From: Lichina pygmaea
Taxonomy: Eukaryota; Ascomycota; Lichinomycetes; Lichinales; Lichinaceae
DNA: 64,000 nt
Reading direction: 5' to 3'
NCBI GenBank assembly: GCA_963422465.1
Contig: OY730172.1
Location: 4,030,001-4,094,000 of the forward strand
Position numbers and translations under genes: made by a program. Numbering within the stretch: position 1 is the stretch's first letter; every line of letters starts with the position of its first letter. Below are positions 1 to 64,000 of this stretch, in pieces. The notes under the pieces were generated by a model that worked only from the letters and a program-made list of their open reading frames with translations, did not search any database and was not told the DNA's origin.

Positions 1-977
1 TCAACCTCCAGACCGACGAAGGCCCCCAGCCGCCGCGGAAGATGGCAAAGAAGAGTAATTTGCCGACTTCAGGCATATCAACCTCGGGCATACCGACGCT
101 CAAGGGCACCGTGCGAGGGAAAGGGAGCCCTACGCTGCCCGAAACTCCAACCCGAAAGAATTCCTCGTCGCCGCAGAAGGCTAAGGTGCAAAGTCCTCAG
201 AAGGTTAGCAGAAGCTGATTCACCAGACCTGGTGTGGGACAGCCGAAGCTGACGTCTTTCCAGCTCCGTCAACGCATCCAAAGCGAACAAGATGCCGTTG
301 GCGTCGTAGGTCAGGGCCTGCAAGCCGAACTCGCGAAGATTGGCGAGGATCTCGCGCTGCTAAGCCGCGGCAACTCGATGCGGTCGTCCGTAGCTGCACT
401 CCGCCCCAACAGCAGCAGCAGTAGCGGCGGCCGCGGCGGCAGCACAATTCCACCCCCCGGTGCACCCTCGTCACTGTCTGCGGGTCTCCGAGTCCTGACA
501 GATCGACTCTCGAATGTCGAAAAGAAACATGCGACGATCCTGTCGGATCTGACGAACCGGACAACGACGCTCAACCGGGACGTTGACGCCACCGTCGTGG
601 CGCTGCACAACAAAGTCAAGAAGCTGGAGGAGCTCAACCGCCAAGCCAACGCCGAGAACGAACTGCTGTACGAGCGGTTCAACCAAGAACTCGCCGCTCT
701 CAGCCGCTCTGCAGAGCCCGGCGGCGGCGGCGGCGGCGGTGGTGGCAGCAGCAGCAGCAGCGGTGTTGCTCCTCCTCCTTCTGCAACCCGCGCCGAAAGC
801 GAAAAGGTCGCCACCGCTCGGCTCAGAGAAGCGCAAGACGAACTCGCCAAAGTGAAGAAAGAGAACGCAAGGCTCACGAGGGAGAATTCCGCCTTGAAGA
901 CTAGAGGCGGCAGCAGCGGCAGCGGCGGCAGCAGCGGCAGCAGCGTCGTCAGGGGCCCGGCCACCAGCAAGACCTGA
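1..977 (+). CDS. Coiled-coil protein, 3' part of gene (5' end outside window)
   Basis: Two exons are visible: one from before the window to 185, and one from 243 to 977 (stop TGA). The intron 186-242 (GTGCAA...CAG, 57 bp) joins them in phase 0. An alternative donor near 205 would give an implausibly short intron of about 39 bp. The N-terminal part is Ser/Thr/Pro/Lys-rich and looks disordered. The second exon has heptad-like segments around KKLEELNRQANAENELL and LREAQDELAKVKKENARL. These are separated by glycine and serine runs coded by GGC and AGC repeats, and the C-terminus is Gly/Ser-rich. A coiled-coil, possibly cytoskeletal or scaffold role is inferred from composition only. I do not recognise a named family. 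The exon structure is fairly secure; the start is unknown. Confidence 0.6.
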
Positions 978-2686
978 GCGACGCGAAACGGCTGCTGACA
1001 CGCCACATCGATGCTGATGCTGGTGCTGATGCTGATGCTGGCTAGGCTAACCTTTTCCGTCGGTGACGGGGGGTTTAGAGTACATGTTGGTTTGTCTCGG
1101 TATGGCGAGGGGTGTTTAAGGAGGGGGTTGGATGCCCGAGGGGGATGATGGACGAAGCCTCCTTTGTACAATTAGCGTGGGCAAACATCCGGTGTTTACT
1201 GCTTTGTCCTTTACTATCCTGCACTGTACTGCGCTGTATCATACTGTGTTGTACTTCAATCGCAGTCGTCGTCGCAGTCGATCTGCATTATATGGTACGA
1301 GCGGTACGTATATTCGTACAGTAGCTTGGCTGCTTTGCGTCGACACTATCGACATGGATGCTGATCTGGATGTGGATATGGACATGGATGTGGATATGGA
1401 TGTGGATATGGATATGGACATGGTTATGGATGTGGATATGGATGTGGATATGGATCGACGTGGACATCGACATCGACATCGACATCACTGCGTAAAACAT
1501 GATTGTTCAAGACATTGTTGCGTTCGACATCCCTGTATTCGACAGGATTGTGTGAGACATCATTGTACAAGACATAGTTGTACGTGCGTACATACGTCCA
1601 AGATACGTCAAGCCGTTCCGTACAGCCATCCTATACGGCCATTCTCTACGGCCACTCTAGACACCCCCCCCCCCCCCCCCCCCCCGGCAAGCCACACTCT
1701 TTCTCCAAGCACATGCAACGACCCGATGCCTCTCTTCTTTCTCGCCGGAGATGAGGACCCGAGGACACCTACCCTCCTCCTCCATTGAAATTTTTGCCCT
1801 TCTTATTCTTCCTCTCATTCCCGGTTGGGTTCTTTGTTCTATATTCTCTCGGTAGGATGGGTGCCCGGCCCAGGGGGGGCCGCAGGGGAGGTTTTCATCC
1901 TAGGGGCAGGTGGCTAGCCACCTGGACCAAAGGTTTCCTTACCGCTTTCATAGTGATTATTCCCAGCATAATCTAGCTTGGCTAGTTTTTTTTTTTTAGA
2001 ATGGTGTAGGATCTCAATACATTACAATTCCCGGCTGGGAGGTCGGGAGGTTGGGAGGTAGGGAGCCGGAGAAACGCATGACGGTCGATTGCAGCAGTTG
2101 TCCGGGGTCAGATGCAGTTGCTGTCGAGTCTCTTGTGTAGCATGGAAGCTGTCAACCGGACGAACGTCCGCGTGTGGATGACAGTGTGGACGAGTGTCCG
2201 GGTGCAAAGTGCAGGGTCACGAGTGTACACGGGTGTTCCTGTGCAGAATGGAGTGCGTGGACAGGTACAGGTACGGGTGCGGTGATACTGGTGATATTCG
2301 GAGGAGGAAACAACGGCTGAGTTTGATGTCGTAGCTGTATTGCCTTTCTACCTGACATGAGCGCGCGCGCGACTCGCTTCGCCCTGGTGGAAACGCCGCG
2401 CGGCAGACACGGCACGGCAAATCCACATGCTGTACAATCTGAATGACCGCTCGGAGAGATGGAAAGAACAGTTCCCCGAGTCGAAGAGTAGAGGGAGAGA
2501 AACATGACAGTGACAGTAACCACAAAGCCGAAGAAAGCGCCAAACCTCCGGAGAATGGCTCTGTCCGGATGTGAGGACGGACGGGAAGAAGAGATGTAGA
2601 CACAAGACGAGCTTTTCGGGGAGACAGGGTATAGGAACACGACAAGGGTACAGACGCCGGGAACGCAAGAGATGACAGGTGCCGAA
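978..2686. other. Intergenic region with microsatellites, no gene seen
   Basis: No conserved coding signal was found. It holds a degenerate (GATGCT)n run near 1012-1042, the GATGTG/GATATG array described separately, a poly-C run at about 1664-1685, a short perfect hairpin (GGTGGCTAGCCACC) near 1909-1922, and a poly-T run at 1986-1998. The open frames here are low-complexity translations of the repeats. Confidence 0.6.
1350..1500. repeat. Degenerate (ATGGAYRTGGAT)n microsatellite
   Basis: A period-6/12 array of ATGGAT, GTGGAT and ATGGAC units, running into (CGACAT)n. It creates an artificial open frame of alternating Met/Asp/Val. No gene is inferred. Confidence 0.85.
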
Positions 2687-4042
2687 TCAGGTGCGTCGCT
2701 TGCGCCTTTCCGTGTATGTGTCTTTGTCGAAGCCTACGTGGGAATCGTGTCGGCCAGTGGTGAAGAAGGAGGGAATGTCAGAGTTCTTACCGTAGATGCG
2801 GGACCCTTTCTGCGTGTCCAGGCGAGGCGTTGGCATGAACAGTCGGTACGGTGCATGACTCCAATTTCTCAACGGAGCGTGGCACGCTCTGCCGGGCTTT
2901 GCGGAGAGGAACAGCCAGAACGCAGGATGGCCTGGACAGCAGACATGACGGTACATCTGTAGCACGACAGGATGCTGGCCGACGAAAGCTCGAAATAAGA
3001 CATACCCGCTTCAGCGCGAAGATGACCTGGTCGGCCAATGAGGTCAGTCCAGATCCTGGGTCGGACGGGAATGGGCAGGCTCACATCTGTCACCGTGATC
3101 GTCTTGCGGTTGGCGTGCTCCAAGCAAACGACAATGTCCCGTAGAAGCTGGGTAGTCGTGCTCGTCAGTACTGCGGTCCTCGGGTTGACGTAGACCAGGG
3201 ACTGCCGTCGTCTGACGGTGCCAATTCGAGTTTCGGCATGGACAAACACATACCGACCTGAGGCGGTCTCTGAGGGCGTTCCGCACCTCGTCGTAGATGC
3301 CGCCGCTTATCCTCTTGACGCCTCCGCGACGGGCGAGGCGGCTACGGTAGGATCGAGTCCAGCATCAACATATATTCTTCTCGGACGTGTTTGATGGTCC
3401 GTCGAAACGACGGCGACACAGGATCATGATTTATGATCGAGAGAAGCGACAGGAGACGAAGATCAAGACTCGAAGAGTAAACAACCACCGCATGTTTACT
3501 CCGGACGGCATTCGTGGTGTAAAACAAGTTTAGACTTGTTTGGACTCGCAAGACAAAAGCATAGATCCACGCCCTTACCGAATATCGCTCTTGGCTGGGC
3601 AGAACAGTAAGCCAAGCTTCAAGACATGACAATGTCATGGACGAGCGGCGCACTTACTGATTCCTTGGATCGTTTCCTTCAGCACCTCGCTGTACTCGTA
3701 CAAACTCAGGTCAGTCTCCACCTCTTTCGCATTTCAATCTCGTCGAAAATTCAGCGACTGCTGCCTGTTTGTTGCCACAACAAACGGACGGACAGACACG
3801 CGTTTGGTAAGACGGCAAGGAGTCCGGCGCAAGTCTATCCCGTACCGGTGGCGCTTCTGCGCCATGCCTCGACCGACGCCGAATCCACCGCCGCCCCATG
3901 CTTTCTTGCCGGTGCCGCCACCCCCGGCGGTCTTGCCGCCCAGCGTTGGACGACCTGCCCGCCGCGCGTTTGGTGATGTTGTCGCGTCGTTGGAGCGCAA
4001 CGGGCTTGATGGCGCCGAATCGGACGACCTCGGTCGAGCCAT
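2687..4042 (-). CDS. hH4v: Divergent histone H4 variant, eight exons
   Basis: Exons (minus strand): 4042-3846, 3689-3658, 3594-3579, 3341-3254, 3147-3085, 3026-3006, 2809-2791, 2733-2687; total 483 bp, 160 residues. Spliced, the histone fold reads continuously: KRHREVLKETIQGI, then TKSDIRRLARRGGVKRISGG, IYDEVRNALRDRLRSLL, EHANRKTITVTDVIFALKR and SRIYGFDKDTY. These align with canonical H4 segments KRHRK, RRLARRGGVKRIS, EHAKRKTVT, DVVYALKRQ and YGFGG. The N-terminus is extended by about 40 residues and ends in a Gly/Lys-rich tract. The C-terminus adds a basic tail, ERRKRRT. The residue matching H4 Lys20 is Glu. Known: filamentous ascomycetes carry a divergent H4 variant beside canonical H4. Inferred: specialised chromatin role. 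Start chosen as the first in-frame ATG before the Gly-rich tail. Three exons are only 16, 21 and 19 bp, which hides the gene from simple ORF scans. Confidence 0.88.
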
Positions 4043-4830
4043 CGCTGGCTCTGAGTAGAGTGCTAATGTCTTTACGGCCTGCTTTTCGGCGAGAGAGCTC
4101 GACAAATGCCAGAAAAGCGCTTGATGGTCCCGTCGCAGAGTGTCGGATGGAGCTGTTGGTCTTCAGAGAGCCGGACAGTCTACGGTTGGCGGGGTTTTGG
4201 TTGGTGTTTGGTATTGGCGCGGGCTTATGTCAGCAGCGATACATATGTACGAGGTGTCTAGCGGATATAACGTTCGATTGATACAAGCAAAAGTCGGTTG
4301 TAGAGCGGCATGATCAAAACTCTTGAGACAGACGTTTGCTCTTGTACGAGCAATACGTACGTATGTACGGCCGTACGTACGTACGGCTTAGTATTCTGTA
4401 TGCCCCCTGCTGGCATCAATGACTGCCTGGCATCGTGCCTGCATGGAGTCTGTGTTGCTGGTGCATCAAGAAAGTCGGGGACCTGGTCCACGATGTCGCA
4501 ATTTTCATCGTGATCTCACCAGAGTTTTTGTACGGGTCTTTTGATACTGTTGCGGGTACTCCAGCTTACCAAGCGTACTCATGTAACGTTATATCCGCTA
4601 GACACCTCCTACTCGTACCATCGTGATGGTCCGAGTAAAGACCGCCCCGACAGGACTGCTGTCCATGAAAGACAACGTCTTTGCTGGCCACCGAATCGTG
4701 TTCGCGGTGCTCTATACTGTACTGCGCGCACGCGCATGCAGCCATGGTGACAGCGCGACAGGGCTTCTCCCTCAACCGTACAGGTCATGTCGATGCAGAT
4801 GCCAATCATCAGCTGGTCCAAGTGTTTGCG
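4043..4830. other. Intergenic, 5' of the H4 variant
   Basis: Separates the start of the H4 variant from the 3' end of SVF1 (both minus strand). Much of it is taken up by the small inverted-repeat element at 4251-4608, which contains a GTAC-rich palindromic core. No other feature was seen. Confidence 0.5.
4251..4608. mobile_element. MITE-like element with perfect 24-bp terminal inverted repeats
   Basis: The left end begins GAGGTGTCTAGCGGATATAA and continues to position 4274. Its exact reverse complement closes the element at 4585-4608. The body is 358 bp, has no coding capacity and includes a GTAC palindrome tract at about 4354-4384. A diverged relative lies at about 36,505-36,875 and shares the internal block GGCATCAATGACTGCCTGG. 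Target-site duplication is not clear (TAC on both sides is possible). Perfect ends suggest a fairly young non-autonomous DNA transposon; the superfamily is unknown. Confidence 0.8.
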
Positions 4831-6205
4831 TCACGATATAAACACGGCCTCGCAGAATACTCGGCCCTCCTCCTCCGTCTTGTCTCCGCCGACGTCGAGA
4901 GTCAAGGTCATGGGGGCAGAGAACTGCGAGGAGCGTAAGTGACTGACGGAGGGGCAGAGAGGGGGATGGGCAGGTCGCACCTGGTAGATGTACGGCCTCG
5001 TGCCGGCCACGCCGCCAACGATCGACTTGACGAAGCCCGGCACCTCGGCCATGACGTCGACCCGATCCAATCGGTCCCCAAGCGCCCCCGCGAGGGTCGC
5101 GTGAACCTCACCGCCGTCCTTTGCGCTGCCATCCCAGACAAACTCGACCGCGCCGGGCTGTGGCCAGTCGTTCTCGTCGTCGTGGTCGATCTGGGTATGG
5201 GTCGCCGTGCTCGAAGCGCCAGCGAATACAATCTCGCCGTGACGCACTATGCCTCCGACGTTGACGACGGTCGAGCCGTACGAGGGCGGCGTGGTGTACT
5301 CCATCATGACGGCCGAGTAGGCGGGCGACTGGAAGTCGACGAAATTCCACCTCGCGGCTGTGCGAGGAGTCAGTCAGCGGTGTGTTACCGCCGAAGCGAC
5401 ATCATCGACATACCGGCGTGGTGCGGCTTCATCCCCTGCAACGCGTACACGAAAGATCCGCGCCCCTCGAAGTCAAGCTCGCCCGCCTTGGTGATGATCG
5501 AGCCTTCCACTCGATTCCGCGGCCAGAAGGCGTGGCGCATCGAGCCCCACGGCTGCTCCGGGTCGGTGCCAAAGGAGGTGGTGCCATTCTTGCCGACCTG
5601 GAAGCCCGGCGCCGTCCTCGTGAAGGCCAGATTGACGATGCTGTCTTCGTTGACGGCCGACTTGATCGTGTACTGCGTGCCGTCCTCGGACAAGGTGACG
5701 GCAACATCATCGGCGTAGAAGGAAAGCCGGCCGTCGTCGAAGCCGTAGTTCTCCAGAGCATCGGCCGACCACAGGGTCGGCTGCTTGCGGTCGGGGTAGA
5801 ATATCTTGGTGTTGAATTGGCATGTGATGCGAATGCCGCTGGAAGACCGGTCAGCATCACTCGTCGATCGAATGCCGGGTGGGCTTCGATCTCACGCGAC
5901 ATTGCTATAGATCACTTGAGCCATGGCCAGATGTCCGGTTTCGGCCATGACGTAGAACGTCTGCGTCTCGACGCTGGTGGACTCCAGCGTCGCCCATCGC
6001 AGGTCCTCCTTCCCGAGCTCGGTGTAGGGCACGCTGCCGCACTGTTCCGCGACGGAGGCAATGGCGGAAGCGCCGTAGATGGGTTCTTGGGTGCCCGCGA
6101 CATTTGCAAGTCTGCCGGTCGTGGACCGGTCGTGAGCAACGGTGCCAGCCGACCCAAGACTCGCGGGCGCTGCGAGACTCACTGCTGTTTCGCCCAGTTG
6201 AACAT
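4831..6205 (-). CDS. svf1: Survival factor 1 (Svf1) family protein
   Basis: Exons (minus): 6205-6183, 6111-5896, 5838-5414, 5357-4981, 4923-4831; 1134 bp, 377 residues, all frames joining cleanly. The start is [20 protein letters not shown], the typical short first exon of fungal Svf1. Conserved stretches follow: [57 protein letters not shown] and [20 protein letters not shown]. Known family role: Svf1 proteins have a lipocalin-like fold, promote survival under oxidative and cold stress in yeast, and take part in sphingolipid/ceramide handling. It shares a 277-bp divergent promoter with the uL11m gene, in which an inverted TTACGTA pair occurs. No oddities were seen. Confidence 0.9.
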
Positions 6206-6482
6206 CTTGCTCGTCTAGCGGGGGGAGATCATCCAAGATGTCTCAAACGGCGGGCATGTGGTCGGGCAACAGCTCGATATCCGGTCCATGATCTGACGGC
6301 TGTTGCATAAATCGGAGACCGCTTTATACCGTAATCTAATGTACGGCACATTACGTAGAGCTACGTAATTTCTCCAAGATAGGTAGCGCGCCTTCGTTCC
6401 GGCCGCTTTCCCACGTGCCGGCGACAACCCGAGCGCGCGAACATCTCCGCGACGGCTCTCTCCTCCGTTCTCGATCGTCGAC
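6206..6482. promoter_or_regulatory. Divergent promoter, SVF1 / uL11m
   Basis: A 277-bp spacer between two start codons on opposite strands. It contains TTACGTA-N4-TACGTAA at 6351-6368, resembling paired bZIP (ATF/CREB- or Yap-like) half sites, directly between the stress-linked SVF1 and the mitochondrial ribosomal gene. Binding is inferred from the motif only. Confidence 0.5.
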
Positions 6483-7008
6483 ATGGCACGAAGACAGCTG
6501 GCGGCCGAGCAGGTGGTCAAACTCATCGTCGGAGCCGGCCAGGCCAGCCCCAGCCCGCCGGTCGGCCCAGCCCTGGGCAGCAAAGGCGTCAAGAGCATGG
6601 ATTTCTGCAAGGTAGGAAGCTCGTCGCACCTGTCCAAGCCTGAACCGGACCGCCGCTGACTTGGGGAGGGGGCAGGACTTCAACGCACGGACAGCACACA
6701 TGACGACGGGCGTGCCCATCCCAGCACGAGTCACCGTCCGTCCAGACCGAAGCTTTCACTTCGAGCTACGGTCACCCACGACGGCCCACATGCTGCTGAA
6801 GGCGGCCAACGTCAAGGAGAGGAAGGGCAAGGTCCGAGGCGTCGTCTCGCCGGGCAGCGAGACCATCGGCGAGGTCAGCTTGAAGCACGTGCACGAGATC
6901 GCCAGAATCAAGCAGTCGGAAACGCGCTTGTCCGGTCTCTCGCTCGAGGGTCTGTGCAGATCGGTCGTCGCTCAGGCGCGGTCGATTGGCATCAAAGTTG
7001 TTCCATAG
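6483..7008 (+). CDS. mrpl19: Mitochondrial large-subunit ribosomal protein uL11m
   Basis: Exons 6483-6611 and 6676-7008; 462 bp, 153 residues. The N-terminus [20 protein letters not shown] followed by [20 protein letters not shown] is the bacterial-type L11 N-domain (proline-rich substrate-binding segment for elongation factors). The C-domain has [20 protein letters not shown] and the ending [19 protein letters not shown], the normal L11 rRNA-binding end. It acts in the mitoribosome at the GTPase-associated centre. The first residues are basic and can act as an import signal. The intron 6612-6675 starts GTAGGA and ends GGGGGCAG. The ATG is preceded by TCGAC and lies just upstream of the conserved L11 start. 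Confidence 0.92.
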
Positions 7009-8230
7009 CGATACTCTCGCCCGTGAGATTCGACTTCTCCTGCACAGCCGTGGTCTCTTCTCTCCCGATGTATTTCGACGGCTCAAGCCCTGGACACGGC
7101 CGCCGTCTACAGGAGGGCAACGGACTTGGCGTCTTGCAACGACAATTGCGTGGGCTCGGTGTGCTACAGGGCGACTTTGCATGCCTCGGTGTCTACACTC
7201 CATCGTACTGGGCTCGAAGGCTGACGTGGTGCCTTTTAAAGTCGGCTTTGCCCGGTATGATCAGCCGTCTGGCTTGCGATAGACGATCCAAAGGCTCTGA
7301 ATCGGTGGCCTCATCTATCTGCTCACAGGATGCTGGCCATTGCCCCTTCGGAAGAACGAAGCCGCATACCAGAGGACCGAGATCCGTGAGCTTCTCTTCG
7401 CTGTAGCGGTACTCTGGCCAGAAGATTCGAGCTTCTTACCGGTCTCATGTCTCCGGTGCTCGAGCTGGCTAGGGAGTAGTAGAGGGTAGAAGGCCAGAGC
7501 CAGAGCTGTCATAAGTCCGGCATCGTTTTCGGTAGGCATTTTATCGATGACGCCTTCGCCGTTTGACAAAGCCCCGGGCCGGCCGTGCCGGCTTGCCGGT
7601 AGGGGGCCGAAGCCTAGGGTTAGGTGTCACGCTAGGCTTTCGAGCCAGCCCGAGGCGGTTGCGACAGCCTACGGTGAGCGGCCGAGCTTACTACTTTTGC
7701 ATCTCGTACCACTCCTCCGCAGGGCAAGCGAAAGACGTGAGGGACGGCCTTTCGTGCTCCGACGCTCCGACGCTCCGACGCTCCGACGCTCCGACGCTCC
7801 GACGCTCCGACGCTCCGACGCTCCGACGCTCCGACGCTCGGACCGGATCCGGCTACGCCGATGACGGGCGAGTACGTACGTATGCACGAGTCGAACGAAT
7901 ACGGAAGGAAGCTGCTGCGCGCAATGGCCAAGACCATCGCCAAGCCGACATCACCGTCGGCCCTTGCGGCTGCGAGTCTACCGTCCGCCCATGACGTGCC
8001 AAGGTCCCGTCATGCATCGCACCCTCGCCTTTGCCAATCCAGCCGGTCGTCCAGAGCTCCGTGGACGATAAGGTCGTCCGTCGGATCGTCTCAGGCTGAA
8101 AGGCTGAATCATTCCGGACGAACCCCCGATCTGCCACGCTAATGCGGTGATGTCAGCCGCCACTACCGGCTGGCCAGTCGGAGCTTTCTGACTCCTTCCG
8201 CCGGCCGATTGTCGAAGCATTGACCACATC
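7009..8230. other. Intergenic, with an 8-bp minisatellite
   Basis: No coding signal between the uL11m gene and the kinase start. It contains the period-8 array at 7756-7840 and a GTACGTACGTA stretch at 7872-7882. The remainder shows nothing recognisable. Confidence 0.5.
7756..7840. repeat. Period-8 tandem repeat (CGACGCTC)n
   Basis: About 10.6 near-perfect copies of CGACGCTC. Because 8 is not a multiple of 3, the array is open in several frames with a period of 24 bp. Those open frames are artefacts. Confidence 0.9.
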
Positions 8231-9751
8231 ATGGAAGGATCGTCGAGAGGTACCCCTCCCACGGCGGGGCAGACTCGTCCCGGTAAGTTCGCGACCCCGC
8301 CGGCCGTCAAATCCGCCCCTTTCGTACGGACCCACATTCAGCCTGGTCTGACATCGACCGTGTCTCTCAGGCATCTTGTCCAAGCCCAAGGCGCAAGATT
8401 CCAGTCGGGCCGGACCCGGTGTCGGTGAACCGGACGACGTGGCCCCCACCGTCGGGCAACTTTCGGCGGTGCGGTTCAGCTCTGCCGTCCAGGAGATCGA
8501 GCCTCGCGAAGGTCTGGCTGCCATGACGACTACGTCCAACGCCGTCGAGGGCGCCCCAGATCCGCTCGAGCCGCTCGAGCCGCTCGAGCAGGAGACCCGA
8601 CAGGTCCTGCGCATGGTGTCGCAGTCCCTCCAGCGACATCGCACGAACAATTTCACCTTCGAGCCCGTATCGTTACCTGTGTCCCGAGTACGTGGCCGAC
8701 TTCCGTTCTCTTTCGTCTCGAGGGCCGTCTCCCGTGTGGAGGGGGCGGTCGCGCCTGTCCTGTGGGAGATGACGGCCCCGTTCCGTGCGGCTGCCATGTC
8801 CTTTCCTCGTGCCGAGAGCTGTCGACGTGCTTCGGAGGCTTTTGAACCGGCCTCGCCCCGTCCCGTCTGCGTCGACGGCGAGGGACGATGCGGGAACGAC
8901 GCCCCTGCGATGCCTGCCGAAACTGACGCTGGCGAGCCAGGTGCCCACGCACGAGACCGGCTCGCGAACCCACTCCCGTGCTCCCTCTCGTGCTCAGTCG
9001 CCCGCCCTCAGACCACTTCCGGGTCCCGCGCAATCACCGCCCCTGGCGCTCACGGACGGTCAGCCTCGGGAGGTCAGGACCGAACGGTTTCGATCACCGT
9101 CCGAGACCGGCGCCATGACCCCCCAGATCTCTCCATCCACCACCGCCACGCCCGCTCTGCCGGATCGGGGTGGCAGAGACTGGAGAGACGACTCGAGAGT
9201 GTCGACGGCGCCTTCGTCCAGGCCGTCGACGCCCGGAGCGCACCTCAGCTCCCGTCCGACCACGGTGTCGACCGGCTCCGCCGACGCCGCAGCACTCCAG
9301 CAGGGTCACCGCGCCAGGTTCCTGGTCGGGCCTTCGTCTGCGGCGGAGTCGGGCCCCCCGTCCCTAGCACTCCCGAGCAACGCGCAAGAGAACTACACCG
9401 GCTCGTCGACGTCCTTCACAAGGCCCATCGTGCTACATGGAGACAAGGACGATCCGTACGCGAGGAGCAAGCGCGCACCACAGCCCAAGGGTCGAGGAAA
9501 CATCGACGCGAGATTCGTCTTCAATCCAAAGGAGACGAAGCGTGCTCACGGCCATTCGCACCACAGCAGATCCTCCACGAGCCTGTTACCCCGACCCTGC
9601 CCAGGCGGGACCGACGCCCAGTCTCAAGCCGAGAAGCGGCACTCCTTTGGCCGGAGGAAGGAAAACCAGCACCAGCACCAGCACCAGCACCAGCACCAGC
9701 ATCAGCACGAGGCTGGGGGCTCGGATGAGAGTCATCACTTGGGAGGCGGCT

Positions 9752-9802
<51 letters not shown>

Positions 9803-10982
9803 GCAGCAGCAGCAGCAGCAAGCACGGCTCGATGGCGGACCTGAAACGATTCTTCGGGTTCAGCCACCGGAGCAAGCGATCGCGATCGCCGGTCCCGGCC
9901 TCCAGGTCGAACAGGCCCGGGGATACGACGCCGTCGCACCGCCAGCCGCAGCAGATCGTGCCCTTCGCCGACGACCACGGCCTCGCGACGAGGTACGGGA
10001 AGCTTGGCAAGGTGCTGGGGTCGGGCGCCGGAGGATCGGTGCGGCTGATGAAGCGCAGCACCGACGGGGTGACGTTCGCCGCCAAGGAATTCCGCCCGCG
10101 GCATCCGACCGAGTCTGCGAAGGAGTACGCGAAGAAGGTGACGGCCGAGTTCTGCGTCGGATCGGCGCTGCACCACGGCAACATCATCGAGACGCTCGAC
10201 CTCGTACACGAGAAGGGGAAGTGGTACACCGTGATGGAGTTTGCGCCGTTCGATCTCTTCGCCGTCGTCATGAGCGGCAAGATGTCGAGGGCGGAGGTGA
10301 CGTGCTCGTTCCTGCAGATCTTCGCCGGCGTCACGTACCTGCACAGCGTGGGCCTGGCTCACAGGGATCTGAAGCTGGACAACGTCGTCATCAACGACCA
10401 CGGCATCATGAAGATCATCGACTTTGGTAGCGCGACGGTGTTTCGGTATCCTTTCGAGAACGACATTGTGCTCGCGCAGGGTAAGCGATGGCGGCCGCGG
10501 TCTGCCGTGCCGGGCTTGGCGGGGACCGAACCAGGCTGACCGGACGATCGATCGCAGGCGTCGTGGGATCGGATCCGTACCTCGCACCGGAGGTGTACGA
10601 GAGCAAGTCGTACGACCCGCAGCCGACCGACATCTGGTCGCTCGCCGTCATCTTCTGCTGCATGACGATGAGGAGGTTCCCGTGGAAGGTTCCTCGGATG
10701 AGCGACTCTGCTTTCCGTCTGTTCGCTGCGCCGCCGGTGGCAGGCGAGACCGCCATCGAGCATGTGGCTCGGCGAGAGCGACGCGGAGCGGCCGGTGACG
10801 GTGGCGGCGGCCCGCATCCGCCACGGCCCATCTCGACCGGTGACGTACCCGGGACGGCAAGGGGTGGAGCGGAGAGCGAACCATCGACAACACCGGCGCC
10901 GGCGTCTGCGGGGACGTCCCAGACTCGGCCGCGGGAGGCACCAGAGACGACCAACGTGGCTGGTACGTCCACGCCTCGGCTT

Positions 10983-11052
<70 letters not shown>

Positions 11053-11409
11053 AGCGGCAAGCGATGGATGGCTCGACGTCGCCGCAGCTTCCCGCTGCGA
11101 GTCCAGCCGTGGCCAGCACCGGCGGCCCAGATGCGCCGCCGACGGATGCAGCGACGTCGACAGCAGCACAGGGCCAGAAAGAGGCGCAGGTCGTGATCCG
11201 AGGCCCGTGGCGCATTCTGCGTTCTCTACCACGCGAGAGCAGACACGTCATCGGGCGCATGCTCGAGCTGGATCCGACCAAGCGCGCCACGATCGACGAG
11301 ATGCTGTCCGAGCCGTGGGTCGCCAACAGCCACGTCTGTCGACAGGAGGACATGGCCGACGACGAAGCCGCGGGCGAGCACGCCGAGAGCGGCAACGGCA
11401 ACGGCGACG

Positions 11410-11444
<35 letters not shown>

Positions 11445-11753
11445 GGCGACGATCATCTCAGCAGGGCGTCAGGCGCGGGAGCGGCAGCGGCGGCGACGAC
11501 GACCCTCGCCGGCGGCGTCACCGCGGTCGAGGTGCTATCGACGAAAAGGGCATCGGCAAGCTACGCTCCGACGCTCGGCGCGGCGCCCACAGCGACGCCG
11601 GTGACCGGCCCAGGCGCGAACCCAGCGGCGATAGCCGGCCCGACGGCCATCGCAGGCCCAGCCACAAGGAGGATCCGCATCGTCAAGGCTCCGGGACATG
11701 TGCACAGCTTGGAAGGGGCAAGCGACGCTGAACTGTTCTCGGCCAAGACGTAG
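8231..11753 (+). CDS. sat4: HAL4/SAT4-family serine/threonine protein kinase with large low-complexity inserts
   Basis: Exons 8231-8282, 8371-8687, 8941-10480, 10558-11753; 3105 bp, 1034 residues. The N-terminus has the family block VAPTVGQLSAVRFSSAVQEI and HRTNNFTFEPVSLPVSR. The kinase domain follows a long disordered region: glycine loop LGSGAGGSVRLMKR, catalytic Lys in FAAKEF, catalytic loop HRDLKLDNVVI, DFGSATVFRYPFEND, activation/APE region GSDPYLAPEVY, and IFCCMTMRRFPWKVPR, which is diagnostic for the Hal4/Sat4 (Npr1/Hal5-like) group. Known role: these kinases regulate plasma-membrane potassium and nutrient transporters. Odd points: His-Gln, Gly and Ser runs before the domain (about 9663-9820), and an insert of about 150 residues with 26 Gln in the C-lobe before [20 protein letters not shown]. 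The 253-bp intron 8688-8940 was chosen because it restores a frame reaching the kinase domain, with branch ACTGAC just before GCGAGCCAG. Confidence 0.88.
9663..9821 (+). repeat. Coding microsatellites (CAGCAC)n, (GGC)n and (AGC)n in the kinase gene
   Basis: Hexamer CAGCAC units give alternating Gln/His. They are followed by about 18 Gly codons (GGC) and seven Ser codons (AGC). All lie in frame in exon 3, upstream of the catalytic domain. Confidence 0.9.
10984..11057 (+). repeat. (CAG)n encoding polyglutamine inside the kinase domain
   Basis: About 26 Gln codons, mostly CAG with a few CAA interruptions near the 3' end. They sit in the variable insert between the PWKVPR block and the [10 protein letters not shown] block of the C-lobe. 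Confidence 0.92.
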
Positions 11754-11755
11754 GG

Positions 11756-11792
<37 letters not shown>

Positions 11793-13141
11793 TTTTGCGG
11801 AGGGAAAAGGAGTGGTTGTGTGTGGGGGGGTTGACCCGCTCTCTCTTGGCTTGTCACGTCTCTTGGTCATCACGCCCAGGTGGATCATGTCTTTGGTGTT
11901 GGCTTCTCTACGAAGGGACGAGCTTTTAGATTGTGATGGTGGGATCCTCCATCCTTGCTTCGGTGTACGAGTCCTCTGCTACTACAGTTACGTATGTACA
12001 GTACATGCTGCAAAGCATACCCGGACTTCTTCCTCCAGACTGTGCTAAGCACGTACTGTTACGTACTCAGCTATACCCTCGATAGAAAGTCAGTAACCAT
12101 GAAAATAGCAACCACTGTTCGACCAGGGAACACTGTAGCGAGCAGCCGGGGGGAAAGGAAGACGAGTGTGACGACTGATCGATCGATCAGGGAGAAGTAC
12201 GTACGTACGTACTGTAGCCGATCAACTCTTATCTACTCTAGTCCTGCAAGCCCTTTGTTTGCCTTACGCACATACAGTACGTACTTCCGTACGGTACGGT
12301 ACGGTACGTACGTAAGGCTCACTGGGACTGCTCTAGAAGGGCACTACGTACTCGTTATGCTGCACCTGCACTGCAGGAATCCAATGTCCAACAACCACAC
12401 CCCCCCCCCCCCCTCAGGAAAAAAAAAAAAAAAGTAGTAACCTGTTGACCGGGGGTGAGAGAGACCAGTCCTCGGTCGCTGCTAGAGGCGAGGTCACGTG
12501 AGAAGAAGAAAATTTTCATGGTATACCGGTACGGTATTAGACTGCTAGATCACGACACAGAGAATCAAGAGAGTCTTACGCGCTGGAAGCCTCTTCCGTA
12601 CGGACACTGACGCCGTACGCAGACCAGTCGCCTGGCCGCTCAACAGTCATGAGCTTGGAATCACGGACACTTTGATTTGAATCGCATACCACCTCGGACA
12701 TAACCACAAACCCCCCCCCCCCCCCCCCCCAATAAAAAAAAAGTAGTAAACAATACATACCCCGTGAAGAAGTAAGTTTCCAGACAAAAAAGATTCTTGG
12801 TCTCTTGTATGTACCAGTCTGTACCAGTCTGTACCAGTCCATGCCACCTTTTTTTTATTATATAACTTGATGTTATGGTAGCTTGGGGAGGGGAGAAGGG
12901 ATGGGGAGAGGAGAGAGGAGACAAGACGTGCAGTGACTAATCAATGATACCAGTATGGAAGTAAGTACAGTACGTGTACTCCGTAGCTCTTACGTATGTA
13001 CGTATGTACCGTACTGCAGTACGATGGGTAGCATGATTGGTTGGGAACCAGGTGGAGGAAAATATAGGAATGGTCAGATGCTGCTTGATCATTGATGGAT
13101 GCTGTCTTGATCGGTCGACTAGGGAGAATATCTTGGTCACT

Positions 13142-13200
<59 letters not shown>

Positions 13201-13562
13201 GACGATCATGACAGGACTCGTCACAGGACTCCATCATGGGACTCTTCATGGGACTCATCAGGGCTTTCATCATGATGATCATCATGGCGCTCATCAATGC
13301 ACACTCATCAGTGCACAGTCAGCAAGATCATCATCAGGGCTTTAACCAACCCTTTTTCGGGGCTTCCATGAGGGCTTCCATGAGGATTGGCCTTTGTGAC
13401 GGATTTAGTGCAGGCTCTCCCCAGCAACTCTCTTATCATGGACGGCGCACTGCCCGTCGGAGCCTCTTTTCTCATCAGGCCTTCTCTCCACCTGAGGCCT
13501 TCTCTTCGCCTCGGCGCTTCTCTTATCGTAGACCACGCACCAACCACCGCGATCCCTAAAAG
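11754..13562. other. Convergent intergenic region, repeat-rich
   Basis: Lies between the 3' ends of the kinase (+) and TYW1 (-). It contains (TG)n at 11757-11788, GTAC-rich palindromes (about 12197-12211, 12277-12315, 12990-13010), poly-C/poly-A at 12404-12434, poly-C at 12711-12730, and (ATC)n at 13141-13199 flanked by imperfect CATCAGG/CATCATG units. No gene was recognised. Confidence 0.55.
13141..13200. repeat. (ATC)n trinucleotide microsatellite
   Basis: About 19 perfect ATC units. Downstream to about 13340 the sequence is a decayed mixture of TCATCA-type units. It lies in the convergent intergenic region, so the polyIle and polyMet frames across it are artefacts. Confidence 0.9.
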
Positions 13563-16187
13563 TCAAGCCCCTCGACCCTCTTCGACGTGGTTCCCCTTGT
13601 TCTTCTTCCCCTTGGTCCAGACGCGTGTGTCGGCGGGATCGAAGCCGCCGTTGCCGAACAAAGCCCAGTCGGGCGTCGGAGTAGCGTCCATGTACTCCTC
13701 TGGTCTGAAACTGCGTGGCTTGCTCGAGACCGTGGCGCATGCGGATGTGGATGCAGGTGTGGATGCGGGCGCGGATGCGAGGTGATTGGAAGAAGAAGAA
13801 TGCAAAGATTGAAGATCAGAAGGACAATGAGAGGATGATGCGGTCGGGCGAGAACAGAGAAGATTGAAAAACTGCTCGTAGTCGATGCGCGTGTGCCATC
13901 TGCCGTCGATGAGAAATCTCTTGGAGGCTAGCAGGATGCAGCAGCTGTGGCTGTGCTCCGCGGCGATGCCGTAGCCTTCATTGTCCTCCAAGGGGGTGCT
14001 GTCCGTGGAAGAAGAAGAAGAAGAAGAAGAAGAAAGAGGGGATGACAGGGTCGAGGATGAATCTCGACCTCTTCCTAGACGCTGCTCGACGGCGTCGTTC
14101 AGGGCGACGGCGAACTGGGCGACCTCGGAGTGGAACGGCACGTTGGACATGGTGAGAGCGGCGCCGGCCTTCGAGTTGGAGCTGGAGGTCGTGCCGCAGA
14201 AGGTGACGCCCTTGATCTCGACGAAGCACGGCATGGCTCTGACGATGAGGTCGGCGTAGCCGGCCACTTCGTCCTCGACGTTGAAGCCCTTGACGAGCGT
14301 CAGGCGAAAGACGGTGCGCTGCGCGAAGCGCCTGGCGCGGAGGATGTCGAGACAGCTCAGGAAGCGCTCCCAGAAGTCGCGATGCAGGGGCCGGTCGATC
14401 CGCCGCAGGCTCTCGCGGTTGCTCGCGTCGATGCTGACGTACAGCTGCGTTACGCGGTCGAGCTGCTCTAGCTGCGCCGGGTGCTGCGCGTTGCACACGA
14501 CGAAGGTCGAGATGCGCTCGCGGTGCAGCAGCGCTAGGAGCTCGTTGATGCGCGGGTAGAAGATCGGCTCGCCCACCAGGCTCAGGGCGCAGTGCCGGAT
14601 GCGCAAGGCGTCGGCGAAGCGGTCCGCCAGCACGCCCGGGACGCCGCGCATCATGCGGATCTTGCGGTAGTGGCCCTGCTTGGCCCCGTCGAGGATCATC
14701 TCGGGCGGGTCGACCTGCCACCGCCAGACCGTGCCGACCGGGTTGGTGCCGTGACGCCAGCAGAAGACGCACTTGTTGCTGCAGCTCAGCGACGGCGTCG
14801 TCTCCATGCACAGATGCGACTTGATCCCGTAGAAGGAGTGCTTGTAGCACGACCCCCGACCCCGCAGCGCAGACTTTGTCCAGCGACACATCTTGACGCC
14901 CGAGTGCGACCCGACGATCGTGTATCCTTGCTTGGTCAGGGCCGCGTACGTCGGGGACGTCTTGGGTACCATCTCCTTGGCGGGTGCATCCGTCGCCGTG
15001 GGTCGTGGCCGGTCACGCCGGGGGCCGGAGCTCGTACGGCTCTCCGCCGCCCTCGTGGCTGCTGCGCCGACCTCCTCGACGTCGTCGACAGAACCATGCT
15101 GCTTCTTCCTAGCTCTTCTCTGCGCGGCCGGCAAAGGGTCGTCCTCGCCGTCCTCGTCGTCCTCATCTTCGCTCTCGGCGGCATCGCCACTGCCCACGAC
15201 GCCCTCTCCCAGCTCGCCGTTGCTCCCAACACCCACGACAATCTCCTCGACTCCCAGTCGCCATTCCTCCAGTCGTTCGTCGGCATCTGATCGTACGTCG
15301 CCGAGGCCGAGCGGGAAGGCTCTCCTGCCCGCCGTCAGTCTCGCCATCCACTTGTCCAGCTGTCTGGCCTGCGAGCAGAAGCCGTCCTCTGGCGTCGGCC
15401 AATTCTCCTTGTCCCCGAACCCAAAAACCGAATAACCAAGCAACGCTCGCAGAGGGGCCTTGTCAATGCGGAAGTCGTAGTGAGTCTCTTGTAGATGTGC
15501 CAAGAACGTGTTGAGGATCGTATCAATGTCGTAACTGGGGATGAGAAACAGGTAGAAGAGTCGCCGCTCGGCAGGACGCCTTCCGTCTGGGGGTACAGAG
15601 CCGAAATGGTCATCGTAATCGGCTTCGGACAAGTCGACCAGGCGAGCGGTCAACTTCTGTTGTCTCGCATCAGCGCCGGCCAGCCATGCGGAGAGCTTTG
15701 CAAAGAACCGCTTCGCATATCGTTCCGTACTTCCAGTCACGGAAGCATAGAACACCACAACCTCAATCTCGAATAGCCTCTCCACAGATGTGCCTCCTGG
15801 GGGATTTCTAGTTTTCCGCGCATTTTTGTTCCCGACGACTCTCTTCGGCGACTTTGGGGGTCGAGCTAGCCCATTCTCTAGTCTTGATAATGCGGACCCA
15901 GCGAGATTCCTAGGACGGTTTGTAGAGAGCGTGTCGTCGACAGCACGGCGCTCGTCTGCCTTTCCATCTGCCGCTGAATAGTTGGGGAGTGCCCCTCCCT
16001 TGGGAATGTTTCGAGGTCGCACGACAGCCTTTGTCGCAACGAAGACGACCGCGACGATCAAGAGCAGAGGAATTCGAAACGAATGCCACAGTGAGTGTAG
16101 CCCTGGAGAGAAGTGGATGTCGGCAGCCGTGCCAGTCTGGGAGCAGAACGACCAACTACCATCAATGTCGAGGGCCGTCCGGTCCAT
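13563..16187 (-). CDS. tyw1: tRNA 4-demethylwyosine synthase (TYW1)
   Basis: A single uninterrupted frame of 2625 bp, 874 residues, starting at the first true ATG (MDRTALDIDG). Domains in order: a hydrophobic segment at about residues 30-52 (IPLLLIVAVVFVATKAVV); a flavodoxin-like domain beginning VVVFYASVTGSTERYAKRFF (FMN-binding TGST loop); an acidic disordered linker; then a radical-SAM domain with the cluster motif CSNKCVFCW after CRWTKSALRGRGSCYKHSFY. The C-terminal part has FVEIKGVTFCGTTSSS and VPFHSEVAQFAVAL, typical of TYW1, and HTRIDYEQFFNLL near the end. Known role: second step of wybutosine synthesis at G37 of tRNA-Phe, condensing methyl-guanosine with pyruvate carbons, at the ER surface in eukaryotes; the N-terminal hydrophobic helix fits ER anchoring. 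A serine run near 14010-14035 is coded by a trinucleotide repeat. Confidence 0.95.
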   Translation of the reverse strand: MDRTALDIDGSWSFCSQTGTAADIHFSPGLHSLWHSFRIPLLLIVAVVFVATKAVVRPRNIPKGGALPNYSAADGKADERRAVDDTLSTNRPRNLAGSALSRLENGLARPPKSPKRVVGNKNARKTRNPPGGTSVERLFEIEVVVFYASVTGSTERYAKRFFAKLSAWLAGADARQQKLTARLVDLSEADYDDHFGSVPPDGRRPAERRLFYLFLIPSYDIDTILNTFLAHLQETHYDFRIDKAPLRALLGYSVFGFGDKENWPTPEDGFCSQARQLDKWMARLTAGRRAFPLGLGDVRSDADERLEEWRLGVEEIVVGVGSNGELGEGVVGSGDAAESEDEDDEDGEDDPLPAAQRRARKKQHGSVDDVEEVGAAATRAAESRTSSGPRRDRPRPTATDAPAKEMVPKTSPTYAALTKQGYTIVGSHSGVKMCRWTKSALRGRGSCYKHSFYGIKSHLCMETTPSLSCSNKCVFCWRHGTNPVGTVWRWQVDPPEMILDGAKQGHYRKIRMMRGVPGVLADRFADALRIRHCALSLVGEPIFYPRINELLALLHRERISTFVVCNAQHPAQLEQLDRVTQLYVSIDASNRESLRRIDRPLHRDFWERFLSCLDILRARRFAQRTVFRLTLVKGFNVEDEVAGYADLIVRAMPCFVEIKGVTFCGTTSSSNSKAGAALTMSNVPFHSEVAQFAVALNDAVEQRLGRGRDSSSTLSSPLSSSSSSSSSTDSTPLEDNEGYGIAAEHSHSCCILLASKRFLIDGRWHTRIDYEQFFNLLCSRPTASSSHCPSDLQSLHSSSSNHLASAPASTPASTSACATVSSKPRSFRPEEYMDATPTPDWALFGNGGFDPADTRVWTKGKKNKGNHVEEGRGA

Positions 16188-17493
16188 GATCGCCAACGTC
16201 TCGTCCTCACGCAGTGCGACCTCGCTGACATGTCACAAGACTCAAGCGACTTGAGGAGCAACACCTCTTGAGCATTACCTCAGCGACAACAGGGTAATCT
16301 GGGTTCGACTCTGGGAGCTTTTTTTAGTGAGGAGGCAGTGGTGGATTGCGGGGTATCAACCTGCTCCAAGTCTGGGTCTCACACGCTTATCGTGATACCC
16401 GTGCCACCCGGGGGGGGGGGGGGGGGGACTTCGGTACCCCCCTCATCCCGCCCCTTCAGTACGTCCGGAACACCCCCTCCGATGACCGGTCTGATACTAT
16501 CACCGGTCCAATACATTTTCTGGATAGAGTCAACTGCAATACACATAACTCCACAACACAGCGACTAAATAGAAATGTAAGTGGCTAATTTGATTCCTCT
16601 ATATCTCTTCCGCAATCTGTGAAGATTTAGACTTGTCTAGATTTTTGTGGCATTACCGAGAAGTTACAGTAGTTATTGCTCAAGAAAGATTCCCAGCAAC
16701 ATCAATCTTATAACAGTCATAATTCTACAGCCAGATAGACAACCCATGATTTCTTTGTGCCCATCTGATTCTCCTGCTCTTTTACTATAATCTCTGAGGC
16801 TACAAGCCTTTCTTGATCTTGCTGGTGTTGTTGAGTAGCTGCTGTAGCTACTACTTCCGTATACCTACCTACTATCAAAAATTGTTCTTCCACTACCATG
16901 GCTTGAGACAAGGCCTACAACTTCAGAGATTATAGTGCAGAAGCAGGTGAATCAAACAAGCCACTTACATTTCTATTCAGTGGTTGTGGTGTGGAGTTAT
17001 ATACAGAGGTACTCTGTACAGTACATTGCAGTTGACTCTATCCGGAAAATGTATCAGACCGGTGATAGTACAGTACTTGTACCCCTCCCTTAGGAGGGGT
17101 GGTCTGTGTCAGGAGCTAGTTGCCCGACCGGGCGCTTAGTCAGCCTCGTCACCTGACTAAGCAGGCGGGTGCAGCCGCACTTATCTATCGCTAGTATGGA
17201 GATGTCGGGCACTAAGCCCAGACATAGTAGTCTTTTGGCTCAGTTCCGCTCTAGCCTACTCCGTACGGCAGTGCGCGACAGTCAGGGCCCCCATCGGCAC
17301 GGGTACCCAGCAACAGGCACTTCGACCAGTGCCCACGCTAAGCTTGAATAGGAAATATGGGATTCCGTGGGCTGGGCACGCTAGCCTCGGGCCGAAGAAC
17401 AATGCTCCGTCGTCCGGCCCCAAAGCGATCGCTGTCGTGAGCATCAACAACCGCCAGGTCCGACGGTCTCGATAGAGACGACCGCGTCTCACA
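16188..17493. other. Intergenic between TYW1 and the PQ-loop gene
   Basis: A divergent spacer that contains the inverted-repeat element at about 16434-17101, a poly-G run at about 16410-16427, and the hairpin GCTTAGTCAG...CTGACTAAGC at about 17137-17161. The local AT content rises inside the element. No gene was found. Confidence 0.5.
16434..17101. mobile_element. Small DNA element with imperfect ~150-bp terminal inverted repeats
   Basis: The left arm (about 16434-16596) and right arm (about 16947-17101) are inverted copies. Shared blocks include CTATCACCGGTC, GGATAGAGTCAACTGCAAT, ATAACTCCACA and ATAGAAATGTAAGTGGCT, read inward from each end. The ends are less similar (GTACCCC with C-rich sequence). 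The core of about 350 bp is AT-rich with only a short minus-strand frame (about 64 codons) that matches nothing I recognise. Long imperfect inverted repeats and no transposase suggest an old non-autonomous (foldback or MITE) element. Confidence 0.7.
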
Positions 17494-18742
17494 ATGTCCT
17501 CCAAAGAGGAAACATGTGCGCACCTGCGCTCGCCGAGCTACACGACCTTTGCGGTGTCGCTGTGAGTTCCGTTTCGCGCCCAGCCATGCCCTATCTAGCC
17601 ACGGGCGACTTCCCCTCCGCCAAGCCAACTCGCAGCCGCTGACCCTCTTGTCGACGCCCAAGCATCATCCTGCTCGGCATCGTCGTCTCGTACGTGCCGC
17701 AGCACTACCGCATCGTCCAGCGGCGCTCGTCAGAGGGCATCTCGCCTTACTTTCTCCTGCTCGGATCGACCGCCGGCTCCAGCGCGCTCGCCAACATGCT
17801 CCTGCTGTCGAGCACCGTCACGGATCTGCGCTGCTGTCGCGTCGTCTCGGGCTTCGAATGTTTTGCCGGCGTGCTCGGGCTCGCGCAGGTGGGAGTGCAG
17901 TGGTTGGGATTCAGCGTCATGTGGGTCTCGTCGGGGCCGTCTGCTTCTCCTCTCTCTCTCTCTCTGTCTCTCTCTCTCTCGATCCGGCTGTCGGTTGGGC
18001 CGGCTACACACGTCTCTCCTCCCGAGAAGAGATGCCGTTCTGTTCCTCCGCCGAAGCGAGACACTGACGCGTACATGCTCTCAGCCTCCTCCTCTTCCTC
18101 GTCTTCTTCCCGCGCGCGACGCCGCACGTCTTGCGCCGACCCCAACAGCCACACTCCCTCCGGCTGGCACTGCTGGTGACCTTCATCTACCTCGTGCACC
18201 TGGTCGTGACGTTCCTGCTGGCGGTCGTCCTCGCCAAGGCTCGACCGAGCGCGATAGCGGGCTACGCCATCGCGCACGGCCTCTTTGCGTCGGTCCTGAC
18301 GACGCTGCAGTACCTGCCGCAGCTGTACACGACCTACCGGCTGCGCGCCGCCGCGAGCCTGAGCATCCCGATGATGCTGATCCAGACGCCCGGCGGCTAC
18401 CTGTGGGCCGTCAGCCTCGGGCTCCGCGTCGGCTGGGCCGGCTGGAGTCTCTGGCTCATCCCCGTCGTCGCCGCGACGCTGCAGGGCGTCCTGCTCCTCA
18501 TGGCCCTGCGGTTCGAGTTTGCGGCGCGCCCGTCGCGGACGAGCGGCGTCGACGGCGCACGGCAGACGAAGGCGGGTCGTGGCGCTCCCGCCGCCGGCCA
18601 GCCCGACGAGGTCGAACCTGACCGTCTCGACGACGACGGCGGCCATGAGCACGACGCAACAGGTCCTGCCGCCGAAAGAAATTCCGAGCGGGAGCCGTTG
18701 CTCGGCTCGGCAACAGCAGCCACCAAACACGACGCTCCTTAG
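17494..18742 (+). CDS. PQ-loop repeat membrane protein (cystinosin/SWEET-like fold)
   Basis: Exons 17494-17561, 17663-17920, 18085-18742; 984 bp, 327 residues. The first PQ-loop repeat is SYVPQHYRIVQRRSSEGISP and the second is TTLQYLPQLYTTYRLRAAAS, each with the Pro-Gln pair. About seven hydrophobic helices are visible, including LLGIVVSY, ALLVTFIYLVHLVVTFLLAV and WSLWLIPVVAATLQGVLLLM. A cytosolic charged tail follows and ends in REPLLGSAT, where EPLL resembles an acidic dileucine vacuolar sorting signal. Known: fungal PQ-loop proteins export amino acids or act in the vacuole. The substrate is not predictable here. The start ATGTCC was chosen because the spliced first exon (CAHLRSPSYTTFAVSL) matches the expected lumenal N-terminus. 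Intron 2 contains a (CT)n run. Confidence 0.85.
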
Positions 18743-19343
18743 CGATGAACACGACTAGACTTTTACGCACGGTATCGTGTTGTTGTTGTTATCATGATGC
18801 GACGAATCTTGATCACTCCTCTAACCCCGTCCGTCCGTCCATCTTCTTGTCCCTCGTCCTTCTTCTTCTTCTTCCTCCTCTTCTTCTTCTCCTTCCTCCT
18901 CTTCTTCTTCTCATCCCCCTTTCTCCCCTCCTCTCTTCCTTTCCCTCCATCCATCCATCCATGCACGCACCGTAGAGGACCAATCACCTACACCACATAC
19001 AGAATATACAGCATATGCAGTGCAGTACAATACATATGGTCCCATCAAATCCCATTGTCCGCGGTGCTGCCATCCACCCCTCTGAATCCCCCCGTCTGAG
19101 ATCCCTCACCTAAGACCTCCCCGCCTGCCACGACCACACCGTACTACGTACGTACTGTACGTCACTGCGTGACTGTCGTGCTACCACCGATCCTCGTACA
19201 AGCACCCGCACCGTCCCACCGCAGATACGGACCAAGTCCGTCGTTGCGATGTCGCAGATGGGGACAGCGCCTCGTCGACAGCGACGTTCTCGGGAGGGTC
19301 TTGCTGTACTATCGATGCTGTGCTCCCTCCTTCTTCTTCTCCT

Positions 19344-19380
<37 letters not shown>

Positions 19381-20112
19381 TCCCTTCCCTTTCTTTTCTT
19401 TCCTTTTTTTCTCTCTTTGTATCTCGCTGTGTAGATGTGTGTGAAGAGGGGGAGAGAGAAGGGAAAGAAAGAAAGAGAGTGGGAAAGAAACAGAGGAAAA
19501 GAGAGGGAGAGAAGGAGGGAGAGAGGGTCTACTGTAAATCCCCTTCCGCGGCCACAGGTATTTGTATGGTTTATGCTAGAGGACGGGCGTGAGGATGAGA
19601 GTGAAGCGTCTTCTTCTTCCTCTGCCCTTTCGTCCACCTCTACGTACTGTACGTACAACATGTCGGTCACGTTCGTCGTCCGTGTCATCGACACGGACAT
19701 GGGACGGTCGAGTCACGATCCAGACTCTCGTGTGATCTGCGGTGGACCGTGGGTTCTGTGCACTACGCTGCGGTACAGCAAACTGTGGGAACCACCGGTG
19801 CTGTGGGACTGCGCCGTAGGACGATACTGGGTGGGTTCTATACAGTACATCGAATTGAATCTAAAACCGTCTCGCTCCAATGTGTCTTTCGTAGCTGAAT
19901 ATACAAAGAGTCTTCCACAAGGATGCAAGCCTCTTCCACCAACCAAAGAACCAATGTACCCAACGGCACACATGTCGTATTGGAGACAGGACGGTGACGA
20001 TTGTGAAAGCGGACCAAATGGCCGGATGAGGTCATCGAGGTCGAACGATGCAAAAGTCGTCTTGGTCACGAGACGGCATCCGTCAGACCACGACGCCTCC
20101 GAATCGTGACGC
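18743..20112. other. Convergent intergenic region with pyrimidine tracts
   Basis: Lies between the 3' ends of the PQ-loop gene and the LPMO gene. It contains CTTCTT-rich tracts at 18860-18965, (TC)n at about 19350-19378, and a purine-rich GGGAGAGA tract at 19448-19530 opposite in composition. GTAC motifs occur at about 19146-19160 and 19640-19655. No gene was seen. Confidence 0.5.
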
Positions 20113-21561
20113 TCAACGGCGGGCACGGACGGTCATGGTGGCCGTCTCGGTCACGGTCTCGGTCACGACGTCGACGCAGCTAGACTCCGCGGCCGGCGTC
20201 ACCGACTCCTCGTCGGCGCTGACGACGGCGGACGAGGTCGGAGAGTCCGATCCGGCGTCGGCGACGGACGAGGTCGGAGAGCTTGACCCGGCGTCGGCGA
20301 CGGACGAGCTTGGGGAGCCTGCTCCGGCGTCGACGGTCGTCGACGAGTCGGCGTCATCGCCGGATCCATCCTCGGATCCATCCTCGGAGCCGTCTTCGGA
20401 GCTCGAGCCGTATTCCGAGTCCGAGCCAGCATCGTCCGAAGTCGGTGCCGAGGCCGAGGCCGGAGACGGGGACGACTGCTCGCTCGACGTCTCGTCGGCT
20501 TCGGCGTCCCCGGTCGAGGAGTTGATGACGCCGGCGTCGTTGACCGGCTCCGGCACGTCGACCTTGGGCAGGGGCGGGCTCATGTCCTCGCCGGCGTTGG
20601 CCGGGCCCGGGAAGGGGCCTTTGTTCTCGCAGGCCTTGCCGGTGGCCGTGCACTTGTCGCCCCACTTCTTGCACCTGGCGTTGTTGGCGCGAACGGCTTT
20701 CCAGCACTCGTCGCTCTGTTCCCAACATTTTTCGGTCGACTGGAGAGACGGCGGCGGGTCAGCGCACCCTCACACAAGGAACGTCGGTCGAAGCGGTCCG
20801 AGAACGGCCAAGACGTTCGAGCGCAACCGGATCGAAACAACTTACGGCCCAGCATTCCTTGGTGTTGGTATATTCCGGAGTCTCGAAGGCGTGGAAGTTG
20901 CCGGCCTCGAAGATGGCGTCGGCGGGTCGGAGGCCGGTGGTCTGCTCCACGACGGGGCCGTCGCCGCCGGAGCCGGAGGCGACGTACGTGGGCGGGCCGT
21001 AGTCCTCGTACGTGAGCGAGTTGTCCGGCGGCCAGTAGAGGTTGATGTTCATCGCCGGCGTGCCCTTCTTGGCGTACTCGGAAGACGGCAGGGCGACGGT
21101 GTCCTTGGGGACGGCGGTGCCGCCGTTGGTCAGGGCGGCCTGCAGGCAGCTGACGTAGAACTGAGGATCGTCCTCGTGGGCGCTGTGCAGCGCGAGCAGC
21201 TCGGAACGCACGAGGTAGTCGCCCGTGGCCAGGTCGGCCGGGACCCGGACCGAGAGCATCCCGCCGGTGAAGACGCGCGAGGTGCACCACTTGTTGGTCT
21301 CCTTGTTGAAGCCCTCGTAGAAGATGCGGAACCAGCCGTCGCCGGAGCCCTTGGCGGTGGTGGCGTCGTCGACCTTCTTCATCATGACGGAACAGGGGCC
21401 CCTGTGCGACTCCGGGAAGTTGTCCGTCTTCTTCTGGGAGGTCCAGTGGAAGGTGAGCACGTCGTTCCCCTTGATCGCGGCCGAGCGCGCGACGCCCTTG
21501 TCACCATCGACACCTGTGAGGCGAGGCTGTCAGGAGGCGCGTCGAGCGGCAGAGCACGAGA

Positions 21562-21607
<46 letters not shown>

Positions 21608-21826
21608 GGGACGCGAGACGGTGCACCTACCACAGGCCATGTCGTTGCTTTCGAGGCTGCCGATAGGGTCGACCCGCACCTTGCCCTCCTCCGAGATGCG
21701 GAGGGCGGTGCCCTGGCCCAGGGGCTGGCCGTTGACGTAGACGGCATCCATGACGGCGTGGGCCGAGGTAAAGCTCAGGCCGGCCAGGCCCGACACGAGC
21801 GCCGTGGCGCTCAGAGAGAAACGCAT
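20113..21826 (-). CDS. AA9 lytic polysaccharide monooxygenase with long Ser/Asp-rich C-terminal tail
   Basis: Exons (minus): 21826-21631, 21513-20846, 20739-20113; 1491 bp, 496 residues. A signal peptide (MRFSLSATALVSGLAGLSFTSA) precedes His23, so the mature N-terminus HAVMDAVYVNG supplies the copper-binding histidine brace. Other AA9 marks: MACGVDGDKG, DNFPESHRGPCSVMMKKVDD, LVRSELLALHSAHEDDPQFY (second copper His in HSAH, axial Tyr in QFY) and CLQAALTNGG. A Cys-rich block, KCWEQSDECWKAVRANNARC, follows the catalytic domain. Then come about 160 residues of Ser/Asp/Gly/Thr repeats without a CBM1, ending VTETVTETATMTVRARR. Known role: oxidative cleavage of cellulose or other beta-glucans outside the cell. 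No hydrophobic GPI-type C-terminus is evident. The intron 21514-21630 contains a (GAC)n array. Confidence 0.93.
21560..21606. repeat. (GAC)n microsatellite within LPMO intron 1
   Basis: About 15 GAC units on the plus strand, wholly inside the 117-bp first intron (21514-21630) and leaving the donor and acceptor intact. It takes up about 40 percent of the intron. Confidence 0.88.
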
Positions 21827-24800
21827 CTTGGCCGGTCGTCTCTTCGCCGGAGCGTGATCGCGGATGTCTCTCGTTCAACGAGCCCTTTTCTTTTTTTCTT
21901 TTTTTTTTTCCGACGTTCGGGGTGGGGGAACGGTCGTCGAAGGCGATATCTCAAGCGGAAGACTGTGTCGGTCTCGGACTCGACGAAGAGAGCGTGGTGG
22001 AAATGCGACGAGCGAGCAACGGGGAGGAGACCTGTTTTGGCGGCAGACGGTCAGGGTCGGCCGGACGGAGAACTCCACGGACCACGGCGTCGACGTCGAC
22101 GTCGGCCCCTTTCGTTTGCTTCGACCGAGCGAGGCCGAGGAGGACTTACTGGCTCCAGAAACAACTTTCTTCGGACGGCGAACAAAAAGAGTGAAGATGG
22201 CGAACAAGCGCCAGAGGGAGCGACAGAAAGGAACGACGACGACCGGACGATTGGACTACGAGAGGCGTGTGAAGCGACAGGGACCTGGCGGCAGCGCCGA
22301 GCTTGATATACCACCGATGCGCCGTGGGAGGATCCCGCCATACCCCCCCCCTCGCCATCCCCGTTTCGGCGATCAGACACGCAGGCGCATCCAGAACATC
22401 AGCCGGCGGAAATGAGAGGAGGGGCACGGCATTGCCTGGCATCGACGAGATGAGAAGCTCACGGGCAGAGCGAACTTCGCAGCTGTCGGTCATTGCAGGT
22501 ACCGTGACGCGAGGTACCTCGCCGCCGTACGTTGGAGACGAGGTACTTGCGTCCGCGTACCGTACCCGACCATTGCGTCCGCAAGATAGCCGAGTCTCGG
22601 CCCGACGTCTCGCCGGTAGCGCCCGAGTACCTCGCTAGCCGACCGCCGCAGCCGAGACCAGGGGCCGGATACCTCCGAGCTACACGGCCCTCGTCCCGTC
22701 TTTGTCTCTGCCGAATTTCGCTTCGAGGCGTGCGAGGCCCCAAAACATCTGCCGGCGTTTTCGAAACAGGGGTGGTCATCGCGAGCTACGAGTACAGTAC
22801 TGTAGCCCCGTCCGTCCTACCGCTTGTGAAACCCGTCTCGGCGTTTGCTCGGGCTGCGTTGGCTTATGTAAGCAGCCACCCGTACCAGCAAGATCCACGA
22901 CCGGCCTTGGCCCGACAATGCCGAGTTTCGAACTTTCGAAGCACTGGCCTACCGGCGTCGTGGATTGTGGATTAATTATGGTTATCGATAGGCCTGCCCG
23001 ATCCGGTCCTCGGGACTGCGGACCAGCGCTGGAGATTGGGCCTGTGCGTCGTGGCCCAAGCTGACATGAGACGGAGCAGTCGGGTCGGTGCGCCGAGATG
23101 ACGACCTTCCACAGGTAGCCTCCGTGCAAGTTTGGCCGGAAGCTACTCGAGTGTCAAAAATACAAGCGGACGGCACCGACCTCGTTGTCTTTCTGCACCG
23201 ACGGCGAGCTGGACCCAAACGCCCGTGATCTCGCTTACGATGGTTGGAAAATACTTCCGGGCCTATCGTACCGGTAGGCCGTACGTATCACTCTCCTGTA
23301 CGAGTAAGCTGCTGGCATCATCAGAGGGCTGAGGGAGATGACACGCGGAGCGGTCCGCATGTACCAAGATCGATCGAGGGCCAGATCACGGCCGCGATGC
23401 GCCCTCTCGCGCCAACGTTCGTCCTCGAAGCGTTGCCTCGACCGATGAGGCGACAGACGTTATGTGTCTCGACAGCACGATGTCTGGACGCCCTGCAGCG
23501 TCGCCTTATCAGCGTTCGCTAGGATAAACATCGGCTCTCGGCGCCCAGAGCCATGGCCGCAGCATCGGGCCTTGAGGAAGACTAGTGCTTCGACGTGGGC
23601 CTGCTCTTCAACGACCGAGCCGGTCATGCAACGTCTACCCGTAGTGGGGCTGTGGCAGTCACATGCGGATGTACGTAGGCATGTGGCTGTCTTGAAAAGG
23701 CAGGAATGAGGTATCAGAGCAGGAGGTGTAGTAGCACGAGTGGTACGGCCCGGCTTGATTGATCCAGGCACGAAACAAGACGGGACTCTGTCCTTTGGCC
23801 AGATCTATCCCCTTTGAACACAGACCCTTGGCCTGTCCGGGTGCCGCGCGGACGGAATCGCGGGCCCGAGACAGGGTACGATGGCTACAGTAAAGTTACA
23901 GACTTGCAGTACAGTAGGCCTCTCGTCAATTCAGGTGCAGGGAGACCCTTGCCCGATGACGAGCAGCAGATGCGAGTGCTACGTATTGCAGAATGGCCGT
24001 CCCGATCCGGCCGTCGTGCACGTACTTCTGCCACGATTCAAGTCCATCTAGGCCAGACCGGTACGAGGCAGCAGCCGCACACATGTCCCACGCTGCCGAC
24101 AAGCTCGACTGCGGCCCAGAAGAACCAGGAGAGAGCCGCTGGCCAGAGAGACGGCGTCGACGTTGCGCAGGCGGCGCGAGGGCCGGTGACCGTCACCGAC
24201 TACCGGTAGGTAGTCCGCAGCGGCGGCCCGTCCTCAGATCTCCCGTCTCGCCGTAAGGTGGTGGTGGTGGTAGGGTAAGAAAAGGTGTTGGGCCGTCTCC
24301 CAGCGCCGGCCTGTATCGTAGGCTGGTGTGAATACCAGCACCAGCACCTTTCTGCTGCGGAGGAAGACCGCCAGCCTGATGTCCGTCGACCGGATATAGG
24401 TCCCGATGCTGGCAAGTGTTGGTGCAGCGTCATCTTTCTGCTTTTCTCCTGTCCACAGCGGACTGCTAGGACGGCTTCCCACGACACGTGAATGGACGGC
24501 ACCGGGCTCTACAGGGTGGACTCGGCTTCCAAGAAAGAGCCGAACGGTGTGTAGAAGGTGGTACTGTACATACAGACAAAGCCCGAAGTAGGTAACAAGG
24601 CATGTGCATCGCCAGATGATCCTGGCTGATGGTGATGGATTGACGGCTGTGCGATATGTTTGCTGCCGGCTCACCTCGGCGAAGAAAGAAGAGAAGAGAT
24701 CAGAGGCAGAAGACGGTCGAGACATGGTCGGTTGGAGCTGTTGTCACATGATGAGTGGAATTGGGCATGACTTTGCCGGAGCTATAATACAAGCTAAAAG

Positions 24801-24936
24801 GTTGCACCTCGCGGAAAGGAAGAGATTTCAGGTTCGCTCAGATCGACAGCTTCCAGATGCTCGCAAGAGTCGAGGGTGCGTCGCTACGTTTGCAGGGTGA
24901 AGATTGTAGCTGGGGGTATGCGGCTTGCCGGGGAGT
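21827..24936. other. 3.1-kb intergenic region
   Basis: Lies upstream of the LPMO start and downstream of HSP10. It holds a poly-T/CTTT run at 21888-21912. Several open frames exist (for example ATG at 22198 and minus-strand frames at 23460-23771), but none shows conserved motifs, sensible composition or splice support. No gene is called. It may hold LPMO regulatory sequence. Confidence 0.4.
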
Positions 24937-25492
24937 TTATTCGTTGATCTTCGCTAGCAGCCTGCATGCGGATCAGCTTCCGTGGCCCTCCGTCAGGACG
25001 TCGATGGCTTCGACAGAAGATCCTTACTCGTGGTCCCGGAAGAGATGGTACTCCTCGTCTCCGACCTTGACCGGACTTCCGCCGTACTGCTCATCCCACC
25101 AAGGGCAATACGTCAGCGTGTTCGGTGAACGCGTGATGGCGTACGGGGATGGGGGACGATGCCATACCTGAGGTATCAAGACCTTGTCCCCCGGGCCTAC
25201 GCTCGGTGTTATGCGCTTGCCGTCGCGGTCTAGCCCGCCCGGCCCTACGGCGAGCACCTTGGCCTCGTTGAGCTCCTTGACGCTGCTCTCCGGCAGGAAG
25301 ATGCCTCCTGCAGTCTTGGCCTCGGCGCGAACTCTCTGGACGAGTATTCGGTCCATGAGAGGGGCCAGCGAGCGGATCGATTTGAGAGCGGTGGTCTATC
25401 GCATCGGAGAGGGCTACAGTCAGCAACTGTCGACCAAGACTCGGGCCAGAAAGGCCTATCTGCTGGTGGATAGTCACAGGGGTACGCACCAT
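24937..25492 (-). CDS. hsp10: Mitochondrial co-chaperonin HSP10 (GroES family)
   Basis: Exons (minus): 25492-25490, 25395-25168, 25086-25028, 24961-24937; 315 bp, 104 residues. The protein reads M-TTALKSIRSLAPLMDRIL, then VQRVRAEAKTAGGIFLPESS (mobile loop that contacts HSP60), VKELNEAKVLAVGPGG, GDKVLIPQ-YGGSPVKV, EEYHLFRDHE and LLAKINE. This is the full cpn10 fold at normal length. Exon 1 holds only the ATG, and intron 1 (GTGCGT...GATAG) starts right after it. The last exon is just 25 bp. Known role: caps the HSP60 ring during folding in the mitochondrial matrix. It shares a 443-bp divergent promoter with the WD40 gene. Confidence 0.95.
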
Positions 25493-25935
25493 GATGGGGG
25501 CGGTGCCGTGGTCTCTAGAGCTCACAGACAAGGCAGGACCGTACCGGTACAGGTAGTCTTCCTGTGAGGAGGAGGGGAGATACGGTGTCTTGTTAGGATT
25601 GTCGTGCAAATGAAACCTAGCTTGAGAGCTATGGCGAGAAGCAGTGAGGAGCTCTTTCGACCCTCTGAAAAATTCTTAGCGACCTTGCAGAAAATTCGAG
25701 AAGCTGGCGCGAGAAACCTTGGTTCACGTGATTGACGATGGCGGCTAATTTGCCGCTGTAAGCGCGACCTTCTACCTGCAGACTTTCACTACTTTTGGAT
25801 GTACCGGAGAAATGCGTCGCTGATCCACATAAGTTATAAGAATGCACTTGCTTCTCGACATCGTCCATTTCAAGGACAAAGCGTAGAGCTCCTTCGTACC
25901 ACTATCCCTTCTCGACCCTCTCATGCACCGGCAAC
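25493..25935. promoter_or_regulatory. Divergent promoter, HSP10 / WD40 gene
   Basis: A 443-bp spacer between opposite start codons. It contains GAAAAATTCTTAGC and GCAGAAAATTCGAGAAGC near 25668-25703, where inverted GAA/TTC units resemble heat-shock elements, consistent with a chaperonin gene. It also has CACGTG at about 25725. Factor binding is inferred, not shown. Confidence 0.5.
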
Positions 25936-27485
25936 ATGGCGGAGCTCCTTCGTGTCGCCGCTCAAGCAGCTGCGTCTGGTCGAAGAGCGAATTCAACGAC
26001 GGCGGTCAACCCGTCGTTGACCTCGTCGCAGGAACCAGTATCGGAGTCGACGACGACAACAAGGGACTTTTTCAAGAGCGCTCAATGGTGGGTTGATTTA
26101 CTCTTCTAAGTCTGCCTGCAGTTGGGAAGAAGGAAAAGATTAGGAAAAGGGAGAAGGGTTCACCACAAAGGGCAATCTGTGGCTGCACCACCAAAAGACG
26201 AGACAGGAGCAAGAGCAGAAGAACTGTGAGAAGTAATGCTCGTGTATGAACACATCCTCTTGCGTCGTCATTGCTCTGAGCATGACTACATCAAAACCTA
26301 GCCATGCCCACAGGACATTTTTTGTACTTGATATAGCACAAGATAACCCAGGGCAGTATGCTAACTGTTATCATTTCCCAGGTCATCTGACGGAACATGC
26401 ATCTTGACAAACAGCGAGAGAAACCGGGTGAGCTGTTTCGTGCTGTGAGTACTGCCGTCAACAATCTCTACTTCAGATGAATATCGTCCAGATGGTGGTC
26501 ATGATGGGGAGGAAGATCAGAGCGGTTCACACATCGCCCCGGGATGGATGAACGACAGCGGACACAGATAGGTGGACGGATGATCACAATTCCTATATCT
26601 CGTCTCAACCATCGTCGGCAGCCAGAAAGCACTGCCGCACGAGAAACCACGAAGCTGACGGAGTCAACAAACTGGCTTGTTCAAGACAGGCCACCAGATC
26701 TGCTCGACCGACCTGGTCCACCCGACCCGCTCGACCCACTCGACCAACAAGGAGAATCAAAGCAACGACTAGCGCAGCGTGAATTGCAGCCATACGCCAC
26801 TTTCGACGCCCCGGAACCGATCTACGCAACGGCGCTGTATCCGTATTTCAACTTGCAAGGTAAGCACAGAGCAAGAATGTTAGACAAGTCGTGCAGAGAA
26901 AAGAGAAGAGGGAAGAGAAGAGAGAAGAAGAAGAGAACGTGCAAGCGCAAGAGACATGTTTCCTGCGATCGACAGAACCGCACAAGGCAAAGCGGTGGAA
27001 AAAGACGTCTAGCATGTGAGGACGCAACGAAGCAGCATCGTGATGAGCATCTTTTTCTTCCCTTTCCGTACGACAGCCCTCGAGGGGCTTCTTCCTCCTC
27101 TTCTTCTTCTTCTTCTTCTTCTTCCTCCACATATTTGCTCACTCTGAGCAAAGGCTTTCCTTTTTCATCTTCTCTCACCAGCCTCGCCGTCCCTTAATTT
27201 ACATATAGATACAAAATCCATACACCATACACCATGAACACCAAATCAAGAAGAAAAAAAAAGACTAGACATGCTGAGCATTCGTGTGTGCGTGCCTGAA
27301 AGGGCAAGGGCAAGGACAAGCGCCAAGGTAGATCCGTCGACGACGCTCTTCGTCAGCAGTCCCCGCGCGCATCCCATCGCGCTGCGATCGTGTCTCGAGC
27401 CCGGCCGGCTGCTCGCGTCGTACCCGCTCATACACGGGCCCACGGAGACGTACATCACGCCGCACTCGCTTCTGTGGAGTCCTCG

Positions 27486-27517
<32 letters not shown>

Positions 27518-29256
27518 CTGGGATGGGTTTCGGTCCAGGTCCGGGCGCGACGAACGACCAGCACATGATCGCCGGGTCCGACAGCCTCATCAGCATCTTC
27601 GACGTGACGCGCGACGGCCAGGGCCCGATGGCGCAACTGCCGACGATCCCGTCGCGCCGCAAGAAGATTGTCGGCGGCGGCGTCGGCATCAAGGGCATCG
27701 TCAGCGCCCTCGGCCTCAGCCGCGACGGCGTCCTCGCCGCCGGAACGTTCACGAGACAGTTTGCCCTGTACGACCGCGGCGGCTGCGGCGACTGCATCGC
27801 CGTCGTCGCCCTCGCGCCGGTCCGAGCGGCTCGCGGTGCGGCTGGCGGGCGTGGATCGGTTCGCGGCGGTGGCGCTGGAGTCGGTGGTGGTGGTGGCGGC
27901 ATCACGCAGCTCCTGTGGAGCCCCTGCGGCCGATATCTGTACGTGGTCGAGCGCAGAAGCGACGCCATCGTCTGCTACGACATCCGTGGCACGGGCACGC
28001 GTCTGGCGACGTTGGTCGGTCGGACGGCCGGCACGAATCAGAGACTCGGCGTCGACGTCGTCGTCGCCGGCGACGACGGTCGTGCACACGGCCACGGCCA
28101 CGGCTACAGCCACGAGATCTGGGCCGGAGGCGCAGACGGCGTCGTGCGCGTCTGGAAGGGTCCTCCTCTCTGTTCTTCGTCATCGGCTGCTTTTGATTGG
28201 GGATCTGTGTCTGTGTCTGGGTCTGGATCTGGTTTGGGATCTGGTCTGGGATATCCGTCTGATTCGAACGAGCCACATGCCACCCGAGATCATGTCGTGA
28301 GACCGACCTGGGAGATGAAGCTGCACGATGGTGAGTCTGCACCTTTTCGACGACTCTGCTCGGAACGATTTCTTTTTTCGGCAAGAAGACTGTTCAAGAG
28401 GACTGTCAAGACGAACATCAAGACGACGCTACAGAGAGGAAGAGTGCAAAAGACTCACAAAAGGCCCATGTTTCCAGATGCGATCACGTCGACCATCTTC
28501 CATCCCTTGTCCTCGTCCTTTGGCCTTCTCGAAGCCAGTCGCCGTCGCTCACCGTCATCTTCCTTCAATCGTCCGCCTCATCCCCACTCTCCGCCTCAGC
28601 CCAACTCTCCATCTGAATCTCAATCTCCACCTCATCCCGGACGTCAGTCGCCATATCCGACTCGGACAATGTTTCTATTCGCGACGTGCTCTGGGCAGAG
28701 GAAGATACCGGATATCGTGACGACAGCGGCAGCGGCCAACGACCGTCACGCTCGCCGCTGTCGTCGTCGTCGTCGTCGTGCCGGGAGGCGGGAGACGTCC
28801 GGGACTGTTGATGCTGCTGCTGTGAGGCAGACGTCCAGGACTGCTACTGCTACTGCTGCTGCTACTGCTGCTGCTACTGCTGCTGCTACTGCTGCGAGGA
28901 TGCGTGGCACACAATCTGATCGGAACACGCGGTCTGATCGGGACGACGGTGCTCGACATCCATCTGGCGGCGCGGGGCATGGACTGGGCCTGGGCCTGGG
29001 TCTTGACGCCGACGTCGAGACCGAGAGTGAGAGTGGGAGTGACACCAACGCTGACACTGAAACCAACGACAGTGAACATCACACGAGAAACAGTGATGAT
29101 GACGATGATGACGATGATGATGATGGTGACAGCAGCGGAGGCGGAGACGCCTTCTCGAGTCTGTCATCGTCATCGTCATCTTCCCGTTCCTCCTCCCATT
29201 CTTCTTCCTCCTCCTCCTCCTCCTCCTCCTCCTCCTCCTCCTCCTCGCCATCGAGC

Positions 29257-29327
<71 letters not shown>

Positions 29328-29394
29328 CCAGGCACGTCCCCCTCGTTCAGAAGACCATGACTGCAGTAGTCTAAAGATATGGACATGTTCATGA
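25936..29394 (+). CDS. WRAP53/TCAB1 (Swt21)-like WD40 protein with homopolymeric C-terminus
   Basis: Exons 25936-26087, 26382-26427, 26622-26859, 27332-28330, 28478-29394; 2352 bp, 783 residues. Conserved blocks: RDFFKSAQW-SSDGTCILTNS, PPDLLD, APEPIYATALYPYFNLQDP, STTLFVSSP, LLASYPLIHGPTETYITPHS, IAGSDSLISIFDVTRDGQGP, LPTIPSRRKKIVGGGVGIKG, AAGTFTRQFALYD and IWAGGADGVVRVWKG, then DAITSTIFHP, LFATCSGQR and a terminal SLKIW. Known family role: WD40 proteins that bind CAB-box small RNAs and telomerase (animals) or act with U1 snRNP (yeast Swt21). The last exon codes Arg-rich, Ala/Thr-rich, Asp10, Ser-rich and about 27-Asn tracts. Intron 3 (26860-27331) is unusually long (472 bp). The exon 3 acceptor at 26621 has the alternative 26654-26655, which would shorten the protein slightly. 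Confidence 0.8.
28830..29329 (+). repeat. Chain of coding microsatellites in the last exon of the WD40 gene
   Basis: In order: a TGCTAC/TGCTGC array (Ala/Thr) at about 28838-28895, a GATGAC-type run (Asp) at about 29095-29125, a TCC/TCATCG Ser array at about 29160-29250, and (AAC)n at about 29256-29330 (Asn). All are in frame with the WD40 protein. Confidence 0.88.
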
Positions 29395-30030
29395 GTTCAA
29401 TCCCTGTTTTATTTTCGGGTCGATATACCGGATTCTCGATAGTCGATGGTCGATAGTCGATAGTCTATAGTCGATAGTCCATATTCCATGTCCAAAACTG
29501 GATGGTTTAATAGTTAGATAGTCGATAGTCGATGGTCGATAGTCGATAGTCTATAGTCGATAGTCCATATTCCATGTCCAAACCTGGATGGTTTAATAGT
29601 TAGATAGTCGATAATCGATAGTGGATGCTCCGTGCTCTAAAACCCCCCAATACTCGACGCTCGGCACTCAATGCGGTGATTACTTTGATATGTCCATCTC
29701 TAGAACGATCGCCACGACCCTACACGGCTCTGAAAGGGCCAGCTACTCTATGATCTAGAGCACTAGAATTGTAGAGTACCCCGATACCCTCTCATATAAA
29801 GATGGTCGATGCTCGAAATTCGATACTCGATACTCGACACTGGACGCTCGATACTTTGATTTTCCAGAGTGCCGCTATATGTTCCCTAAGATCTAAGAGG
29901 GAGTGCCGAGTGCTCCTTGCCTTTGCACGCCGCAAGGGGAAAAAAAAAAAAGCTCTTCTGCAAGCTATGACATCCCCTTGGAGGGCTGCTGCTACTAATG
30001 CCGCTATTGATGCTGCTGCTGATGCTGCTG
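29395..30030. other. Convergent intergenic region with 86-bp tandem duplication
   Basis: Lies between the 3' ends of the WD40 gene (+) and the XPF-like gene (-). It holds the tandem duplication and further degenerate CGATAG/CGATACTCGA words up to about 29860. No gene was seen. Confidence 0.55.
29438..29609. repeat. 86-bp tandem duplication, two near-identical copies
   Basis: Copy 1 is 29438-29523 and copy 2 is 29524-29609, differing at one or two positions. Each begins with degenerate GTCGATAG words and continues through CCATATTCCATGTCCAAA to GGTTTAATAGTTAGATA. The array starts 44 bp after the WD40 stop codon. Confidence 0.9.
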
Positions 30031-33000
30031 CTAAAGTGGTAATCTTCGCAGGAGTCTCTCTCCGCCGAGTAACCCTGCGAAGCAACGCACTCTGTCGTCG
30101 GTGGACATGTCGAGAAAGCGCGAGACGGGCGCAGCAACACGAGACGGGGTGTCGGACGAGCCGACGCGCTGCCCGTGCGTCGACAGAGCGCTTAGGATAG
30201 CTTGCGCGGCGTAGCCGTTGAGTCCTAGATGGCGGAGGAAGCGTTCCCACTAGAGGAATGATGGGTCGGTCTGATTTAGTACATGTTTCGGAGGAGGGTA
30301 GGGTGGGATATGGCGGCGGGTGAGAGAGCGGTGTTCGGTCTCTTGATGAAGCAGAGCGCGGGAAGTGGGCGGTAGGATGATGATGATGAGGAGCGATTAG
30401 AACATTGTAGGATGGCAACTGCTGATGTTGGAATTGATCAGGGACAGTGCTGTTACGCTTTAACATTCTTGGATTCGGACAACAGAGACAAGCAGATAGG
30501 AGAAAAACGTAGATAACACCGCACAGCCGCTTCGGCCTGCTCGACGCTGTAGCTAGCTCTCCACTCACCTTCGATTCGTCGTGCCACAATGGCGCATGCC
30601 GACCGCCATCCCCGCCATCCGCAGCGTGCTGCCTCATCAACGCGACAACCCACCTCGTCAGTTCCTCTTCTCCGCCGTGGACGTAGAGCACCTGGACATC
30701 TCCGTCGAGCGCGGCTGCGAAGCCCTGGAGATCGGCGACGGCGACGCAGTCGGCCTCGGCCATGGTGGGCAGAGCGGCAGCAGCAGCATGTGAGACGTTC
30801 CCCTCCTCGCCTGCGTAAGAGGCCTTGGCAGACGCTGGCTTGCTCGTGGCAAGTCGTCCCTCGCTGACGACGACGACGAGCGCCTCGTAGCGCGTGTGCA
30901 CGTTCAGAATGCGCTCCTTCACGGGGGATAGGGAGCCCTGCCCCGGTAGGCACCGCTGCTTGATCATCTGTATCGTCGTACACATCAGCCCCGTGCCGGG
31001 AGACAAGGTCAGGTCGGCCTCCTCGACGGCCGTGTCCCGGATACGACGACCTGGAGCCTGAGAACAAGCTGCTGTGAGTTCATGTCGCCTGATTAGCTCT
31101 CTCTCGATCATTTCGGCTGCTGGATACAGCCTCTCGATTTGCCTCACGAGACGATGCCGCTGTAGAAACTGCGGTGAGACGAGAAATGATCGCGGTGGCT
31201 TGGACGCAGACAGGCAGGGACTTGGTAGCGGCATCTCAACCGCGGCTGGAGCTCGTCGACGGGCAGCCCGCGGCTCAGTCGGCGTGGACGTCGCCGGGAC
31301 TTGAGATCTGACATTCGTCTGGCGCGAGGCAGAGAAATGAGGACTCTGCTTGTATTTCAACCGCTTCATATCATGGCCTCTAGCCTCCATGAACTTTCGA
31401 AGGCAGTCGACGGTCGAGAAAGACGTTGAAGTGGGCATCTGCCCTTACAACACGCCTCTGAATCAGCTGCGCCACTCGCAAGAGCGTTCATCTGCGACGT
31501 ACACGTTGGGGTGAGCGCTCGATAGCGGCAATCTCGAGCGAGCAGTCCGTCTCCGCTTCGTAGGCCTGTCGTTTGCGCTTGGCGAGGGAGGATATCATAT
31601 CGATTCCTCCGTCGATTGTAGAAAGGTCAACATCGCAATCATCATCGTATGCATCTTCATGAACCGTGCGCAAGATGCGCAGCCCGTCAGGCTTCCATAT
31701 CATCGTACGTGTATCAACCTCGTCGTTCAGGTTCTGGTTCAAGATACAACCTTCCAGAGCGTATTCGCCTTCGATTGTCTCCACTGCAACCTGCCTGCCC
31801 CAGTTCAACGGAAACGGTATCCAGCGCAGCTCCCGCTCCACTTGTTTAGCGCCGCTCCAAGGCGCATGCTGAAGATGTTCGTCTTTGACCCTTTCTATGA
31901 GCTTCAAGTGATCGACAAGCCCGCCTGTAGCATCGTTGGTCCCGACGGGCTTCTTCTTGACATTCATATCCCAAGGCGGAGCTGGAGGTGCAAAGTCCAC
32001 GGACGGGATCGCAACTCTTTTCGTACAGTCTGCCTCTTGTAGTTGCTCCTGCTCGAGGGTCTTGCTGACCCGTTCCGCGATTGGCCTGATTGCGTCGTCA
32101 AAGAAGGTGCTCACATACGCATCCGATGAGAGTGTCGCGGACGATGCGATGAACGGAGGCGGCAGTTCAGGTAGGCGCTCCATAATGTCGGTGAAGTTTG
32201 CCTGGAGCGGTGGCTTTGCAAACAGCGGCGTCAGTGGCCCCTCGACCTTCCTTTGGCACGCCAGAGACGGCAGCTCTACCGAAGGCGACGAGCTCTCCAC
32301 ATACGTGCTGAACGGGCTGTATATCGCCCTCAGTTCGGCCGCGTCTGCGGCTTTGTCTTCCTCATGCTTCGCCTCTGTAGACATGTTTCCAGGGTTGATG
32401 GCATCCTGCATCCAAAGGTCGCGGTTGACTCGGTCAAGTTCGTCCGTCGTCAGATCCCCTTGGCTAGACAAGGGGTCCAAATGACGGGCCGGCGGAGAAG
32501 GACCAAACGGTTCATATAAGGGTGATAGAGGCATCAGTGGCGGAGTCAGCGACTGCAGGTTTGAGCTCTAGTCGTGTTAGCTCTCGAGCTTGGAGCACGA
32601 GTGATTGCGGGAACAAACCCTTTCATATATCAGCTCCTCGCCTTCTATTCCCCGATTTTGTCCGCCAATGGGCGCTTTTACTATCCCTTGAAGGTACAGA
32701 AGCACATCTTTGGAGACGCAAAGTCTCTCCTCTCGTGCATGCGTCCGGAGCTGGGTTGACAAAGCATAAGCAGCTCGTGGCCAGGTGAGACCCTCATCGG
32801 CGTCCGCATCAGGCGGCTCCAACGCTGTATCGAGCCTGTCCAGGTCTGGTAATATCGGGGTGATGTGTTGCTGCATGTCCAAGTCATGATCTGTCCGTAG
32901 CACTGGCAACTCCAGCTTCAGACGTTTACTCCCTGGTCGGGCTTGAACATGTGGGTACTCGAAATCATCCTCAGCAACCGGCCGTCGCACCCAGGTGAGT

Positions 33001-33233
33001 AGTACTGCGGCATCCCGGCTGGCTGAGAGTCTCTCACGAGCCTCGAACGGAGCGGGCACAGGGAGACGAATCTGGTCGTCTGGCTCCTCGGTATCCAATG
33101 ACGGGCCGTCGGACGCCTCTCTCGCAAACGGTAGATCCAGCTGCGCAGGATTCGTAGCCAGGTGGTCCCTTGCGAGACCGTAGAAGCGGGCATAATCGAG
33201 GAGAGAAGGCTCGGGCGGCCCTTCAGGGCTCAT
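30031..33233 (-). CDS. Probable ZIP2/SHOC1-like meiotic XPF-family protein
   Basis: Exons (minus): 33233-32619, 32567-31503, 31438-30569, 30249-30031; 2769 bp, 922 residues, every exon in phase 0. The N-terminus starts MSPEGPPEPSLLDYARFYGL. The middle is largely unstructured (LRKFMEARGHDMKRLKYKQS). The third exon has an XPF-nuclease-like alpha/beta core, SPGTGLMCTTIQMIKQR and SPVKERILNVHTRYEALVVV, followed by DGDVQVLYVHGGEEELTRWV, but lacks the catalytic ERKxxxD motif. The last exon, reached across a 319-bp intron, is HhH-like: WERFLRHLGLNGYAAQAILS and FLDMSTDDRVRCFAGLLGGE. Known: ZIP2/SHOC1 proteins are catalytically dead XPF-like ZMM factors promoting meiotic crossovers. The assignment is by architecture and could be another inactive XPF relative. 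An upstream in-frame ATG (about 33317) is possible. Intron 1 has a GTTTGT donor. Confidence 0.55.
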
Positions 33234-33918
33234 TTCTTGCTCGTGCTGATCGCGAGTTGGACTTTGCACATATCCATGGTTCAACGAAGCTGGAGAGACG
33301 GAACGGAAACAAAACATAGCTTGATTCCAGTGGCGACAACAGCCTGATCCAAGGGCGTCGAACCCTTGAAAGACACGGAACCGATCAAATACAGAGATCG
33401 GGATATGGAGATCAGAGGGGGCAGGCTTCCCATGCTGGATGCTGTTACTGCAGGATGAAGGTCCGCTCGTGACCTGGTTAAGCGCGTATCGTCCAGGTCA
33501 GATTACAATGGCGTCTGCAGCAGAGAAGGCAGCTTTGGAAAGCAACTACCTCGAGGCCCGATCCAACAGTTACGCTCTAGGCTTTGGCTCATCCCATCAG
33601 GTGGCATCTGGCCCCTCGCAAGACCTCGATAGTGGCTCAGGTCTTCTGTGAAGAGCACGGAGATGTGGAGACAGCTTGATTCCCATCGCTTGAGCTCTTG
33701 GATCGCAACGTTCAGTCGGTAGCTCGTTGCAGTTTCTGGTTGCCGTAAGCTTCCACCTGTCCTACCAACGGCAAAGGCAACGAAACTTGGATAACTCGAA
33801 ATTTGACTTTCCAGAGACGTGTCGTGGAGGATATCAAGCCAGAGCCGTTTGTGCAAGCATGTGTCCCGGTGGCGCTTAGATACATGTGGTCCTAGAACGC
33901 CGGTGGCGATCATCGGCG
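33234..33918. other. Intergenic, nothing recognised
   Basis: Lies between the start of the XPF-like gene and the 3' end of the O-methyltransferase. Minus-strand open frames here lack any family signature. It probably includes the promoter of the XPF-like gene. Confidence 0.4.
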
Positions 33919-35377
33919 CTAGATCAGGTCCACCTCGAACAGGCATTTGTCCGGTTCGGCCACGATCCACATCTTGACTATCTGAAGTCCTACCGAGCCC
34001 AGCAACTCATCCCAGTCCGCGCGCGTCCGCTCCTTGCCGCACATGGTCAGCATCGTGAGGTCGACGACGCAGCTGAGCTGGTCAACGCCTCGGTCGGGTA
34101 GGACGCGTTCGTTGATCAAGATGCGCGAGTATCCCCGCTTCATGGCCGCCACCGTGTTCTCCAGCGCTTGCTTGCAACTCGAGTCGGGCCAGTCGTGGAA
34201 GACGGTGCGGAAGTAGTACGCCCGGGCACCTGGAGGATACCTTGAGCCTTGGTACAGAAGAGAACAGTTCACCGGGGGAGCGGGCAAGGGACTTACCCTT
34301 GATCGGCTGCGTCGTGAACATATCGTAGGGCTGCAGTTCGACGCCATCGTGCGGCTTCTGACGGGCGTAGTCGATCGTCGCCGGCAGGTCTGCTACGACG
34401 AGCCGCCCTGGCAGGTGGCCGTGCTTCTGCTTGAAGTACTTCAGATCATGCCCCACTCCACCGCCGATGTCCACAAGCAGCACGGCATCCGGGTCTTCTC
34501 GCAGCCCCGGCCTGAACACCTCGTCCATCGAGACGAGGTCGATCCAGTTGGGCCCGACCCGCTGGGCGTTCATGAAGTTGTCAAAGCGCTCCTGCAGAAT
34601 CGGTTCCCCGACGGCACGCTCCCAGAATGTTTTTCCGCCGGAGATGAAAGGGTAGGGCCCCTGGGCAGGTGGATCAGGCTCCCGATAGCCGCTCGCGGCG
34701 AAGTACTCTGGGAGCTTGAGCAGCACCGGGGAGACGTGCTCGAAGCTGGTCACCCATCGTCAGTCGGTCACGGCATCGTCCGCCGCGGCAAGGGCGGACC
34801 GCTACGTACAAATGGATCAGGCCGTCGCGCCAGCCCCAGTCGTTGTGGATCGAGGTTTTCTCGTTTGCGGCGTACGTCTCCAGATCCGTCTCGGTCACGA
34901 CATCCTCCGCTGCGAGGAGCCTCATGATGCGGACTGAAGGAGCCGGTCAGGCGTCACGACGTCCATCGTCTGCCCGCCCTTCCCCATCTGCTTCTGGCTT
35001 ACCGACAAGCGACCGCTGAGCGCCGGTCTTGCTGGCGAGCTCGACTGCCGTGTGAGGCTTGCCGTCGGCGAGCACGTCAAGCCACTTGGCGTTCGTTGCG
35101 ACGCGGATGGCGGCGCTTCGGTGGGGCTGCGGCACACGCAGGAGCAGTCAGCCATGAACGAGCTCGGCGCCACATCCAGGGGAGGCCCACGCTGGCATAT
35201 GAAGATGCGCACCTCGAACAGCGTCCGGTCGTGGGAGTCGACTGGGGTCTCCAGGCGCAAGGCCAGTTTCAGGGCAGCGTTTCGCAGCCGTCGTCGCGCG
35301 TCATCATGGCCTGTGCCATCGTACGCCTTTGCTGCGCGCTCGAGCTCGTCTACCAACGGCCGAGCCTCGTCTCTCAT
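33919..35377 (-). CDS. SAM-dependent O-methyltransferase (fungal COMT-like)
   Basis: Exons (minus): 35377-35213, 35126-35003, 34933-34810, 34745-34297, 34229-33919; 1173 bp, 390 residues. The N-terminal dimerisation helices include LRNAALKLALRLETPVD. A winged-helix region follows (WLDVLADGKPHTAVELASKT and RIMRLLAAEDVVTETDLETY). The Rossmann fold has the SAM motif VLLVDIGGGVGHDLKYFKQK and LVVADLPATIDYA, then YYFRTVFHDWPDSSCKQALE, where HDWPD holds the usual catalytic His, and ILINERVLPDRG. The C-terminus MWIVAEPDKCLFEVDLI is normal. Exon 3 ends at the GTACGT donor because only that choice preserves the frame. Known: these enzymes methylate hydroxyls of secondary metabolites; the substrate is unknown. 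The 2-oxoglutarate dioxygenase lies 2.3 kb upstream on the same strand. The extreme N-terminus could begin in another upstream exon. Confidence 0.85.
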
Positions 35378-37665
35378 GTCTGCTGCGGCCGTCTTTGCAG
35401 GCGATGGCTTCGTCGGACGGTTTCACTGTCAAGCTCTGGAATGGAAGCCGATCCGCTGCAGCTGCGACGATCTTATACCTCGACGTGGGTCGCTTCAGTG
35501 TCGTACCCTCGTGCCGTGAGAGGTCCCCATGGGGATCTCTCCAAGGCCGGATCCGTTCTCGGGCATGCCTGCCAAGCAGATTGGGCAAGCCATGATAGAT
35601 AGCGGGCGTCCGAAGGGTACGTACTCGTAGTACGTATGTAGACGTGGCATCCTTGCTGCTCACGTGGGAGTACAAACCCCTTGTGAGGCTAGGTCAAGCC
35701 AATTGTAATTCAGCCGGACCCAAAGTAGAAATCGATCGTGCCATTGGCTTCCATGTCTGTCGAGTCGATAATTTGCAAGCACCTGGCGTGCCGCAGCTGC
35801 TACGGAGAAGACGGATACAGAATGGATTTCATTGCACCCTCCGGAGGGTGCCGAGCAGTCCAGCGCAAATCATTCTTTGCCCTATAGACCCTCCATATTT
35901 CCTGCTCGAAATATCAAAGACAGTGCCGGAAAGCTATGGTCAAATCAAGAGGTGCATCCAGAAAGCCCTTGATCAGTGTTTTGGAGGCTGTAGCACAATT
36001 TCTTCCAGCAACAACAACCACCTCATCTGCTACTGTGCCACCGGATGTGATCAGAGGCAATCTAGAGCAGTCTAGAACAAAAGAGGTGGATAACATCAAT
36101 GATTGTACTATTGGTTCTCCATCCAGACAATTACCGCCGCACTCTCCTTGTTGCGGTCGCTGGGCCGCAGGCCTGCTAGCTTACCGGTAGTCAGTGGAGG
36201 TGGCTTAGTCAGCCGGGGCCATACAGGAAGACGCTAAGCACAATAGCCAGGAATATCCACATACGACAAGCCGACTACGGCTACACTCAACTGTGACGGG
36301 GCACCCCTACAGAGCATGGACAGCTTCCTAGGGCAGCAAGACAATCAACGGACAAACAATTGCTCCCTAGTACGTCTCCATCTCAGAGATGAATCCCGCG
36401 ATGTTGCTAGCTAAGAAGCGAAATCGCTTTTGTGCGTCTACGGAGCAATGTTTTTCCGCTCCGAGGGCCATTTAGTCATCGACCCCCTGGCAGAGGTCTA
36501 CAGCGGAAATAACGTTACGTGTGCGGAGCTACGAGTATTCCGTACGGAGAACTCCGTATAACTTACAAGCCAAAGGGAATTTCAGAGCCGCATTATCAAA
36601 ACTATTGAGACATCTTGATATTTGCGCTCGTCCAACTCAGAGTTCTGTGTGCCCCCCTGTTGGCATCAATGACTGCCTGGCGACAGGACACTCATCTCGA
36701 GTCATTCGCTGTCACTTTGGGGTCGCTGGTGCATCAAGGAACTCAGGAACTAGATCCCTGATGGCTGGCGTGCCTGGCGTGCCTGGGAGGCGATCTGACC
36801 AAAATATTCTGATAATGTTACGAGCTTTTCAGCTTACTAAGCGTATACGCGTAACGCTATACACCTTGTAACTTATAGCTCCGAGCCCTTGAGGGCCTTA
36901 ATCGAGCAGACTTCTCCTCTTCTCGATAGGCCGATGCCATGGTAGCTGTGCCACTCCTCTATGCAGATTTCTTACTTCGGTGCCCCCCTCTTACGCGTGC
37001 TGACGGGGGGCCATACCCCCCTCCTCCCACCCCTTTGGTGATTGATTCCGGAGGCACGCCAGAAGGAGAGTTGTGTTGTTGTCATTGGAAGAAAAGGGCT
37101 AGCTAGAGTTTTGGTGACTGCGCTAAATTTGTGGGGGAAGAGCGCATGTGATGGCGTTTAGGGCTTAGGGCTCCACGCCCACAACATCCACTTTCCAACA
37201 TCCGTCCTCGCTCGCGGCACCATGTGTTAGTCGGTCAGCTGATCGACAATCCCAGCTGTAGTTCCACTTGTAAATCCTGTACGTAGCTTCCGTAGCTTCG
37301 CAACTCCACAGGCACCTCCGCAGCAGCCCGCCCTATCTGAAAGTCATACTGTAGCTGTAGGTTATCATAGTAGTGTCGGTTTACTGAGTGACTGGCTTGT
37401 TGGCGCCGGCGAACGTAGAGAACACAGAGCACATAGCTCGTTCTACAAAGGATGCATGAAGACTTGGATTCCCTTTCTCTTCCACGCCCGTCCGGCCAGG
37501 AACGCCGGCTACGGACGAGCAATATAAAAACCATCACTGTGGACGTATAAAAGTTCCGGCCAAAGATGACGGCCAGGTCAAGAGAACGTGGAGCGCTCGA
37601 GACATGGAAGTGCCTGAGCTGATGGGCCCGACCGACCCGGTCCGCATCTAGCGGTCCGAGCACCG
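35378..37665. other. 2.3-kb intergenic region with AT-richer island and repeat copy
   Basis: Contains a diverged relative of the 4251-4608 element at about 36505-36875. It also has an AT-richer stretch at about 35690-36130 with short remnant-like frames, and a C/G-rich block at 36975-37040 resembling the ends of the 16.4-kb element. No gene was called. Confidence 0.45.
36505..36875. mobile_element. Diverged relative of the 4251-4608 MITE-like element
   Basis: Shares with the 4.3-kb element the ordered blocks AATAACGTTA near the left end, ATCAAAACT-TGAGACA, GTTGGCATCAATGACTGCCTGG (one base different), GCTGGTGCATCAAG and CAGCTTACTAAGCGTA-CGTAACG near the right end. The terminal inverted repeats are eroded, so this copy is much older or belongs to a different subfamily. 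Confidence 0.65.
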
Positions 37666-38999
37666 CTAGTCGTTGTAGTTCGACTGCCGTGACCCATCCT
37701 TGTCGATCTTCGGCAGTCCGTAACGCTCGTGCAAGTCTTCCTCTTGCGACTTGCCGTCCGGGTCGAGTCGTGGCCGCTCACCGTGACACCCGACGCGGAC
37801 GGCGTGTCGACGATGGGGAGCGAATCCGTACGAAGCCGTGTGACTCTGGACATGTCGCGATTAGCGCGAGGCAGCTTCCATCGGTAGAGGCGTACTCGCA
37901 GGGGATAGAGCTTCGACTCACCGTGACTCTGTTGTCCCAGAAGGCCACGTCGTATTGCTGCCACTGGAAACGGGCGTGAATCTCCTGCGTGGTCGAGATG
38001 AGGTCGTTGAGGTAACGAATGATGGCGTCGCTCTCTGTCTTGGGGATGCCGACGATGACGGTGATGAAGCCCGGGCTGTAGAAGAGCGACTTCCAACCGG
38101 TCACCGGATGGGTCCGGACCAGGGGGTGCTCCGTCGTCACGGGCTCCCGCCGCAACGGCCGTCCAGCGGCCCGGGACCCGTCGGCCTGCAGGTCGGCCGA
38201 GTGAAGCGCAGTCAAGCTCTCGAGATACTTCTGCATCTGCGGCGAGAGGAGGTCGTACGCGCCGTAGTGGGAAGCCCACAGCGTGTCGCCCCCGCCACCG
38301 CGCGGGGGACCGCTCAACAGCCGCAGCGACGTGTACGAGAGCGGCTGCAGCTCGTACGTCACCTGCAAGGAAGTATGGTCAGCGGAGGGGATGCCACACG
38401 GGGCTGGAGGGCAGAAGGGCCCGCACGTCAGAGTGCCACAAGAACGCCGGCGTGAACATGGCTCTCTGGTCCTTGGAGCTGCCATCGGCGAAAATGACAT
38501 GAACGTCCTCGAGGCCGGCTTGGCGCGGGATCGAGGTCGTCGCATGCTTGTGCAAGGTGCCCAGGTAACGGCCGAGCTCGCGCTGCTTCTGGATGTCAAA
38601 GTCGGTCTGACCGCGGAAGAAGACGACGCCGCGAATGGCGACGAGCCGAGCCAGATCGTTCTTCTGGGCGTCGGTCAGATGCGCCAGGTTGACGCCGTGG
38701 ATCTCGGTGCCAATCTTCGGGTTGTGGTCGAACACGTCCGTGGCCGCATCCAGCAGGTTGCGGAACTCCGGATGACCCTGAAAGCCCTTATCCTGGAAGG
38801 GAACCTCCTCCAGCGGTGGCCACTTGATGTTGGGGAAGTACGGCAGCAGATTCTCGTGCTCGTAGGGTCCGTCCAGCATGGCCGCCGTGACGCCTGGGAC
38901 AAAGGTCTCGGCGGTGGTTTTGGTCCGTCTGGGCGGCAGCGCCAGGCTCTTGTTGGGGACATGGGTTGGAAGGACGGGCCCTTCCAGCGAAGGAGCCAT
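37666..38999 (-). CDS. TauD/TfdA-family 2-oxoglutarate, Fe(II) dioxygenase
   Basis: Exons (minus): 38999-38427, 38362-37922, 37845-37666; 1194 bp, 397 residues, all phase 0. Conserved features: IGTEIHGVNLAHLTDAQKND, VAIRGVVFFRGQTDFDIQKQ, the iron-binding HxD in FLWHSD, GGGGDTLWASHYGAYD (2OG-binding Thr region), and AFWDNRV-TSHTASYGFAPHRRHAVRVGCHGE, which carries the distal iron His and the 2OG-binding Arg. This layout matches fungal alpha-ketoglutarate-dependent sulfonate dioxygenases (yeast Jlp1-like) that release sulfite from taurine-type sulfonates. The true substrate is not shown by sequence. No peroxisomal or secretory signal was seen. The last exon ends SRQSNYND. Confidence 0.9.
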
Positions 39000-41900
39000 G
39001 ACGATACACCGAAGAGGCTGGAGTCAATTGGGCACCGATCTGGCTGGGGGTCGGAACAGAGTAGAAGGTAGGGCAGATCCTACGGGAGCCGGGAAGTGGA
39101 AGTTCCAAGAGATGGCCAGACAGGATTCGCAATTCAGCGAGAGAAGGCCCGGAGAAGTCGCAACGCTTTATGTGCGAACTCTCGGGATTCCGACATCCGC
39201 AGGCTGATGGCACCATCGGCCCCATATGTCGCGGACAGAGGGACGGGCCTCCTTTCCTGTGGAGGCGGCGAAACATCGTGCCATGGTAGCGCTGGAGCTA
39301 CCACAGAACTATCGTCTCGCATCGCCGGAGATCCCATCTCGGACACCTCCGGGAAAAGCAAGGTCGCGCATTATGCGGTACGCAGTATCGTCGATGCTGC
39401 TGCCGTTCGCTTCCTGGGCCTTCTTCGACGGACCGTCGAGTGAGAGACGGACTTCCGGCCGTCCAGCCGACGAAAATCTCACGGAGCCTCTCGCGGGTCG
39501 GTGGATGTCATGCTGCGCCTGAACTACCCCGGAAATGCAGCGGCCAGGCGTTGCCGGGCCCCCGGCGGCTCGCGTCGCGCTCACCCACCACATCTTGAAT
39601 GCTGGTAGGGAGGACGACTGGCGTAGTTGGAGAGTCTTTCGGTCAATCAGACAGTTGCATGCTGGCTGGTCAATCTGGAAGCCACGACGAACATGCTTCA
39701 AGTGACAGCTGCAAGCTGGCGGTCGTCATGCACGACATTGACATCGTATCGTACGTAGTCCGCACCATGTTGAGCCAATCAATCCAAGGCACTCGAGTCC
39801 CGGCCGTCAGCCTTGATGAGCGTGACATTAGAAGGCTACCGAGGCCCAGCTATACTGTCGCTCGACGATGCCTTGCTTCGGCCGAAAACAGCCAAGCTCA
39901 ACTGCATCACGTCAATGTGGCAGACCCACCCGTGGCACCGCAGGGATGGAGCTTCGTCTCAAGTCTGCCCAGCTCGCCGTAGATGGCTGACGGGATCTCC
40001 AGACGGCACTAGTGATCATGACATTCCTCGCACGCCTGGATCCTCGACCATCGGCACGTTGACGAGACCTCGGTGGGACGGCATTCAAGCGATAGACGAA
40101 CAAGGGGCCTCCCTCGAACGCGATATTGGATGGCGACTCGGGCCTGGATTGCCGTTGTCGCTACGTAGCGAGTCATTCAAGGCTGCTACCGCATCGCAAC
40201 CACATCTTCGTCAAGGTACCCCGCAGTTTTGCTGCTCGTCGGTTTGCCGGTCAAGGGAGCTCGCATTCGACCGTGGGTCCAGCTGTTCTCCCTCCTCCCA
40301 GCAGAAGCTGCGCGAGAAACTGGTGTTGTCAGCCGCTCTGAGACGAATGAATAGTCCAAAATCTCGTTTATATCATCCGCTGTCGGGTCCTGCCCGGCCT
40401 GGTTCGAGTATCGTCGGCTGCTTCGTAGCTATCGAGTGAAGGCTGCAAGACGCGGTGCGCACCCATTCGGAACCTGGCACAGATACTGCTGCCGCAGGTC
40501 ATTGGCGCCGACACGAAGGGCCTGTAGCCGGGACTTCTGTAGCTCGGGCACGCCAGGCTGGCTGCATCCTGCAGAACTCGAACCACGCCGTCGATCATTG
40601 GCTCCTTCGGCTTGACTTAACTCCCAGGATTTTGAACAGAGCTCGAACGAGTGGCTGTTGAATTCTGAGTGACCAGTCAACAAGGTTCTTCTCATAAGGA
40701 AACCGGCCGACGAGAGACAAGTAGAGCTCTGCATCCCTGGCACGATGATAGAGCTATCATCTGTTTGTCCGCCCCTGCGCCAGACCCAATCCGTCTCATG
40801 GAATGCTTGAGCCTTTCCGACCTTCGCTCATGGTGACACCGAGCGTGTCTTGCGGACGTGCTTCTTATATTGCTCTTGGATCTCCTATTTCGTCTTCCTG
40901 CTGCGCCGTTTGTGCTGATGTCGTCCGTTCCCCCACCGTTGAGTGGGAACTAGGGTCCCGGGCACTTCTGGATCCGAGCTATTGAATGGGTATGATATGA
41001 CGCAGCTTAGACGATCTCGACGAATATGATCTCGGTGGTCAAGCAGTGCCAGAGAAGAGAAAGACTGCGGTGTCGAGACGATGCAGGCAACGATACGCTC
41101 AGGGAGGCATGACCTGGCCTTGTATGGCCTGTCGACCAGAAGACACCGCTCTACCAAGTCGTCGAAGTTGATCTCTGGTTTCTGCCCGTGATAACGAGTC
41201 GTAAATGTGACGAAGGTTTCGTATCGGTCAGTAAGCCCATTCAGAAAGACTGCAGCCAATATTTCATCGTCCGATCTCAAGCCGGCATTCTCCAATGCTT
41301 GATCGATGCTCCGCACATTGCCGATATAGTCGCTCATGGAGTCGCCGAGTGATAACGCAAAGAGTTGTTCCTGTAGGATACGGTATAGCGCGCTGAAAAG
41401 CCAGTACGTGCAAAGAGGACTCGAAGCTTTGTCCACAGCTCTACCGGGTCGCGAATGCCTTGTGCGTACATCTCGGGGGAGTCGTCGTCGAGGTACAGAG
41501 GAATCCTGGCTGTTATCATTTCCGCCTCGTCATCGTATTCCAGCCGAGCCTCGGTGGGCTTTCCGCCGCAATCACCATGCAGTCGTACTTTTTGCTGGCA
41601 GACGACAAGCCAGTCGCTCGCAGATCAGGAGCATCTCCACCTTGGTCTTCCAGGTGTTGTAGCTGTGGTGGGTGATGAGGGGATGTTCGTGGAAGCCATC
41701 GTGCAGAGATTCCCGTAGACAGCTATGGTAGATGATACTCAAGACGTACAGCAGTGGAGAAGTCTTGTGCTATTCCGGGCTTACTGGTAAGTAATGCCTT
41801 TTGAAAAGCGCGTACGATTCCGGAGCGATGTAGTGGTCTAGGACAGCCTCGACTGGTTCTCCTGCTAGTGCTGAATCGGCGCTGGTGCTCAACTTCCACT

Positions 41901-42606
41901 CCCGGCCATGATGCGGGGCTTCCACGGTGGTGGCGATACTCAGACCTCGAGTGGCGGCACCAACAGCCGTCGACGTTCGAACTTGTGGGGTGTGGCCTTA
42001 GCGCTACAGTTACTGTTTGGGAGCTTGCTCTGGGCATTTATGCCTATATCGTAGGGACGAGGGTGTTCTACAAAACCTTCACTGTAGGTATCGGAGCTTG
42101 GATCTTTAGGCTCCGAGTTGACTGTAGGCCCGCGCTTACCGTAGCGGTAAGGTACCGGTACTTAGAGCCGCTACGTTTATAGCCGGGGCCGTACGTACAC
42201 TACTGGTACGTACGGCGACTTACGGGTAGACAAAGCGATGGCGAAGAAGCTAATTACCGTATGGTATCGATCGATTCCGCTTCTGTAGCGGGATAAACCC
42301 TTCTCCTGCTTGTACACTAGAACAGCTTTGAAGTCTATAGTCGACACCCTTCAGTGGCGCGAGAACTACCACGCCGTGATGCCTGTCAGTTCCTATGAGA
42401 GCGCGTCAACGTCACAGATGGCAGCGCGAAGTAGAGTCCTTCTGCTGACCGGTGCCCTTGTAGTCCGCGTTTGTGACCGAGTAGAAGGATCAATCTGCTT
42501 CCGTTTGTAGTAGACGAGAGTCTTGACCGGCAGAGCCGTTGGGGGAAAGGAGAAGAGACGTGCCGGAGGAGGGATGGCGGCCGTGACTCTGCCAGGTTTA
42601 TATAGC
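39000..42606. other. 3.6-kb gene-free region with retroelement fossil
   Basis: Lies between the dioxygenase promoter and the 3' end of NUP49. It holds a degraded Ty1/copia gag-like segment (about 40885-41720) and, near 42130-42215, GTAC/CGGTAC palindromes. No host gene was recognised. Confidence 0.5.
40885..41720 (-). mobile_element. Fossil Ty1/copia gag-like fragment
   Basis: The minus strand carries an open stretch with the gag (UBN2-type) signature, including SMSDYIGNVRSIDQALENAG, ILAAVFLNGLTDRYETFVTF and LDDDSPEMYAQGIRDPVELW. Only the gag region is recognisable; protease, integrase and reverse transcriptase parts are absent nearby. Long terminal repeats could not be assigned with confidence. 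The copy is clearly broken, with several breaks, and looks old. Confidence 0.6.
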
Positions 42607-43624
42607 TCACATTCGCGTCCTCATCGAGCAATCGCCACGACCGCCCAACTTGGAACCCCCGATCTCGGCGAGCGTCAGTTCCTGGACGCCCTCGCGGACG
42701 GTGGAGACCCTGCCGGCGACGCCGAGGATGCCTTGCTCAAAGTCGCGGAGGACGCCGGCGAGCTCGATCAGCTGGTCTTCGGCAGAACGAGCGGCGCCGT
42801 TGTTGTTGCGGCTGAAGCCGAGTTCCTGCAGCTGCTGCCACACGCGGGACTCGACCGTGCGCAGGTGCGACTCGATCTCCGACAGGTTCCGCTGGTAGGC
42901 CTCGAGCTTCTGCGACATGCCGTCTGCGCGCTGCGAGAAGAACGTCACGAGATCCCTGGGTCCGCCGTTCGCCTCGTCCGTGTCGGCGATAGCGGCGATG
43001 CCGCCGGACCCGGCCACCCGAGGCGCGCCCCAGAGGTTCGAGTACTGGTGCTGCGGCGAGAGCTTGAGGGTGTCGATCAGCGCGAAGGAAAGCTTCGCGT
43101 CCTGGGCGTCCTTCTTGGCCGTGGCCCGGATGCGGTCGATCGCTAGTGCATCGGCGTCGAGTGCCTCGGTGAGCGCTTGCATTCTCTTCGTCACGTGTTC
43201 GACGTCGTTGGGGAGGTAGGTCAGGCGGTCCTCGTGGGTCGGCATGACGGCCTTGCACTGGTTGTGCGTATTGATCTGTCGAAGCACGACCGCGTCCATC
43301 TCCTCTATCTCCTTCTGCAGGTGCTCTTGAAGGTCCGTGAACCGCGTGGTCAGGCGCGCGTGATCCAGATCGATCTTGACGAACGGCCCAGGAGTCTGAG
43401 TTTGCAGGCTGGGGTTCGTACTCGAGGACTGTAGGCCAAAGGTCTGGCGTGCCGGCTGCTGAGCCTGACCGGCGGATGGCTGGAGTCCCGTGTTCTGAAA
43501 CGGCTGTGCTGGACGGCTGAACAAGTTGTGCGCACCTTGCTGCTGTTGTGGCTGCTGCGTCTGGCCAAACCCTCTAGCATTCTGCTCGGGCTGCGCAAGA
43601 CGGTTGGAGAGGCTGTGCGCACCA

Positions 43625-43655
<31 letters not shown>

Positions 43656-44395
43656 GCTGCGGCTGCTGTAAAGCGCCGCCGAGCCCGGACGAACCCCCTC
43701 CAGCCTGGGTGGTCCCAAAGCCAAGGAGATTTCCAGTCTGGGGTGCACCAAAGCTTCCAGCCTGCTGCGGTTGAGATGCACCAAAGGCACCAAACTGCTG
43801 CGGTTGCTGCTGTTGGGGTGCTCCAAAGCCTCCACTCTGCTGTGGTTGCTGTGGCTGTTGCGCTGTCCCGAATCCTCCACTCTGCTGTGGCTGCTGTTGC
43901 TGCTGCGTTGCCCCGAATCCTCCACTCCGCTGCGGCGGCTGTTGCTGTTGCGTTGTCCCGAATCCTCCAAAGCCACCTGTCTGCTGGGACTTCTGGGGCT
44001 GCTGCTGTCCGCCAAAACCTCCAAAGCCACCTCCAGTCTGTTGACTGCTGGGTGCGCCAAAGATATTGGTGGTTGCCTGGGGCTGCTGTTGTCGGTTGGT
44101 GCCTTGACCGAAGAGGGACCCGCCGAAGCTGGTACCACCCCCCTGAGTGTTCTGAGCGGTGGAGCCGAACATGGGTCCCTGCTGCTGCTTGTTCGATGCC
44201 CTGATTGCGAGTCCAGACGTTAGCCAGAGAGGTTGATAACAGATGATATGACACTTTGCAGGTCCGTACGGAGGGGGTGCGACAATACTCAGTTCTCTAT
44301 GCGTTGTTCATGACACAGTGGTATCGATGAACTTACTCTGTCGTGTTGGCCTGAGTAATGTCGATACTTAGGCCAGTTGGACGCGCCAATGGCAT
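42607..44395 (-). CDS. nup49: FG-nucleoporin NUP49 (Nup58 family)
   Basis: Exons (minus): 44395-44337 and 44200-42607; 1653 bp, 550 residues. The first exon MPLARPTGLSIDITQANTTE matches the short conserved N-terminus of fungal Nup49. A long FG/GLFG-type region rich in Gln follows (GGFGGFGGQQQPQ, repeated FG spaced by Gln runs). The C-terminal half is coiled coil: IDLDHARLTTRFTDLQEHLQ, KEIEEMDAVVLRQINTHNQC, YLPNDVEHVTKRMQALTEAL and LSEIESHLRTVESRVWQQLQ. Known role: with Nsp1 and Nup57 it forms the central transport channel of the nuclear pore and binds karyopherins. Gln runs are coded by CAA/CAG microsatellites. It shares a 360-bp divergent promoter with FIP1. Confidence 0.92.
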
Positions 44396-44755
44396 GATGG
44401 AAGTCACCTTCTCAACGGGCACCAAGCTTATTATAGGCAATCATTTGGTGATGGTCCGCCTAGGCGCACTGCTTGCAGACGTGCTTCAAATTGCGGCGCT
44501 AGTGGCGCTACGTCGGATTAATATATATCCGAATCCCGCTAGCTTCCGACGCTAGCGGCGAGCTCCGTCCCGTAGCTGTTAGGTTTACATTCTAGCGCAC
44601 AAAGCTGGAACGTCCTTCTCCTGTTGTGATGCTCCTTGTGTGAATTTCAGAACCTTCGTCCCTGTGATCCAACTGCCTGCTCCTCACCACCTTCCCTTGA
44701 CCGAATCAATCCCTCCCCTTGTGGCTGATCCGTTGGAAGCAACGGTTCTTCGAAG
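44396..44755. promoter_or_regulatory. Divergent promoter, NUP49 / FIP1
   Basis: A 360-bp spacer between opposite starts. It contains the inverted pair CCGCTAG-N7-CTAGCGG at about 44536-44558 and TAATATATATCC at about 44519-44530. It may coordinate the two RNA-export and processing genes; this is inference. Confidence 0.45.
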
Positions 44756-46064
44756 ATGGAAGAAGAAGGAGAAGATGACTTCTACGAGCCCTCGCCGTTG
44801 CCGTCTACTGCCGTCGACGTGGGAGCCGTCTCCGTAGCATCCCAACAACGCCCAGGTGATAACAGGACCGCCAACATCGTGGCGCCCACGGTTATATCCA
44901 AGTCAGCTGCTGATCTGGAAGAAGGGGAGGAAAAGGATGAGGGAGAAGACGAAGACGGTGACGGTGAAGGAGCTGACGAGAGCGACGACTCTGTACTTGC
45001 TTCCCTTCCCTCCCTTGGCTTCATCTCATCCGCGTATCCGTAACACCCGACTTATCTCATCGTGTAGGACATTGACATCATCACGGAGAGGAAAGACGGT
45101 AGCAAACCGGAACCGCCTCTGTGAGTGAAGCTGATGCCCAAGATGCTGCGCCAACGTGTCTGACGGAGGTCGTCCTTGAAGCAAAGCCGGCCGGCACCAT
45201 CTTCTTCGCCGGCTCTCATCTCGGCCATCTGCGCCGGGAACGCCAACGGGCGTTCGGGACACAGCTATCCACGGAAAGACAGAGCCGGCTGCCAAGATAG
45301 CTTCGGCTGCGCGCTCAGGGGCAGACTATCCCGCCGTACGCTCGTCCAAGCTCGATGTCGATCGTATGCCCACATACCAGCCTTTGGACAAGCCCTTGAG
45401 CGAGATTGATATCGACAAAGGTGAGTGTCGTTGCAATCCCTTGCCTCAAAGACGGCCCTCGATGGTTGACCGCGATGAAGATCTCAAGGAGCATGAGAAA
45501 GCGTGGCGCATTCCTGGCACGGATGTCAGCGACTTCTTCAATTATGGATTCGATGAGTTCACCTGGACTCTGTACTGCCTGAAGCAAGAAAAGATGCGGG
45601 ACCAAGCTCGGGAAGACAACGCTCTGTTCAACGCCGGCATGATGATGGGCGTCGAAGGTCCCTCCCTGGGTGAGACTGGCGCTGCCTCTGTGCCGCCGAA
45701 TGCCCCGCAGCAGCGCTTGAATCTGCCTCCGGTGCCGGGAATGCCTGACATGCCGCCGGAGATGCAAGCGATGATGGCCCAGCTGGCCTCGGGCTTTGAC
45801 CCATCGCAGCTTGCTCCGATGGACCCCGCAACGTTCGTGATGCCGCCAGCGGGGGCCGTTCCACCACCGCCGCAAGCAGGCCAAGGAGCTGTTCCCCAGG
45901 GCCCGGCTTTTGGCCACGGTCCGCAGGCCTTTGGCAACCAGGCGCTGAATGCACCGCAGATGCCGTATCCTTTCGATCCTGGAATGGGAGGACCCGACGG
46001 TGGTCGTAATCGTCCTGGCAATTTCTCCGCTCGAGGACGAGGCGGGGGTCGACGGCAGTGGTGA
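44756..46064 (+). CDS. fip1: Polyadenylation factor FIP1
   Basis: Exons 44756-44992, 45068-45120, 45182-45420, 45481-46064; 1113 bp, 370 residues. The acidic N-terminus ([14 protein letters not shown]) and [17 protein letters not shown] precede the Fip1 motif: [20 protein letters not shown] followed by [21 protein letters not shown] Pro/Met/Gly-rich tail ends in an RGG-like segment ([13 protein letters not shown]). Known role: an unstructured subunit of the cleavage and polyadenylation factor that tethers poly(A) polymerase and binds CPSF30/Yth1. The exon 3 acceptor was chosen for frame continuity and a TCTGAC branch point; it is the least certain junction. Alternative exon 3 starts would change only the poorly conserved linker. 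Confidence 0.92.
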
Positions 46065-46743
46065 GGACACGCGTCCCTTGACGAGCAGCGTCTTTCAAGT
46101 TCAAGAGACTTTTTTCCTGGCGGCTGTGCCGTAGGCACGGCGAGTGGAGCTGTCTAGCCGACAGGACGACCGGCTGCTTGTCTTGACATGCGAACTGCCT
46201 CTGAGATCACATGTCAACACGGATGCTCATTGCTTGAAGATATGGCTGCACTTGGGAAACTCGCCTCCTCATACCGCTGGACTCGTTCTTGCTACGGCAT
46301 CCGGCCTGCTGCCCAGCTTGAGCGTGCTCTGCTCCTCGGGTATCAAATCACTCCTTGCCAAGTCAGACAAGCTTCACCATCAACGTCAAGGGAAGATACT
46401 CGTCCTAGAGAGGCCCATTGTGTACAATGAAGGCGCCTGCCGGCTGCCAGGAGCAAGAGGATGACTCCTATCTCCTGGAAGATCATGTGGAGGCCGTCGA
46501 GGCCCCAAGTCCCGTGGGGCGTGACGCACGCTGGCATTATGGCTTAATTCACCATCGTCACCGTTGTCCCAGGGTGCATCTGGACACGTCAGTGGCCATT
46601 GCTCTTCAAACACTCGATTGTCACGGGGTTGCCGCTGCTATTAGCGCCTGATGCTAGGCCTGGAATTCCCCATTGAGCTTTCATAACGGCGTTCGCCTTT
46701 CCCGAGGGTTGGATTGCTGGAGATGGAAATGTTGATTCACTCC
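46065..46743. other. Intergenic, 3' of FIP1
   Basis: FIP1 3' flank and the upstream region of the repeat gene. Open frames show no family features. The last ATGs before the repeat gene lie at 46722 and 46729, just upstream of the TATA box. Confidence 0.45.
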
Positions 46744-46759
46744 AACAGCTCCCTCCCCA

Positions 46760-46765
46760 TATAAA
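46760..46765 (+). promoter_or_regulatory. TATA box of the repeat-rich gene
   Basis: TATAAA within CCCATATAAAGGGC. It is followed after about 20-30 bp by CT-rich sequence (TTTCTCCACTCTTCATTTC) typical of fungal transcription start regions. A start site near 46790-46800 is inferred. Confidence 0.65.
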
Positions 46766-46789
46766 GGGCTTTCTCCACTCTTCATTTCG

Positions 46790-47952
46790 AAATTTCAGTT
46801 CTCCAGACCATCGAACTATCAAGCTTCGACAGCACACTTCCAGCTTTCAGTCTTCATACAAAGCACACACTCATCTCTCGATACCGATCACAGCAGTTCG
46901 GAGCACACTCTTATTCTTCAGAACCTTCATCAGGATCTCTGCTCCTTCGTCTCTCGATCTCGCATTCTGGCAGACGAAAACACACTTCGCCGGCTGCAGC
47001 TACTGGTCGTTTCAAACGGTCCAGGATAGTTTTTATCACGGCACTTCCGGTTGACACAAACTTTAGCCCTTCTCAGGCTTCTCCTCTTACCTCCATTCTC
47101 CTCACTTCCGACCTCGAGCACCTGCATCGCTTTTCCGTCTTCGAGTCGGACATATTCAAGGTCAGATTCTACAGAACTTCTCCGGGAAGGTTCGGCTGTC
47201 CTTCTACGCATCTCACACACAGTCCCGACAAGCCGCACTTTCAGCCGCTACGGAGTGGTCCGCTCTCCCGTCTTAGTGGATCAGAAACACGTTCGCGTCG
47301 TTCACCTACGACCCTCGTTGTATTCGCACCGCCGTTTGGACCCGAGCATCTAGACGGTAGCCTATTCGGATACCGATTTTCTCACCCGCCATCTTTTCGA
47401 ACACCGTTGCGTACGGTCAGCGTCCAGTCCACAAACGGTCGCTCATCATCGTCACCGAGGCTCGAGTAGTCTCGCTACTCTTTCCGGGACTCGTCATCCT
47501 CACCTTCACTCTCTCTCTACGTTCATTGCTGCTCGCAGCACGCACTCAGTCGTCAGACTGCATCTCGTTCTCAAGGGCTACTACCGTCTCTTGAGGTCTC
47601 TACACGTCCTCTCTTACCACAAATCTGATCATTCAGACTATCTCCCTCATATTCCTGGATTTTTACGGCTCAGGCTCTGTCATCGATTTGGCCTTCGTCT
47701 TCTTACTCTCTTCACACATCTCACGTCCTTTAGGGCTTCTCTCTCGCTCGACCTAACTCACAGACTCACAAGACGACATCGTTAAGGCACAGGTACTTGG
47801 GACCAACCTTGCCTCCTGCACTTGCGTCCGATAAGCCCTATCAGGTACAGCGTGCAGAGCTCTTGTTTGTTGCTTCAAGCATCAGCCGGCTACTCAGCAA
47901 CGTCATTCACCAGCAGTGGCATACTCCGTCGTTGTGATCTCAGCATATCAAG
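46790..47952 (+). promoter_or_regulatory. Very long ATG-free, pyrimidine-rich 5' leader
   Basis: From 46732 to 47952 there is no ATG on the plus strand, whereas its complement CAT occurs about 25 times. The first ATG is the start codon of the repeat gene. With the TATA box at 46760 this indicates a 5' untranslated leader of about 1.15 kb. Embedded introns cannot be excluded, since GT and AG sites exist. Composition is CT-rich (TCTC, CTTC words) throughout. Confidence 0.75.
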
Positions 47953-50051
47953 ATGTCTCGTCAAGGTTCACCGAACGAGCGTGCAGCGCAGTCTGGTCAC
48001 GAGCCCCCAATGGGACCCGCAACGACCGACGCCGAATTGAGTTTGACCTACCAACAGCTGCTAAGCGGCGATGATGAAAGGTCCCCCGGAGTCTTCGGGC
48101 TAGCTGATCACCATGAGGGAGAGCAGCCGTATGGAAGCCTCGGACAAGCCAACCACCACGAGGAAGAGCCGCCGTATGGAAGCCTCGGGCTAGCCAACCA
48201 CCACGAGCAAGAGCAGCCGTATGGAAGCTTCGGGCTAGCCGACCACCATGAGGAAGAGCAGCCGTATGGAAGCCTCGGACTAGCCGACCACCACGAGGAA
48301 GAGCTGCCGTATGGAAGCCTCGGGCTAGCCAACCACCACGAGCAAGAGCCGCCGTATGGAAGCCTCGGGCTAGCCGACCATCACGAGGGAGAGCCGCCGT
48401 ATGGAAGCTTCGGGCTAGCCGACCACCATGAGGAAGAGCAGCCGTATGGAAGCCTCGGACAAGCCAACCACCACGAGCAAGAGCCGCCGTATGGAAGCCT
48501 CGGACAAGCCGACCACCACGAGCAAGAGCTGCCGTATGGAAGCCTCGCCAACCGCCCTGAGGAGGAGCGATTGTTTGGAGCCTTCGGAGTTGCCAACCAC
48601 CATGAGCAAGAGCTATCGGCCTGGGTACACGCGACGCCGGCGGAGGCTGCGCCATCAGCGTACACACACGGGACATCGGTGGAGGCTGCGCCATCGGCCT
48701 CGACACACGCGATACCCGCGCATGCTGAACCATCGGTTTTGACGCACGCGACATTGGCGGAGGCTCAGCAGTTGTGGCTACAGGGCTTCGTCACGGCGGG
48801 TCGGCCGCATTTCCCCGGTAAGCGGCTCCTATGTCTAATTTTCAAGAAGGCCGCTAACGAAGGTGCGTCTGAAGCATACGCGGGCAACTATTTCCTGGGA
48901 CTCGGGGACGTGGACCCGTCGCTCTTGGACCTCCGGGGAGGAGACGAGCAAGGCCAAGGTGCGGGAGTACCAGACACTGTCCGGTACTCCCACCAGGGCC
49001 AGGAGGAGGACGCGGCCTCGGGGGCCGATGCTGGGGCCGGCGCCGGTGCTGACGACACCGTCGACCAAGCCGCCGGCGCCGGGGGATTCGTGCACGAGTT
49101 CCCCAACTGGGAGGCGGCTCAGGCCGCCATGAATGCCCACTTGCGCCTGGGTCCGGCCAACGACCCAACCTTCCCCCGGAACGCCGGCCAGGACCGACAA
49201 TGTGTGGAGCGTCTGTCGCTCGCGATTTGCGACGTCTCCAACACATTGGACCTCCCCCCCGGCGCTGTCGCAGCCGGGGGGAAGGTCCCTCAGGCCTACG
49301 GCAAGTTCGCCGAGGGGAAGTACAGCCGGGCCCAGGTGCAGATGGTGGCATGGAACGTGCTGGTAGGTCAATCGAACACCTGACATCTTCTTGGTCGAGG
49401 CTAAGCAAAGTCGTGTCTCAGTACAAGGCAAAGGAGAGATGGACTTCGGGGGGTGTCGTTGCCCCTTGGCAACGGACCCGGAGGCCTCAACGGTTTGGGG
49501 CCTTCCGGTCTCTCATCGACGAGATCTGTCGCGTGCTCTCCGTGAGTATCATCAGATTCGAAAGGCACATGAGGCTTTACTGACTTGATGGAATGCAGCA
49601 ACGGAAGACAATCGCAAAGCGATTGTTCGATCCCGAGTTCACCAAAGAACTCGTGGACAACCCGGGCGCGCAGCTCCAGGTATGTGAATGTCTTGTTTCC
49701 CCACCACTGATAGCATTTCGTTGATGCAATGCTGACTTATCTGCCTAACAGCGCGCGGCGCAGAACAAGCGCCTCAACACCAACAAGGCCCGGCAGATCC
49801 GTCGGGGCCGTCAGGCGCTGAGCGACGAGGCCCCCGCCCCCGACGCCAACGCCCAGGCGGGGGACGCGCCAGCGCCCGCGTCGGCGGAGGCTCCTGCACC
49901 TCCCGCCGACGACGGTGCCCAGGCCGACGAAGACGGCACTGACGGCCCCGATGTGGCTGCCGGCTTGGTGTCGCAGGAGGAGGGCGAGGCGCCCTCCCCT
50001 CCGCCTGCGCCCGCCGAAGAGACTCGGGGCACCAAACGGCGGCGTCGTTGA
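47953..50051 (+). CDS. Unrecognised protein with 15-residue tandem repeats and basic C-terminus
   Basis: Exons 47953-49362, 49422-49541, 49599-49679, 49752-50051; 1911 bp, 636 residues, every exon in phase 0. The second intron has a TACTGAC branch point. The N-terminal third holds ten near-perfect copies plus about two decayed copies of a GLADHHEEEQPYGSL unit. A Thr/Ala-rich linker of degenerate repeats (SAYTHGTSVEAAP) follows. Then comes a globular-looking region with EFPNWEAAQAAMNAHLRLGP, CVERLSLAICDVSNTLDLPP, KFAEGKYSRAQVQMVAWNVL and FRSLIDEICRVL. After it is a basic segment (QNKRLNTNKARQIRRGRQ), an Ala/Pro/Glu tail and a final KRRRR. Nuclear location is plausible from the basic ends. I recognise no family. 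A strong TATA promoter and long leader precede it, and a 91-bp repeat array follows the stop. Confidence 0.7.
48097..48624 (+). repeat. 45-bp coding tandem repeat (15 residues)
   Basis: Ten units of 45 bp run from 48097 to about 48546. They differ mainly at GLAD/GLAN/GQAN, EEE/EQE/EGE and the Gln/Pro/Leu before PYGS. Two diverged units follow (ANRPEEERLFGAF; GVANHHEQELSAW). The interleaved variant pattern suggests unequal exchange between copies. Confidence 0.92.
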
Positions 50052-51402
50052 GTCGCTTCTCGGGCTCGGCGGCGTCGGCCCCCCAAGTTCTTCGGCGGCT
50101 TCCGTTGGGAGGAGCGTAGACAGATCGCGGCAGCCCCCGGGTCCGAGACCCCCCCGGTCCACGCCTTGCCTTGTGCAGCGAACAGCGTTCCATGATTCGT
50201 CGGCGGCCTTTGCGACGGGGGGTTAGCCAGAGCGCGGCGCCCCCCCAGCCTCTCAGTCCCAAGTCCCTCGTGCCCCGTCCCTCCTGGTCCTCGCCTTGGT
50301 CGGCTAACAACGTCTCGTAGATTCTCGGTAGCCGTCGTCGGGGAAAGGGGTCAGCGAGAGCGACACCCCCCCATCCTCGTCTTGCTCTGCCCGGCCAACA
50401 ACGTCTTCTACTGCGCCGTTGGCTTTTTTCGGGGGGCTAGCCAGAACACGATAGTCCTTCCGGGCTCACGTCCCGCTCTACGAGGCCAACAGCGTCCTCT
50501 ACTTCGTCGGTCGCCTTTGTTGGGGGGCTAACCAGAACACCACAGTCCTCTCGGATTCACGTCTTGCTCCGCTTGACCAACAGCATCCCCTACTTCGTCG
50601 GTGGTCTTTGCTGGGGGGCTAACCAGAACATGACTGTTCTCCCTGGTTCACATCTTGCTCCGTGCAACTAACTGAAATCGTCAACAATGCTTCCCAATAC
50701 TAATCCACTACCAATACCATCAGTTTGGACATCAACGTGTTCTCTTGTTCCGCTTTGATACTAAATTCTAGTAATCGCTGTGATGGCAAGTGGGCACCCT
50801 GTTGTTCACCTCGCGATACTTGTAGTCCCTGTCATGATGAGTAGGCTCTCTATCACCAACCACTACTGATCTGTAGCCTCTTTACCGTTTTGTAGTTTCC
50901 ATGATGTGCAGGCCTTTTCTTCTTTCCTTCTTGCTATTCTTGTGATGCTGCTATTCCTGTGACGATATGTGATTTTATTCTTCCCTACTGTCTTGCATCA
51001 AGTCTCCACCCGGTAATTGATTTGTGCTACAACAAAGTAGACGCCTGTAGATGGGTGCCTTAGAGCGCCTCCTATCTCAGCGCCCACTCGGTATGGCTCT
51101 ACTTGTACCTTCGTACATACGTACGTCCCAGTACATACGTACTTCCGTTAGCCTGCGGTACCGGTACGTGTGTACCTTAGCCAGTCTCCAAGCTCTACTG
51201 GTACCGTAGACATCAGTCTGGATCTGCTTCTATTCGCGCTAAACCGTCACGGGTGTGTTTCTATAGGACCTCATCAAGAGTAGCTGTGTGAAAAATTCGA
51301 TGTTGTAGGTGTTGGGGCATGAAGCCGGATTTGCTCCTGGCCGATTGCTGCTTCTACAGCCAACACCTTGTGCTCCTCTGCTGTCTTCATTCGCCAGCCG
51401 AA
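50052..51402. other. Intergenic: 91-bp array then non-repetitive spacer
   Basis: The tandem array takes up about 50093-50670. The remaining spacer to the TTC1 start has a GTAC palindrome cluster at about 51113-51165 and no recognised gene. Confidence 0.5.
50093..50670. repeat. Degenerate ~91-bp tandem array beginning 42 bp after the stop codon
   Basis: Six units can be aligned, starting at about 50093, 50198, 50324, 50414, 50505 and 50596. The last three are exactly 91 bp apart and share CGTCGGT-G-CTTTG, GGGGGGCTAACCAGAACA, TCACGTCTTGCTC and CCAACAGC-TCC-CTACTT. The first three are more diverged and include insertions. It probably lies in the 3' untranslated or terminator region of the repeat gene. 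Confidence 0.85.
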
Positions 51403-52646
51403 ATGGAATCCAAAGCGGTCGACAGCGACGTGAAGCCAGGTGCGGAACCCACTGAAGATACACTCGCCGAGACAAGACCGGAGTTGAGGCTTCCCCCCGA
51501 GGAGGAGGCTGTAGGTTCGAACGCATCGATCCTCCCAGCGGGAAGGTAGGAAGTACTGATGAAATGGTTTCTGGCGTATGAAAGGCACTACTCGACGAGT
51601 CCAACAAGCAGAAGTTACACGCAAATCAACTATTCAGCTCGGCAAGGTACTCGGAGGCTATCCAGCAGTATGACAAGGCCCTGTCGTCGTGCCCAGACTA
51701 TCTGGAGTACGAAGTTGCCGTGCTTCGAAGCAACATCGCAGCCTGTCACATCAAACTCGAAGACTGGGAAAGCGCCATCAAGGCGGCAGATGCTGCCCTC
51801 GAAGGGCTCGACCGACTGGAGCGAAGGGGCAAGGATCATGCCATCGAGGACAAGAACGACGACAGGAAGAAGGAGAGCGGGGACCCGACAACCGAAGAGT
51901 GCGAAGAAGAGGACATAATCAGCCCCGGTGCCCAAAAAAGTGGACCCAGCCCTGTTCCCAAGGAGCAGGAGAAGAAAGGACCAAGCGATGAAGACATCTC
52001 GCGCATCAGGATTAAAGCGCTGATGCGCAGAGCCAACGCCCGACTGGAGTCGGGAGGATGGTCAGCGTTGTCGGGTGCCGAAGAAGGTACCCTATGCCCT
52101 GTCGTCCACGACAAGCCCCATATCATGGGACGTTTCCCACGAAGACTGGGGGTTTTTTTCCCTCGTCGTCCCTGCAGCGCTGACACGGCGGACACCGTTT
52201 ATTCAGACTACAAGATGCTCTCGAGCATGTCTGGCTTGCAAGCCCGGGACCGGAAAATGGTGATGCAACAACTACGAACACTACCGTCCCGCATCGACGT
52301 GGCCAAGCAGAGGGAGGTTGGCGAGATGATGGGCAAGTTGAAAGAGGTAAGCTTGTACAGTTACGACTATTCTTTACGTCAGACCCTCCCCCTCCGACAA
52401 GTTTTCCATGCCGCTCTAAAAGCTGCTCGGGGGGGGGGGGGGGGGGGGAGCGATGCTGCTGCTGATGAGTGTGCTCTCTTGCTTACTTTCCCCTTCACCA
52501 TCGACCTACAGCTTGGCAACGGCCTGCTCAAACCCTTTGGCCTGTCGACCGATAACTTCAACATGGTGAAGGACGAGGGTTCTGGCGGCTATAGCGTCCA
52601 GTTCAACCAAGGAGGTGGGAATCAAGGTGGTGGTAGGTCGGGGTAG
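51403..52646 (+). CDS. ttc1: TTC1-like tetratricopeptide repeat protein
   Basis: Exons 51403-51510, 51585-52086, 52207-52346, 52512-52646; 885 bp, 294 residues. After an acidic N-terminus, TPR helices read LLDESNKQKLHANQLFSSAR, YSEAIQQYDKALSSCPDYLE, AVLRSNIAACHIKLEDWESA and IRIKALMRRANARLESGGWS. An acidic Lys/Glu-rich loop interrupts the array. The C-terminus LKEL-GNGLLKPFGLSTDNFNM followed by GSGGYSVQFNQGG is the conserved end of the TTC1 family. Known: TTC1 is a small TPR adaptor linked to Hsp70/Hsp90 and Ras/Galpha signalling in animals; its fungal role is little known. Intron 1 was chosen at 51511 (phase 0, TACTGAT branch) over a later GT that breaks the frame. The last intron contains a 20-bp poly-G run. 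Confidence 0.85.
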
Positions 52647-53263
52647 TGCCTGATAACAGGTGTAGCAGGCTAGGGTTACTGCTTGGGGAGGGTTGATGCT
52701 AGGGAAGGGCTGCTGCCGGGGAAGGGCTGCTGCTGCCGGGGATATTGGTGCTTGGGATGTTCTGGTGTCGCCACCAAGTACTTTCTGCAAACGAAGTGAA
52801 CTTTGGGAAAGTCGGTATTGGGAAGATAGAGTAGGTTGGAAGACGGGACATCTGGAAGATCAACGGATGTCTGGAAGATGGAACATTTGGAAGATGGAAG
52901 AGCCCCATCTACAGTAGGGAGACTTTGTTGCCTTGGGATGGGATAGAACTGTTGCGTTGAGATGAGATGGGATATACCGTACGTGCGGCACTGCGGTGGC
53001 TGATGCATTTGGGGGGACGAGACACATGTAGATAAGCAACGATGGGAAATACGGTACGTATGGCTTATGACTGTGGACGATGTTGGGACCGCCGAGTTGG
53101 GTACAGTACGGTACGCAATGAGCTTGTCACACGAGATGATTCTGATATCGTACGACGCTACTCGACACCACAGGCTGCCCACTCGACGCCACCACCACCA
53201 GCCCCCCAGGTACAGTACAGTACAGTGCAACAAGCGCTTCCAGCGAACTACGTGACGACCGCG
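52647..53263. other. Convergent intergenic region
   Basis: About 600 bp between the 3' ends of the TTC1-like gene and XAP5. It has short imperfect direct repeats (GGGAAGGGCTGCTGC at about 52700; CTGGAAGAT at about 52850-52885) and GTACAGTAC words. No gene was seen. Confidence 0.5.
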
Positions 53264-54595
53264 TCACGAGAAGAAAAAGGCGTTTCCACCGGGATCGCGA
53301 CGTATGGCGCGACTGTAATCCTTGTCGGGATCGAACTCCTCCCAGACGCTGGCGGGGAAGATGTGCTTGTTGCGCTCGTACCAGCGGCGATCGACGACCT
53401 TGGTGTAGGTGGCGTCGTCTCTGTAGCCCTCGAGCGTCTGGTCCAGGGCGGTCAGCGGCTCGGCGCGCCGCTTCGACGACGACGACGACCGGCTCTCCTC
53501 GGCCAACTCCAGCGTCGCAATGTCCGCGGCCGTGTCGTACGGCGGCGAATGCGCCGTCGGTTGGGCCGAGTAGTCGAACAGGAGACCCCCCCGAGGACTC
53601 TTGGTACGGTTGACGACGAAGTAGTAGAACTCGTAGTGCTGCGGCGCCAAGCGTTAGCCGGCGCCCTGTTCGTGGGATTCGCACTCGGTGGCGTTGCCGC
53701 GGCTGCACTCACATGAGGGATGATCACCTCGCCTCTGACGAGCAGGAGATCGTCGACCCCTACCCTGGCCCATTCTCGTTTGCTGCTCGCTCGCTCCCCG
53801 GCGCCGCCAACCCCCCGCTCCGCGCCCACTTTCCTGGCTTTGTCGAGGAAGAGCCACACGTGGTTTCCTTTCTTGACTTTGCATATCCCCCCGGGTATGT
53901 TGGTGCCGTCGTAGAACACGAACGGGATCGCCATCTCCGTGGCCCGAACAGCCTTCTGCATGAGCAGGAACTCCTTGCGCAGCTTCTCACGCATCTGGGC
54001 GTCCTTCAGCAAGGTGGATTTCGTCACCACCTTGGGCATCACGGCCACCGACGCATCCGGACCCAATCGCCGTTTCTCAGTCTTGTCCTCGTCTGTTGAG
54101 GCATCTGCTGTGGAAGAGCCCTTGCCACCGTTTGTGGGCTTGGTATTCAAGCGCGTAGCAGCCACGGCTCCTTCAGAACCACCGCCGTCATCCTCGTCGA
54201 GATCTTCAGCACCCGACGCGAACGATAGCTTTCCCAGCTCCGCCTTCCGTTTCTTCTTCGGTCGCGCTTTGGGCGTCAATGCCCTATACTTTGACCGTTA
54301 GCACAAGAGCAGACAGTGGCGGCCAAGATACTTACCCGGCAGCGGCGGGAGTGGTGGTACCTGAAGTACTTGCGCTGGTAAATCTGCCGAGTGATCTATC
54401 CTCCGCCTCACGCTCTTTCTGCTCCAGAGCTTCCGCGCGTCTTTTGCGGAAGTCTGACAGGTGGACCAGGCCAACCGTTTGGGATTTAAGCAGATCCTCG
54501 GCCGTTGAGGTTTGGGATGTAAAGTTGGAGTTCATGGCCGGGTTCGGAGTAGAGGTCCGCGACGGCGTTGCCGCCGATGGTAGAGACGTCGGCAT
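53264..54595 (-). CDS. xap5: XAP5/FAM50 family nuclear protein
   Basis: Exons (minus): 54595-54336, 54283-53713, 53638-53264; 1206 bp, 401 residues. The N-terminus has [21 protein letters not shown] basic [19 protein letters not shown] segment (likely nuclear signal) and a disordered part follow. The XAP5 domain reads [80 protein letters not shown] and [20 protein letters not shown], ending NAFFFS. Known: XAP5 proteins are nuclear, act in transcription or splicing, and (in S. pombe and Chlamydomonas) restrain antisense or repeat transcription. A canonical ATG at 54595 was used; an apparent earlier start is not an ATG. Confidence 0.93.
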
Positions 54596-55567
54596 GGTCA
54601 CGATATCTCAGCGGTCTCTAAAAAAGATGGATTTGAGGAGTGGCAGTGGTGTTTCAGGCACCCTCACCGCTGCATCGTCTTTTCGACGTCGACTTGGTGG
54701 AGTGCCGGCGTGCCGGGCACGTGCCTGGCACAAGAAACTACAAGTAAAGTACGTTTGAGAGGAGAGACCAATAAGCCCGTCAAAACTGTTGCACCTATCG
54801 GTCATGTGATTAGCCTATCAGATGTAAGAGGACTTTTGTCGTCAACTTACTCGTACAGAGCCCGGCGGCACGGGGGGTCATATCCTGAGCGAGATAGAGT
54901 TACTTGTAACAGACAGACACTTATTGAACGTCAGTGGGTATTGACCGGGAAGTATCATAAGTACTGAAAGGATTTCAAGTCCTAGCCTCTTCCTTATACT
55001 GTAGCTGAGCATACCGTCACACCCTAATGCTTACGAGTAGAAGTCCTGGAGCCTTTCTGATACCGTATACCGGTACGTACTACTACTGACTAGTCTCTTC
55101 ACTTTTGTTCCAGCACTGCAGCCCCTACTCGCTGTCGACCATGAGAGCTGGGCACAACGGGCTGCAGGTGATTAATTCAAAAACATGGTCATACCAGAAG
55201 AGCAATCGTTCGTTGAATGTTGAGCTTCCCAAGCACTTGCCGACAAACTCGGATCCCACAGAGCAGCGCATTGAACCCGTTGACGACGAGACCTAGGACA
55301 GGAAGCGTTCTTGCACTCCCCTCAGGGCCAAAGGGACACCAAGCCAGGTAGACCTTGTCCGGACTGGAGCTGCGGCCCGTCGTGTCTTCTCTTGAAGATG
55401 CACACGCTGAGAAATTTGATTTGCCACTTTGATGTTAGGCATGAAAGACATTACTTTCATCAATCTCAACCTGAGATCCTGCATTACCCAGGATTGAGGC
55501 ACGAGGACCTTTAGAACAGGATCTCAGCCGCTCGAAGCTCTCTATACCTTGTTGAATTAGGACCACA
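54596..55567. other. Intergenic between XAP5 and HEI10
   Basis: A divergent spacer of about 970 bp. Frames such as those at 55105-55296 show nothing recognisable. It presumably contains both promoters. Confidence 0.45.
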
Positions 55568-56963
55568 ATGGACTTTTACCTCCGCTGTAACTCTCTTGCA
55601 TGCCGGGTTGAGCTTACGGATTGGGCTGTAGTAACCACCTGCAGGTCACTCGCCCAAGCGCCCGGGGGTGCTTTCTCAAGAGCGCGGCTGACTGAACGGT
55701 CGTGCATCTAGCCACATATTCTGTATCAGCTGTTCTCAATCGCTCCATCTCTCCGCTGGAGATGGCGACCGCACTTGTCCAGCATGCAAGACAAGCCTTC
55801 CAAACCCGGACGATGCCGTGTCAACCCGGCTCAATCCCACTGAAGACTACAAGACAAGCGTTCTCAGTGGCCTCAGCCCTTCCATCATCACGGACTGCGC
55901 CAGTAGAGCGTTGTCGTTCTGGAACTATCAGAGCTCCCAAGAGATGTGAGATTGATCAGATGCGACCCCGGAATACCAACGGCTATTAACAGCTCGCGCA
56001 CCCAGAGTCTACCAGGACCATCTGAATCGCCATCTGAAGGAGAAACTAAGCCAGATCAAGACCCAGATGGAGAAAGCCACCCGGGATTCGGATACAGAGA
56101 TCGCCACTCTTCAGAACAAACTGATATGTGGGCCGGCCGTGCTGCCTCGAGGCTGAATGAGTGACTGACAGGCGTGTCTAGCGGTGCAGGTCAGCCAACA
56201 AGATCTGGAAAAGAAGACCCACGAGCTATCCGACGCCCTAAGAGAGAAGACACGGAAGTACAATCAGATGCAAGAGCTGTACAACAAACTTAAGCGGCGC
56301 ACCATGTATTCCCAAGTCCAAAATGCTGCCGCTGATGCAGTCAACCAATCGCTTCGTGACGACATCGGCTCCCGTCACTTTTCGACAGAGAGTCCCGGTA
56401 CTATGGCGACGGCAGAGGCGCTTCGTGGTAGCACGTTCGCTCAGGCATCGAATCGCAATCAAGACATTCTAGGAGAGAGTCGAACATTCCAGCAGCCACA
56501 GAATATTGGAGGAGGAAACAACGCCAACCCTCTCGCCAGCTCTTTGCCGCGTCCATTGCCTAGACCCGTACTCAGCCGTCGAGGCGATGCCGAGCGTACA
56601 TCTAGTACGCCACTGCCTTTTCGGTAGTCACCGCAAGCGCAGCTGACCGTTGAGATAGATTACGGTCTATCAGAGACTCTCGGTCAGCACAGACAGCCAC
56701 TGCCAGTGCCCGGCGGACGAGGAAGTTTTGTCGAGCCACCTCGCAGCTCCCGTGCTCAACCGCATGTACAATCCCAGATGCGAAGCCCAAGTCGTCGGCA
56801 GCCACTCGGTGGCTTAAGCGCAAATCCAGCTGGTGGCTCCGCTCTGGCTGGGTACGGCATGAGTGCCGGAATCAAAGCAAGCCGCGCACCAGCATCGGCA
56901 TCTAGTCCACATGGTCCCAAGTTCAACTCCATCCGCAGCACGCCAGGTTTCCCTCCCCGTTGA
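55568..56963 (+). CDS. hei10: HEI10/Zip3-type meiotic RING protein
   Basis: Exons 55568-55644, 55712-55945, 56006-56127, 56182-56623, 56693-56963; 1146 bp, 381 residues. The RING is split across exons 1 and 2: YLRCNSLACRVELTDWAVVT, TCSHIFCISCSQSL and DGDRTCPACKTSLPNPDD (Cys/His ligands CxxxxC, CxHxxCxxC and CxxC). Coiled coil follows: DHLNRHLKEKLSQIKTQMEK, EIATLQNKLISVQVSQQDLE and KYNQMQELYNKLKRRTMYSQ. The tail is disordered and Ser/Pro/Arg-rich, ending STPGFPPR. Known: HEI10 (CCNB1IP1) and Zip3 are SUMO/ubiquitin E3-type ZMM factors that mark crossover sites on the synaptonemal complex. All four introns keep the frame; without them no frame exceeds about 150 codons. Confidence 0.9.
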
Positions 56964-57777
56964 TCTATCAGGGCCGAGGAGCTCTTAGCATAATGGAGCC
57001 TGATGGGGTAACTGGGGGTCTACGAGGTAGATTCTAGTGAGAAGTTTTCCATGCTGAAGGTGCTGTTCAGTACATCGTGGTTCCATCCTTCTCAGGGATT
57101 AGTCCGGGACTTGATTTTTTGCTTAGGCAACGATCTGGCCCAGATCTTCGGAGAGCCTGCACATGTATCTGATCTTTGCTCGGTATCTCCTATAGCACAA
57201 GTGATAGTCCATCTGCGTACGTGTACCGAGCAAACAGATTCCCGGATCTTCTGCCCTTCAGTCGCACTAATGAATCCACCCCTTTTTGCAAATGCAAAGA
57301 ACCACCAGGCAGAAGCGCGCCCTTTATGATTCTCCCTTGACATCCAAGCAGCGGTGGTAGCTGCCTGGGCATTCTCTAGTGCATCGGCTTCTGACGCTGC
57401 CAAGCTGGCTTTTCTTGGGCCTCGATGGCAATATCGCTGCGTTTCTCGAGTAACTTTCTTTGGGGATGAGACTTGGGGCGAGACTGATACCTACTTGAGG
57501 CCGACCGGCTTGGATTCCCTTCTCCCCGTGAATGAGTTTTGGAGGGATAAAGCATGATCCAGCGGCCGAGAGAATAGCAGGCACGAGACCCTCCGTCGCT
57601 TCACTCAGCGAGGCGGACATTTCCTGAACATCTCCTGAACAGAGCACGAGCCCGCCATAACAGAATGAGAACATATCCTGAACAGCCTCCGACCTGAGGT
57701 TCAAATGCTTCACAGACTTTGTCTGCCACTCGAAACACGCCTAAACATCTTCTATCTTCACCAAGAACTCGGTCACA
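56964..57777. other. Intergenic, uncertain small frames
   Basis: Downstream of HEI10. A minus-strand frame (ATG near 57713, about 130 codons) has ordinary composition but no motif, homology signal or convincing splice partner, so it is not called. The last 60 bp upstream of 57778 look like a CT/CA-rich leader. Confidence 0.4.
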
Positions 57778-58323
57778 ATGTGCAGGCGGATTGTCGTGAG
57801 CTTCCCCTGCGGCCATGTCGCGAGAGCCGAGACAGTGGTCGAAAGGTGTGGTCGCCCTCGTCCCGAGCCGCTTTGCATGCTGGATTTCGTGCTCCAGTCA
57901 GAGGGGAGCTGCCCGGCGTGTCTCGAACGGGACATCACGAGGCTCGAGGCGGCTGCACGGACCCATACAAGGTGGATGCGTGCCATATACCGCTCTAATC
58001 TTCGACAGCCACCTTCTCAGGCAATGCTGAGAGATTTCGAGGAGTTCGACCGTCGGTTCATCGCCATCAATCGCCGAATAGCGTTGATACTCAACAATAG
58101 AGACCGCGCCATTAGGACTGTGGAGCAGCTGGCCGAAAGGGCCGTCCCTCGTGAGAGGAGACGCAGCCCAGAGCGCATGGAGGCCGCTGTGGCACCACCG
58201 CATCGGCCGCAGGGATGGGCAAGGCGTGGTGCTTTCAGCGCCCCGGACGGCCACCCTCTCTATAACACAGCTCCAGCGAGTGCGTCTCGTGACGGTCCAG
58301 ACGATGAGAATGAGGAGCTGTGA
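57778..58323 (+). CDS. Small Cys/His-rich orphan protein (zinc-binding-like N-terminus)
   Basis: A single exon, 546 bp, 181 residues, with ATG in a good context (TCACAATG) after a CT/CA-rich leader. The first 50 residues carry regularly spaced Cys/His: MCRRIVVSFPCGHVARAETV, ERCGRPRPEPLC and SEGSCPACLERD (C2, C11, H13, C24, C33, C45, C48). This resembles a degenerate RING-like zinc knuckle of the kind found in small fungal orphan proteins. The middle is helical and basic (FEEFDRRFIAINRRIALILN) and the tail is disordered and acidic (DDENEEL). I do not recognise a family. The function is unknown. Confidence 0.55.
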   Translation: MCRRIVVSFPCGHVARAETVVERCGRPRPEPLCMLDFVLQSEGSCPACLERDITRLEAAARTHTRWMRAIYRSNLRQPPSQAMLRDFEEFDRRFIAINRRIALILNNRDRAIRTVEQLAERAVPRERRRSPERMEAAVAPPHRPQGWARRGAFSAPDGHPLYNTAPASASRDGPDDENEEL

Positions 58324-58859
58324 GTGAAGAGTGTCTTCCGTCCTCTCATTTTCCTTTTGTCTGCATGTTCGTTAAGCTAAACGTCCGTGTAGTTGAGCCC
58401 TGAGCTGGTTGTCGTCACCCTGCGACTTCGGGATGGTCTTTCGGAACGAAAATCGAAAAAGGGGGTTGGTCAGACCCTGTGGTCTTGATAGGGCATTCAC
58501 GATGGAACAGCAATCAAATAGCCTTGATGCCTCCTATTACGTAGACTCAGAACCGCTAGACGTAGGCTGTTGGTAGCAATGAAATCCCTTATCCTTACCT
58601 GTTGTCGTCCGCCTGATATGTAAAAGTCTGATGCGCAGGTGAGCTCGATGTAAGTTTTCGCCCCCTATTCCACAAACCTACCACTCCCAGCAGTACCAGG
58701 AAGAATCGTATTCTTTTAGCGCGTCCCATCGTGGAAGGAGCAAGAGCTGAGGAAACCGAATCTCTGGATTTTCTGATCCTGCTACTCTGGTGGAATAGCA
58801 ACGAGGGCTGTTTGAACGCCAGACCGGACGACCGTTCACAATAGCATCGACAATACCAG
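58324..58859. other. Intergenic between the two small orphan genes
   Basis: About 540 bp. A minus-strand frame at 58595-58867 contains a short hydrophobic stretch (RFFLVLLGVVGLW) but has no support, so it is not called. Confidence 0.4.
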
Positions 58860-59223
58860 TTGGACATTACTCGTTCTATTCATCGATCGAGAACCTTACC
58901 TGCTCTTCCCAGGAGTACATACGTCTGCCTTTCCATCCGGGCACCAGGCTTTTCTTTCTGCTTTCTTCCCTTTGATTCTTCCAGGAATTCCGGTCCCCTC
59001 GATCCAGGATCACCAATCTCAAGTCGAACATCAACCGACTTTCGATTATATCCAAGTGTTGTTATCCCTGTTAGATCAGGGTGACAGTCAGGTCAGACGA
59101 CACCAGCACAAAAAAGGCCCGGCTCTCTTCAACTCTCCAGACGACTAAACGTCGTCTCAAGGTAAGTTCAAACTACTTGCTTGCTTGATGTCGAGATATC
59201 TTCGCTGATAATAGCATGACAGC
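58860..59223 (+). promoter_or_regulatory. Leader of the next gene, with a 5'UTR intron
   Basis: CT-rich sequence free of ATG until the inferred intron 59161-59222 (GTAAGTTC...GCATGACAG). Both ATGs inside that intron would be removed. Splicing places the start codon one base after the junction. The extent of transcription is inferred. Confidence 0.55.
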
Positions 59224-59730
59224 ATGAAGGTCAAGGGCAGCGCCTCTTCCGACGCCGCCAGCTCTCCGGCAACCGCGGAGAGGCTGGAAGGCATCCAACC
59301 CGGTCGACAAGAAAACGTCGAGTCGCCGGCGAGATTCGACACGCCCGCAGATACCCTGCGGAAAGCCCGTGAGGATCTTCGGGCCAGACAGGCCCTTCAT
59401 CGGCTCCAAAAACCGACCAGCACTCATCCCTGTGTCTACTCCCCCCTCAATCCGCGGTCCGACGCAAACCGCGTGACGAAAAATCTCGCCCCTGGTTCGG
59501 CAGAAGAGCAACAGATAAAGGCTCTCCGGCGGACGATCGAAAAGCTGACGATGCACCACTCCGACCGGTGCACGAAGCACATAAAGCTGTCTCGACAGCA
59601 CGAGAGGCTGTCCCGAGACTTCGCCAAGCTGAAGAAAGCCCTTGAAGCGAAGGACCAGACCCTTCGAGGGTTGCAGAGATTGCTTCCCCAGCTGGTCACG
59701 GTCGTCGATAACGCGCTTGAGGATGACTAG
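59224..59730 (+). CDS. Small coiled-coil orphan protein
   Basis: One coding exon, 507 bp, 168 residues. The start follows the 5'UTR intron acceptor (CAG-C-ATG). The N-terminal half is disordered (SSDAASSPATAERLEGIQPG). A long amphipathic helix fills the C-terminal half: EEQQIKALRRTIEKLTMHHS, KHIKLSRQHERLSRDFAKLK and KALEAKDQTLRGLQRLLPQL, with heptad spacing of Leu/Ile, ending NALEDD. A dimerising coiled coil is likely. No family is recognised and no function is proposed. It sits between another orphan gene and the UFO1-like gene. Confidence 0.55.
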   Translation: MKVKGSASSDAASSPATAERLEGIQPGRQENVESPARFDTPADTLRKAREDLRARQALHRLQKPTSTHPCVYSPLNPRSDANRVTKNLAPGSAEEQQIKALRRTIEKLTMHHSDRCTKHIKLSRQHERLSRDFAKLKKALEAKDQTLRGLQRLLPQLVTVVDNALEDD

Positions 59731-60536
59731 CCCACCGACGACACTGGGTCGGACACCGAGCCGAGCCCCGACCCGACGTCGAACCAAGACCCGGGCTCGG
59801 GTCAGGAGGGGCGAGGTCAAGTTCGGGGGATGTGAGATGGGCCCAATCTGGGGCGAGGGGGAAGGGCAGTGACGCGGAAACACTGTTCCTGTATCAGTTG
59901 TGGACGTTCTATACCGAGCGTAGGAATATAGAGCTGGTCTTCTCTGATTCCTATTCCAGCGTCCCAGATCAGCAGTAGGTTGGTTTGGCATCGTCTAATT
60001 CGACAACTAGAAAGCTGAAGCTAAATTCATCGGCCTTTCTTCAATTTCTTGAAGAACTTGTGCATGCGCGAAATTAAATCAAGGAAGGCATAACAAGTGA
60101 TATCTGGATCCTACCGGTAATCTACGGCTAGTGTTGACTCGTGCTGCTCCCAAAGCCATCGTGGTCGTTCCAAATGTTCACTGCTAGTACTAGAAGAGAT
60201 TATACTCGGCACATTATAAGACTCTTAGACAGGTGAGGATACTCGAAAATAGTAGATTTGGACCAGAGGGTAGGCTGCGATATCAAGACAATTACCTCGG
60301 TATCGAGGGGGTGCGGTTCTGTGGCCACAGTAAGACTAGCGGCTGCTGACTCCACAGGAGTGCAGGCTGACTGATACGAGAAAGGAGTCAAGGTCTGTAA
60401 GATTACGGCAAAAAATTTGAGCGTGTTCTCTTCCGGTTCTCGAGACTACGACAGAGCGAGCGATCATCAACATCTGGCTGACCAGGACACCTGCTGGTTT
60501 AGCTAAGTTCGTTCTTTATCAGCCTCTCAAGTTTTT
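59731..60536. other. Intergenic, AT-richer
   Basis: About 800 bp, more AT-rich than its surroundings between about 60000 and 60450. No gene or repeat was recognised. It presumably includes the promoter of the UFO1-like gene. Confidence 0.45.
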
Positions 60537-63500
60537 ATGCAATCCGGCCCTTCTCAAGCTATCCAAGAACGCCCCTTTTACCCGAAAACTGAAGTTTCTC
60601 CCGACCAACTCGCCCATCATGGACTCCGGCATGACTGTGATCAGGCTCCACGCCTCCCTCGTCTCGAGGAGCGTGAGAGCAGACAAGGCCCTCGTGGCCT
60701 TGCCGACTCCGGGCATCCAGCCACGGCATCCTTGGCCGGGCACCATCATCTGGTCCGCGAAGGATCCGGAGGGCTAAGCGCAGACGACGACCCTGATGGC
60801 AGGCCAAAAGACGAAGACCAAGGAGAGTCTTTGACCGCAGAACCCGTCGCGCGACTGGTTCTAGACGCAGGTCACCTAGACCAGGTCCCGCAATCCACGC
60901 AGAATGGACAGTCGCTGACACGCATGCCGAATGGTGCGACAGCACGCCCCCCCCTTAACCCTTGAAGCTAGTCTACAGCGCTGACGAGGTCGACAGAGGT
61001 CTTGATTCATATTCTCTCCCATCTTCCACCGTCGTCTTTGTCAACGGTCGCGCTCGTCTCCCGCAAGTTCTACAGCCTGGTTACCACGCCGTATCCCTGG
61101 AGAATTGCATTCTGCAGGTTCTTTCCTGGTATTGACCGGCTTGTAACCACTGGCCGTCATGGAACACCGGAAGACCTCACATTGGCGAGATCGGTAGACG
61201 AGGTGAAGTCCGAGCGGCGGTCTTTCGCACGCCTAACCGCTGTTGCATCATGGAGAAGCGAATACATACTGCGTACCCGACTCTTACGTTGCCTGGCTCG
61301 CGGGAAACCGGCGGCCCCGTTTGATGCCAAGGCCGGTCATGCGAACGTGCGCTCGGCCGCTGCGGATCTCGGCACACGTGGAGTAATCACCTACACGTCT
61401 GGCCTTCACAGTCTGGTAACTAGGCTCCACGCCGTGTTTGGCTCTTCGCAGAGTAGAAGATCTCCACGTTTCGTCGTCGGCGCCGAGGACACCGGCTGGG
61501 CTCGCAAAACCGACCTTACTCACGCCAGGATTGACGCGTGGGGTACGGCCGACCCGCAGAACTTTCTCCAATTCGAGCAGCGGTTCCCTGGTGAACGGCT
61601 ATGGGGACTTGGCGACGGCAGCGTGGTCGGGACACCGAACGTCATGGACGTCAGCCAGCCCTTTGGCATCGTCTACGGTGAAGGCTCTCCTGGCGGTCTA
61701 GTTTACTTTCGAGCGGCAGACGAGAAACGCGGCCGCTTCTTGCCTTACTCGGAGGGAATCGCGGCCCCGCATCTCGGCATACCTAAAATTCCTGGGACGG
61801 AGGATGCGATATGTGCGGTGTGGATTGCCAAATCGGCGCGCATAGTGGAAATGACCAACGGCGTCACAGGGATCCTGTGTGGGTCGTCCCATGGGGTTTT
61901 GACGGCTTACTCGCTGGGGCTGTCCTCCGCCAGCCGTGGCCATTTTCTATGCAGAGATATGACCGCCCGATGGATCATCAGCCCCGGGGTACCCATCATT
62001 GGTATCGTTGTCGACGAGCACTTCAGCGAAAGTCGAATGAGGGAAGGTCGCGGCTGGATCGTCGTCTTGAATGCTCTAGGAGAAGTTTACTACTCGGACG
62101 ACCTGCCTACGCCTCAATCTCCCCCAGATCTTGTTAGGCCGGATAACAGGTCGACGGAGGTCTGTGCATGGGAAACTGGCCGGACTGTCTCCTGGAAAGC
62201 GATCGAGCAAAGCAAGCGCACCGCACGGCCGGATCCTTACAGGGAGTCATCTGTCGAAGGGGGCTACTCTCCCTGCTATACCACCATCGAGCGGCGCTTC
62301 GAGGAGACCAAAGAGATTGAAAACTTTCTCGCCCACAAGCCGAAGCATTTCAGGGCCGTCTGCGAAGGATGGGACATGCAGGGCAAAGTCGAAGTCGATT
62401 TTGCTGGCGATGGTTTCGAGATCCAGCAATCGGTCACAGTCTTGAAAGGCGGACACGGAACGCAAGAGCCAGTGCAGCTCAGGCGTTACGCCAAGTGCTA
62501 TGGAGACGCGAGAGGAGTCTCGCTCGATACGCTGGATGAGAAGGCGCAGATGGCCAGCAACCGCTGGCGGCTGACGGATCTGTCTTTTGGACAGACCAAG
62601 GTCGAGGAGATCGCTACCACGGCGCTGGACGAGTCGACTTACGCCCTTTCGACGATGCTCGAAGACGAGACCTTTGGCACATCTGGGACATCGGGCGAGA
62701 TTACTCCGTCGGCGTCCGATCAAGTGGATCGATCGGCGGTTCCTGGTCAGCGAGCGAGGTTGCTGGCCGCCGGCACGAAGAACGGCAACGTCTTCATCTG
62801 GGATATTCGTGGTTCTGTCCCTGGTCAAGCGCATGTGGTCAACACGCTTCCCCCGGTCCGAATCATTCGCACCGACTCGCCGCAGATCTCGTGCCTGGCG
62901 ATGACTGCGCTCTACTTGGTTTCTGGTGGGACCGATGGCCTCGTGCAGGCATGGGAACCGCTGGCATCGACAGAGCAGCCAGTGCGCACGATCAACAGCC
63001 GCTTCTCAACTCGCGTTCGTCGGCTGAATGCTCGCGTTGACGTCACAGGCCACGGTGGAGGGTCGTCCCTCTCCGCCGCAGGCGCTGTCTGTCTCGATCC
63101 AGATCCCACCGTTCTCCGAGGGATGGTCTCGATCGGTCCTCATCTGCGGTACTGGAGTTACAGCTCCTCGGGAGCCGACTCTTTTGCTGGCCGATCACGT
63201 CGACTGCGCCGTGGTCCTCGTCGGGGGAATCACTCGAATCAAAGTTATACCGGACAAGGGCGAGGCAACATTGCCGAATACATCGAGAACGAGAAGAGAG
63301 AGCTAGCTCGGGAAGAAGCCGACAGGAGGAGAGAGACCAGACGCTTGGCTGGCAGATTTGGCATCGGGCTGCTGGGTGATGGCGCAAACGACGACGACGT
63401 GCTCGCTTATGCTCTGATGCTGAGCGAGGAGAGTCTAGCCCACGAAGAGGAAAAACGCAGAAGCGGATCCGATAGCCCTGGCAGTCAAAGCGCAAGTCTT

Positions 63501-64000
63501 TCCAGCAGTGACACGATCACGCCGGAGGGCAGTGTCATCTCCCTTGCGTCGCCAACATCTCTTGCCACAATCGACGACGACGACGACGAGCTTGCAGAAG
63601 CCGTTCGCAGGTCTCTGCAAGAGAGCAACTTTGACACGCTCGATTCCTTCGCGCCCCTTCCGGCGGCGGAAAGCAGCCTCAGCGGCGCGCAGCGTGACAT
63701 ACCAATCCGGTACATGAAGTCGAAACGGTCCCGATCTTCGTCGTCGTCCGCGACCGGAGATGTGGTGACGAGCACTGTTTCTCGACGAGCAAGCCGTTCG
63801 CAGTCAGTCGCGGAAGATGATCTGGATTACGCCATCCAGTTGAGTCTCGCCGAGGAACGCAGCCGAAACGAGGGCACAATCATCGGGGCGCCCGAGGCCA
63901 AGAACAGCCACGCAGAGTTTCCCACCCTGGCATCTGCCTTGGGCGCATCTACTTCTCCTCCACGGCCTGAAGGTAACCCCGACGGCGCAGGAAAGACGAA
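60537..64000 (+). CDS. ufo1: Ufo1-like F-box / WD40 / UIM protein (3' end outside window)
   Basis: Exon 1 is 60537-60933 and exon 2 runs from 60979 to the window end without a stop (about 1140 residues visible). The 45-bp intron (GTGCGA...CTACAG, with CTTAAC) joins MPN-ALTRSTEVLIHILSHL, restoring the F-box: STEVLIHILSHLPPSSLSTV, ALVSRKFYSLVTTPYPWRIA. A beta-propeller-like region follows: GVITYTSGLHSLVTRLHAVF, GIVYGEGSPGGLVYFRAAD, ARLLAAGTKNGNVFIWDIRG and LVSGGTDGLVQAWEP. Then come at least three ubiquitin-interacting motifs: DDVLAYALMLSEESLAHEE, DDELAEAVRRSLQESNF and EDDLDYAIQLSLAEERSRNE. Known role: in yeast, Ufo1 is an SCF substrate receptor (Ho endonuclease) whose UIMs control its own turnover. 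The N-terminal 130 residues are disordered; the start ATG at 60537 is tentative. Confidence 0.85.

Follow-up and report, generated by a model that had tools for sequence, protein, structure and literature searches.

The window, that is, the whole 64-kb stretch of DNA analyzed here, comes from an assembly of 32.47 Mb in 8 contigs. Its genes contain introns, and domains of Fip1, Nup49, and a protein kinase were recognized in it above the curated cutoffs, with a TPR match below them; the source is accordingly likely to be a filamentous fungus, and the preliminary description had likewise assumed a fungus. The gene of interest lies on the plus strand and consists of four exons (exon 1, 47953 to 49362; exon 2, 49422 to 49541; exon 3, 49599 to 49679; exon 4, 49752 to 50051), which are separated by GT-AG introns and join in frame to encode a protein of 636 amino acids. 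Exon 1 contains about ten 15-amino-acid repeats, and exon 4 gives the protein a basic end, TKRRRR, followed by the stop codon. No Pfam family was detected in the protein at an E value of 0.01. Database searches, the first of which scored the 7,995 candidates sharing the most words, returned only P0001, which is the protein encoded in the window itself, and a single relative, P0002, which is 77% identical over 64% of residues 240 to 580. The C-terminal half may resemble uncharacterized proteins of other Sordariomycetes, but this did not show in these searches. The two proteins share their first 15 residues (MSRQGSPNERAAQSG), which makes it very likely that translation starts at 47953. An N-terminal extension from a non-AUG start is excluded by an in-frame stop codon at 47935, just upstream. 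A 91-bp tandem repeat of approximately 2.6 copies (50393 to 50662), which may belong to the 3' region of the gene, begins about 340 bases past the stop codon.

Upstream of the start codon, the plus strand is devoid of ATG for 1,221 bases (46732 to 47952), as the preliminary description had stated. The last ATG triplets before this block are at 46723 and 46729, and the first one after it is that of the gene itself at 47953, in agreement with the claim that the block ends at the start codon. CAT, which had been estimated to occur about 25 times, was counted 27 times in 46732 to 47950. When both strands of the window are considered, this is the longest run without ATG. Among eight triplets compared in the window, GTA is absent over a longer run, 27939 to 29366 (1,427 bases from start to start).

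The block had also been described as beginning at a TATA box. A box (TATAAAGG) is indeed present on the plus strand at 46760 to 46767, and is the presumed core promoter, but it lies 28 bases inside the block. TATAA does not occur within 46790 to 47952. On both strands of a 264-kb sample of this one genome, composed of the window and 20 stretches of 10 kb, TATAAA occurs 34 times and TATAAAGG 4 times. With the distance to the next ATG counted from 30 bases downstream of each box, the box of the block has the longest ATG-free stretch among the 34 TATAAA sites (1,163 bases, followed by 535 and 211). We divided 46065 to 48352 by a two-break Markov segmentation to which no feature positions were supplied. 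The best breaks fell at 46735 to 46770 and 47970 to 48000 with dinucleotides, and at 46730 to 46740 and 47960 to 47970 with single bases. One edge of the block thus lies near the TATA box and the other near the start codon. Across the upstream edge, the number of ATG triplets drops from 11 in 46065 to 46759 (695 bases) to 0 in 46790 to 47952 (1,163 bases). An internal break near 47810 was not significant, as 14 of 200 simulations gave one as good. Assuming that transcription starts approximately 30 bases downstream of the TATA box, the transcription start site (TSS) would be near 46790, and 46790 to 47952 would constitute a 5' leader of about 1.16 kb with no ATG, 61% pyrimidine, and TG at 0.52 of expectation.

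The expectation of 18 to 19 ATG triplets given in the preliminary description was too high; base composition predicts 12.8 and dinucleotide composition 5.1. Dinucleotide-preserving shuffles of 46732 to 47952 contained a mean of 5.1 ATG triplets, and 64 of 20,000 contained none; for 46790 to 47952, the mean was 4.9, and 16 of 3,000 shuffles were without ATG. The block is the longest run bounded by two ATG triplets in the 264-kb sample, in which five further runs of this kind measure 826 to 1,089 bp. Of the three that were inspected, one is repetitive and without an ATG-started open reading frame (ORF) of 100 amino acids (locus L006), one is mostly coding DNA (L018), and one lies upstream of an ORF (L016). 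Only one other ATG-free run in the sample is at least as long (L014, 8711 to 10000), and it is cut by the edge of the locus. This run, at least 1,290 bases in length, is antisense to an open frame of 721 codons (L014, 7835 to 10000, minus strand), which on visual inspection resembles a non-LTR reverse transcriptase. When runs are ranked by their dinucleotide-based expectation, the block is only 11th of 150 runs longer than 300 bp.

We also compared the distances from ORFs of at least 200 codons to the nearest upstream ATG in the 264-kb sample (67 ORFs, one of which has no upstream ATG in its locus). The gap of 1,221 bases ranked first among 66 ORFs, and the runner-up measured 640. As for control triplets, 2 of 67 ORFs were preceded by a TAG-free stretch exceeding 800 bases and 1 of 66 by an ATG-free one, while none of GTA, AGT, GAT, TGA, and CAT was absent over such a distance in any of the 67. 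A general depletion of ATG in this genome was not seen upstream of 58 to 66 other ORFs. The ORF set is a weak control, because true starts are mixed with internal exons.

The block is also poor in TG. The TG ratio over 46732 to 47952 is 0.51 of expectation. Among 1.2-kb segments of both strands (n = 4,818), the median ratio is 1.08 and the minimum, 0.53, is found at 46601 to 47800, overlapping the block; among 600-bp segments (n = 10,098), the minimum of 0.37 is at 46901 to 47500, inside it. The richness in CT alone is not the cause of the TG scarcity, because the seven other segments listed as richest in pyrimidine keep ratios of 0.78 to 1.27. The scarcity is confined to the larger part of the block, with 20 TG versus 51.4 expected in 46770 to 47790, and TG is normal in 47790 to 47952 (11 versus 9.5 expected). 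Despite this normal TG content, the last 160 bases before the start codon contain no ATG (2.1 expected).

Compared with base composition, the NTG triplets (observed/expected) were ATG 0/12.8, GTG 5/11.3, CTG 12/20.6, and TTG 15/17.5. Other near-cognate triplets were not short (ACG 17/15.0, ATC 27/23.4, AAG 12/9.3, and AGG 14/8.2) or only slightly so (ATA 11/14.5 and ATT 17/19.9). Compared with dinucleotide expectation, CTG and GTG occur as expected and TTG exceeds it (15 versus 9.1). As CTG, GTG, and TTG are not depleted once dinucleotides are taken into account, the evidence for a stepwise clearing of near-cognates is no more than suggestive. Low counts were likewise obtained for TGT and TGA in the block. 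When the 64 triplets are ordered by z score against dinucleotide expectation, ATG is the third most depleted, with GCG and AAT lower. Stop triplets number 14 in 46790 to 47952, versus 23.8 in dinucleotide shuffles, and were as few in 7 of 3,000 shuffles. Scanning does not predict this shortage of stop triplets, and no coding signal explains it either. The TG shortage exceeds what the loss of ATG can explain, and much of the emptiness in ATG accompanies this wider deficit of TG rather than an avoidance of ATG alone.

A coding exon or pseudogene was considered and rejected, as each of the six stretches scored within the block had negative codon log-odds in every one of its six frames. The power of this score is low, because the known exon stretch 47953 to 48252 scored only 0.00 in frame; values of 0.12 and 0.11 were obtained for 48800 to 49300 and 45400 to 45900, respectively. 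GC contents by codon position hardly vary in the longest open frame of the block (0.53/0.55/0.48), versus 0.75/0.47/0.70 in exon 1. The longest open stretch in the leader, 225 codons, was equaled in 310 of 3,000 shuffles and so does not exceed chance, and a Pfam search with the two longest plus-strand open frames of the block gave no match. An Rfam search of 45000 to 52000 yielded no matches at the gathering score. With simple repeats skipped, the block found no copy other than itself in the 32.47-Mb assembly at an E value of 0.001 or below.

The preliminary description had raised the possibility of a structured or protein-binding leader. Structure was not supported, with fold z scores ranging from -1.9 to +1.2 in nine 200-nucleotide windows over 46790 to 48149. 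Protein binding received no support from the two motifs considered; the motif CNYTCNYT, of the type targeted by Ssd1/GUL-1, occurs at shuffle level in the leader (7 versus 7.1; the median for such stretches of the window is 1), and PUF-type motifs are absent. Elsewhere in the window, the plus strand of 18593 to 19755 contains 21 CNYTCNYT in 1,163 bases, the most among stepped stretches of the window, and pyrimidine makes up 70% of the 600 bp that begin at 18801.

We consider it probable that the block is an unspliced, AUG-free 5' leader of approximately 1.15 kb that is scanned to the AUG at 47953 and has been purged of upstream starts by selection. Transcription would begin near 46790, driven by the TATA box at 46760, and small ribosomal subunits would scan the leader from the cap, so that the AUG at 47953 would be the first start codon they meet. 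Selection would have purged upstream AUGs, since any one of them would misdirect initiation or make the mRNA prone to decay. In Cryptococcus, according to the sections of PMC7049704 consulted, upstream AUGs accompany lower translation and more nonsense-mediated decay. The long, CT-skewed leader avoiding upstream starts, as put forward in the preliminary description, fits the edges of the block, the drop from 11 ATG to none, and the shuffles; the shortage of TG covers much of the same ground. Dedicated translational control, also proposed there, is unproven and would not be needed for this account. A stronger version, in which AUG and, by degrees, the NUG near-cognates (GUG, CUG, and to a lesser extent UUG) have been cleared to form a 1.1-kb runway for leak-free scanning, seems to us quite unlikely.

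Composition and chance provide a different explanation, in which a block with a skew between its strands and little G and TG lacks ATG by accident, without any selection on starts. We judge this unlikely, but several results speak for it. The block was singled out because 64 kb was read for oddities, and the dinucleotide expectation of 5.1 corresponds to a p value of about 0.003 for one preselected triplet. Its rank is only 11th of 150, the GTA-free run in the window is longer, and the sample contains the five other ATG-free runs approaching it in length (826 to 1,089 bp). What chance leaves unaccounted for is that the TG scarcity is itself extreme and not a simple result of CT-richness, and that the edges of the block coincide with the TATA box and the start codon.

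Transcription might instead begin within the last 100 to 200 bases before the gene, the CT-rich block being promoter DNA or a separate noncoding transcript. The return to normal TG density after about 47790 would agree with this, as would the CAAG that directly precedes the ATG at 47953, since a CT tract followed by CAAG is a mark of some fungal start sites. Both arrangements are found together in Candida albicans EFG1, which has long and short transcripts starting near -1100 and -100, as described in the portion of PMC6034079 available to us. The internal break at 47810 was, however, not significant (14 of 200 simulations), 46790 to 47952 contains no TATAA, and nothing about promoter DNA would explain why ATG is missing from a single strand (0 ATG versus 27 CAT). 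On balance, we regard a start site this close to the gene as distinctly unlikely. Removal of part of the leader as a 5' untranslated region intron, for example, from a weak donor near 47411, appears very improbable, even though CTAAC and CAG on the plus strand at 47753 to 47763 are good candidates for a fungal branch point and its acceptor, respectively. Donors of the form GTRNGH are absent from the leader (0 versus 1.9 in shuffles), but this absence is not significant because 425 of 3,000 shuffles also lacked one; in addition, introns have no need to lack ATG.

An AUG-free leader of this length can be compared with those known from yeasts. The long transcript of C. albicans EFG1 has a leader of 1,139 nucleotides, for which the consulted text of PMC6034079 mentions one AUG uORF, of 4 codons, which strain SC5314 lacks and the other strain does not require. 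Going by this mention of a uORF rather than by a count of AUGs, both would be fungal leaders of approximately 1 kb with hardly any AUG. If transcription of the block starts near 46790, there would be no functional AUG over the roughly 1 kb from the TSS to the main start, as in an EFG1-type leader. EFG1 differs in being another gene of a distant fungus, with start sites that have been mapped and a leader that, according to the same text, has been proven to raise translation. The leaders of C. albicans UME6 (3,041 nucleotides) and WOR1 (2,978 nucleotides), as quoted in that part of PMC6034079, resemble the block in being very long, a comparison made by length; theirs lower translation, possibly via structure, while the block displays no unusual predicted structure. 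From the portion of PMC7049704 consulted, upstream AUGs are depleted in the short leaders of Saccharomyces cerevisiae, as they are in the block, but those leaders average 84 nucleotides, and their combination of shortness and very low AUG density is described as an exception among fungi. On these comparisons, EFG1 would already be a precedent for long, almost AUG-free leaders in fungi, to which the block would add a TG scarcity that is unexplained. We found no AUG-free leader of this size from filamentous fungi in the titles and abstract openings of the papers listed by our literature searches, which is not proof of absence.

Should the block be a leader over its full length, it would offer a naturally occurring case in which to test the distance that fungal ribosomes can scan without loss, and a gauge of the strength of selection against false starts, including near-cognate NUG. 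Its low TG content would be a simple signature for finding similar leaders genome-wide. If composition alone is responsible, the block is a warning that ATG-free runs need to be judged against dinucleotide content. The case of the window may not be alone, as the ATG-poor region upstream of an ORF in L016 is a possible second clean leader. In this stretch, which was selected for being ATG-poor (4603 to 5791, minus strand), there is 1 ATG in 1,189 bases, versus 12.9 expected from base composition or 7.5 from dinucleotides. It differs from the block in that there is no TATA[AT]A on the strand of the gene in 4300 to 6600, the pyrimidine excess is weaker (0.54), and the TG ratio is 0.74. Under the stronger, quite unlikely version with a runway also cleared of near-cognates, clean leaders could form a class in this fungal lineage, and their length could serve as a timer or loading zone for scanning subunits. 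The gene that follows the L016 stretch on the minus strand has an ORF at 2389 to 4602 encoding 737 amino acids, with no Pfam family.
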